Positions 1 to 35,434 of a stretch of 35,434 nucleotides of DNA are shown here, in pieces. A model generated the notes under the pieces. It was not told where the DNA came from. It saw only the letters and a list, made by a program, of their open reading frames with translations, and did no database searches. The DNA lies in the NCBI GenBank assembly GCA_017406405.1, contig JAFQYO010000011.1, positions 1 through 35,434 of the forward strand. The letters run 5' to 3'. The position numbers were made by a program, and so were the translations under genes. Position 1 is the first letter of the stretch. Every line of letters begins with the position of its first letter. Source of the DNA: Candidatus Saccharimonadota bacterium. GTDB lineage: Bacteria > Patescibacteriota > Saccharimonadia > Saccharimonadales > Saccharimonadaceae.

Positions 1-1
1 A

Positions 2-274
2 TTTGTCAATGGAGACTTAAGCTACGGCATGAGTAACTCCGGCTCCACCCGCGACTACGGCCTTCTCAGCGCTCCATTATCGTATGTGAGGAGTGGCGTC
101 TACTACTGGTACTCTACGGGGCTTAGCAACAGAGGTTCGAACGGCTACTATTGGTCGCTTCGTTCCTACAATACCACGAGCTCCAACAACCTGCTCTTCT
201 ACTCATCGAACTTAAGCCCTCAGTACTACGGCAGTCGCGGCTACGGGTTTGCGGTGCGTTGCGTATCGCAGTAG
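2..274 (+). CDS. FISUMP-like hypervariable protein, C-terminal part (partial)
   Basis: The frame is open from the left edge to a TAG, so this is the 3' end of a longer gene whose start lies outside the window. The last 75 residues are rich in Tyr, Ser, Asn and Gly, contain a WYSTG..YYWSL core and end in GFAVRCVSQ. That pattern fits the FISUMP (Fib_succ_major) family, a C-type-lectin-like fold that is often a surface protein in CPR bacteria. Two homologous cassettes lie at 32877-33313. Among the three copies, replacements fall on codons of the form NNC or NNT (AAC, TAC, AGC, GAC, GGC, GTC, CTC), while the flanking framework is nearly identical. This is what a diversity-generating retroelement leaves at its variable repeat. 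Role in surface binding is inferred from the family; the retroelement itself is not visible here. Confidence 0.75.
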   Translation, partial: FVNGDLSYGMSNSGSTRDYGLLSAPLSYVRSGVYYWYSTGLSNRGSNGYYWSLRSYNTTSSNNLLFYSSNLSPQYYGSRGYGFAVRCVSQ

Positions 275-377
275 AGAGATCCGGTTCCGAGTTCCCGCTT
301 GTTCCCTCCTCCCCAGATTTTCTAGGAACAGGCTAGCATTCCTCCTATGCTTGACAAGAATAAAATAAATGAGTACC

Positions 378-423
378 TTTAATTCCGGGGGTTGCCGACA
401 ATTATTCAACCCCCGGAATTAAA
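378..423. repeat. Perfect 17-bp inverted repeat downstream of the FISUMP gene
   Basis: Arms 378-394 and 407-423 are exact reverse complements around a 12-nt loop, with a run of five G/C pairs in the middle. The position, just after the FISUMP gene, suggests a terminator working in either direction, but neither side has a clear U-tract. It could equally be a protein-binding dyad or a folded RNA. Confidence 0.6.
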
Positions 424-433
424 TAGGAAAACT

Positions 434-470
434 ATGTTTTATAATATGTTTTATAGATACTATAAAACAT
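434..470. repeat. Direct and inverted copies of ATGTTTTATA
   Basis: ATGTTTTATA occurs at 434-443 and 446-455 and its reverse complement at 461-470. This AT-rich cluster lies about 45-80 bp upstream of the NYN gene promoter and may be an operator. The spacing is also compatible with a hairpin between the second and third copies. Confidence 0.4.
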
Positions 471-511
471 CGAGATAAGCATAAGCGGAATCCGCCCCAC
501 CACAAGAGTAA

Positions 512-522
512 TATGCTATAAT
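512..522 (+). promoter_or_regulatory. Extended -10 promoter, leaderless start of NYN gene
   Basis: TATGCTATAAT (TGn plus TATAAT at 517-522). The ATG at 530 lies 8 nt after the box, at the expected transcription start, and no ribosome-binding site precedes it. Confidence 0.65.
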
Positions 523-529
523 CTGAAAT

Positions 530-1048
530 ATGAATAACCAAGCTTTTATCGACGGACAAAATCTAAAAGTTAGCACCATGAACGCGAAACCGTCGTGGAC
601 GGTTGATCTGAAACGATTCAGGGTGTTTTTATCAGAAAAATATAAAGTTAATGAAGCATACTACTTCATCGGAGCATACGATCCTAAAAACCAAGATTTG
701 TATGATGCGCTTCAAAAATATGGCTACATCGTAGTATTCCGCGAACACGCAGAAAGTTCCCTCAGCCATAAGAAAGGCAATGTAGATACCGATATTGTCT
801 TTGCGGTTATGAAAAAATTGGTTGAGCGTGAGAAATTCGACAAGGTCATATTAGTTTCCGGCGACGGCGACTATTGGCGAATGGTAGATTATCTCATCAA
901 GAAAGAAAAGTTTGAGAAGCTACTAGTTCCGAATAAGTACACCCTATCTTCACTTTACCGCTTGAGAACGCCAGACACTTATCGTTCGTACCTCGATGAC
1001 CCCGCGATGAAGAAGAAGCTTGCTTTAAAGGAACAGAAGAAAAAATAA
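530..1048 (+). CDS. NYN domain (PIN-like) ribonuclease, LabA/DUF88 type
   Basis: The 172-residue protein is a single NYN domain, a PIN-fold metal-dependent RNase. Visible acidic sites are the FIDGQN motif (D8), GNVDTDI (D86, D88) and SGDGDYW (D112, D114), which together form the expected metal-binding pocket. The C-terminus is a lysine-rich tail. Proteins of this family act in RNA turnover or processing, and the specific substrate cannot be read from sequence. The gene is a single unit with its own extended -10 promoter and appears leaderless. Its codons are more AT-rich than those of dus downstream, which hints at a separate origin. Its stop codon overlaps the U-tract of a candidate small RNA on the opposite strand. 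Confidence 0.85.
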   Translation: MNNQAFIDGQNLKVSTMNAKPSWTVDLKRFRVFLSEKYKVNEAYYFIGAYDPKNQDLYDALQKYGYIVVFREHAESSLSHKKGNVDTDIVFAVMKKLVEREKFDKVILVSGDGDYWRMVDYLIKKEKFEKLLVPNKYTLSSLYRLRTPDTYRSYLDDPAMKKKLALKEQKKK

Positions 1049-1105
1049 AAAAAGCAGGTTCGCCTTAGGTATCTCTCCGTTCGGTACATCCCTGCGTCGG
1101 AATAT
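1047..1105 (-). ncRNA. Candidate ~58-nt small RNA with its own promoter and terminator
   Basis: On the minus strand a near-consensus promoter (see 1112-1141) predicts a start near 1105. About 45 nt on, GCAGG (1095-1091) can pair with CCTGC (1058-1054), followed at once by seven T residues (1053-1047), as in an intrinsic terminator. The enclosed 32 nt contain CCGAACGG and CCTAAGG elements. No convincing reading frame is present and I do not recognise the family; it does not contain the SRP RNA core. It runs tail-to-tail into the NYN gene and could affect that mRNA's 3' end. Confidence 0.45.
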
Positions 1106-1111
1106 GCTTAC

Positions 1112-1141
1112 ATTATAGCACGAAATTATATAAAATGTCAA
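1112..1141 (-). promoter_or_regulatory. Strong sigma70-type promoter on the minus strand
   Basis: Read on the minus strand: TTGACA (1141-1136), an 18-nt spacer ending in TGC, then TATAAT (1117-1112). No minus-strand gene follows it, only the NYN gene in the opposite orientation, which is why a small RNA is proposed. Confidence 0.55.
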
Positions 1142-1150
1142 TAGCTTTTT

Positions 1151-1160
1151 ATGTTATAAT
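1151..1160 (+). promoter_or_regulatory. Extended -10 promoter, leaderless start of dus
   Basis: ATGTTATAAT with TATAAT at 1155-1160. The dus ATG at 1167 is 7 nt later, on the expected first transcribed base. Confidence 0.65.
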
Positions 1161-1166
1161 ATACAG

Positions 1167-2153
1167 ATGAACATCTGGTCAGAACTAAAAACCCCAATCA
1201 TCGCTCTCGCGCCTATGGAAGGCGTAACAGACATTGTTTTTCGCGCCGTCGTCGCGAAAGCTTCTCGTCCTGACCTGTTTTTTACAGAGTTTACAAACGT
1301 TTCTTCCTTCGCCTCGGAGAAAGGTCGTCACGACGCGCTGAGTCGCCTAGAAATTTCCGCGTCCGATTCTCCGATTATCGCCCAGATTTGGGGGAAAAAT
1401 CCCGACCATTTTTCGGAGATTTGCTCCGCGCTTAAAATTTCCGGCTTTTCCGGAATTGACCTAAATTTCGGCTGCCCCGACCGCCATGTAAACAAAGCCG
1501 GCGGTGGCGCCGCCATGATTCGGACGCCCGACCTCGCCGTCGAATGTTTCCGCCGCGCAAAAGAAGCCGCCGACGGCCTCCCCGTCTCGATAAAAACCCG
1601 TCTCGGCTTTACCTATCCCGACGAATACAAAACCTGGCTCCCGACGCTTTTAAACGAGCATCCCGCCGCCCTGACCGTCCACCTCAGAACGAGAAAAGAA
1701 ATGTCAAAAGTCCCGGCTCATTTCGAGCTTATTCCCGAGCTTCTAAGACTTCGCGCCGAGCTTTCCCCCGAAACAAAGCTCCTGATAAACGGCGACATAA
1801 AATCCCGCTCCTCCGCTCTCGAACTCTCCGAGAAATATCCCGACCTCGACGGCTTTATGATTGGTCGCGGCGTTTTCGAAAATCCGTTCTGTTTCAAGAA
1901 AACTCCCGACGGCTCCCCTTATGAACCCTCCCGAGAAGAACTTTTTGAACTTTTCCGCTACCACCTAGACGTCTTTGACAAATATCATAATAACCCCGAC
2001 GGAACTTCCGTCTCTCCGAAACACTTCGAGCCCCTAAAACGCTTTTTCAAGATTTATGTAAAAGACTTTGAAGGAAGCAAAGACCTCCGCGGAAAGCTCA
2101 TGCTCTCAAAAACCACCTCCGAAGTCCGCAAAATCCTTGACGATTATTCGTGA
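1167..2153 (+). CDS. dus: tRNA-dihydrouridine synthase
   Basis: The FMN-dependent enzyme reduces uridine to dihydrouridine in the D-loop of tRNA. The 328-residue sequence has the N-terminal APMEGVTD flavin-binding motif (residues 15-22), LNFGCPDRHV with the catalytic Cys at 103, KTRLG near 144-148 and NGDI and IGRGVFENPF in the C-terminal half of the TIM barrel, followed by a helical domain. The length suits DusB-like members, but subtype is not certain. The ATG was chosen because it coincides with the predicted transcription start. The gene ends in TGA and overlaps the 3' end of rlmH by 10 nt in convergent orientation, so both transcripts share complementary ends. Confidence 0.93.
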   Translation: MNIWSELKTPIIALAPMEGVTDIVFRAVVAKASRPDLFFTEFTNVSSFASEKGRHDALSRLEISASDSPIIAQIWGKNPDHFSEICSALKISGFSGIDLNFGCPDRHVNKAGGGAAMIRTPDLAVECFRRAKEAADGLPVSIKTRLGFTYPDEYKTWLPTLLNEHPAALTVHLRTRKEMSKVPAHFELIPELLRLRAELSPETKLLINGDIKSRSSALELSEKYPDLDGFMIGRGVFENPFCFKKTPDGSPYEPSREELFELFRYHLDVFDKYHNNPDGTSVSPKHFEPLKRFFKIYVKDFEGSKDLRGKLMLSKTTSEVRKILDDYS

Positions 2154-2575
2154 TGATATCCTCCGCCTCGCGAAATTTCCTGCGCCCGATAAATCTGCTC
2201 CGCAACAATCAATCTCGAGAGCATATGCGGAAAAACTAACCTAGAAAAGCTCCATACAAAATCCGCCCTCTCCCGGATTTCCTCAGAAACCCCAAATGCC
2301 GCCCCAATAATAATCACGACTTCCTTACTCGAGTTAAACTGTTTTTCAAACAAATCTTTCACCTCCGGCGACGACAAATTTTCTCCCCTCTCGTCGCAAA
2401 GAATCACGAACTCGTTCCCCGTAAACGGCCATTCCGAAAGAAATTTATCGAGTTTCTCCCCTTCAAAAAACTTAAACTCAAAGTCAAAAGGCGCTCGCGT
2501 TCGTTTTTGATAATCATGAATCAGCCACCCGTATTCTCCCCCGTGTTTCTTTCCCCCAGCGATAATCTTTATCAT
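2144..2575 (-). CDS. rlmH: 23S rRNA (pseudouridine1915-N3)-methyltransferase
   Basis: RlmH is a SPOUT-class methyltransferase that methylates pseudouridine 1915 in helix 69 of 23S rRNA on the assembled ribosome, using SAM. The protein (143 residues from MIKIIAGG) shows the family signatures CDERGENLSS, VIIIGAAFGV and the C-terminal PHMLSRLIVAEQIYRA..YHHE, which form the knotted SAM site. An in-frame ATG lies 24 codons further upstream, but the start at 2575 has an AAAGGA site and a -10 box at 2604-2609 that would lie inside the longer version. Convergent with dus and overlapping it by 10 nt. Confidence 0.93.
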   Translation of the reverse strand: MIKIIAGGKKHGGEYGWLIHDYQKRTRAPFDFEFKFFEGEKLDKFLSEWPFTGNEFVILCDERGENLSSPEVKDLFEKQFNSSKEVVIIIGAAFGVSEEIRERADFVWSFSRLVFPHMLSRLIVAEQIYRAQEISRGGGYHHE

Positions 2576-2603
2576 CTTTACAAATTTCCTTTCGTTTGTT
2601 ATA

Positions 2604-2609
2604 ATTATA
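2604..2609 (-). promoter_or_regulatory. -10 box of rlmH
   Basis: TATAAT on the minus strand, preceded by TGG (extended -10). About 28 nt separate it from the rlmH ATG, leaving room for the AAAGGA ribosome-binding site. Confidence 0.55.
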
Positions 2610-2749
2610 CCAGTTACCAAAGACAGCGACGGGATTTTCTTAAACATTTTGTCCTTAATTGCTAAAACGCGCGTCGCCGAGGAAATATCTCTTTTTCTAG
2701 GGTTGGTAACGAAATTTAACAGTTTGCGAGTCTATTAAAAGGAAACTAA

Positions 2750-3271
2750 ATGGCTATCTCAAAAGATAAAAAAACCACTTTAGTTGCTGATTTAACTGAA
2801 CTCTTAAACGATGCAAAGTCAACAGTTTTTGCTCGTTACCAAGGTTTGACCGTTGCCGAGCTCCAAGAGCTCCGCAAAGCCGCTCGCGAAGCTGGCGTAA
2901 AAATCAAAGTCGTTAAAAACCGCCTTGTCCGGGTCGCGATGAACGAAATCGCCGTCTATAAAGACACCGACACGACCGGTTTGACTGGCCAACTTCTTTA
3001 CGCTATCTCGAGCGAAGACGAAATTATGCCCGCGAAAGTTCTCGCTAACTTCGCTAAAACCCACGAAGCTCTCGAGCTTGCCGGCGGGTTCAGCGACCTC
3101 GGCGCGACTCTTTCCGAAGACGAAGTGAAAGCCCTCGCCGCTATGCCGTCGAAGAACGAAATGATTGCTCAGGTCGTCTCGACCTTGCTCTCGCCGATCA
3201 ACGACGTCGTTTCCGCGACCTCCGGCTCTCTTTCCGGTATTATTTCCGGCTTGGAAAACCACGCAAAATAA
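2750..3271 (+). CDS. rplJ: 50S ribosomal protein L10
   Basis: L10 (uL10, 173 residues) anchors the L7/L12 stalk to 23S rRNA and helps recruit translation factors. Family features are the N-terminal ADLTELLNDAKSTVFARYQGL segment and KVVKNRLVRVA near residues 53-63; the C-terminal helices bind L12 dimers. An AAAAGGA site precedes the ATG. It is followed by rplL in the usual rplJ-rplL order. The 100 nt upstream are free of genes and probably hold the autoregulatory L10 leader; TAAAAC at 2663-2668 preceded by TGC is the best -10 candidate, though I could not fold a convincing leader structure. Confidence 0.95.
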   Translation: MAISKDKKTTLVADLTELLNDAKSTVFARYQGLTVAELQELRKAAREAGVKIKVVKNRLVRVAMNEIAVYKDTDTTGLTGQLLYAISSEDEIMPAKVLANFAKTHEALELAGGFSDLGATLSEDEVKALAAMPSKNEMIAQVVSTLLSPINDVVSATSGSLSGIISGLENHAK

Positions 3272-3318
3272 ATTAGCAACATTTTCTATCAAATTTTAAG
3301 ATATAAAAGGAAAAATCC

Positions 3319-3696
3319 ATGGCTGATATTAAAAAATTGGCTGAAGAACTTGTCAAATTGACCGTTCTCGAAGTCAACGAACTCAAAAACACCCTTAAAG
3401 ATGAATACGGCATCGAACCAGCCGCTGCTGTCGCTGCCGTTGCCGCTGCCCCTGCTGAAGGTGGCGCCGCTGCCGACGAAGGCAAAACCGAATTTGACGT
3501 TGTTTTGAAAGAAGCTGGCGCTCAAAAAATCGCCGTCATCAAAGCCGTCAAAGAAGCTACTGGACTTGGTCTTGGCGAAGCTAAAGCCATCGTTGATGGT
3601 GCTCCTGCTACCGTCAAAGAAAAAGTCAAAAAAGACGAAGCCGAAGCTCTCAAAAAATCTCTCGAAGAAGCTGGCGCAACCGTCGAACTCGCCTAA
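3319..3696 (+). CDS. rplL: 50S ribosomal protein L7/L12
   Basis: The stalk protein (bL12, 125 residues) is present as dimers bound to L10 and stimulates the GTPase activity of elongation factors. It has the N-terminal dimerisation segment (residues 1-35), an Ala/Pro/Gly-rich hinge near 36-55 and a C-terminal domain with [31 protein letters not shown] and a final [10 protein letters not shown]. An AAAGGA site lies 7 nt before the ATG. The gap to rplJ is 47 nt and there is no separate promoter, so the two are co-transcribed. Transcription ends at the hairpin at 3744. Confidence 0.96.
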
Positions 3697-3743
3697 GTTC
3701 AGAAAAAACTTTAAATATAAAATCTCGCAAACCGTTCAAAATC

Positions 3744-3772
3744 GCCCTCGAAAGAGGGCCTTTTTGTTTTTG
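3744..3772 (+). terminator. Intrinsic terminator of rplJ-rplL
   Basis: GCCCTC and GAGGGC pair around a GAAA tetraloop, followed by C and a T-rich tract. Confidence 0.85.
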
Positions 3773-3848
3773 TCATTTTTACAACAATTTTGCATCATAA
3801 TCTGTTATTTTGGTGGAAAACTTTCTCATAAATCTGAAGGAAAAATTC

Positions 3849-3880
3849 TTGACTTTAACCAGCGTGAAGTGTAATATAAT
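3849..3880 (+). promoter_or_regulatory. Promoter of the dnaX operon
   Basis: TTGACT at 3849-3854 is followed by overlapping -10 candidates, TAATAT at 3872-3877 (17-nt spacer) and TATAAT at 3875-3880 (20-nt spacer). The first gene starts about 35-40 nt later. Confidence 0.55.
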
Positions 3881-3916
3881 ATTAGTACTATACAAAAATA
3901 GACAGGATGCGAGGTG

Positions 3917-4435
3917 ATGTCTGAACTACCGGAAAAACAAATAAAACGACTGCGCAGTCTGCTTCAAGAAGCAGAAACAAATCTATCCGCCGCTAAAGAA
4001 CTCTTGAACTCTGTTCTTGGTGATGGAGATGTGATTTCCGCGCCTCGCGACACCGTTGTCTCCGACCCTGACGGAAAAATCATCGAAGGCGTCTTCGACG
4101 GCCAGATTATGATTGGCCCCGACGGAAAGAACTACCCCGTTCCCGCGAACTACGCCTCGAAGTCGAAACTCGTCGAAGGCGATTTGATGAAACTCACGAT
4201 TACCCCCGAAGGGAAATTCCTCTACAAACAAATCGGCCCCGTCGAAAGAAAGACCGTGATTGGGACTTTGACTCACCACGACGACAAATATTTCGTCGAA
4301 GTCGCCGGCCGAGAATACGAAATCCTCTATGCTTCCGTCACATATTTCCACCTAAAAGAAGGTTCTCAAGTTTCGATTATTGTCCCCGCGAACAACGACC
4401 AAGCCACTTGGGCCGCCGTCGAAGCCGCGCTATAG
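3917..4435 (+). CDS. Conserved hypothetical protein upstream of dnaX
   Basis: I do not recognise a named family. The 172 residues divide into an N-terminal amphipathic helical stretch (about 1-35, likely coiled coil), a short linker and a beta-rich domain from about residue 45 with GVFDGQIMIGPDGKNYPVPA, ASKSKLVEGDLMKLTI and repeated short strands suggestive of a small beta-barrel. No signal peptide or membrane segment is present, so it should be cytoplasmic. Similar architecture is, in my recollection, common as a hypothetical in CPR genomes. A GTG at 3914 could also serve as start; the ATG at 3917 fits the AGGA site better. Only 3 nt separate it from dnaX, so a link to replication or nucleic-acid binding is suggested by context only. 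Confidence 0.75.
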   Translation: MSELPEKQIKRLRSLLQEAETNLSAAKELLNSVLGDGDVISAPRDTVVSDPDGKIIEGVFDGQIMIGPDGKNYPVPANYASKSKLVEGDLMKLTITPEGKFLYKQIGPVERKTVIGTLTHHDDKYFVEVAGREYEILYASVTYFHLKEGSQVSIIVPANNDQATWAAVEAAL

Positions 4436-4438
4436 TCC

Positions 4439-5899
4439 ATGAAAGCTCTCTATCGAAAATACCGTCCGCTCAAATTAGGAGACGTCGTCGGCCAAGACCA
4501 AATCACCCTCGCCCTCGAAAACTCCCTAAAATCCGGAAAAATTTCTCATTCATATATTTTCACCGGTCCGCGCGGAACCGGAAAAACCTCTATTGCCCGA
4601 ATTTTTGCCCACGAAATAAATAATTTCCCCTATACGCTCGAAGATTCTTATCTCGACATCATCGAAATCGACGCCGCCTCGAATACGGGCGTCGATAACA
4701 TTCGCGACCTCCGCGAAAAAGCCCTCATCGCGCCGACAAAGGGAAAGTATAAAGTCTATATCATCGACGAAGTCCACATGCTCTCAAAGTCTGCGTTTAA
4801 CGCCCTCCTAAAAACTCTTGAAGAGCCTCCCGAACACGTCGTTTTTATCCTCGCAACGACCGATTTAGAAAAAGTCCCCGTGACAATTACTTCCCGCTCC
4901 CAGGTTCATCTTTTCCGCCTTGCCGACCCAGCTCTCATGTTCTCTCATCTGAAAAATATCTGCGACCAAGAAAAAATCAACATCTCCGATCCCGCCTTAA
5001 AAGTCATCGTTCGTCGTGGTGGCGGCTCGTTCCGCGACTCGCTCTCTCTCCTCGACCAAATCTCCTCCCTCGCCGAACAGGGAAGCGAAATCTCCGAAAA
5101 GCTCGTTTCCGACTGTCTCGGCCTCCCGCTCGACGGAACAATCGAAGAAATTTTAAGCGCGTATAAAAACTCCGATACTTCGACTGTTTCTTCTCTGTTA
5201 AAAGACCTTTTTTCTCAAGGCTTAAAACCCGAACTTATCGCCGAGTCGATTCTCGAAAAACTCGTCTCCTTTTCTAACCCCGCCGACCTGATTATTTTCT
5301 CACCTCTGCTCGAAAAACTCCCGTCCGTCTCCGCCCCCTTCCCCGACGCAAAACTCCTCCTCGCCCTCGTCGCAACCACCCCTCTATCATCAACTCCGCG
5401 GATTTCTGGAGGAGACCACGAAGGAGCTATGAAAGAAGCGATAGTAGGACGAGAAGCTTTCTCTTCGGAACTTGTTACAAACCACGATAATTTTGACAAC
5501 ATTTCTCCGTCGAGTTCGAGTAGCCGTAGACCGGAGGTCTTAGGTGATCGAGAACGAGACAGGGTGAAAAGTTGTGAAAATTATAGTGCGTGCAGGAACT
5601 GTTCCGAAGAGAAAGCTAATCGTCCTGGCATATCAACCATTTCTCCCGCAATAAAAAACCAGCTCTCTTCCTGCAAAATCATCGAAAAAAACGGCTTGAT
5701 TCATGTCTATCCAATGAGAAAAATAACAAAAACAATTTTAGAAAAGCCCCTAAACCACGAAATCCTAAAAGGCTATTTCGAAAAAGAGTTTATCATCCAC
5801 AGCCCCGACGAGCTAGAAAAAGACCCAAAACTATCAAAAATTTCTGATATAATGGGAAACATACAGGAGGTAAACGAAAATGGAGGAATCCCGTTCTAA
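4439..5899 (+). CDS. dnaX: DNA polymerase III subunit gamma/tau
   Basis: DnaX is the AAA+ motor subunit of the clamp loader that opens and loads the beta clamp. Seen in order are Walker A (GPRGTGKT, 43-50), IIEIDAASNTGVDNIR, the DEVH box (110-113), the LKTLEEPP stretch, the arginine-finger motif SRSQ (152-155) and sensor 2 (GGGSFRDSLSLLDQ, from 194). The four-Cys zinc module normally inserted between Walker A and EIDAAS is absent: only about 15 residues link them. Residues about 334-398 are encoded by a 195-bp imperfect palindrome (5440-5634) of different composition. The C-terminal 85 residues are a short domain rather than a long tau tail. At 486 residues it is shorter than E. coli tau. It overlaps dnaB by 20 nt, indicating co-translation. 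Confidence 0.93.
   Translation: MKALYRKYRPLKLGDVVGQDQITLALENSLKSGKISHSYIFTGPRGTGKTSIARIFAHEINNFPYTLEDSYLDIIEIDAASNTGVDNIRDLREKALIAPTKGKYKVYIIDEVHMLSKSAFNALLKTLEEPPEHVVFILATTDLEKVPVTITSRSQVHLFRLADPALMFSHLKNICDQEKINISDPALKVIVRRGGGSFRDSLSLLDQISSLAEQGSEISEKLVSDCLGLPLDGTIEEILSAYKNSDTSTVSSLLKDLFSQGLKPELIAESILEKLVSFSNPADLIIFSPLLEKLPSVSAPFPDAKLLLALVATTPLSSTPRISGGDHEGAMKEAIVGREAFSSELVTNHDNFDNISPSSSSSRRPEVLGDRERDRVKSCENYSACRNCSEEKANRPGISTISPAIKNQLSSCKIIEKNGLIHVYPMRKITKTILEKPLNHEILKGYFEKEFIIHSPDELEKDPKLSKISDIMGNIQEVNENGGIPF
5440..5634. repeat. 195-bp imperfect palindrome inserted in frame in dnaX
   Basis: The sequence folds back on itself around position 5534. Matching arm segments are 5446-5471 with 5601-5626 (24 of 26 positions) and 5486-5508 with 5563-5585 (19 of 23), with AGACC (5528-5532) and GGTCT (5536-5540) at the centre. 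Length is a multiple of three and the frame stays open through both arms. Base and codon choice differ from the pyrimidine-rich flanks. This resembles the Rickettsia palindromic elements, selfish repeats tolerated inside genes. That kinship is an analogy and no second copy was found in the window. Confidence 0.75.
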
Positions 5900-7247
5900 G
5901 TCCGTCTCTGGCCGTATCCCGCCCCAGGACATCACCGCCGAAAAATCTTTGCTCGGCGCGTTATTGATTTCTGATGCCGTTTTCCCAGACATCCTGGAAA
6001 ACGTGAAATATCGCGATTTTTATGACGAACGACACAAAAAAATCTTCCATGCCATGACGACGCTTTATCAAAAACACAGTCCGATTGACCTTTTGACCCT
6101 GACCGCTGAACTCCGCGCCGAAAAACAACTTCGCGCTGTCGGCGGCGCTTCATATCTGACCGAGCTTAGCCAATTCGTCCCCGTCGCCTCCCACGCAAAA
6201 GCTTACGCCGACATCGTAAAATCCTGTGCAATCCGCCGTCGTCTTATTTCCGCCGGAACCAGCATCGCCGAAAACGCCTATCGCGAAGACGCCGAAATCG
6301 AAGAACTCCTCGGGAACGCCGAAAAAGAACTCTACGAAGTCTCAAACACGACCATCAAGTCCGAATACGTCGCTCTCGAATCGCTCCTCGCCGACGCCTT
6401 CGACCGCATGGAAGAACTTCATAGAAACAAAGGCGCGCTCCGCGGTCTTAAAACCGGCTTCCACGACCTCGACAAAAAAACCGCTGGCTTCCAAAAAGGC
6501 GATTTAATCATCATCGGCGCTCGCCCGGCAATGGGGAAAACGACTTTTGCCGAAAACCTCGCTTATAATGCCGCGTCGATAAACAACCGTGGCGTCCTTT
6601 TCTTTTCAATGGAGATGGCAAACCAAGAAATCGTCGACCGTATGATTTCCGACATCGCCGGCGTCGACAACTGGCGAATCCGAACCGGGAACCTCCAAGA
6701 CGACGATTTTTCTCGCATCTCTGACGCTCTCGGAGAGATGGATTCGATTCCTCTCTATCTCGACGACGCTTCCTCCATGACAATCCTCGAACTCCGAAAC
6801 AAAGCCCGTCGCGCCGCCCACGACCATGATATCGGCATGATTATCGTCGATTATCTTCAGCTTCTCCAAGGTTCCGACCGCTATGCCGGGAACCGCGTCC
6901 AAGAAGTGACAGAAATCTCTCGCGGTTTGAAACAGCTCGCTCGCGAACTAGAAATCCCCGTTGTCGCCCTCGCTCAGCTCTCTCGTGGCGTGACTGGTCG
7001 CGACGACCCCCGCCCCGTTCTCTCCGACCTCCGCGAATCCGGCTCCATCGAACAAGACGCCGACCTCGTTATGTTCCTCCATCGTATCGACTATTATAAC
7101 CAAAACAAGCCTGATTTCGAGCCCACGAACATCACCGAGCTCATCATCGCGAAACACCGCCACGGCCCCGTCGGAAAAATCGAACTCTACTTCCACCCCG
7201 AACTCCTCCGTTTTATGTCGCTCGACAAATCTCGCCCCGAAGAATAA
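5880..7247 (+). CDS. dnaB: Replicative DNA helicase
   Basis: The hexameric 5'-3' helicase unwinds the fork and binds primase. The 455-residue protein has the N-terminal helical domain (about 15-120, IPPQDITAEKSLLGALL), a linker, and the RecA-like domain with Walker A GARPAMGKT (213-221), FSMEM, Walker B IIVDYLQLL (about 322-330), the LSRGVTGRDD motif, DLRESGSIEQDAD and the C-terminal AKHRHGPVG. No intein is present. The start has a near-perfect AGGAGGT site inside the end of dnaX, with which it overlaps by 20 nt. With dnaX it makes a replication operon. Confidence 0.96.
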   Translation: MEESRSKSVSGRIPPQDITAEKSLLGALLISDAVFPDILENVKYRDFYDERHKKIFHAMTTLYQKHSPIDLLTLTAELRAEKQLRAVGGASYLTELSQFVPVASHAKAYADIVKSCAIRRRLISAGTSIAENAYREDAEIEELLGNAEKELYEVSNTTIKSEYVALESLLADAFDRMEELHRNKGALRGLKTGFHDLDKKTAGFQKGDLIIIGARPAMGKTTFAENLAYNAASINNRGVLFFSMEMANQEIVDRMISDIAGVDNWRIRTGNLQDDDFSRISDALGEMDSIPLYLDDASSMTILELRNKARRAAHDHDIGMIIVDYLQLLQGSDRYAGNRVQEVTEISRGLKQLARELEIPVVALAQLSRGVTGRDDPRPVLSDLRESGSIEQDADLVMFLHRIDYYNQNKPDFEPTNITELIIAKHRHGPVGKIELYFHPELLRFMSLDKSRPEE

Positions 7248-7274
7248 AAAACCACTTTATAATGCGCCTAAATA

Positions 7275-7283
7275 TGCTATAAT
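7275..7283 (+). promoter_or_regulatory. Extended -10 promoter, leaderless GTG start
   Basis: TGCTATAAT with TATAAT at 7278-7283; the GTG start at 7290 is 7 nt downstream. An ATG at 7288 is out of frame and closes early. Confidence 0.6.
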
Positions 7284-7289
7284 ACTTAT

Positions 7290-8756
7290 GTGCGTAAACT
7301 TGTTATTTCACGACTTTTTCTTTATCGTTATCGTTTTATTCTCGGTTATATTGTTCTCGGCCTCATCTTTTGCGGTCTCGTCTGTCTGATGCCGTTCTTT
7401 TCTCCGAACGGCCTCTCCGTCGCCGAACAAGAGTCCGTGACCGCGAGCTATAACCTCCATTTCTCCTCCATCACCTCCGGCGACCTCGTCGACCTTCCTT
7501 ACCACGTCCTCCAAAAACTCAGTATCCTCGCCTTCGGCATGAACACCTTCGGGATTCGTTTTCCCTCGATTCTCCTCGGCCTCGCCCTCGGCCTCTTTCT
7601 GATTCTCCTTTTGAACCGCTGGTTTAAGTCAAACGTCGCTCTCCTTGCGTCGATTCTAACCGTCCTCTCGACCCCGTTTCTTTATCTCGCCGGGACCGGA
7701 ACGCCCCTTATTATGCTCGTTTTCTGGCCGACCGTTCTGCTCTGGCTCGGCTCAAAAATCCAAGGCGAAAAATCCCCGAACCCCGTCTTCTGTTATGTTT
7801 TCGCGCTCGTTCTCCTTCTCTCGATTTACACTCCTCATCTTATTTATCTCGTCATTTTCATTATTATCTTCGCTCTCTGGAATCCTCATCTCCGCTACAC
7901 CATAAAATCCCTTCCGAAACTCCCGATGATTACGATTGGCCTCGTTCTTCTCGCCGGCCTCGGCATCTGGATAACAAACCTTGTTTCCTCGAGCTCCGTC
8001 GCCATGTCTCTCTTCTTCGCCCGAAACTTTAAAATTTCCAGCTTTCTCGGAAACATCTGGACCGGCTTTGCGCCGTTCTTCTCCTGGGCGACCCCTCTCG
8101 AAGGCGTCTATCTCTCCCCAATGATCGGCCTCGCAAGCTTCGCTCTGGCCCTGACCGGCCTCTTCTCGACGACAAAGGGCTTCTTCGCCTCCCGAAACGC
8201 GATTGCTTCTTGTTTTATCGTTTTCTCTGTCGTTCTCGCCGGTTTCGACCCAAATTCCGCCCTCCTGATTGTCCTCCCATTCTCGATTCTCACCGCTCAC
8301 GGCCTCCGTTATCTCCTCGAAAAGTGGTACGGTCTCTTCCCGGAAAACCCCTATGCTCGCATCTTTGCCGTCTTTCCGCTCGGAATCCTTCTTCTCCTCA
8401 TGACAATCCCCGCGCTTAACCACTACGCCTTCGGCTATCGTTACACTCCCGCGGTCGCAAACCAATTCGAAACCGACTTGTCTCTCGTCTCCGAAAGCCT
8501 GTCGAAAAACACCTATCTTTACATCCCCGAAGAAAGTCTCACCTCCGAGTTTTATAAAGTTTATGAAGACCGAACTCATAACGTCTCTGTCGTTTCCGAG
8601 CTCGACTTCCTCACAAACGCCGAGAAAAACGACATCGCGACCCTCGGAAAAGTCGCTTTCTCTCTCCCGAAGGGTTATCGCCTCTCAAAAATCATCACCT
8701 CGCCAAAATCCGATAATTCTGATAGAATATACATATATAAATATAGCGAAAGTTAG
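7290..8756 (+). CDS. Polytopic membrane protein, probable GT-C/PMT-like glycosyltransferase
   Basis: The 488-residue protein has about ten hydrophobic segments, starting at residues 15-38, and a short soluble C-terminus from about 395. The first outer loop contains GLSVAEQES at the place where dolichyl-phosphate-mannose-type transferases carry an acidic pair, and it is followed by LPYHVLQKLSILAFG and FGIRFPSILLGLALG, which resemble the 'HPPLY...FG...RLPS' stretch of PMT_2/ArnT proteins. A role in moving sugars from a lipid carrier to protein or envelope glycans is inferred. A GTG start on the predicted transcription start is chosen; no ribosome-binding site exists. It heads a four-gene unit with ebfC, recR and the hemolysin III gene. 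Confidence 0.65.
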   Translation: MRKLVISRLFLYRYRFILGYIVLGLIFCGLVCLMPFFSPNGLSVAEQESVTASYNLHFSSITSGDLVDLPYHVLQKLSILAFGMNTFGIRFPSILLGLALGLFLILLLNRWFKSNVALLASILTVLSTPFLYLAGTGTPLIMLVFWPTVLLWLGSKIQGEKSPNPVFCYVFALVLLLSIYTPHLIYLVIFIIIFALWNPHLRYTIKSLPKLPMITIGLVLLAGLGIWITNLVSSSSVAMSLFFARNFKISSFLGNIWTGFAPFFSWATPLEGVYLSPMIGLASFALALTGLFSTTKGFFASRNAIASCFIVFSVVLAGFDPNSALLIVLPFSILTAHGLRYLLEKWYGLFPENPYARIFAVFPLGILLLLMTIPALNHYAFGYRYTPAVANQFETDLSLVSESLSKNTYLYIPEESLTSEFYKVYEDRTHNVSVVSELDFLTNAEKNDIATLGKVAFSLPKGYRLSKIITSPKSDNSDRIYIYKYSES

Positions 8757-8772
8757 TTAGGAGATATTTACC

Positions 8773-9069
8773 ATGGGTCAGACAATGGACCAAATGAAGA
8801 TGCTAAACCAACTCAGGAAGGCACAAAAAGACCTCAAAAACGAAATCGTCGAAGTCGAAGCCGGCGACGGCGCCGTCGTCGTCCAAATCAACGGAGAACT
8901 AAAGATTAAAAAAGTCTCCATCGACCCAGAAAAAATCGACCTCGACGACATCCATGAACTCGAACGCTGGATAGAAAACTGTATGCGCGACGGTTATGCA
9001 AAGGCCCAAGAAATCGCCGCCGACAAAATGAAGCCCCTCATGGGTCAGCTCGGAAACCTCGGCTTCTAG
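8773..9069 (+). CDS. ebfC: YbaB/EbfC family nucleoid-associated protein
   Basis: The small (98 aa) DNA-binding protein forms a dimer shaped like tweezers and is found next to recR or dnaX in many bacteria. The sequence shows the N-terminal MDQMKMLNQLRKAQKDLKNE helix, the central strand pair VEAGDGAVVVQINGELKIKKVSI and the C-terminal helix with a MKPLMGQLGNLGF end, all typical of the family. An AGGAGA site lies 8 nt before the ATG, in the 16-nt gap after the upstream membrane gene. The neighbouring recR start is 15 nt after its stop, so these two are co-translated in the common ebfC-recR order. Confidence 0.92.
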   Translation: MGQTMDQMKMLNQLRKAQKDLKNEIVEVEAGDGAVVVQINGELKIKKVSIDPEKIDLDDIHELERWIENCMRDGYAKAQEIAADKMKPLMGQLGNLGF

Positions 9070-9084
9070 GAGTGTTTTTAAAAG

Positions 9085-9690
9085 ATGCTTCCGAAAGCTC
9101 TGCTTGATGCAATCGACGCGCTCGGGCGTCTCCCCGGCGTCGGCCCCCGCACGGCCGAACGCTACGCCTACTTTCTTTTTCGTACAAACCCGACCGTCTC
9201 AGAAACCATCTCCGACGCTCTAAAAGGCCTTCATTCTGGCCTGAAATCCTGCCCAAAAACCTTCGCCCTCATCGACTCAGACAAGTCCGTCTCTGAGTTC
9301 TACGACGACCCCGCTCGCGACCGTACCTCGGTGCTTGTTGTCGAAGAACCGCTCGATATTTACGCCATCGAAGCGACAAAACAATATTCCGGAACCTATC
9401 ATGTCCTCGGCGGCGCCGTCTCCCCGATTGACGGTATCACCCCGGACCAACTCCACATAAAAGAGCTCATCTCCCGCATCGCCGAAGATTGCGTCCGTGA
9501 AGTCATTATAGCGACCAACCCTTCCGTCGAAGGAGAATCGACCGCCCTTCTCCTCCAAAAACTCCTCGCCGAAAAATATCCCGATTTAAAGATTACTCGT
9601 CTCGCTCGTGGTCTCCCGCTCGGGGTCGACCTCTCTTATGCCGACCAAATCACCTTAAGCGCGGCTCTCTCGAACCGCACCTCTCTTTAA
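9085..9690 (+). CDS. recR: Recombination protein RecR with degenerate zinc finger
   Basis: RecR with RecO and RecF loads RecA at gapped DNA. The 201-residue sequence has the helix-hairpin-helix (LGRLPGVGPRTAERYAYFL, 13-31), the Toprim domain (LVVEEPLDIYAIE, YHVLGGAVSPIDGI, ATNPSVEGESTALLL) and the C-terminal TRLARGLPLGVDLSYADQITL. The zinc finger between them is eroded: only the first Cys (C56) remains, and the positions of the other three are Thr, Ser and Tyr. The finger is normally structural, so the fold may have found another stabiliser. A short AGGAG site precedes the ATG. Confidence 0.93.
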   Translation: MLPKALLDAIDALGRLPGVGPRTAERYAYFLFRTNPTVSETISDALKGLHSGLKSCPKTFALIDSDKSVSEFYDDPARDRTSVLVVEEPLDIYAIEATKQYSGTYHVLGGAVSPIDGITPDQLHIKELISRIAEDCVREVIIATNPSVEGESTALLLQKLLAEKYPDLKITRLARGLPLGVDLSYADQITLSAALSNRTSL

Positions 9691-9701
9691 AAAGGAACTT
9701 T

Positions 9702-10409
9702 ATGAAAAGCAAAAGATTATCTCTCTTAAAAGACAGTTTAAAAGAGACCTTTAAAAAACCCGACAAACCCCGAAAGGTCTCAATCCCGACTTATACAAAG
9801 GGCGAAGAAATCGTCAGCTCGATTTCTCATGGCGTCGGCGCCGGTCTCGCTATCGCTGCTCTCGTCCTGATGGTCCTTAAAGCTCCCACCCCTCACGCGA
9901 CCGTTGGCGTCGCTCTCTATGGCGCGATCATGATTATCCTCTTTACTATCTCCTGCCTCTACCACGCCCTCTCCCCAAACTTAAAAGGGAAAAAGGTCCT
10001 CCGCGTCATCGACCACATAAACGTCATGCTCATGGTCGCCGGAACATATCTTCCGATTTGTTTCTCGCTTCTCTACGGCCAGCTCGGCTGGATTATTTTC
10101 GGCATCGTCTGGGGCCTCACTCTCCCTGCCGTCATCCTGAATGCAATCGACGTTGACCGCTTCCAGGTCGTCTCGACCTTCCATAATCTCATTCTCGGTT
10201 GGGGCGCTCTCTTTCTCTTAAAACCCCTCCGAGCCGTTTGCCCTCTCGCCGGAATCTGGCTCCTGATTGGTGGCGGAATTTGCTACACAATCGGCTCGAT
10301 TCTTTACGGCATCGGCTACAACACAAAATGGTTCCACTCCATCTTCCACTTTTTCGTCCTCGGCGGCGCCACCCTCCACTTCTTCTTCATTTATCTTTAC
10401 TGCATCTAA
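9702..10409 (+). CDS. Hemolysin III family membrane protein (PAQR-like)
   Basis: The 235-residue protein has seven predicted membrane segments after a basic N-terminal tail of about 25 residues. Conserved metal-ligand motifs of the HlyIII/PAQR superfamily are present: ISHGVGAG near residue 44, SCLYHAL near 87, DHINVMLMVAGTY and the C-terminal HSIFHFFVLGGATLHF. Family members may be metal-dependent hydrolases; the cytolytic name is historical and no toxin role should be assumed. AAAGGA lies 6 nt before the ATG and the gene begins 11 nt after recR, so it is the last gene of the unit starting at 7290. Confidence 0.88.
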   Translation: MKSKRLSLLKDSLKETFKKPDKPRKVSIPTYTKGEEIVSSISHGVGAGLAIAALVLMVLKAPTPHATVGVALYGAIMIILFTISCLYHALSPNLKGKKVLRVIDHINVMLMVAGTYLPICFSLLYGQLGWIIFGIVWGLTLPAVILNAIDVDRFQVVSTFHNLILGWGALFLLKPLRAVCPLAGIWLLIGGGICYTIGSILYGIGYNTKWFHSIFHFFVLGGATLHFFFIYLYCI

Positions 10410-10427
10410 CCGAAAGCTTAATACCAT

Positions 10428-10643
10428 TTAAATTCCTCGGCCTTGGCCTCTGTTCCTTGTCGCCAAGAGAGACAAAGTATAAACAAAATAGCAAACTCCT
10501 ATAACAATAGCAGCTGAAATTATAAACCTAATAAAACCAATGATTCGTTTTAGAATAGAGCTATTTGTACGAGGTGGCTGATTTGTAACCGCAGATACTT
10601 TTTGGATAGGTTTATTTTTATGCTGAGTTGCTTTTTTACGGAA
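10428..10643 (-). pseudogene. Possible frameshifted or remnant small membrane-protein ORF
   Basis: On the minus strand 71 codons are open before a TAA at 10430-10428. The conceptual product has a basic, Pro/Asn-rich N-terminus, then a clear membrane span (IIGFIRFIISAAIVIGVCYF) and a short arginine-rich tail. No ATG, GTG or suitable TTG begins this frame. A basic lysine/serine/threonine-rich stretch continues in another frame upstream, and the frames meet at a run of six identical bases (10632-10637), a typical place for an indel. TTATAAC at about 10685-10691 could be its promoter. It might be a remnant, a sequencing slip or noncoding sequence. The rest of 10410-10777 shows no other gene. Confidence 0.3.
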
Positions 10644-10739
10644 CTATTCTTCTTACTTGTCGTCTTTTTATTGTTGACAAGTTCGTTATAACAGAAATCT
10701 TAATAAAAGTAAAAATAAACTTCTAATCCTTAAAAACTA

Positions 10740-10748
10740 TGTTATAAT
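10740..10748 (+). promoter_or_regulatory. Extended -10 promoter of the CdiA-CT-like nuclease gene
   Basis: TGTTATAAT with TATAAT at 10743-10748, predicting a start near 10755 and a leader of about 60 nt before the favoured ATG. Confidence 0.5.
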
Positions 10749-10816
10749 CTCAATAATTACGCCACGCTTGCGGAGAAATGCGGAAAAGATATCATATTTC
10801 AGAAAGGAACAAGCGG

Positions 10817-11245
10817 ATGAAGGAATCCTCAAAGAAAACTAGAAAAAAACAATTAAACGGCCAAATAATCGTAGATAAAGGAGTAAAAAATGTTTGGCCA
10901 TTCGAAATGCACTCTGCTCTTGCCCTAAAAGAGTTAGGCTACATAGTTAGATTCGTCCCGCCTCACAATTCTGTCCGTTCAGCCGACGCCTATTTAAATA
11001 ATACACTATTTGAATTCAAATCTCCCACCGGTTCCACAATCAAATGCGTAGAAAACAATCTAGACAAGGCATTAAAGAACCAGTCAAAAAACATAGTAAT
11101 AGATTCATGTCGTATAAAAGATGTCCGTGATAAAAGCATTCTTAACTATTTAACTAAAAGGCTAAAACGAAAAAAAGGAATAAAGCATTTAATTTTCGTA
11201 ACCAGAGAAGGAAAAGCTATTGACATTAACGAAATAATAAGATAA
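10817..11245 (+). CDS. Orphan PD-(D/E)XK-like nuclease resembling CdiA C-terminal tRNase domain
   Basis: The 142-residue basic protein resembles the CdiA C-terminal tRNA nuclease domain (restriction-nuclease fold) rather than a housekeeping enzyme. The supporting pattern is SADAYLNN..LFEFKSPTGST, that is an Asp followed by an E-x-K core, then a helix with ALKNQSKNIVID, as in contact-dependent inhibition toxins and related phage or mobile proteins. The ATG at 10817 has AAGGA 8 nt upstream; an in-frame ATG at 10778 would add 13 residues but has a poorly spaced site. The gene is low in GC and codon use differs sharply from its neighbours, which points to acquisition. There is no secretion domain and no evident immunity gene beside it, so a toxin role is uncertain; it could be a domesticated nuclease. 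Confidence 0.6.
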   Translation: MKESSKKTRKKQLNGQIIVDKGVKNVWPFEMHSALALKELGYIVRFVPPHNSVRSADAYLNNTLFEFKSPTGSTIKCVENNLDKALKNQSKNIVIDSCRIKDVRDKSILNYLTKRLKRKKGIKHLIFVTREGKAIDINEIIR

Positions 11246-11258
11246 AATTTATACAAAC

Positions 11259-11306
11259 GAAGTCCCCGAGGGCTCACCTAGAGCCTCGCCCGGGACTTCC
11301 TTTTTT
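11259..11306 (+). terminator. Strong terminator of the nuclease gene
   Basis: GAAGTCCC (11259-11266) pairs with GGGACTTC (11292-11299) over an inner CGAGG/CCTCG-type stem, followed by six T residues at 11301-11306. Confidence 0.85.
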
Positions 11307-11351
11307 ATCAACACTTTCTCCTCTAGGCATTTCTCCAATCTTCAAAAAGCA

Positions 11352-11360
11352 TGTTATAAT
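11352..11360 (+). promoter_or_regulatory. Extended -10 promoter, leaderless start of rmuC
   Basis: TGTTATAAT (TATAAT 11355-11360), ATG 8 nt downstream at 11368, no ribosome-binding site. Confidence 0.6.
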
Positions 11361-11367
11361 AAGCCTT

Positions 11368-12492
11368 ATGAACACGCTTATTGTTATTTTCTTAGTCCTA
11401 AATTTCGCTCTTTTAGTCGCCCTTTTCTTAAAATTTCAAGCGCGGAGCGAATCTCCGAAAAACCTTGAAGAAAAACTCATAAAAACAGAGGCAAAAGTCG
11501 ACTTTCTCGCGAAAAAAATAGATTCTCTCGAGCCGATTATTTCCGACGAATTCCGCAAGAACCGCAGGGAACTAAACGAAAACTTCGAAAAAATCCAAAC
11601 CTCAAACGAGAAAAAACTCGAACAAATGCGCGAAACCGTCGACGAAAAGCTCCAACGTTCCGTCGAACGCCGCTTTAACGACAGCTTCCGCCAAATCTCC
11701 GGCCAACTCACCCAAGTTTATCAAGGTCTCGGAGAGATGAAAACTCTCGCCTCCGGCGTCGGCGACCTCAAAAAAGTCATGGAGGGCGTAAAAACCCGTG
11801 GAATCTACGGCGAAGTCCAGCTCGGCGCTATCATCGAAGACATTCTAAACCCGACTCAATATTTAACAAACGCCTTGATAAAAAAGGGTTCTTCCGACCG
11901 CGTCGAGTTCGCTATAAAAATGCCCGGAAAAGACTCCGACGTCCTCCTCCCGATTGACTCGAAATTCCCGGTCGAAAACTACCAGCGTCTCCTCACCGCT
12001 TATGACTCCGGGAAGAAACCCGAAATCGAAAAATTCCGAAAGGAATTGAAAAAAGATGTCCTAACCCAGGCGAAAAAAATCCACGAAAAATACATCGAAC
12101 CCCCAAAGACCACAAATTTCGGGCTTATGTTCGTCCCGACCGAAAGTCTTTATGCCGAAATCCTCCGTATTCCCGGCCTTGACGAAGAAGTCCGTACAAA
12201 ACACATGATTTCTCTCGCAAGCCCCGCGACGCTCCCAGTCATGCTAAACGGCCTTCTCATGGGTTATCGCTCCGTTGCGATAGAAAAACGCTCCGCCGAA
12301 GTCTGGCGCCTCCTTGGAAGCGTAAAAACCCAATTCTCGAAATTCGGCGATCTTCTCGAAGGCGTTGAGAAAAAATTGACCGAAAGCGCGCACAAAATCG
12401 AAGACGCCCGAAAACAAACTCGCCGTCTTGAAAGGGAAATGAAGGACGTCGAAACTCTCCCCGAGTCCGAAATAAAACCCCTTAAAGGTTAA
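11368..12492 (+). CDS. rmuC: RmuC family DNA recombination protein
   Basis: RmuC proteins limit rearrangements at inverted repeats and carry a nuclease-like core. The 374-residue protein begins with a membrane anchor (residues 2-22), continues as a long charged coiled coil to about 125 and then has the RmuC domain: VKTRGIYGEVQLG, MPGKDSDVLLPIDSKFPVENY, FGLMFVPTESLYAEIL and SPATLPVMLNGLL. A second coiled coil closes the protein. The order and spacing are those of the family. The gene is a single leaderless unit. Its stop codon overlaps a hairpin that terminates the convergent gene downstream. Confidence 0.92.
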   Translation: MNTLIVIFLVLNFALLVALFLKFQARSESPKNLEEKLIKTEAKVDFLAKKIDSLEPIISDEFRKNRRELNENFEKIQTSNEKKLEQMRETVDEKLQRSVERRFNDSFRQISGQLTQVYQGLGEMKTLASGVGDLKKVMEGVKTRGIYGEVQLGAIIEDILNPTQYLTNALIKKGSSDRVEFAIKMPGKDSDVLLPIDSKFPVENYQRLLTAYDSGKKPEIEKFRKELKKDVLTQAKKIHEKYIEPPKTTNFGLMFVPTESLYAEILRIPGLDEEVRTKHMISLASPATLPVMLNGLLMGYRSVAIEKRSAEVWRLLGSVKTQFSKFGDLLEGVEKKLTESAHKIEDARKQTRRLEREMKDVETLPESEIKPLKG

Positions 12493-12512
12493 AAACGCCC
12501 CCTTTCGGGGGC
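12491..12512 (-). terminator. Terminator of the gene at 12531-13046
   Basis: GCCCCC and GGGGGC form a 6-bp stem around a tetraloop. On the minus strand it is followed by five T residues; on the plus strand the T-tract is poor. It overlaps the last codon of rmuC. Confidence 0.7.
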
Positions 12513-12530
12513 TCATTATCTTGAGAAAAC

Positions 12531-13046
12531 TTAACTAAAATCGAACTTTTCCTGAAGCATCGAGAGCGTCGTCTGAACCGTCTGCGTTAAAACAAGAAGC
12601 AAATCCGTATAGTCGTCCGTATGCATAAAATAATCCGAGAGATAATAAGCCTCGGCCAGATCCTCTGCACATTCCTTCAGCGTCGTCCGACAAATCGTTT
12701 TCAAAAGCTCCTCGAATCTCTCGTACTCATGCCCAGGCTCCGTCGTCAGCAGCGTAAAAAGAAAGATAAAATCTACTCTCTTTGCCGCACGTTCCGCTTT
12801 ATGCTTTAGAATCTCTCCATCATACTTCACTTCTATATTCTCACCGATTTCAAACTCCGGGAAAAAGTACTTTAAGACGCACTTCCGCTCGGTACTGTTC
12901 AGATTTTTCAGCATATAAGCATCTAAAATCCTTCGATAATCCGGATAAAGAATAAGATTCTTACATTCGTCCAAGTCCGACGTCCAACGCCTCTTTGCTG
13001 AAGCATTGACAAATTCGATAATCCTTTCATTACTTAAGTCACTCAT
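12531..13046 (-). CDS. Hypothetical cytoplasmic protein
   Basis: I do not recognise this 171-residue protein. It is mostly helical by appearance, acidic, with Cys residues scattered singly and no signal peptide or membrane segment. A segment rich in aromatic and aspartate residues (YYLSDYFMHTDDYTDLLL, about 133-150) lies near the C-terminus. The N-terminal part (SNERIIEFVNASAKRRW) is charged. The start has an excellent AAAGGAGG site and a consensus promoter, so expression is likely although function is unknown. It is a single gene between the convergent rmuC and the divergent DHH gene. Confidence 0.75.
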   Translation of the reverse strand: MSDLSNERIIEFVNASAKRRWTSDLDECKNLILYPDYRRILDAYMLKNLNSTERKCVLKYFFPEFEIGENIEVKYDGEILKHKAERAAKRVDFIFLFTLLTTEPGHEYERFEELLKTICRTTLKECAEDLAEAYYLSDYFMHTDDYTDLLLVLTQTVQTTLSMLQEKFDFS

Positions 13047-13091
13047 GCTACCCCTCCTTTAAAGTTTCTTTGATACAACATCAACCTTCTT

Positions 13092-13120
13092 ATTATATCA
13101 CGCTTTTCGAAAAAAATCAA
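13092..13120 (-). promoter_or_regulatory. Sigma70 promoter of the hypothetical gene
   Basis: On the minus strand TTGATT (13120-13115), 17-nt spacer ending in TGA, TATAAT (13097-13092), then a leader of about 40 nt with an AAAGGAGG site. Confidence 0.7.
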
Positions 13121-13160
13121 GCCTAGCTCTTTCTCCCCTCTACAAACCCCGATATATTTA

Positions 13161-13169
13161 TGCTATAAT
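13161..13169 (+). promoter_or_regulatory. Extended -10 promoter of the DHH gene
   Basis: TGCTATAAT (TATAAT 13164-13169); ATG at 13180, 11 nt after the box, so the leader is at most a few nucleotides. Confidence 0.6.
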
Positions 13170-13179
13170 AAGTTTTAAT

Positions 13180-14199
13180 ATGTACAAGTCTTTTATAAAC
13201 TTTTTCAAAGAAAAAACACGGATTTCTATCATCCAGGCCGAAAACCCCGACGGCGATTCTCTTGGCTCCGCTATCGCCCTCGACTATCTCATCTCCCTAA
13301 ATTCCTCCGTCTCCCCCGAAATCTCCCTTTTTTGCCCCGTTGACATCCCGAAATATCTCCGTTATTTCTCCGACTGGTCGCGCGTTACGAACGAATTTGA
13401 CTGGCGCGCAGACGCCTACATTATCGTCGACACCGCCGCTGAAGTTCTTCTCTCTAAACTCCTTGAAGACCCGGCGATAAAAAACCGCCTCGAGACAACG
13501 CCTGTCTTTGTCCTCGACCACCACGAGACCGAAGATGACCTTTCTTTCCCCCACGAAAAACTGATTGAACCTCTCCCAGCGTGTTGTGATTTAATCTATA
13601 AAATCATCAAAACAGAAAACCTCTCCCTCGACGAAAACATCTCAAAAAACCTGATTTACGGCATCCTTTCCGACACTCTCGGTCTAACTTCCTCGTCTTC
13701 CTCCCCCGAAACCTTCCGCGATGTAGCCGCCCTCCTCGAAAATGGGAACCTAAACATCGCCGACCTCGAAGAAGCCCGTCGCGAATATATGAAAAAATCC
13801 CCTAGAATCCTCGATTATAAAGCCGAGCTTATAAACCGCGTTGAATATTTCCTCGACGGCTCCCTCGCGACCGTTCATATCCCTTGGGAAGAAATAAAAG
13901 AATACTCCGACGAATACAACCCAAACGTCCTTATCCTCGAAGAACTCCGTCTTGTCGAAGGTGTCGAAGTCGCCATCGCAATAAAAACCTACCCAGACGG
14001 AAAACTGACCGGAAAAATCCGCTCTTCAAAGCCTATCGCCGACAAAATCGCCGGTTTTTACGGTGGCGGTGGCCACCCTTACGCAGCCGGTTTCCGCACT
14101 TACGATATCTCTTACGACGACTGTCTCCGCGACCTAACAAAAATCGTTCCCGAACTCCTCGCCGAAGCCAAAACCGAAAATCCGCCCGAAACCCCCTAA
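13180..14199 (+). CDS. DHH/DHHA1 family phosphoesterase (NrnA-like)
   Basis: NrnA-type enzymes degrade nanoRNA and pAp or cyclic-dinucleotide products using manganese. The 339-residue sequence shows motif I ENPDGDSLGS (21-30), motif II IIVDTA, the DHH motif VLDHHETED near residue 110, motif IV GILSDTLGL, and the DHHA1 domain with GKIRSS and GGGGHPYAAGF near 294. The metal-ligand His that usually sits three residues before the Pro-Asp of motif I is an Ala here (A20). This may weaken one metal site. Together with cysS downstream (48-nt gap) it may form a unit. Confidence 0.87.
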   Translation: MYKSFINFFKEKTRISIIQAENPDGDSLGSAIALDYLISLNSSVSPEISLFCPVDIPKYLRYFSDWSRVTNEFDWRADAYIIVDTAAEVLLSKLLEDPAIKNRLETTPVFVLDHHETEDDLSFPHEKLIEPLPACCDLIYKIIKTENLSLDENISKNLIYGILSDTLGLTSSSSSPETFRDVAALLENGNLNIADLEEARREYMKKSPRILDYKAELINRVEYFLDGSLATVHIPWEEIKEYSDEYNPNVLILEELRLVEGVEVAIAIKTYPDGKLTGKIRSSKPIADKIAGFYGGGGHPYAAGFRTYDISYDDCLRDLTKIVPELLAEAKTENPPETP

Positions 14200-14231
14200 T
14201 TTTTCGGAGATTCACTCCGCGCTCAAAATTT
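14199..14231 (+). repeat. 33-nt near-copy of a segment of dus
   Basis: This intergenic stretch matches 1408-1440 inside dus at 30 of 33 positions, including the CGGAG/CTCCG hairpin. In the leader of cysS it may form a small stem. Whether it is a duplicated fragment or a shared element cannot be decided here. Confidence 0.45.
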
Positions 14232-14247
14232 TTAACAGAGGTCAAAA

Positions 14248-15633
14248 ATGCTAAAACTCTACAACACGCCAAAAAAACAACTCGAAACCTTCTCCCCGAA
14301 AACCCCGGAAAAAGTCACGATTTACACCTGTGGCCCGACTGTCTATTCCGCTCCCCATATCGGGAATTTTGCCGCCTATATTTACTGGGACCTCCTTCTG
14401 CGCGTCCTGAAGAAAAACGGCTTTACTCCCTATCGAGTCTTAAACTTGACCGACGTCGGCCATCTCACTTCTGACGCTGATTCCGGCGAGGACAAACTCG
14501 AAAAGGGCGCCAAAAGAGAAGGGAAAACCGTCTGGGAAATCGCCGACACCTATATCGACCTCTTTAAGTCCGACTTTAAAAAACTCAATCTCCTCGAGCC
14601 AGAAATCTGGGCCCGTGCGACCGATTACATCGAAGATTCAAAATCCTTAGTTGAAAAACTAATAAAAAACGATTTCGTGTACGAAACCTCTGACGGCCTT
14701 TACTTCGACACCTCAAAATTCCCAGCCTACGCCGATTTTGCTCACCTCGACCTCAACCACGCTAAAGCCGGCGCGCGTGTCAAGTTCTCGTCCGAAAAGA
14801 AAAACCTTTCCGACTTCGCCGTCTGGAAGTTCATTAAGCCTGGCGAAAATCACACAATGCGCTGGGACTTTCTCGGCCGCCCCGGCTATCCTGGCTGGCA
14901 CCTCGAATGTTCGACCATCATTCACAAAGAACTCGGCGAACCAATCGACATCCACGCCGGCGGTATCGACCATATCCCTGTCCACCACACAAACGAAATC
15001 GCCCAAACTTTTGGCGCCTTTAAAACCCCTCTCGCTTATTTCTGGCTTCATTGCAACTTCCTCACTATAAACGGCGAGAAAGTCTCGAAATCCCTCGGGA
15101 ACATCTTAACCCTAAACGACCTCGAGAAAAACGATTTCTCCGTCTTCGATTTCAAACTCTGGCTCTACCAAGGTCATTATCGCTCCGAGCGAAACTTCAC
15201 CTTCTCTGACCTCGAAGCCGCGAAGAACCGCCGCCTCTCCTGGACAAACGCCTATCTCGTCTCTCTCCAACTCGCCGAAAAAGCCCCCCGCCCGTCTATA
15301 AAAACCTCCGAATTCACGTCCGACCTTCTCTCGCGCCTCAACGACGATTTAAACTCCGCCTCCGCCTTTGCCTTGATTGACGAGAAAAAAGAAACCCTCT
15401 CCGCGCCCGACTGGGAATATGTCGAAGACCTCTTCTCCCTTAACCTTCTCGAAAACTTAAAATCCGATTCCTTCTCCTCCCTCGAAGCCTCCCTCCGAGA
15501 AAAAATCGACGCCCGAAACTCCGCTCGCCTTAAAAAAGATTTCAAAACCGCCGACGCCCTCCGCGACGAACTCCTCACTCGCGGAATCTCCCTCCTCGAC
15601 ACTCCCTCGGGAACCTTCTGGCAGCTCGTATAA
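14248..15633 (+). CDS. cysS: Cysteinyl-tRNA synthetase
   Basis: The class I synthetase charges tRNA-Cys. Signatures in the 461-residue protein are IYTCGPTVY with the zinc ligand C28, the HIGH motif as PHIGN (36-40), WHLECSTI with the second Cys ligand, IHAGGIDHIPVHHTNEIAQ with the His and Glu ligands, and the KMSKS loop as KVSKS (about 278-282). The zinc site that discriminates cysteine is complete. The C-terminal helical anticodon-binding region is present and ends at the expected length. AGAGGT precedes the ATG by 6 nt. No promoter is seen in the 48-nt gap, so it is probably transcribed from the DHH gene promoter. Confidence 0.95.
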   Translation: MLKLYNTPKKQLETFSPKTPEKVTIYTCGPTVYSAPHIGNFAAYIYWDLLLRVLKKNGFTPYRVLNLTDVGHLTSDADSGEDKLEKGAKREGKTVWEIADTYIDLFKSDFKKLNLLEPEIWARATDYIEDSKSLVEKLIKNDFVYETSDGLYFDTSKFPAYADFAHLDLNHAKAGARVKFSSEKKNLSDFAVWKFIKPGENHTMRWDFLGRPGYPGWHLECSTIIHKELGEPIDIHAGGIDHIPVHHTNEIAQTFGAFKTPLAYFWLHCNFLTINGEKVSKSLGNILTLNDLEKNDFSVFDFKLWLYQGHYRSERNFTFSDLEAAKNRRLSWTNAYLVSLQLAEKAPRPSIKTSEFTSDLLSRLNDDLNSASAFALIDEKKETLSAPDWEYVEDLFSLNLLENLKSDSFSSLEASLREKIDARNSARLKKDFKTADALRDELLTRGISLLDTPSGTFWQLV

Positions 15634-15662
15634 TATATATATTATAATTCTTATGCTATAAT
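15629..15662 (+). promoter_or_regulatory. Three TATAAT boxes at 14-bp spacing
   Basis: TATAAT occurs at 15629-15634, 15643-15648 and 15657-15662. Only the last has the TGC extension and lies 7 nt before the ATG at 15669, so it is the likely promoter of that gene. Confidence 0.5.
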
Positions 15663-15668
15663 AGACTT

Positions 15669-16325
15669 ATGGCAAAGAAATCTTCAAAACCCTCAAAATC
15701 TCCAAAACAACTTAAATCTTCCTCGCGAAGAAAATCCCCCTCCGCGAACTCCCCCGAAAAATCTTCCAGCTTCAGCACTGTCGTTCTCGGTCTTCTCCTC
15801 TGCATAAGTCTCTTAGCAAACATTTGCTTATTTAAAAAGCTCCCGACCCACGAAGAAGAAAAACGCCTCGAAGCTTTCGAAACCATCGCCGACAACCTCA
15901 TCGAAGAACAAGTCATGTATTCCGAAGACGCTCGCGCTTCAAGGACGGCCCGCCTAACCGACATCGGCCTTTCGGACGACGATGACCTCTATCTCGACTT
16001 CACGATGACAAATTTCGAAAACCACATCCCTGTCTCGACCCAAGACGGCCGTCTCCATTTCCAATGCAACAAAGAAAATAACTATGTCATCATTGACAAC
16101 CCGGGTTGTGCTCTCGCCTACTGGTATGACGAAATAAAAGAAACTCCTGAAGATTTCCGAGAAACCTACCAGTCCTATCTAAACGACCTCGAGGCGTCCG
16201 TAGCCCTCTGCAACGAAACCATAGAAGAGGACGAGTCCGGAAACGTCAAGTACTCCCCAGAATGTGAAGAAAAACGAAACGAAATAAACGAAAAATACGC
16301 TGACTTTTTCGAGGAAATTAAATAA
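15669..16325 (+). CDS. Hypothetical membrane-anchored protein
   Basis: I do not recognise this 218-residue protein. It starts with a basic Lys/Ser/Pro-rich tail of about 33 residues, then a single hydrophobic segment (about 37-57, VVLGLLLCISLLANICLF) and a strongly acidic remainder. The layout predicts a type II protein with its C-terminal domain outside the membrane. Four Cys residues in the outer part (in FQCNK, NPGCAL, ALCNET and PECEEK) could form two disulfides. It is a single leaderless gene with its own promoter. A role in the cell envelope is only a guess from topology. Confidence 0.75.
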   Translation: MAKKSSKPSKSPKQLKSSSRRKSPSANSPEKSSSFSTVVLGLLLCISLLANICLFKKLPTHEEEKRLEAFETIADNLIEEQVMYSEDARASRTARLTDIGLSDDDDLYLDFTMTNFENHIPVSTQDGRLHFQCNKENNYVIIDNPGCALAYWYDEIKETPEDFRETYQSYLNDLEASVALCNETIEEDESGNVKYSPECEEKRNEINEKYADFFEEIK

Positions 16326-16371
16326 TTTCTCGGAAAACAATTTAACTTCCTCTTGCGTCTTTTAGCTTTTA

Positions 16372-16416
16372 TGTTATAATAAAGAACATCTAGCTTTAGA
16401 AAGGTGGTGTTCTTTA
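16372..16416 (+). promoter_or_regulatory. yhhQ-like gene promoter with overlapping dyad
   Basis: An extended -10 box (TGTTATAAT, TATAAT 16375-16380) is followed by perfect 9-bp inverted arms TAAAGAACA (16380-16388) and TGTTCTTTA (16408-16416). The left arm covers the predicted start near 16387 and so is mostly untranscribed; an operator is therefore more likely than an RNA hairpin. The ribosome-binding site AAAGGTGG lies between the arms and the right arm abuts the ATG. Confidence 0.5.
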
Positions 16417-17049
16417 ATGTTTGGTGTTTTAGCTTCAATTTCTGGTGTAGTTCTAATCATCTCAAACCTTGCCGCAGGAAAAATCTGGCTTCTGTTCGGC
16501 TTGCCGGCCGACGGAGGCCTGATTATTTTCCCCGTCACTTATATTATTGGCGACCTTATCGTCGCTCTCTATGGCGAAAAAAAGGCAAACCTTGTCGTTA
16601 CGACCAGCACGGCTCTCGCTTTCGTCATGACCGTCATCATGTGGATTGTCGTCTATCTCCTCCCCGCCTATCCAGGTTGGGACGGCCAGTCAAGTTTTGC
16701 GTCAGTTTTTGGAAGCGTAAACCGAATTACTCTCGCAAGCTTGACCGCCTATTTCGTCTCGAACGTCCTAAACAACCATGTCTTCATAAAAATCCGTCAT
16801 GGTTTTATCGGAAAGGCATTGGGCTCGTCGGCCGCTTCGAGACTAGTCGACAACCTCATTTTCGAGACTCTCGGTTTCTTCGGCGTCCTCGCCGTATCGG
16901 ATTTTATAAAACAAATGATTTTCGCCTACGTCGCTGGCATGATTCTCGAAACCGCGCTCGCGCCCGTCTCGAAATTCTGCTACGAAAAGCTACGCACCTC
17001 AAAACTCTACTGGATGGAATTCATCGAAGATCCCGTCTCGCCCATTTGA
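16417..17049 (+). CDS. yhhQ: Queuosine precursor transporter (YhhQ/QPTR family)
   Basis: The family imports preQ0, preQ1 or queuine. The 210-residue protein has about six membrane segments and the conserved motifs IISNLAAGKIW near the start, FPVTYIIGDLIVALYGEKKA (about 38-57), and a later RLVDNLIFETLGFFG stretch that matches the 'R..NLVSQ/D..IF' region. It ends in TGA. The next gene is tgt, the enzyme that inserts the imported base, which supports the call strongly. A terminator and a separate promoter lie between them, so they are adjacent units rather than one operon. Salvage fits a small-genome epibiont that obtains nucleobases from its host. Confidence 0.85.
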   Translation: MFGVLASISGVVLIISNLAAGKIWLLFGLPADGGLIIFPVTYIIGDLIVALYGEKKANLVVTTSTALAFVMTVIMWIVVYLLPAYPGWDGQSSFASVFGSVNRITLASLTAYFVSNVLNNHVFIKIRHGFIGKALGSSAASRLVDNLIFETLGFFGVLAVSDFIKQMIFAYVAGMILETALAPVSKFCYEKLRTSKLYWMEFIEDPVSPI

Positions 17050-17065
17050 GATTTTTTCTCATCCG

Positions 17066-17092
17066 CCCCCGTCTAGCGCGGGGGATTTTTTT
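17066..17092 (+). terminator. Terminator between the queuosine transporter and tgt
   Basis: CCCCCG (17066-17071) pairs with CGGGGG (17079-17084 region), followed by A and seven T residues. Confidence 0.8.
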
Positions 17093-17093
17093 A

Positions 17094-17102
17094 TGTTATA
17101 AT
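17094..17102 (+). promoter_or_regulatory. Extended -10 promoter of tgt
   Basis: TGTTATAAT (TATAAT 17097-17102), immediately after the upstream T-tract; ATG at 17114, giving a leader of about 5 nt. Confidence 0.6.
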
Positions 17103-17113
17103 AAAAAACAATT

Positions 17114-18388
17114 ATGGAGAAAAATCAACAGCCTCTTCCCGAACAAGCTCGACCCGAATCTGAAAACCTTTCCCCCCTTTCCTTTACCGTCGAAAAATCC
17201 CTAAAGAATGGTTTAGGCCGAATCGGGACAATAAAAACAGCTCACGGAGAGATAAAAACCCCCGCTTTTATGGCTGTCGGAACGACTGGCTCGGTCCGTT
17301 TTCTCGAAATGTCTGACCTTAAAAATACTGGCGCCGAAGCAATGCTCTCAAACGGCTACCACCTCCGAAAAAAATCTCCCGAGATAGCCGAAGCTGGCGG
17401 CCTCGCGAAATATTCCGGGTGGAACGGCCCGACTTTAACCGACTCTGGCGGGTTCCAAGTTATGTCGCTTGGCTCTGGCCTCGGAAAAGTCGTCTCAATG
17501 GACAGAAAAATCGAAAAAACAAAAAAGAAAGATCGTCTTGCTCTTGTTTCCGACCGCGGCGTCGATTTTACCGACCCATTTTCCGGCGAACGCGAATTTA
17601 TTGGCCCGGAAGAATCTATGCAAATCCAAACTAGAATCGGCGCCGATATCCACATGGCTTTTGACGAACTTACTTCGCTCGCTGATGATTATGATTATAA
17701 CGTCCGCGCCATGTTCCGAACCGAGCGTTGGGCCGAACGTTCTCTCGCCGAGCATAAAAAGATTCGCGATTCTCTTGGCTACCGCCAAAATCTCTATGGC
17801 GTTCTTCAGGGCGGTCGTTGGGAGGACCTCCGTCGCCGAACCGCAAGAGTCCTAGGCGCGATGAACTTCGACGGTTTTGGTCTCGGCGGTGCTTTCTTAA
17901 AAGAAGACCTCGGAAAAATCCTCCGCTGGTGCAACGAAGAACTTCCTTTCGAAAAACCTCGCCATCTCCTCGGGCTCTCTCGACCCGACGATATTTTCGT
18001 CGGTTTCGAAAACGGCGCCGACACTCTTGACTGCGTCGCCCCAACTCGCGAAGCTCGCCACGGCCGAATCTACACGAAGCATGGCGAAATATATCTCCGA
18101 AAGTTTAAAGACTCCCCCGCCCTCCTCGACGAAGACTGCGATTGCGAAACCTGTCGCTCTGGCTGGACTCGTGGAAAGCTCCGCACGCTCTGGAAATCAC
18201 CCAACCTCGCAGAAAAAGCCCTATATTATAAACTCGCCTCGATTCATAATCTCCGCTTTACGATTCGAATTTTCGAAAACATCCAAAAATCCGTAAAGAC
18301 CCATTCCTACGACACATACAAAAAAGACTTCCTAGAAAACTATTACGGAAAAGACGAAGTTATTCGCCGAAAACTCCTAGAAAAATAA
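17114..18388 (+). CDS. tgt: tRNA-guanine transglycosylase
   Basis: Tgt exchanges guanine 34 of GUN-anticodon tRNAs for a queuosine precursor. The 424-residue sequence has the proton-transfer Asp in LTDSGGFQVMSLG (D110), HMAFDE (D184), LQGG (Q232), GFGLGGAF, the nucleophile in DTLDCVAPTREARHG (D306) and the zinc site C342, C344, C347 with H378. The residue two after D184, Cys in preQ1-using enzymes (Z. mobilis C158), is Leu186; queuine-using eukaryotic enzymes also lack the Cys. The substrate may thus be queuine, taken up by the neighbouring transporter. An N-terminal extension of about 25 residues is unusual. Leader nearly absent. Confidence 0.92.
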   Translation: MEKNQQPLPEQARPESENLSPLSFTVEKSLKNGLGRIGTIKTAHGEIKTPAFMAVGTTGSVRFLEMSDLKNTGAEAMLSNGYHLRKKSPEIAEAGGLAKYSGWNGPTLTDSGGFQVMSLGSGLGKVVSMDRKIEKTKKKDRLALVSDRGVDFTDPFSGEREFIGPEESMQIQTRIGADIHMAFDELTSLADDYDYNVRAMFRTERWAERSLAEHKKIRDSLGYRQNLYGVLQGGRWEDLRRRTARVLGAMNFDGFGLGGAFLKEDLGKILRWCNEELPFEKPRHLLGLSRPDDIFVGFENGADTLDCVAPTREARHGRIYTKHGEIYLRKFKDSPALLDEDCDCETCRSGWTRGKLRTLWKSPNLAEKALYYKLASIHNLRFTIRIFENIQKSVKTHSYDTYKKDFLENYYGKDEVIRRKLLEK

Positions 18389-18396
18389 ATCTGTCT

Positions 18397-18406
18397 ATGT
18401 TAAAAT
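18397..18406 (+). promoter_or_regulatory. Promoter of the AI-2E family gene
   Basis: TATGT-TAAAAT, an extended -10 box with TAAAAT at 18401-18406; the ATG lies 27 nt further with an AAAGGAG site between them. Confidence 0.5.
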
Positions 18407-18432
18407 TATCTTAACAAAGGAGTTTTAATTTT

Positions 18433-19554
18433 ATGTCTCACCACATAATCGAAGTCCAAACAAAAACCTTTATTCGCTTTTGGCTTGTTTCTCTCGGGTT
18501 CATTCTCGCCATAGCCTTCATTTATAAAGCCGGTGTCGCCCTCGGGATGACTGTCGCCGCCGCTCTCCTCGCTATCGCGATTCGTCCTTTTGCTACACAA
18601 GTTGACGCCCTCTTCAAAAAACTCTTTAAAACAAAGTCAAAATTCCCGACTATCCTCGCTTATCTCCTTGTTCTCCTTGTCATCGCCACAATCATCGCCG
18701 TTGTTGGCCCTGTGATTGTCCGAGAAATCGTCCGCTTCGTCCAAAATCTCCCGACCATGGTTGACGGAGAGGCTATGAAAAAAATTAGTGAGTTCGGCGC
18801 CGCAATCGGCTTCCACGACCTTTCGACCGAAATTTCCTCCGTCGTCGACAACTTCTCGAAAAACTTCCTCGGTGCCTACGGTTCTTCGGTTCTTTCCGGA
18901 ATCGGCTCGATTAGCTCGATTGTGGCCGAAGTCGTCGTAACCCTCATCATGAGCCTTTTCTTCCTTATCGAAGGCCCCGACCTTTTGAACGATTTCTGGT
19001 CAAAGCTCGGCGCTCGTCGCTCCGCCTCCGAGGCGAAAGACCGCGAAGCGAAGATGCTCTCCGAGTCCCGCTATATCGTCTCGCGTATGGCCTGGGTCGT
19101 CTCGACTTTCGTCGATAAAAAGGTTTTCGTCGCCATAATAAACGGCTGTTCGACCGCCATCTTCTGTTTTATCGTCTCGACCGCCTTCCATTTCGAAAAC
19201 AATCTCGCTCTCCCTATGGGCATGATTGCCATGGTCTGTTGTATTATCCCTATGTTTGGCCAGTTTATCGGCGGAATCACCATCACCTTCATCTTGCTTT
19301 TGAACAACCCTATCGCCGCGATTATCTGGGTCGTCTTCTACTCTATTTATAGCGTCATAGAGTCGAACGTCTTCGAGCCAAAAATCCAAGGCGACGCCCT
19401 AAACCTCCCTCCTCTTATCGTCCTTATCGCGATTACGATCGGAACTTATATGATGGGCTTCTTCGGAACCTTAATCGCGATTCCGATTGCCGGCTGTATA
19501 AAAGTCGTCATCGACGAACTCCCCAGACTCCGCGAAATCTCTCAAAAATCCTAG
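18433..19554 (+). CDS. AI-2E family transporter (PerM/YdiK-like)
   Basis: The 373-residue integral membrane protein has the family layout: two N-terminal spans (about 14-50), a third span (about 73-98), a long amphipathic soluble loop (about 100-150), then a cluster of spans with SLFFLIEGP, SRMAWVVSTFVDKK, the ALPMGMIAMVCCIIPMFGQF and the NNPIAAIIWVVFYSIYSVIES and EPKIQGDALNLPPLIVLIAI signatures. Members are exporters or Na+/H+ antiporters, and the autoinducer-2 name does not prove substrate. Own promoter and AAAGGAG site. Downstream the next gene has a separate strong promoter. Confidence 0.88.
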   Translation: MSHHIIEVQTKTFIRFWLVSLGFILAIAFIYKAGVALGMTVAAALLAIAIRPFATQVDALFKKLFKTKSKFPTILAYLLVLLVIATIIAVVGPVIVREIVRFVQNLPTMVDGEAMKKISEFGAAIGFHDLSTEISSVVDNFSKNFLGAYGSSVLSGIGSISSIVAEVVVTLIMSLFFLIEGPDLLNDFWSKLGARRSASEAKDREAKMLSESRYIVSRMAWVVSTFVDKKVFVAIINGCSTAIFCFIVSTAFHFENNLALPMGMIAMVCCIIPMFGQFIGGITITFILLLNNPIAAIIWVVFYSIYSVIESNVFEPKIQGDALNLPPLIVLIAITIGTYMMGFFGTLIAIPIAGCIKVVIDELPRLREISQKS

Positions 19555-19574
19555 TTCCGTTCGCCTCTTGATTC

Positions 19575-19633
19575 TTGACGCTTTCACATTCTCGTTATAT
19601 AATTATTTCCGTAGACACCCCGGATTAGCGGGG
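19575..19633 (+). promoter_or_regulatory. Consensus promoter and leader hairpin of 19674 gene
   Basis: TTGACG (19575-19580), 17-nt spacer, TATAAT (19598-19603), predicted start near 19610. The 64-nt leader has a hairpin CCCCG (19618-19622)/CGGGG (19629-19633) and an AGGAGGT site before the ATG. Confidence 0.7.
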
Positions 19634-19673
19634 CAACTTGTTCATTTCCATTCTAGATAGGAGGTAATTATCT

Positions 19674-20978
19674 ATGGTTGGTTTTGTTTTTTATGTCCTT
19701 ATGTTTTTCATCACAGTATGCGGAATCACCTATGCATACAAAGTCGGAGCCAGCTCCGCAAGGCCCAACTACGCCGGCTGTCCTAGCGATGTTGAACCAG
19801 ATTCGTTCGTCGAATATTTCTTCGACATTCTGAGACGCATTAAAAACAAACTCTGCCTCCTCTTCTCCCTCGAAAAAACTCCATCGCCGAAAAAGTCTCA
19901 CGACATTTTCATTGACGACGATGACGAAGAAGAAGACGAGCCTTTAGAAGAGTTTGACGACGGCGAAGACGAAGAAGAACCCGATGAAAAAAGCTATATA
20001 ATCATCGACCATCGCAATCCCCCTCAAATGGATCCTATTATAGTCCATTTCAAGGAGATTAAAGAACTCGATTTGAGCTCCGTTCCCGGCGTCGAAACAG
20101 ATCTCTCGAAAGCTTCGCCCGAGGAACGTTTGCTCGCTCTCGCCCAATACGGAGACAACACCTTTGAACAAACAAACAATCTCATCTTCTCGGCCAACGT
20201 CGTTTTGACGATGTTTAACAACTTAGAAGACCAGTTCCGGTTCTTATCGTTCAACTCATATGTTGTCAAATCCGTCGAAACATTACTCGCCGATTTTCGT
20301 GTCGAGCGAAACCGTATCGACTACCTTGTCTTAAAAGCGGTTCCCAACAACACTACAAACAGTTCAGTCGATTCCGCCCAGGACATCCTCGTTCGTTCGA
20401 ATTATCGAATGAAAGAGATTCTTTCCGTCTTAAAAGACATATACTCAAAATCAAAGATGCTTGCATACAAACCCACGATCGTTGACAAAATCTGTCGGAC
20501 TCCTTCCGAAAGAGAAATCACATATACCGTTTCTTATCCGTTCTTAAAAGATGTGATAAACCTCGGTGAGCTTGATACACTCATCCATGATTTCTTCCAG
20601 GAGTCGGACAACATTTCCTACATAATCTCACATGCCGGCGAAGTGTCTCATCTTATGGTTCCGGAATCTTGGGTTATAGCCCTTACGGACGTAACCACAA
20701 GTTTCTCAAGGACCGAACAGGTCCTTCGCTCAATTCTCAACCAAGAAAACCTGGAAGGCTCGCTGAACTATTGCCTGCCTCGCCAGCCACTTTCTCAGAA
20801 AAAGGTGTTCTCAAAGTTTATGAAACTCCGGAAAGAGCTGTATCGTCTCAAAGACTATCTTGACGAGATAAACCAAGACATCACCGATCTTGCGATTATC
20901 GACTCGCCGAACTTCTTTGAGAAAAAACAAGACGCAAAAAAGACCTTAAAACGTCTTAAAGAAAACGTAAACCGCTAA
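19674..20978 (+). CDS. Large hypothetical membrane-anchored protein with acidic linker
   Basis: I do not recognise this 434-residue protein. It has one N-terminal membrane segment (about 3-22), a short linker, a highly acidic stretch (about 82-110, mostly Asp and Glu) and then a helical C-terminal domain of about 300 residues with repeated heptad-like patterns and three conserved-looking blocks (SPEERLLALAQYGDNTFEQT, the YPFLKDVINLGELDTLIHDF region and KKVFSKFMKLRKELYRLKDY). The domain should lie in the cytoplasm if the short N-terminus is outside. Codon use is less C-ending than in flanking genes. It has one of the strongest promoters in the window, so abundant expression is expected. Confidence 0.75.
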   Translation: MVGFVFYVLMFFITVCGITYAYKVGASSARPNYAGCPSDVEPDSFVEYFFDILRRIKNKLCLLFSLEKTPSPKKSHDIFIDDDDEEEDEPLEEFDDGEDEEEPDEKSYIIIDHRNPPQMDPIIVHFKEIKELDLSSVPGVETDLSKASPEERLLALAQYGDNTFEQTNNLIFSANVVLTMFNNLEDQFRFLSFNSYVVKSVETLLADFRVERNRIDYLVLKAVPNNTTNSSVDSAQDILVRSNYRMKEILSVLKDIYSKSKMLAYKPTIVDKICRTPSEREITYTVSYPFLKDVINLGELDTLIHDFFQESDNISYIISHAGEVSHLMVPESWVIALTDVTTSFSRTEQVLRSILNQENLEGSLNYCLPRQPLSQKKVFSKFMKLRKELYRLKDYLDEINQDITDLAIIDSPNFFEKKQDAKKTLKRLKENVNR

Positions 20979-20987
20979 ACCTCCTCT

Positions 20988-21017
20988 AAGACCCGCCAAA
21001 CCAGGCGGGTCTTTTCA
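20988..21017. terminator. Bidirectional terminator
   Basis: AAGACCCGCC and GGCGGGTCTT form a perfect 10-bp stem with a 6-nt loop and a T-tract. It lies between the plus-strand gene ending at 20978 and the minus-strand gene ending at 21021. Confidence 0.8.
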
Positions 21018-21020
21018 AAT

Positions 21021-21359
21021 TTAGGCTTTTTTAATTTTCTCGAATCTCAGCGCAACTGAATTTTCTTCATCAAAGGGCTTCCCCATCTTCTCGAAAGCCT
21101 CTTTCGTTTTCTCTTTATCTTCTTCCGGAAATGCCTCGGCCATAAACCGACAAGTCCCGAATTCGCTCATCGCAAAAACCTCGACTTTCGGGTTCTCTAA
21201 AATCTGCGAAAACACCTTCTTCGTCCGCGCCGTCCCGCAATAAACTTTACCCTCGACTTCCGCCGCCTGGTCAAATGGCCTCACATGTGGTTGCTCATCC
21301 TCGACCGTTGCAAGATACCAAACCCCCTTAAGCGCTTCAACAATTTCTTGTGTTTCCAT
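21021..21359 (-). CDS. Pyridoxamine 5'-phosphate oxidase-like flavin protein
   Basis: The 112-residue protein belongs to the small PNPOx-like split-barrel group that binds FMN, F420 or heme. Features are LKGVWYLATVEDEQPHVRPF (about 9-28), GKVYCGTARTKKVFSQILENPKVEVFA and a terminal ALRFEKIKK. Short members of this type are flavin reductases or stress-related oxidoreductases, and the substrate is unknown. An ATG further upstream exists, but the start at 21359 is preceded by GGAGG and the longer version would run through a palindrome and promoter. It is divergent from the response regulator and separated by the 22-bp palindrome at 21369. Confidence 0.82.
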   Translation of the reverse strand: METQEIVEALKGVWYLATVEDEQPHVRPFDQAAEVEGKVYCGTARTKKVFSQILENPKVEVFAMSEFGTCRFMAEAFPEEDKEKTKEAFEKMGKPFDEENSVALRFEKIKKA

Positions 21360-21368
21360 AAAACCTCC

Positions 21369-21390
21369 AAACCTTAAAATTTTAAGGTTT
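21369..21390. promoter_or_regulatory. 22-bp perfect palindrome between divergent genes
   Basis: AAACCTTAAAA and its exact reverse complement meet without a spacer. It lies in the leader of the PNPOx-like gene and upstream of the response-regulator promoter, so it is a good operator candidate. It could also form an RNA hairpin on the minus strand. Confidence 0.6.
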
Positions 21391-21411
21391 CTTTTAATGA
21401 CTACTGTTATT

Positions 21412-21419
21412 ATTATAAT
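21412..21419. promoter_or_regulatory. Overlapping divergent -10 boxes
   Basis: ATTATAAT is its own reverse complement: TATAAT reads rightward at 21414-21419 (response regulator) and leftward at 21417-21412 (PNPOx-like gene). Confidence 0.5.
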
Positions 21420-21440
21420 AGCATAAATAAGGAACATATC

Positions 21441-22103
21441 ATGAGAATACTTTACGTTGAAGATGAAAAACTTTTAGCTGACGCCGTCTCCCACCTCCTG
21501 AAAAAACAAGGAATATCCGTCGACTGGACTGACGATGGCGAAGAAGGCCTCCGCCTCGCAAAAAAGCCGGTTTATGATTGTATCGTCCTCGACATCATGC
21601 TCCCAAAAATGTCCGGCCTCGAAATTCTCGAAATCGTCCGCAAACAGGGAATTAAAACCCCGATTATTATGCTCTCCGCCCTCTCGGAAATCGAAGATAA
21701 AATCCGCGGTCTCGAACTCGGCGCCGACGATTATCTCGCAAAACCGTTTAAAACGACCGAGCTCATCGCCCGTCTAAACGCGCTGAACCGTCGTCCCCCG
21801 ATTCGTGACCGAAAAATCCTTAAATACGCCGACCTCAAATTCGATATCGAAGACAGAACAGTAAACGGAGTTTCTTTGACCGAAAAAGAAGCTGAAATCT
21901 TAAAAATGCTCATCGAAGCAGGCGATAAAACCGTCCAAAAAGACTATATTCTCGGCCATGTCTGGGGCGCAGAAATGCTCGCCGAAGACAACTACGTCGA
22001 AGTTTATATCTCCTATCTCCGGAAGAAGCTCGCTTCCGTCTCGAAAAAAGTAAAAATAAAAACCGTTCGTGGTCTCGGTTATAAACTTTGCGAAGAAAAA
22101 TAG
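21441..22103 (+). CDS. OmpR/PhoB-family response regulator
   Basis: The 220-residue regulator has a receiver domain (1-115) with the acidic pocket VEDE (E7, D8), phosphoacceptor D51 in VLDIMLP, the switch Ser79 and K101 in AKPF. Its winged-helix domain (about 125-218) has LTEKEAEILKMLI, VWGAE and the EVYISYLRKKL recognition helix, ending in IKTVRGLGYKL. It binds DNA after phosphorylation by the adjacent histidine kinase, which begins 25 nt downstream. The ATG is preceded by AAGGA. The palindrome at 21369 may be its own binding site, although OmpR-type regulators usually prefer direct repeats. Confidence 0.94.
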   Translation: MRILYVEDEKLLADAVSHLLKKQGISVDWTDDGEEGLRLAKKPVYDCIVLDIMLPKMSGLEILEIVRKQGIKTPIIMLSALSEIEDKIRGLELGADDYLAKPFKTTELIARLNALNRRPPIRDRKILKYADLKFDIEDRTVNGVSLTEKEAEILKMLIEAGDKTVQKDYILGHVWGAEMLAEDNYVEVYISYLRKKLASVSKKVKIKTVRGLGYKLCEEK

Positions 22104-22115
22104 CCTTCGATATAT

Positions 22116-22121
22116 TATAAT
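22116..22121 (+). promoter_or_regulatory. -10 box, leaderless start of the histidine kinase
   Basis: TATAAT, with the ATG 7 nt later at 22128. The usual TG is absent here. It lies just after the response regulator stop codon. Confidence 0.5.
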
Positions 22122-22127
22122 ATCCTT

Positions 22128-23099
22128 ATGTTCAAAAAACTCCGCAACAAATTCATTCTCTTAAATCTGATTTCGACTTCGATTATCCTCCTTATTTCCT
22201 ATTCCGCAATTTACATCGTCGCGAAAAACTCCGCCGAATCTCGAAAGCCTATCCCCGCCGAAGTAACCATAGAAAATGGCGACACTTCGATAACTTTCCA
22301 AGACCCAGCTTATAGAAACGAAATCGAAGAACGTGTCCTCGCCGACCGAAAACTTGCTTTAAGAAATCTCCTCTTCGCTCTCATCGCCACCGGACTTTCT
22401 GTCGAAGTTTTTGTTTTTGCCTTCTCCTGTCTTTTTGCCGACGAGGCCATAAAACCCGTAGAACAAGCTTATAAAACCCAAAAAATCTTCATCGCAAACG
22501 CCTCCCACGAAATCAAAACCCCAATCGCTGCCATCAAAGCAAACCTCGAAGCCGCCGACCTTTCCTCAAAAAACCATTGGATAAAAAACATCGAAACCGA
22601 AGCCGAAAAGATTGAAACCCTAAACCTCGCTCTCCTTAAACTCGCCCGTTCCGACATCATTAAAGAATCCATCACTTCCGAGTCTATAAGTTTAAAACCC
22701 TTCCTCGAAAAAACCATTTCTTCCTTCGACTCACGCATAAATCAGAAAAAAATTGTCTTAAAAACCTCCTTCAAGCCCGAAACAAAAAAGCCCATAAAGC
22801 TAAACAAAGTCGATTTCGAAGAAATCGTTACTATTCTTATCGACAACGCCATAAAATACTGCGCGAAAAAAATCACAATCGACGTTTCGTCTAAATCCTT
22901 TTCAATAGAAAACGACGGAAAAACCATCCCAGAAGAAAATCTCGCTCATATTTTCGACCGCTTCTACCAAGTCGATAAAAGTTCCGAAGGCTCGGGGCTT
23001 GGCCTCGCGATTGCCGATTCGCTCGCCCGCCGAAACGACTGGAGCCTGAAAGCCTCCTCGACCCCCGCCTCCACGACTTTCGTTCTTACCTTTAATTAA
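22128..23099 (+). CDS. Sensor histidine kinase
   Basis: The 323-residue kinase has two membrane segments (about 11-33 and 80-103) enclosing a short external loop of about 45 residues, so the sensing region is small. The HisKA domain follows with phosphoacceptor H127 in NASHEIKTPIAAI, then the ATPase domain with N-box IDNAIKY, G1-like SIENDGKTI, F-box FDRFYQVD and G2 GSGLGLAIA. There is no HAMP or PAS domain. It partners the response regulator upstream. It has its own promoter and appears leaderless, so the two may also be expressed independently. Confidence 0.93.
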   Translation: MFKKLRNKFILLNLISTSIILLISYSAIYIVAKNSAESRKPIPAEVTIENGDTSITFQDPAYRNEIEERVLADRKLALRNLLFALIATGLSVEVFVFAFSCLFADEAIKPVEQAYKTQKIFIANASHEIKTPIAAIKANLEAADLSSKNHWIKNIETEAEKIETLNLALLKLARSDIIKESITSESISLKPFLEKTISSFDSRINQKKIVLKTSFKPETKKPIKLNKVDFEEIVTILIDNAIKYCAKKITIDVSSKSFSIENDGKTIPEENLAHIFDRFYQVDKSSEGSGLGLAIADSLARRNDWSLKASSTPASTTFVLTFN

Positions 23100-23101
23100 C
23101 A

Positions 23102-23110
23102 TGTTATAAT
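23102..23110 (+). promoter_or_regulatory. Extended -10 promoter, leaderless start of the glutaredoxin
   Basis: TGTTATAAT (TATAAT 23105-23110), ATG 7 nt later at 23117. Confidence 0.6.
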
Positions 23111-23116
23111 ACTCTC

Positions 23117-23341
23117 ATGATAAAAATCTACACAACCCCAACTTGCATTTATTGTCACGCGCTCATGGACTGGCTCGACGAACTCGGCGTTTCTTACGAA
23201 GAAATCAACGCCGAAAACGACCCTAAGATTAAGTCTGTCCCTGTTACAGTTTTCATTGACAAATCCGGAGCCGAAACTCGCGTTTCCGGCTTCAACCGCC
23301 CAAAGATAAAAAAGCTTCTCGCCTTAGAAAATAATCGTTAA
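23117..23341 (+). CDS. Glutaredoxin-like protein
   Basis: The 74-residue thioredoxin-fold protein has the redox motif CIYC (residues 11-14) after a first beta strand IKIYTTP, the cis-Pro loop VPVTVFID and a glycine-containing end. The pattern is that of NrdH or YruB-like small glutaredoxins that reduce disulfides or support ribonucleotide reductase. It is cytoplasmic. The gene is leaderless, single, and its stop codon overlaps by 4 nt the end of a tiny convergent gene on the minus strand. Confidence 0.9.
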   Translation: MIKIYTTPTCIYCHALMDWLDELGVSYEEINAENDPKIKSVPVTVFIDKSGAETRVSGFNRPKIKKLLALENNR

Positions 23342-23484
23342 TTTTCTAACTCTCCGAGCGCCGAAAATGGCGAGAATTGTTTTGCTCGCTGTTCCATGCT
23401 CATCTTCGGATGCGCAGATTTTGGTCGCTCTATATTAAGAATGTCAGCATATTCATCTAAAACTTCCGCTCTTTTCTTAAGCAT
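23338..23484 (-). CDS. 48-aa protein coupled to the Y-family polymerase
   Basis: The reading frame (MLKKRAEVLDEYADIL..., 48 residues) has an AGGAGG site a few bases before the ATG and overlaps the polymerase stop region by 8 nt, so it is likely translated by coupling. The segment HPKMSMEQRAKQFSPFSAL resembles the N-terminal part of small proteins found beside Y-family polymerases in Firmicutes (annotated as YolD-like), but the C-terminal YolD domain is missing. Function is unknown; partner or regulator of the polymerase is a guess from context. Confidence 0.6.
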   Translation of the reverse strand: MLKKRAEVLDEYADILNIERPKSAHPKMSMEQRAKQFSPFSALGELEN

Positions 23485-24877
23485 TATGTCCTCCTATCAT
23501 TCTATTTCTTTTCCTTCCGTTTGCCCCCTCTTCAAAGCTCATCGCTCGCGAGATTGAGTTCGCCCCATATCTCCGTTTTATCGTCAACATCGCTTCCGTG
23601 AGTTTTGTATCTGTCTCCATTTTTCCGTTCTCCGGCTTCTCGCCAAGTCTAAGTTGTTCATTTTTCTTGAGAATTTTTCGTCCTTCACCCGCCTTCACTA
23701 AATCCCCAGCCGAAAGATAAATCCGTTTAATTTTCTTTCTCGGGTCAACAATCCGATCGAACATCTCCGTCGCTCGTTTAATTAAAACTTTTCCTGAGCT
23801 CGAAAAGGCTATCTCTCCCTTTCCGTCGAGCGGATGACAAGACCCGTGCGAGCGTTCCTTATCATCATACACTAAATCAAGCGTCAAAAGGTCGGTCTCC
23901 ATCCCTTTCTCGACCATTTTTAAACTTAAATCTTCCATCATCTCCGCGACAAGAAGTCTCCCGACTCGATAAAACACCGTCTCGCCAAGCACCTGTCCCG
24001 ATGATAAAGAATTTGATACGGGTTTATAGTTTTTTACGTCCCTCATTCCGACCGGTTCAACCCCCCAGATATGGTCAATAAACAGTTCCGCATCGACCCC
24101 AAACATCTTATAGAAAAACTCTTCGTCCTTAATAGCGACTCGCGCTAAATCCCCCATCGTATATAAGTTAAATTTCTCCAGCTTCCGCGCCGTCGCCCGT
24201 CCAATCCTCCAAAAATCCGTCAATGGCTTGTGCCCCCAAAGTTCCTTCTTAAATTTTTCTTCGTCAAGCACCGCAATTCGCGCGCCATATCTGTCCGGTT
24301 TCTTCTTTTTCGCTAAAATATCCATCCCGACTTTTGCGAGATAAAGATTCGTCCCGACCCCCGCCGTCGCCGTCAGCCGCGTCTTTCGATAAATCTGACG
24401 TAAAATCCCTCGAACAAAGTCTTCAGGTGTTTTTTCAGAATATTTCAAATAACTCGAAATATCCATAAACACCTCGTCGATGGAATAACGAAAAATATCT
24501 TCCTCCGCAACCGCCTCTAGAAACACTTTTTGATAGATTTTTCTAGAATATTCTAAATACTTCTTCATCTGAGGCGGCGCCACGATATATTCTAATTCCT
24601 TACCTGTCTCATATCTATATTCTCGCGCTTTCTCCTTAACCTCGAAAAGCCTACATCTCCCCGGAAGCCCCAGCTCCTTCAGGCTCGGCGAGACCGCTAA
24701 ACAAATTGTCCCGTCCGTCCTCGTAAAATCAGCGACCACAAGGTTTGTTGTTAAAGGGTCGAGTCCACGCTCGACACATTCAACCGAGGCATAAAACGAC
24801 TTTAAATCAATCGCAGCAAACCACTTCTCTCGTTCCTCCGGTTTTTCCTTCGTTCGCTTTATCTTTTTCTCGCTCAT
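23477..24877 (-). CDS. Y-family DNA polymerase (UmuC/DinB/UvrX-like)
   Basis: Translesion polymerase of 466 residues. The palm domain starts with FAAIDLKSFYASVECVERG, holding the first catalytic Asp and the steric-gate Tyr/Phe, and continues to RYSIDEVFMDIS with the catalytic Asp-Glu pair. After it come the thumb (helix-hairpin-helix WRIGRATARKLEKFNLYTMGDLA) and little-finger region. The sequence begins with a Lys-rich tail. An in-frame start 30 codons upstream would run through a terminator; the ATG at 24877 has AAGGAG before it. Neighbours (a small unknown upstream, a 48-aa gene downstream) point to a mutagenesis cassette like that of Firmicutes uvrX or yqjW. No LexA-type box is recognised. 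Confidence 0.9.
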   Translation of the reverse strand: MSEKKIKRTKEKPEEREKWFAAIDLKSFYASVECVERGLDPLTTNLVVADFTRTDGTICLAVSPSLKELGLPGRCRLFEVKEKAREYRYETGKELEYIVAPPQMKKYLEYSRKIYQKVFLEAVAEEDIFRYSIDEVFMDISSYLKYSEKTPEDFVRGILRQIYRKTRLTATAGVGTNLYLAKVGMDILAKKKKPDRYGARIAVLDEEKFKKELWGHKPLTDFWRIGRATARKLEKFNLYTMGDLARVAIKDEEFFYKMFGVDAELFIDHIWGVEPVGMRDVKNYKPVSNSLSSGQVLGETVFYRVGRLLVAEMMEDLSLKMVEKGMETDLLTLDLVYDDKERSHGSCHPLDGKGEIAFSSSGKVLIKRATEMFDRIVDPRKKIKRIYLSAGDLVKAGEGRKILKKNEQLRLGEKPENGKMETDTKLTEAMLTIKRRYGANSISRAMSFEEGANGRKRNRMIGGHNA

Positions 24878-24914
24878 ATTTCTCCTTTTATTATAAACCA
24901 TAATCCTTTTAACC

Positions 24915-24936
24915 AAAAACCCCCGAAAATCGGGGG
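24915..24936 (-). terminator. Terminator between the small unknown and the polymerase
   Basis: CCCCCGA (24920-24926) pairs with TCGGGGG (24930-24936). On the minus strand the stem is followed by five T residues. Some transcription may pass to the polymerase, which also has a TATAAT at 24895-24890. Confidence 0.7.
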
Positions 24937-24945
24937 TCCCAGAAC

Positions 24946-25194
24946 TTAGGCAGTTGTGAGGTGCCAAGAAAGGTCGCTCGAATTAAATTCGAGGCTGTAT
25001 TTTCTTTGGCCAGCCATTACGTCGAAAATATGATGTGCGACCGTGCCTATGAACTTGATGTGAGTTCGGAGTAGCTCCGTAACCTCGACTTCAGCTTCTC
25101 CGCGTTTCTTGAACGAAAGCGGTTGGCAAGGCGTCATCTCGTACCCAAAAAGGGCCATAACCTCGACGCGTTCTGTTTTATTATTGTTTCTCAT
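24946..25194 (-). CDS. Small conserved unknown preceding the Y-family polymerase
   Basis: I do not recognise a named family for this 82-residue protein. It is compact, with alternating hydrophobic strands (EVEVTELLRTHIKFIG, HHIFDVMAGQRKYSLEF) and a final SSDLSWHL, a layout that looks like a small beta-barrel. Small barrel proteins such as DUF6504 occur beside ImuB polymerases in Actinobacteria, and the analogy is the only functional hint. The start at 25194 is preceded by AAGGAG; a longer in-frame version would lack a ribosome-binding site. Confidence 0.65.
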   Translation of the reverse strand: MRNNNKTERVEVMALFGYEMTPCQPLSFKKRGEAEVEVTELLRTHIKFIGTVAHHIFDVMAGQRKYSLEFNSSDLSWHLTTA

Positions 25195-25233
25195 AACTAA
25201 CTCCTTGAATTTTATTCTTAGAGTCATTTATGT

Positions 25234-25247
25234 GAGCCGAACGGCTC
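25234..25247. promoter_or_regulatory. Hairpin GAGCC-GGCTC in the leader of the small unknown
   Basis: GAGCC and GGCTC pair around a 4-nt loop about 40 nt before the start at 25194. It may be part of a leader, but no regulatory class is recognised. Confidence 0.35.
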
Positions 25248-25265
25248 AAAGTCGCAGGGTCTAAA

Positions 25266-25322
25266 TGACAAGTCCTCCACGACCAGAATGCTTTTGTCAA
25301 ATCAGTGACCGAAGTATGACAA
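25266..25322. promoter_or_regulatory. Three TGACAA/TTGTCA elements upstream of the polymerase region
   Basis: TGACAA at 25266-25271 and 25317-25322 with TTGTCA at 25294-25299 between them. A repressor site cluster for the lesion-bypass region is possible, but chance occurrence is not excluded. Confidence 0.3.
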
Positions 25323-25384
25323 GACACCTCTATTTTATAATGATTCTATTTCTCCCGCCAGTCTTGTTTTTTCGCGTTTATATT

Positions 25385-26035
25385 TCAGAAAAACCTAAAT
25401 CTCTGGAAAGGGAAGAGCCTAAAGCTAACCGGCCCTGCGACCCGACAAAGCGGAACCGTCCCAAGTCCGTTTCGGCTATCATAGCTATAGCTTCCTTCGC
25501 GGTTATCTCCACTCACAAACAACTCACCTTCCGGAACAATTAAATCAACTTCGCCGCTCGTGTATTCCTTCGGCCCGTCCTCCGCCGACTTTCGCCAATC
25601 TTTGTCATAAACAAATCCTTCCGGATGCTCGTCGTTATAAACCGTCATCACTCCGTCTTTGACTTGAACTCGTTCTCCGGGGAACGCAATCACGCGCTTT
25701 ATAATGTATTGGTTTTCAATTCCAGACGGCGCCGCACAAGTCAGTGCTCCGGACGAACTCCCGTTCGCAAACACGATAATCTCACCGCGCTCCGGAACAT
25801 ATTCCTCGCCCAAAAAGTGGCTCCAAGAAACTTTGAGACGATTAACGATGACTCTATCGTCGTTCAATAAAGTGTTCTCCATGCTACTTCCAACGACATT
25901 ATACGACCGAAACACAAAAGCATTTAAAAGAAAAGTCCCTAAAGCGACCGTGCCGACAAAAAGAATAAGCGACAAAAGGTCTTTTATCAGCGGGTGTTTT
26001 TGAAAAAATGAAGCCTGTTCAAAACTACGTTCCAT
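25385..26035 (-). CDS. lepB: Signal peptidase I
   Basis: The membrane protease cleaves signal peptides of secreted proteins. The 216-residue protein (from MERSFEQ) has one N-terminal membrane span (about 16-41), the catalytic Ser in VVGSSMENTL (S51), the box C stretch RGEIIVF, the catalytic Lys in QYIIKRVIAFPGE (K113) and the box E SGDNREGSYSYDSRNGLG. It has the usual single-anchor Gram-positive-like size. An in-frame ATG 7 codons upstream is rejected because it lies in the -10 box TATAAT (26050-26045). The gene is divergent from the membrane protein gene at 26139. Confidence 0.93.
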   Translation of the reverse strand: MERSFEQASFFQKHPLIKDLLSLILFVGTVALGTFLLNAFVFRSYNVVGSSMENTLLNDDRVIVNRLKVSWSHFLGEEYVPERGEIIVFANGSSSGALTCAAPSGIENQYIIKRVIAFPGERVQVKDGVMTVYNDEHPEGFVYDKDWRKSAEDGPKEYTSGEVDLIVPEGELFVSGDNREGSYSYDSRNGLGTVPLCRVAGPVSFRLFPFQRFRFF

Positions 26036-26044
26036 ATGTCTCTC

Positions 26045-26050
26045 ATTATA
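26045..26050 (-). promoter_or_regulatory. Extended -10 promoter of lepB
   Basis: On the minus strand TGT-TATAAT, with the ATG at 26035 ten nt after the box. No ribosome-binding site, so a near-leaderless mRNA. Confidence 0.6.
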
Positions 26051-26120
26051 ACACACAATTTTCTTAAAACCAGAACTCGCTTATGAATTTTAAAGCATTT
26101 TAAGTTTTTCTTTATATTTT

Positions 26121-26129
26121 TGTTATAAT
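26121..26129 (+). promoter_or_regulatory. Extended -10 promoter of the 26139 gene
   Basis: TGTTATAAT with TATAAT at 26124-26129; ATG at 26139 is 10 nt downstream. It is divergent from lepB, 75 nt away. Confidence 0.55.
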
Positions 26130-26138
26130 ATATTATAT

Positions 26139-26930
26139 ATGGCAACAGATTATGTTTTTATCAGAAAATCACGAAACACCATCTCGAGCGTTCTTCACGT
26201 CCTGATGAATATCCTTCTCGGCGTTGGCACGATTTTCGTCGGAATAGTGAGCGGGAGCTGGCTTATCGGCATTATTCTCGTCCTCGTCTCGAAATGGCGA
26301 ACTTTCGCCGTTCGTCCGCGCTACCTCTTCCTCAACATTAAAGCGAGCCTTGTCGACCTTATCGTCGGCTGTTCCTTCGTTTTTCTTGGATATTTCTCCG
26401 GTTCTTCCGTTGTTCTCCCCGTCCATTACCTCCTCGCTGCCGGCTACACTCTCTGGCTTATCGCGATAAAGCCCCAGACGTCTCCTTTTTGGACTTCCGT
26501 CCAGGCGATTGTTGCCGTCTTTCTCGGAACTTCCGTTGCGACTATCGCTTCCGCGAGTACAAATTCCGTCGTCCTCGTTCTGGCCGAATTCTTAATCGGT
26601 TATGCCGCCGCCCGCCACGTCTTAGCCCAAAACAACAACTCTCTCCATGACGGTTTCCCCGCTTTTATCTTTGCCCTCATGTTCGCAGAAATCGCTCTTT
26701 TTGCGCACTCTTGGCTCATCATCTACCCCTTCCAAATTTACGGAATCATGATTCCTCAGCTCTCGATTATTCTGTCGATTTTCGCCTTTGTCGCCGTAAA
26801 GCTCTACGAAAACGTCGAGTCTCGTGATGGCGACTTAAAAGTCCGAGAAGTCGCTATCCCGATTGTCTTTGCAGTTATCTTGCTCGCCGTCATCGTCGCT
26901 GGCTTTAGCGAACCTACGTTCGACATCTAA
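26139..26930 (+). CDS. Polytopic membrane protein of unknown function
   Basis: The 263-residue protein has seven to eight hydrophobic segments separated by short loops and only a few charged residues; a basic R-K-S-R motif near the N-terminus suggests the first loop faces the cytoplasm. I do not recognise motifs of a transporter family. The final helix (about 240-256) is followed by a short tail, FSEPTFDI. The gene is followed after 19 nt by htrA with no promoter visible, so the two are likely co-expressed and an envelope-quality role is possible but unproven. Confidence 0.72.
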   Translation: MATDYVFIRKSRNTISSVLHVLMNILLGVGTIFVGIVSGSWLIGIILVLVSKWRTFAVRPRYLFLNIKASLVDLIVGCSFVFLGYFSGSSVVLPVHYLLAAGYTLWLIAIKPQTSPFWTSVQAIVAVFLGTSVATIASASTNSVVLVLAEFLIGYAAARHVLAQNNNSLHDGFPAFIFALMFAEIALFAHSWLIIYPFQIYGIMIPQLSIILSIFAFVAVKLYENVESRDGDLKVREVAIPIVFAVILLAVIVAGFSEPTFDI

Positions 26931-26949
26931 AATTCACGAAAGGAGAAAA

Positions 26950-28143
26950 ATGGAAAATACTAATTTTGTTGAAAACAAACCACAAGTAACAGCCCCGGAA
27001 AAGAAAAACTCTTCCGGAAACGGCTTAAAAATCGCTGCCTTTATCATCGCTATTTTTGCCTTACTAATTTCCGCCGGAAGCGCGTTTCTTTCTGTCGTCG
27101 CAATCTACAACAGCGACTCCAGAAACAATTCCGCCGCCTTCACAAACGAGTTCTCGTCCGGTCTAGATTCAAATTCCGCAAATTTCACCGAAGGTTCTAT
27201 TGCCGACGTCGCTAATTCCGTCTCAAAATCCGTCGTCTCCATTTTGACCGAAACAAAATCAACTTCTTATAACTTCTTCTACGGTGCGACCGAATCGACC
27301 GGCGCCGCCGCCGGAACGGGTATTATCGTTTCCCCCGACGGTTACGTCCTCACGAACAAACACGTAATCGACTCTGCGACCAAAATCTACGTCGTCCTCG
27401 ACGACGGAACGGTATTTTCCGACGTCTCGCTTCTCGCTGTTGACCCTTTGAACGATGTCGCTTTCCTTAAAATCAACGGTGCGGAAAATCTAACCGCCGC
27501 GACTCTCGGCGATTCAAAAACCATCTCGACCGGCCAACAAGTAATCGCCATCGGCAACGCCCTCGGCCAATACCAAAACACCGTTACCTCCGGTATCGTC
27601 TCCGGAACTGGCCGCTCCCTCGTCGCTTCCGACGAGTCCTACCAAAACGCCGAGTCCTTAACCGATATGATTCAAACCGATGCCGCAATAAATTCCGGCA
27701 ACTCTGGTGGCCCGCTCGTCAACGCCGCCGGCGAAGTAATCGGAATTAACACCGCCGTAGCCGAAGCGAACGGAATCGGCTTTGCAATTCCTATCTCGAG
27801 CGTAAAAGGCATGTTAAAATCCCTTCTCGAAACTGGGGAAGCAAAGCGCGCATATATCGGAGTCAGCTATGCTAGCCTCGACGCCGCAACCGCGATAGAA
27901 AACAACCTTCCCACGACTTACGGCGCCTATGTTTCTTCCGTCGTCTCCGGCTCTCCCGCCGAAAAAGCCGGCTTGAAAAAAGGCGACATCATTATTGCCG
28001 TCGATAACATTAAAATCGGCGCAAACTCCTCGCTCGGAACCCTCCTCGGCGAACACACTGTCGGAGAAACCGTTACCTTGACCTATCTTCGCGGCTCCGA
28101 CCAATCTTCTGCTTCTCTAACTCTCGCCGAATACAAAAACTAA
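26950..28143 (+). CDS. htrA: HtrA/DegP-type serine protease with PDZ domain
   Basis: Trypsin-like protease that removes damaged envelope proteins. The 397-residue protein has one N-terminal anchor (about 27-53), a Ser/Asn-rich linker, the protease domain with catalytic H138 (NKHVID), D169 (PLNDVAFL) and S252 (NSGNSGGPL), and a C-terminal PDZ domain (about 300-390, AYIGVSY... and GLKKGDIIIAVDN). The triad is complete. The start at 26950 has an AAAGGAG site; a longer frame upstream overlaps the previous gene and is rejected. Its 3' end overlaps the convergent prmC gene by 27 nt. Confidence 0.93.
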   Translation: MENTNFVENKPQVTAPEKKNSSGNGLKIAAFIIAIFALLISAGSAFLSVVAIYNSDSRNNSAAFTNEFSSGLDSNSANFTEGSIADVANSVSKSVVSILTETKSTSYNFFYGATESTGAAAGTGIIVSPDGYVLTNKHVIDSATKIYVVLDDGTVFSDVSLLAVDPLNDVAFLKINGAENLTAATLGDSKTISTGQQVIAIGNALGQYQNTVTSGIVSGTGRSLVASDESYQNAESLTDMIQTDAAINSGNSGGPLVNAAGEVIGINTAVAEANGIGFAIPISSVKGMLKSLLETGEAKRAYIGVSYASLDAATAIENNLPTTYGAYVSSVVSGSPAEKAGLKKGDIIIAVDNIKIGANSSLGTLLGEHTVGETVTLTYLRGSDQSSASLTLAEYKN

Positions 28144-28812
28144 CTGAAACCCGCGCGTCTCGATTCTCTCAAACCCTTGTCTAGAAGCAAATTCTACAAT
28201 TCTCTCATGTTGACAAGGGTCAGCCTCTAGAACAAGATACTTCGTCCATCCTTTTGCCTCGCGTATCAACCTAAAAATCAGTTCAAGCCCGCCGTCTTCC
28301 GCAAAAAGTGCAAGCTCTGGTTCGTATTTTAGTCCGGCCGACTCTGGCTCCTTAAGCCACTCCCAATTCCGATCGACATAGGGCAAATTCGCGACAATCA
28401 CCTCAAACTCCCCTCCGATATTTTCCAATAAATCGCTCTTAATAAATCCGACGCTCGCTCCTAGCTTTTTTGCATTTTTTCTTGCGACCATAAGCGCACT
28501 CTCGGAAATATCGGACAAAAAAACCGCCGCTTCTGGAATCTCAAGTTTTAACGTTATGCCGAGACAGCCCGTCCCTGTCCCCACATCTAAAATCCTTGGC
28601 GCTCCGTCATATTCCTCTAAATCTCCGGAAGAAATCTTTGCTTTCGGGGGCTTTACGCCCGGAAGTTTAGTCTTTCCAAACAGCCCAAGAACTATGTCGA
28701 CCGCCAATTCCGTCTCCGGACGCGGGATTAAAGTATCCCGAGAAACAAAAAACTCTCGCCCATAAAAATCACAAACTCCTCTTTTATAAGCTTCCGGAAT
28801 ATTATCCGACAT
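28117..28812 (-). CDS. prmC: Peptide chain release factor N5-glutamine methyltransferase (short form)
   Basis: PrmC methylates the Gln of the GGQ motif in release factors. The 231-residue sequence has the SAM-binding motif DVGTGTGCLG (76-85), an acidic LSDISESAL at the end of strand 2, and the substrate motif as NLPY (142-145) where most enzymes have NPPY. It lacks the N-terminal helical domain of about 50-70 residues found in E. coli PrmC. The gene overlaps prfA by 11 nt and is downstream of it, so enzyme and substrate are made together. No other start or extension fits better. Confidence 0.88.
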   Translation of the reverse strand: MSDNIPEAYKRGVCDFYGREFFVSRDTLIPRPETELAVDIVLGLFGKTKLPGVKPPKAKISSGDLEEYDGAPRILDVGTGTGCLGITLKLEIPEAAVFLSDISESALMVARKNAKKLGASVGFIKSDLLENIGGEFEVIVANLPYVDRNWEWLKEPESAGLKYEPELALFAEDGGLELIFRLIREAKGWTKYLVLEADPCQHERIVEFASRQGFERIETRGFQLVFVFGES

Positions 28813-29857
28813 TTTCTTCTTTTAGTCCCCGTTCCGCCTTCAAAAGCTCCGAAACTATGTCTTCGATTTCTCCCTCCATCGCCGAAGTTATATTTGAACG
28901 CGAATAATGAATCCTGTGGTCAGTAATTCTGTCTTGAGGAAAATTATAAGTCCGTATCTTTTCGCTTCTATCGCCAGTCCCGATTAAACTTTTTCTAGCT
29001 TCGCTCGCTGATTTTCTTTCTTCCTCTTTCTTCTTCTCGACTAACCTCGAGCGCAAAATCGTCATCGCCTTTATGCGATTCTGTTGTTGACTCCTTTCGT
29101 CTTGCATAGCAACCACAATTCCCGTCGGAAGATGCGTAATGCGAACAGCCGAATCCGTCGTATTTACGCCTTGCCCCCCATGACCGCCCGAACGATAAAT
29201 ATCAATTCTTAAATCTTCGTCTTTGATTTCGATGTCTTTTTCCTCCGCTTCCGGCAAAACCGCGACCGTAACCGTCGAAGTATGGATTCTACCTTGGCTT
29301 TCCGTAACCGGAACTCTCTGAACCCTATGTACTCCGCCCTCAAATTTCATTTTTCCGTACGCACCATCTCCCTTCACCTTAAAAATAACTTCTTTGACTC
29401 CGCCCGCCTCGTTTAAGTTCTCGGATATCAATTCCGTCCTTAAGCCGTTTCTTTCGGAAAATTTTTGGTACATGCGATATAACTCTCCCGCAAAGAGCGA
29501 TGCTTCGTCGCCTCCTGCTCCCGCGCGAATCTCCACAATCGCCGGCTTGTCATCGGTCGGGTCCCTCGGAATCAGCATCTCTTCCAATTTCTCTCTCGTT
29601 TCCTCTATTTCTCGCGACAATCTCTGTACGTCTTCTTTTGCCAACTCCCCAAGCTCAGAATCGCCAAGCAACTCCTTCGCCTCCTTGAGGGATTCTTCGT
29701 CCTTATCAAGTTTCGCTTTTAGCTCCAAAATCTCAGAAATCTCCGCTCCGCGTCGCGATTTTTCCGCAAAAGCCGAGTCAAGATAAGCTTCGGGCTTCGC
29801 CAAAAACTCCTCAATTTCTCTTTTTTCTGTTTCTAGTTTCTGGAAATCAATATTCAT
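28802..29857 (-). CDS. prfA: Peptide chain release factor 1
   Basis: RF1 ends translation at UAA and UAG. The 351-residue protein has a helical N-terminal domain, the codon-recognition tripeptide as PVT (183-185; PAT or PxT in RF1), and the catalytic GGQ (227-229). The residue after GGQ is Gly, where most RF1 have His. UGA is also used as stop in this window, so RF2 must exist elsewhere. The ATG lies 8 nt after a TATAAT box in a 23-bp dyad, indicating a leaderless mRNA. Operon with prmC. Confidence 0.94.
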   Translation of the reverse strand: MNIDFQKLETEKREIEEFLAKPEAYLDSAFAEKSRRGAEISEILELKAKLDKDEESLKEAKELLGDSELGELAKEDVQRLSREIEETREKLEEMLIPRDPTDDKPAIVEIRAGAGGDEASLFAGELYRMYQKFSERNGLRTELISENLNEAGGVKEVIFKVKGDGAYGKMKFEGGVHRVQRVPVTESQGRIHTSTVTVAVLPEAEEKDIEIKDEDLRIDIYRSGGHGGQGVNTTDSAVRITHLPTGIVVAMQDERSQQQNRIKAMTILRSRLVEKKKEEERKSASEARKSLIGTGDRSEKIRTYNFPQDRITDHRIHYSRSNITSAMEGEIEDIVSELLKAERGLKEENVG

Positions 29858-29878
29858 ATATGATATTATATCATATAT
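29856..29878. promoter_or_regulatory. 23-bp dyad covering the prfA promoter and start codon
   Basis: Eleven base pairs on each side of a central base form a perfect inverted repeat. It holds the minus-strand -10 box TATAAT (29870-29865, preceded by TGA) and two bases of the prfA start codon; on the other side the tRNA-Val gene begins 10 nt away. The symmetry allows divergent transcription, or a repressor site. Confidence 0.6.
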
Positions 29879-29888
29879 AGCTCCTCGT

Positions 29889-29965
29889 GGGACCTTAGCT
29901 CAGCTGGCTAGAGCGCACGATTCACATTCGTGAGGTCAGAGGTTCAAGCCCTCTAGGTCCCACCA
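29889..29965 (+). tRNA. tRNA-Val (anticodon CAC)
   Basis: A complete cloverleaf: 7-bp acceptor GGGACCT/AGGTCCC, D-arm GCTC/GAGC, anticodon arm CACGA/TCGTG with loop TTCACAT (anticodon CAC, reading GUG), T-arm AGAGG/CCTCT with TTCAAGC, discriminator A and an encoded CCA end. 77 nt, no intron. Confidence 0.95.
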
Positions 29966-29977
29966 CGGCACAAAAAC

Positions 29978-30003
29978 CGCAAGAACTTTTCTTGCGTTTT
30001 TTT
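29978..30003 (+). terminator. Terminator after tRNA-Val
   Basis: CGCAAGAA and TTCTTGCG form a perfect 8-bp stem with a 3-nt loop, followed by seven T residues. Confidence 0.85.
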
Positions 30004-30052
30004 AAGCTTCTTGTTATGATAAAAACGTATATATTATAAAAGGAGAAATAAA

Positions 30053-30442
30053 ATGGAACCAGCAGCAATCCAAGACCCGGCGGTATTCTTTAGTACCCCA
30101 CAAGGAATAACTTATGTATCAGTCAGTTTTATCCTTATGGTTCTTTTGATCATCGCTAACTGGAAAATCTTCAAAAAAGCCGGAAGGCCAGGTTGGCACA
30201 GCATTATTCCTTTCTTAAACCTTTATGACATTGTCTCCATCTCCGGTATGAGTGGCTGGCTGTTTCTTCTCCTCTTTATTCCTTTTGTTAATTTCATCTT
30301 CATTTGTGTCCTCAACATCAAACTCGCAAAAGCCTTCGGCAAAGGCATCGGATTTGGTATCGGTCTTATCCTTCTAGGAAACCTCTTCACCCTTATTCTT
30401 GCCTTTGGCTCCGCAAAATACGTCGGCGATAGAAAAGACTAA
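30053..30442 (+). CDS. DUF5684 membrane protein
   Basis: The 129-residue protein has three to four membrane segments and the DUF5684 signature WKIFKKAGRPGWHSIIPF.NLY (residues about 43-64), then GMSGWLFLLLFIPFVN and AKAFGKGIGFGIGLILL and FGSAKY at the end. The family is common in CPR and Firmicutes genomes and often sits beside signal peptidase genes; function is unknown. An AAAAGGAG site precedes the ATG. TTATGAT at about 30012-30018 could be the promoter, following the tRNA terminator. Confidence 0.8.
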   Translation: MEPAAIQDPAVFFSTPQGITYVSVSFILMVLLIIANWKIFKKAGRPGWHSIIPFLNLYDIVSISGMSGWLFLLLFIPFVNFIFICVLNIKLAKAFGKGIGFGIGLILLGNLFTLILAFGSAKYVGDRKD

Positions 30443-30478
30443 TTCATAGCCTACACTCCAGCCCCAGATTTTTTCTCC

Positions 30479-30513
30479 AGCCCGGCCTTAGTTTTGGCCG
30501 GCTTCCTGTTTTA
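30479..30513 (+). terminator. Terminator of the DUF5684 gene
   Basis: AGCC(C)GGCC pairs with GGCCGGCT around an 8-nt loop, followed by a T-rich tract on the plus strand. The stop codon of the convergent gene lies in its loop. Confidence 0.6.
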
Positions 30514-31012
30514 TATTTATACTAACCGGAACCCCTAGCTTCCTCGCAGCTTTCTTTACAGATGCTAAATCATCGGCAAAAATCTCCAGCTGTGTTTTTC
30601 GATGAAGAACAATCAAACCATAACTATCTATCCCTTCTTCTCCGTCTAAATCATACCCGGCTATTCCGGCCAACAAATTTTGAGTTCGTTTGAGCACATG
30701 CCACTCTTCCGCGTCGTCCGGGCCGGTACTATCTTCATAGTCAATCATATCAACATAATTCTGAGCCCCGCCCGCTTCCCGAAAGTTTTCGCCCAAATTC
30801 GTCAACAAAATAGTCATATGTTCCGTCGAACAAACATATTGAGTGTCTTCTATCGTGGTAGAAAACTCATACTTTTGACTATTACAATATCTTTCTAATC
30901 TCTCCTTAGAGACACCCCCGAGCCCGCCTCTAAAAACGAACACTAAAAAAACCGCGCCAATCGCCAAAGCGACCGCGGCCAAACTTATCATGATTTTTGT
31001 TTTTTCTTTCAT
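30488..31012 (-). CDS. Hypothetical membrane-anchored protein
   Basis: I do not recognise this 174-residue protein. It has one membrane segment (about 6-28, IMISLAAVALAIGAVFLVFV) after a short basic start, so it should be a type II protein or uncleaved secreted protein. Two Cys residues (in RYCNS and QYVCST) may form a disulfide in the outer domain. The start at 31012 has GGAGG before it; a longer version would cross its promoter (TATGTTAAAAT on the minus strand, TAAAAT at 31043-31038). Its stop codon lies inside a hairpin shared with the convergent gene. Confidence 0.7.
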   Translation of the reverse strand: MKEKTKIMISLAAVALAIGAVFLVFVFRGGLGGVSKERLERYCNSQKYEFSTTIEDTQYVCSTEHMTILLTNLGENFREAGGAQNYVDMIDYEDSTGPDDAEEWHVLKRTQNLLAGIAGYDLDGEEGIDSYGLIVLHRKTQLEIFADDLASVKKAARKLGVPVSINIKQEAGQN

Positions 31013-31067
31013 AAAACCTCCGTCTGAATATACTTTTATTTTAACATAAACGCCATAACAAGACAAG

Positions 31068-31098
31068 AAAAAATCTCCCCGAAACCGAGGAGATTTTT
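31068..31098 (-). terminator. Terminator of rpmE
   Basis: AAATCTCC and GGAGATTT pair, followed on the minus strand by a run of T residues. Confidence 0.75.
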
Positions 31099-31102
31099 AA
31101 AA

Positions 31103-31435
31103 TTAAGCAGCTTCTTTTTCGGCCTTCTTTTTAGCCTCGGCTTCCGCCTTCTTGATTTTGTTACCGACCTTAGAACGCATAGCTTCGGCCTTCTTCGCAC
31201 GAGCCTTAAAGCGGTCAACGCGACCTTCGGTATCTATAATCTTCTCCTCGCCAGTAAAGAAAGGGTGGCTCTTCGAAGAGATTTGAACCTTAACAAGCGG
31301 ATATTCTTTTCCGTCGGTCCATTTAATCGTTTCCTCGCTTTTCGCGGTCGAACGTGTCAAAAAAGAGAACTTCGCCGCTTCGTCAGAAAAAACGACAAAT
31401 CTATAATCTTTAGGTTGTAATTCTTTTTTACTCAT
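31103..31435 (-). CDS. rpmE2: 50S ribosomal protein L31, type B (zinc-free)
   Basis: L31 bridges the two ribosomal subunits. The 110-residue protein shows the type B pattern YRFVVFSDEAAKFSFLTRST and VKVQISSKSHPFFTGEEK, with no Cys, so the CxxC zinc motif is absent. It is longer than usual by a lysine- and alanine-rich tail from about residue 75, possibly an rRNA-binding extension. In many bacteria the type B paralogue replaces the zinc form under zinc limitation; here it may be the only copy, which cannot be checked in this window. The ATG is 11 nt from the -10 box. Divergent from rpsB. Confidence 0.9.
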   Translation of the reverse strand: MSKKELQPKDYRFVVFSDEAAKFSFLTRSTAKSEETIKWTDGKEYPLVKVQISSKSHPFFTGEEKIIDTEGRVDRFKARAKKAEAMRSKVGNKIKKAEAEAKKKAEKEAA

Positions 31436-31445
31436 AACTTCCCTG

Positions 31446-31497
31446 ATTATACCAAATATTTTTCTCTATTGCAATATCTAAAAAACTATGATATATT
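31446..31497. promoter_or_regulatory. Divergent rpmE and rpsB promoters sharing one palindromic -35
   Basis: TTGCAA (31469-31474) is its own reverse complement. Rightward it is 17 nt from TATATT (31492-31497) for rpsB. Leftward it is 17 nt from TATAAT (31451-31446, preceded by TGG) for rpmE. Both spacings are ideal, so RNA polymerase could use one or the other but not both at once. Confidence 0.7.
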
Positions 31498-31525
31498 TTA
31501 TTTCATAATAATTTTAACGAATCAA

Positions 31526-31557
31526 CCGGGAGAGATTTCCTGAAGCTTCCTTCCCGG
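31526..31557 (+). promoter_or_regulatory. Leader hairpin of rpsB
   Basis: CCGGGA (31526-31531) pairs with TCCCGG (31552-31557) in the roughly 75-nt leader, enclosing a GAAGCTTC palindrome. The position suits an autoregulatory S2 leader. No known motif is recognised. Confidence 0.5.
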
Positions 31558-31578
31558 CTAAGAGAAAGGAAATCATAT

Positions 31579-32265
31579 ATGGCTATCGAAGTCGATATGA
31601 AAGCTCTGCTCGAGTCTGGCGCTCATTTTGGGCACAAAACCAGTCGCTGGCATCCAAAAATGGCTCCTTATATCCATTCAAAACGTCAAGGAGCTCATAT
31701 TATAAACCTAGAAAAAACCGTTGAGTCTCTAGAAAAAGCCCTCGCCTTTTCGACAGACGTCGCAAAAAACGGAAAGAAAATCCTTTTCGTTGGAACTAAA
31801 AAACAACTTAAAAACATAGTTAAAGACGCTGCCGTCGAAGCAGAAATGCCTTACGTCACCGTTCGTTGGGTTGGCGGAACTCTAACAAACACAGAAACCG
31901 TAAACCGCCAAATTCGCAAATTGAAAGATTTAGAAAGAAAAATGGCTTCCGGCGAACTCGAGTCTCGCTATTCTAAGCTCGAGGTCCAACGCTACCAAGA
32001 AGAAATCGACGCCCTTAACGAGCGCTATGGCGGGATCAAAGATATGACCGAACAACCAGCCGCTGTTCTTGTTACGGACGCAAACGAAGACAAAAACGCC
32101 GTAAAAGAAGCCAAGGCTCTTAAAATCCCTGTAATCGCTATTTGCGACACTAACGTCGACCCGACTGGCGTCGATTACGTTATCCCTATGAACGACGACG
32201 CCCCGAAGGCGGAAAAACTCGTTCTTGATTACTTTGTTGAAGCAATCAAAGCAGGAAAGAAATAA
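31579..32265 (+). CDS. rpsB: 30S ribosomal protein S2
   Basis: S2 (uS2) binds the back of the 30S head-body junction. The 228-residue sequence has the N-terminal MKALLESGAHFGHKTSRWHPKM, IHIINLEKT-like (AHIINLEKTVESL), LFVGTKKQ, VRWVGGTLTN and the C-terminal DTNVDPTGVDYVIPMNDDA, all signatures. Length suits the family. AAAGGA lies 9 nt before the ATG. Followed by tsf after 14 nt in the conserved rpsB-tsf order; expressed from the shared divergent promoter with rpmE. Confidence 0.97.
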   Translation: MAIEVDMKALLESGAHFGHKTSRWHPKMAPYIHSKRQGAHIINLEKTVESLEKALAFSTDVAKNGKKILFVGTKKQLKNIVKDAAVEAEMPYVTVRWVGGTLTNTETVNRQIRKLKDLERKMASGELESRYSKLEVQRYQEEIDALNERYGGIKDMTEQPAAVLVTDANEDKNAVKEAKALKIPVIAICDTNVDPTGVDYVIPMNDDAPKAEKLVLDYFVEAIKAGKK

Positions 32266-32279
32266 ATAATAGGAGGCAC

Positions 32280-32870
32280 ATGTCTAAGATTTCTATCGAA
32301 GATATCAAAAAACTAAAAGAATTATCCGGCGCAGGCTTGACCGACGCAAAAAATGCTCTAGTCGAGGCCGACGGCGATTTCGACAAAGCTCTCGAAGCTA
32401 TGCGCAAAAAAGGCCTAACAAAAGCCGAAAAACGCGGCGATCGCGAAACTCGCGAAGGCCTTGTCGACTCTTATGTCCATGACGGTCGTATTGGCGCTAT
32501 CGTCGAAGTAAACTGCGAAACATCTTTTGTCGCTAAAACTGACGAGTTTAAAGACCTCACTCATAAAATCGCTATGCAGGTCGCTTCTATGTCTCCCCTC
32601 TATGTCTCCGAAGAAGACATCCCTAAGGCCGACCGTGAGAAAAAAATGAAAGAACTCGAAGAAAATTTCAAAGGCCCAGAAAAAATGAAAGACAAAATTC
32701 TTGCTGGTCAAATGAAAAAAGCCTTCGCCGACAAAGTTCTTCTATCACAACCCTATATTCTTGACGACACAAAAACCGTCGAAGCATTCATTAAAGAAAA
32801 TATTGCTAAGACCGGCGAAAACATCACCATCCGCCAGTTCAAACGCATCGAACTCGGCGTCACCGAATAA
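32280..32870 (+). CDS. tsf: Elongation factor Ts (short form)
   Basis: EF-Ts is the nucleotide exchange factor of EF-Tu. The 196-residue form has the UBA-like start IKKLKELSGAGLTDAKNAL, the linker with KRGDRETREGLVDSYVH, the EF-Tu-contact region with NCETSFVAKTDEFKDL and the C-terminal end ITIRQFKRIELG. It lacks the coiled-coil module of E. coli EF-Ts (283 residues) like other short bacterial forms. AGGAGG precedes the ATG. No terminator follows the stop; instead two hypervariable cassettes start 6 nt later in the same reading frame. Confidence 0.95.
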   Translation: MSKISIEDIKKLKELSGAGLTDAKNALVEADGDFDKALEAMRKKGLTKAEKRGDRETREGLVDSYVHDGRIGAIVEVNCETSFVAKTDEFKDLTHKIAMQVASMSPLYVSEEDIPKADREKKMKELEENFKGPEKMKDKILAGQMKKAFADKVLLSQPYILDDTKTVEAFIKENIAKTGENITIRQFKRIELGVTE

Positions 32871-32876
32871 AGTTTC

Positions 32877-33104
32877 TCCTCCCGCGACTTCGGCCTCCTT
32901 AGCGCCCCATTATCGTATGTGAGGAGTGGCAACTACCGCTGGAACTCTACGGAGCTTAACAGCAGAGGTTCGAGCGGCGTCTATTGGTCGCTTCGTTCCA
33001 GCAGTACTACGTACTCCGACTACCTGAGCTTCACCTCATCAGGCTTGCGCCCTCAGTACAACAGCAATCGCGGAAACGGGTTTGCGGTGCGTTGCGTATC
33101 GCTT
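32877..33104 (+). repeat. Hypervariable FISUMP C-terminal cassette, copy B
   Basis: A 228-nt unit translating to a FISUMP C-terminus ending in GFAVRCVSLS. It begins just after the tsf stop in the same frame, with no start codon or ribosome-binding site that would fit. Relative to copy A (50-274) and copy C, differences are mainly the first two bases of NNC/NNT codons. It is one half of a tandem pair. Confidence 0.75.
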
Positions 33105-33313
33105 TCCTCCCGCGACTACGGCCTCCTTAGCGCTCCATTATCGTATGTGAGGAGTGGCACTTACTGGAGCTCTACGGAGCTCAGCAGCAGAGGTTCATAC
33201 GGCTACTATTGGTCGCTTCGTTCCTACAATACTACGTACTCCTACAGCCTGTACTTCTACTCATCGTACTTGAGCCGTCAGTACTACGACTATCGCGGAT
33301 ACGGGTTTGCGGT
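33105..33313 (+). repeat. Hypervariable FISUMP C-terminal cassette, copy C (truncated)
   Basis: Second tandem unit, 209 nt, in frame with copy B. One codon is missing before the first Trp of the variable part. Homology stops at GFAV, so the final RCVS end seen in A and B is lost. The reading frame then runs into a terminator and the rplF promoter, so the C-terminus is not authentic. Confidence 0.72.
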
Positions 33314-33328
33314 ACTAAGCCTATTCAG

Positions 33329-33355
33329 AAATCCCCACCTCGCTAGGGATTTTTC
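33329..33355 (+). terminator. Terminator after the cassettes, probable end of rpsB-tsf mRNA
   Basis: AAATCCC (33329-33335) pairs with GGGATTT (33346-33352), followed by T residues. It is the first terminator after tsf, so the cassettes should be in the 3' part of that transcript. Confidence 0.65.
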
Positions 33356-33368
33356 CTCCTCGAAAACC

Positions 33369-33397
33369 TTGCTTTTTCCTAGAAATTATGATAAAAT
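33369..33397 (+). promoter_or_regulatory. Promoter of the rplF operon
   Basis: TTGCTT (33369-33374), 17-nt spacer ending in TGA, TAAAAT (33392-33397). The start is expected near 33404, giving a leader of about 24 nt. Confidence 0.65.
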
Positions 33398-33427
33398 GCC
33401 CTAGATATTATTAACCTAAGGAAAACA

Positions 33428-33964
33428 ATGAGTCGTATCGGAAAACAACCTATCCAAATTCCGGCAGGAGTGACAATTACGGTCGGCGAAACGGAAATTA
33501 CCGTCGCTGGACCTAAGGGTTCGCTCGTTGTCCCGGTTCAACAAAACACGAAAACCTCTATTGACGGCGACATGATTGTCGTGACTCGCATAAACGACGA
33601 GCCCGAATCTCGCGCCTGGCACGGCCTCCAAAGAGCCTTGCTCAATAACGCCGTTATTGGCGTCACTAAAGGTTTTGAGAAAAAACTAGAAATCAACGGC
33701 GTTGGCTTTCGTCTTCAAGGCGGCGGAAAACAAATTGAGATGGCCCTCGGCTTCTCTCATCCCGTAAAATACACCGCGCCTGAAGGAATTGACCTTAAAG
33801 TCGACAAAATGACTATCGTCGTCAGCGGAATCGACAAACAAAAAGTCGGCCAAGTCGCCGCAGAAATCAGAAGCCTGAAAAAGCCTGAACCTTACAAAGG
33901 AAAAGGTATTAAATACGTAGATGAAGTCATTCTTCGCAAGGCTGGAAAGGCAGGGAAGAAATAA
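33428..33964 (+). CDS. rplF: 50S ribosomal protein L6
   Basis: L6 (uL6, 178 residues) binds 23S rRNA near the sarcin-ricin loop. Signatures are MSRIGKQPIQIPAGVTI, the central HGLQRALLNNAVIGVTKGFEKKLEINGVGFR region and the C-terminal IRSLKKPEPYKGKGIKYVDEVI. An AAGGA site lies before the ATG. In most bacteria rplF follows rpsH inside the spc operon; here it is first in its unit with its own promoter after the cassettes and the terminator. Confidence 0.96.
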   Translation: MSRIGKQPIQIPAGVTITVGETEITVAGPKGSLVVPVQQNTKTSIDGDMIVVTRINDEPESRAWHGLQRALLNNAVIGVTKGFEKKLEINGVGFRLQGGGKQIEMALGFSHPVKYTAPEGIDLKVDKMTIVVSGIDKQKVGQVAAEIRSLKKPEPYKGKGIKYVDEVILRKAGKAGKK

Positions 33965-33966
33965 CC

Positions 33967-34296
33967 ATGAAACCAATTTTCCGCGCTAATCGCACCCGCG
34001 CTAAAATCCACGGCACCGCTGAGCGCCCTCGCTTGAGCGTTAAAATCAGCAACAAGCACGTCATCGCCCAGCTTATTGACGACGACAAAGGCGCCACTCT
34101 CGCCTATGCTACGACCGTCGGCCAAAAACTAAAAGGCACCAAAACCGAATTATGCGCCCAAATCGGCACCGAACTCGGCAAAAAAGCCAAAAAAGCCGGT
34201 ATTAAAAAAGCCGTCTTTGATCGCGGAGCCCTCGCTTATGCAGGCAGAACTTCCGCTCTCGCTGACGCCGCAAGAAAAGAAGGATTGGAGTTCTAA
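33967..34296 (+). CDS. rplR: 50S ribosomal protein L18
   Basis: L18 (uL18, 109 residues) binds 5S rRNA. It has the basic N-terminal RANRTRAKIHGTAERPRLSV, NKHVIAQLIDDDKGATLA and the C-terminal FDRGALAYAGRTSALADAARKEGLEF. Length is typical. It starts 2 nt after rplF, with purines but no strong ribosome-binding site, so coupling is likely. Confidence 0.96.
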   Translation: MKPIFRANRTRAKIHGTAERPRLSVKISNKHVIAQLIDDDKGATLAYATTVGQKLKGTKTELCAQIGTELGKKAKKAGIKKAVFDRGALAYAGRTSALADAARKEGLEF

Positions 34297-34298
34297 TC

Positions 34299-34922
34299 AT
34301 GCCTGAAGAAAAAGCAAAAGTCATCAACAAATCCGGAACCTTAAAAATGACCGACAAGGTCGCCGCGAGAAAAGAAACTCGCGATATTTCCGGTCGTCGC
34401 ATGAATCGAGGCGGTCGCCGCGACCGCGTTCGCGCTGATGTCGCCCCGAAAGAATTCGACGAAACCACCATTCATATCTATCGCGTTTCCCGCACTGTCG
34501 CCGGTGGTCGCAGAATGAGATTTAAAGCTCTCGTTGCCGTCGGAAACCATAAAAACAAAATCGGTGTTGGAGTTGCAAAAGGAAACGACGTTACGTCCGC
34601 CGTCCAAAAAGCAACTTCAAAAGCGAAAAAATCCATGATTACCTTCAACATGGACAACGAAACGATTTGTCATGAAACCGAAACAAAAGTCACCGGCGCT
34701 CACGTCCTCATGAAACCCGCTGCCCCAGGTACAGGTATTATCGCTGGCGGCGTCGTCCGTTCGATTATCGGTCTTACTGGCGTAAAAAACCTGATTTCTA
34801 AATCTCTTGGTTCGACCAACAAAGTCAACATTGCCTACGCCGTCGTTGAGGGTCTTCGCGAACAAATCCCCCGAAAAGAATGGACAACTAAAAAGTCCGT
34901 CAAGAAAGAGGAGAAAAAATAA
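34299..34922 (+). CDS. rpsE: 30S ribosomal protein S5
   Basis: S5 (uS5, 207 residues) helps shape the decoding centre and mRNA entry. Signatures are the HIYRVSRTVAGGRRMRFKALVAVG region, NKIGVGVAKGNDVTSAVQKA and the GTGIIAGGVVRSIIGLTGVKNLISKSLGS stretch. An extra basic N-terminal tail of about 45 residues and a Lys-rich C-tail are present. It starts 2 nt after rplR and overlaps rplO by 1 nt. Confidence 0.96.
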   Translation: MPEEKAKVINKSGTLKMTDKVAARKETRDISGRRMNRGGRRDRVRADVAPKEFDETTIHIYRVSRTVAGGRRMRFKALVAVGNHKNKIGVGVAKGNDVTSAVQKATSKAKKSMITFNMDNETICHETETKVTGAHVLMKPAAPGTGIIAGGVVRSIIGLTGVKNLISKSLGSTNKVNIAYAVVEGLREQIPRKEWTTKKSVKKEEKK

Positions 34923-35389
34923 TGAAATATAACGAACTACAAGTCGAGAAAAATACTCGCCCGTCCCGAAAAGGCCGTGGTATTTCCGCCGGACAAGGAA
35001 AAACCGCTGGCCGTGGCACTAAGGGCCAAAAAGCCCGCTCCGGCCACAGAAAAATGCCAGCTGGCTTCATGGGTGGCCAACGTGCTATCATGCAAGCTAT
35101 CCCAAAGCTAAAAGGCTTTAAATCTATTCATAAAAAAGCCGAGGTCGTTTATACCGACGTTCTTTCCGAACTTTCTGGGAACGTTGATAACTTCGTCCTT
35201 GCCGAGAAAAGCTTTATCTCTTCGCCTTATGTGAAAGTAAAAGTCATTTCTCGTGGCGAGCTAAACTCAAAAATCAATCTCGAAACTCAATTTGCTTCAA
35301 AGTCCGCAGTCGAAGCTCTGAAAAAAGCAGGCGGCTCCTTCAAAAAAGTTCCCGTCCCGATGCGCGAGAAAAAAGCATCTGAGAACTAG
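34922..35389 (+). CDS. rplO: 50S ribosomal protein L15
   Basis: L15 (uL15, 155 residues) is an early assembly protein of the large subunit. It has the glycine-rich basic N-terminal part (RGISAGQGKTAGRGTKGQKARSG), a GGQRAIMQAIPKLKGF stretch and a globular C-terminal domain. rpmD (L30), which normally lies between rpsE and rplO, is absent, in line with CPR ribosomes. Start overlaps the rpsE stop by 1 nt. The unit ends at the hairpin after 35395; no secY follows within the window. Confidence 0.95.
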   Translation: MKYNELQVEKNTRPSRKGRGISAGQGKTAGRGTKGQKARSGHRKMPAGFMGGQRAIMQAIPKLKGFKSIHKKAEVVYTDVLSELSGNVDNFVLAEKSFISSPYVKVKVISRGELNSKINLETQFASKSAVEALKKAGGSFKKVPVPMREKKASEN

Positions 35390-35394
35390 TCCAT

Positions 35395-35423
35395 AAAAAA
35401 CTTACCGAAAGGTAAGTTTTTTT
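35395..35423 (+). terminator. Terminator of rplF-rplR-rpsE-rplO
   Basis: ACTTACC and GGTAAGT form a stem around GAAA, extended by A/T pairs and followed by T residues; the A-rich left flank makes it usable in both directions. Confidence 0.85.
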
Positions 35424-35434
35424 ATGTATTTATT

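Follow-up and report, generated by a model that had tools for sequence, protein, structure and literature searches.

At the left edge of the stretch of DNA analyzed here (the window, the whole 35,434 nucleotides of C8:1-35434 from a Candidatus Saccharibacteria genome of 697,629 bases in 20 contigs, 97% complete), the C-terminal end of a FISUMP-domain frame closely resembles two further segments, at 32877 and 33105, the three sharing 83-87% pairwise identity. An earlier note took the differences for adenine mutagenesis by a diversity-generating retroelement (DGR). The locus thus raises the question of what writes these variants and, given that 30 matches, on contigs C4, C8, C14 and C17, were recovered when the cassette was searched for throughout the genome, what so many copies are for.

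The first part of the question has a nearly certain answer, namely, a DGR, established by its parts and by its signature. The earlier note had counted about 21 codons varying among forms derivable from AAC or AAT and proposed a genome search for a template with these codons at the variable sites; such a template was found on contig C4, and it carries exactly 21 AAC or AAT codons. Against this template, the window copy (44-255) is changed at 19 of 56 A positions and at none of the 117 others (Fisher p 4e-11), the 32877 copy at 20/56 A and 3/117 non-A positions (Fisher p 9e-9), and the 33105 copy at 20/54 A and 6/116 non-A positions (Fisher p 3e-7), whereas elsewhere in the genome C4:119-330 and the C14:97368 copy show 20/56 and 16/56 A changes, respectively, each with 0/117 non-A changes. 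In the main class of copies (22 copies), the change rate per template base is 0.38 for A, 0.06 for C, 0.05 for G and 0.02 for T. Change confined to A to this extent, far beyond chance, is the DGR signature, and the adenine signature claimed for the left-edge frame holds. Ordinary divergence of paralogues, or an assembly artifact, with no retroelement at all, is extremely improbable: several contigs do end inside these cassette/FISUMP repeats, making some joins ambiguous, including the assembly of the target gene, but three copies are free of non-A changes, A stands at every variable site of the template, a DGR-type reverse transcriptase (RT) is present, and the cassettes lie inside contigs between single-copy genes and recur in other genomes. 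The template begins at TATGTGAGG and is without the initial ~35-40 nt that the other copies have. Upstream of it, at C4:~560-760, there is a second, gutted template-like unit, in which the leader and the 3' flank (GTGCGTTGCGTATCGCAGTAGAGAGG) are those of the template and the variable part is absent.

The remaining components are encoded elsewhere in the genome, as the attribution to a DGR had implied. Among PDB entries, the RT is closest to 8ub7, a solved DGR RT (E 9e-23), and the second-ranking entry follows at E 3.5e-6. Its motif is IGNLSSQ; the form [IVL]GxxxSQ is typical of DGR RTs, and QGxxxSP, the motif that the note had expected beside the template, marks other RTs. The expectation of an RT outside the window was therefore borne out, but neither the motif nor the linkage was: the RT is on C14 and the template on C4, both unlinked from the window, and no template was detected in the C14 surroundings of the RT. 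In the related genome G031, target, template and, on the opposite strand, RT lie in that order within ~2 kb, so the RT has become unlinked here and in another relative, G022. The ORF directly upstream of the RT is not named by Pfam, NCBIfam or PHROGs models. A relative of its product from locus L123 was modelled (mean pLDDT 70) as an N-terminal alpha/beta part followed by a C-terminal four-helix bundle, and residues 132-252 of this relative match the Avd structures 8ub7_B and 4dwl (both Z 14.0, rmsd 2.1-2.3); scores equal to or above those of the Avd structures were also obtained with 2gsc and with 2rld, an entry annotated to the S23 family, so that the support is at the level of the fold. We read the accessory protein, on this predicted structure, as Avd-like with an extra domain. 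The N-terminal alpha/beta domain, of ~130 residues, occurs in this protein and its relatives in L123-L125 and is absent from BPP-1 Avd. A GTDB scan with the RT yielded five loci, two of which are distant RTs in Roseburia and Oceanobacillus; the named relatives that share this RT belong to Candidatus Saccharibacteria, and one of these comes from goat gut. Viral contigs contain no relative of the RT, nor do phage records contain one of the cassette, so that a phage origin is not suggested.

Table 1. Features of the window and of the dispersed DGR components (C8 positions are those of the window)
Feature	Position	Strand	Remarks
Window	C8:1-35434		
FISUMP-domain frame, C-terminal end	2..274	+	open at 5' side (contig start), stop at 272-274; PF09603 E 8e-4, below gathering score
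5' constant cassette edge	48..82	+	CCCGCGACT...; absent from template repeat; from alignment of 30 copies
Variable region homologous to template repeat	83..255	+	19/56 A vs 0/117 non-A
3' flank, homing-site-like	256..316	+	common to template repeat and C4 target copy; absent from short cassettes
Orphan VR cassette 1	32877..33104	+	edge CCCGCG at 32881; 20/56 A, 3/117 non-A; no upstream domain
Orphan VR cassette 2	33105..33314	+	edge CCCGCG at 33109; head to tail with cassette 1; 20/54 A, 6/116 non-A
Terminator-like hairpin with T run	33329..33354	+	after cassettes, before rplF; AAATCCC..GGGATTTTT, from reading the sequence
Template repeat	C4:~945-1137		AAC or AAT at all 21 variable codons
DGR-type reverse transcriptase	C14:38072-39190		sole RT gene found; motifs IGNLSSQ and YVDD
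Avd-like accessory protein	C14:37277-38071 (L032:17277-18071)		264-aa ORF directly upstream of RT

The target gene itself likely spans a break between contigs. Contig C9 ends inside a 971-aa frame with an N-terminal hydrophobic stretch and the beginning of a FISUMP domain, and its final 115 nt recur without a difference at the start of C4, in the C16:1 piece and at the end of C8. Because C4:1 carries a C-terminus, with the template ~600 bp downstream in the same order as in G031, and because an inverted repeat (10 bp, 8-nt loop) follows its variable region (VR) ~10 nt past the end of the template homology, where the template has an inverted repeat of 4 bp at most, C9 and C4 together likely make up the gene. 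For efficient homing, BPP-1 needs a hairpin at this place, behind the target VR (PMC3240598). The gene body precedes neither the C16:1 piece nor C8:105032-105155, so both are the starts of long cassettes, and it is probably a long cassette, more likely than the target gene, whose 3' end forms the window copy at 2-274, as far as the sequence goes; this copy has no hairpin, and its identity with the C4 copy ends within the first arm of the C4 hairpin. The likeness of the target domain to the FISUMP families (PF09603/TIGR02145) is weak and below the curated cut-offs: the window and C4 copies, which span only the C-terminal part of the domain, give partial PF09603 matches of 20.1 and 24.6 bits, respectively, vs a cut-off of 33.9, and the C4 copy scores 31 with TIGR02145 (NCBIfam) vs a cut-off of 41.65. 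In DGRs, the variable residues characteristically sit in a C-type-lectin fold; the domain here has no sequence match in the PDB, and its AlphaFold model reaches a pLDDT of only 30. A separate, secreted-looking protein of 1119 aa with FISUMP matches (L087:3642-7001, that is, C14:73642-77001) lies outside the DGR copies.

The ~30 copies in the genome are mostly not genes. Twenty-six of them are promoterless orphan cassettes of ~210 nt, located amid housekeeping genes in seven intergenic stretches, among them the tsf/rplF, lysS/LDH-like gene, obgE/uvrB and pyrG/argS gaps (gene names from reading the proteins), and none has a FISUMP domain upstream. The earlier note had the positions of the frame and of its copies right, but the pair at 32877-33314, lacking any upstream domain, are not FISUMP genes; together, these two cassettes fill the tsf-rplF gap, the first showing a sharp boundary 10 nt after the tsf stop codon, with identity to the target gene beginning at 32881. 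Across the orphans, identity to the target gene is 0.26 at positions -40 to -21, 0.28 at -20 to -6 and 0.57 at -5 to -1, and then 0.98 from CCCGCG onward. In 25 of the 26, CCCGCG is the common start, the remaining one reaching ~15 nt further 5'; pyrimidine-rich bases precede this edge, and the 3' end fades over ~15 nt past GGGTTTGCGG. This anatomy shows that the cassettes are copied with fixed ends.

The majority of the orphans are A-specific, and seven carry many other differences, but all 26, the seven strongly diverged ones included, have open frames with zero stops. In the diverged class, differences in framework codons fall at 94 third vs 48 first and 35 second positions and produce no stop (P ~4e-6 under random change), although both these differences and the open frames may predate copying. 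The short cassettes of the main class, most of which lack the 3' flank, have 1-14 non-A changes each, vs zero in the window, C4:119 and C14:97368 copies, which possess the complete 3' flank. Open frames, the lack of non-A changes in these full-flank copies, and the coincidence that two cassettes, those following lysS and tsf, continue in the frame of the stop codon before them would fit cassettes that are expressed in their own right or that each act as a live DGR target, as small proteins or extensions of upstream genes. We consider this improbable, however, because a start codon or signal sequence occurs at no fixed place, the arrays occur on both strands and do not always follow a gene, and the short cassettes combine a missing 3' flank with non-A changes.

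The relationships among the copies bear on whether the cassettes are used. In a weighted test on full sequences, three pairs of cassettes share tracts, with scores of 41, 28 and 20 vs a shuffled maximum of 17; one of these links cassette 2 (33105) to C14:26860 through a common 5' tract (28.4 vs a shuffled maximum of 16.9). All three tracts are in the 5' half, the 3' halves being independent, and non-A divergence of the main class from the template falls from 0.092 through 0.042 to 0.027 in the 5' to 3' direction (first third vs the rest, p 1e-7). Judged from these sequences, both patterns would fit 3'-anchored homing, either in the cassettes or in a target gene that supplied successive copies. 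When only the variable codons were put through a run-length test, no excess emerged (longest shared run of 5; shuffled 95% = 6), so widespread recent shuffling among cassettes is unsupported. Certain spacers, of 16 nt (at three places) and ~61 nt, turn up repeatedly in separate arrays (C8:51396-51453 and C14:26806-26860), and since the cassettes on either side of them differ, the contents have been replaced in place. No significant tract is common to any cassette and the C4 target copy in the shared-tract test on this one genome, and transfer into the expressed gene is therefore not seen.

This last result sits well with a serious rival explanation, that the DGR is real and the orphans are its dead by-products, cDNA or DNA copies that were inserted at pyrimidine-rich neutral gaps and tolerated. 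The orphans have neither promoter nor start, are exclusively intergenic and occur in both orientations, all as expected of inert copies; the absence of stops from all 26, the constancy of the edges as opposed to the interior, and the replacement of contents while spacers are kept are harder to explain in this way.

Among 100 genomes of the genus, FISUMP-like matches are present in 94 and an RT match in 59. By match count, cassette libraries exist in G022 (57), G011 (28), G008 (29) and G071 (87, a number that an inert origin hardly predicts in a reduced genome of 0.8 Mb), and only 2 to 5 matches are found in G001, G112, G017, G031, G034 and G027; many relatives have a DGR and no library. In G112, which is among the two genomes nearest by rpsB-tsf (80%), the tsf-rplF gap is empty, so that the array at this place in the window is lineage-specific. 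Where libraries exist in G022, G071 and G008, the cassette architecture is the same and the sequences are their own: the 5' edge lies at the corresponding place, 'CC' followed by an Arg codon (CCCGCG here, CCAGAG in G022 and G008, CCCGTC in G071), and in G071 edge positions 0-24 are 98-100% constant over 62 copies, vs 57% in the interior. Copies in G022 and G071 are A-specific relative to their own templates (for example, 24/52 vs 0/131 and 21/57 vs 2/129), and both genomes also have a second, diverged class of cassettes. The patchy distribution and the few cassettes with stops in G071 and G008 speak for by-products; weighing all this, we think that explanation rather doubtful, if far from negligible.

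Several further arrangements were observed in these relatives. In G071 (L128-L139, L146 and L147; for example, C25:535-956 and C16:43560-43981), 12 pairs of cassettes are tail to tail and none head to head, with 8-17 nt between them, and most of the junctions are palindromic, as in CTCTCCGC..GCGGAGAG, with arms of 7-13 bp; these palindromes resemble the hairpin needed by DGR targets but may merely reflect two like ends meeting. One locus of G022 (C7:16872-26742, L101) holds ~25 cassettes in 10 kb, in both orientations, where tail-to-tail neighbors tend to pair a fresh with a diverged cassette. In G056 and G276, the FISUMP matches, about twenty in number, belong to long frames (mostly >500 aa) and not to cassettes, an alternative store of many variants.

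The scenario that we marginally favor as a whole is one in which a scattered DGR rewrites a FISUMP target and the cassettes form a library of exchangeable variants. The RT and Avd-like protein on C14 and the template on C4 form a complete system, which would diversify the FISUMP domain at the C-terminus of a secreted protein through mutagenic retrohoming directed at adenines; from its fixed 5' point to the end of the domain, the variable segment (~210 nt) has been copied many times into intergenic gaps; and the promoterless cassettes would constitute a standing library of pre-diversified putative binding sites, which recombination or homing could exchange with the expressed gene, the variants having been written by the retroelement. 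Both the mode of copying out and the role of the cassettes as donors are inferred, the role from edges that are conserved, frames that are open, the structure of the arrays and the replacement of contents, and for the donor function taken alone the case is evenly poised. Against the library stand the lack of a tract shared with the C4 copy, the missing 3' flank of most short cassettes, which homing normally needs, and the many DGR-bearing relatives that have no library. The stronger version, a two-stage system in which the DGR writes variants, the cell archives them as silent cassettes and recombination returns them to the surface protein, amounting to a heritable memory, is a little less likely than not. 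DGRs are usually thought to overwrite the VR and lose the old version; if the cassettes are archives, reduced, probably host-dependent bacteria would both invent and keep binding sites, for example, for host recognition. Even as by-products, the cassettes would show the variable segments of DGRs to spread in defined units, a point of relevance to the integration of DGR cDNA, and would record past templates and targets.

Compared with known systems, the elements are familiar and their arrangement is less so. Borrelia vls and Neisseria pil each combine an expressed gene with promoterless arrays of partial copies that have constant edges and a variable interior, and the 26 orphans are alike in layout; there is no homology, however, and here the variants are written by adenine-specific reverse transcription, with donor use only inferred. 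With BPP-1-type DGRs, the system shares an RT related to 8ub7, an Avd-like partner, a template repeat, a C-terminal VR with adenine-specific changes and an inverted repeat after the target VR that is absent from the template, but differs in the unlinking of the RT from template and target, in the additional N-terminal domain of the Avd-like protein, and in the ~26 sharply bounded orphan VR cassettes in intergenic arrays. The DGR of Treponema denticola, with remote targets and an occasional truncated copy (PMC4891356), likewise serves several scattered VRs from one template, but its copies are mainly genes, whereas here they are mostly promoterless segments with one common 5' edge, set in arrays. 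DGRs are known in Patescibacteria, including a clade 2 restricted to this group (PMC8144416), and the open literature, mostly without subscription papers, yielded no description of DGRs with silent cassettes or with orphan or intergenic variable repeats. The system is thus of a known kind, a DGR, and its more unusual part is that most of the copies are orphan cassettes rather than genes.
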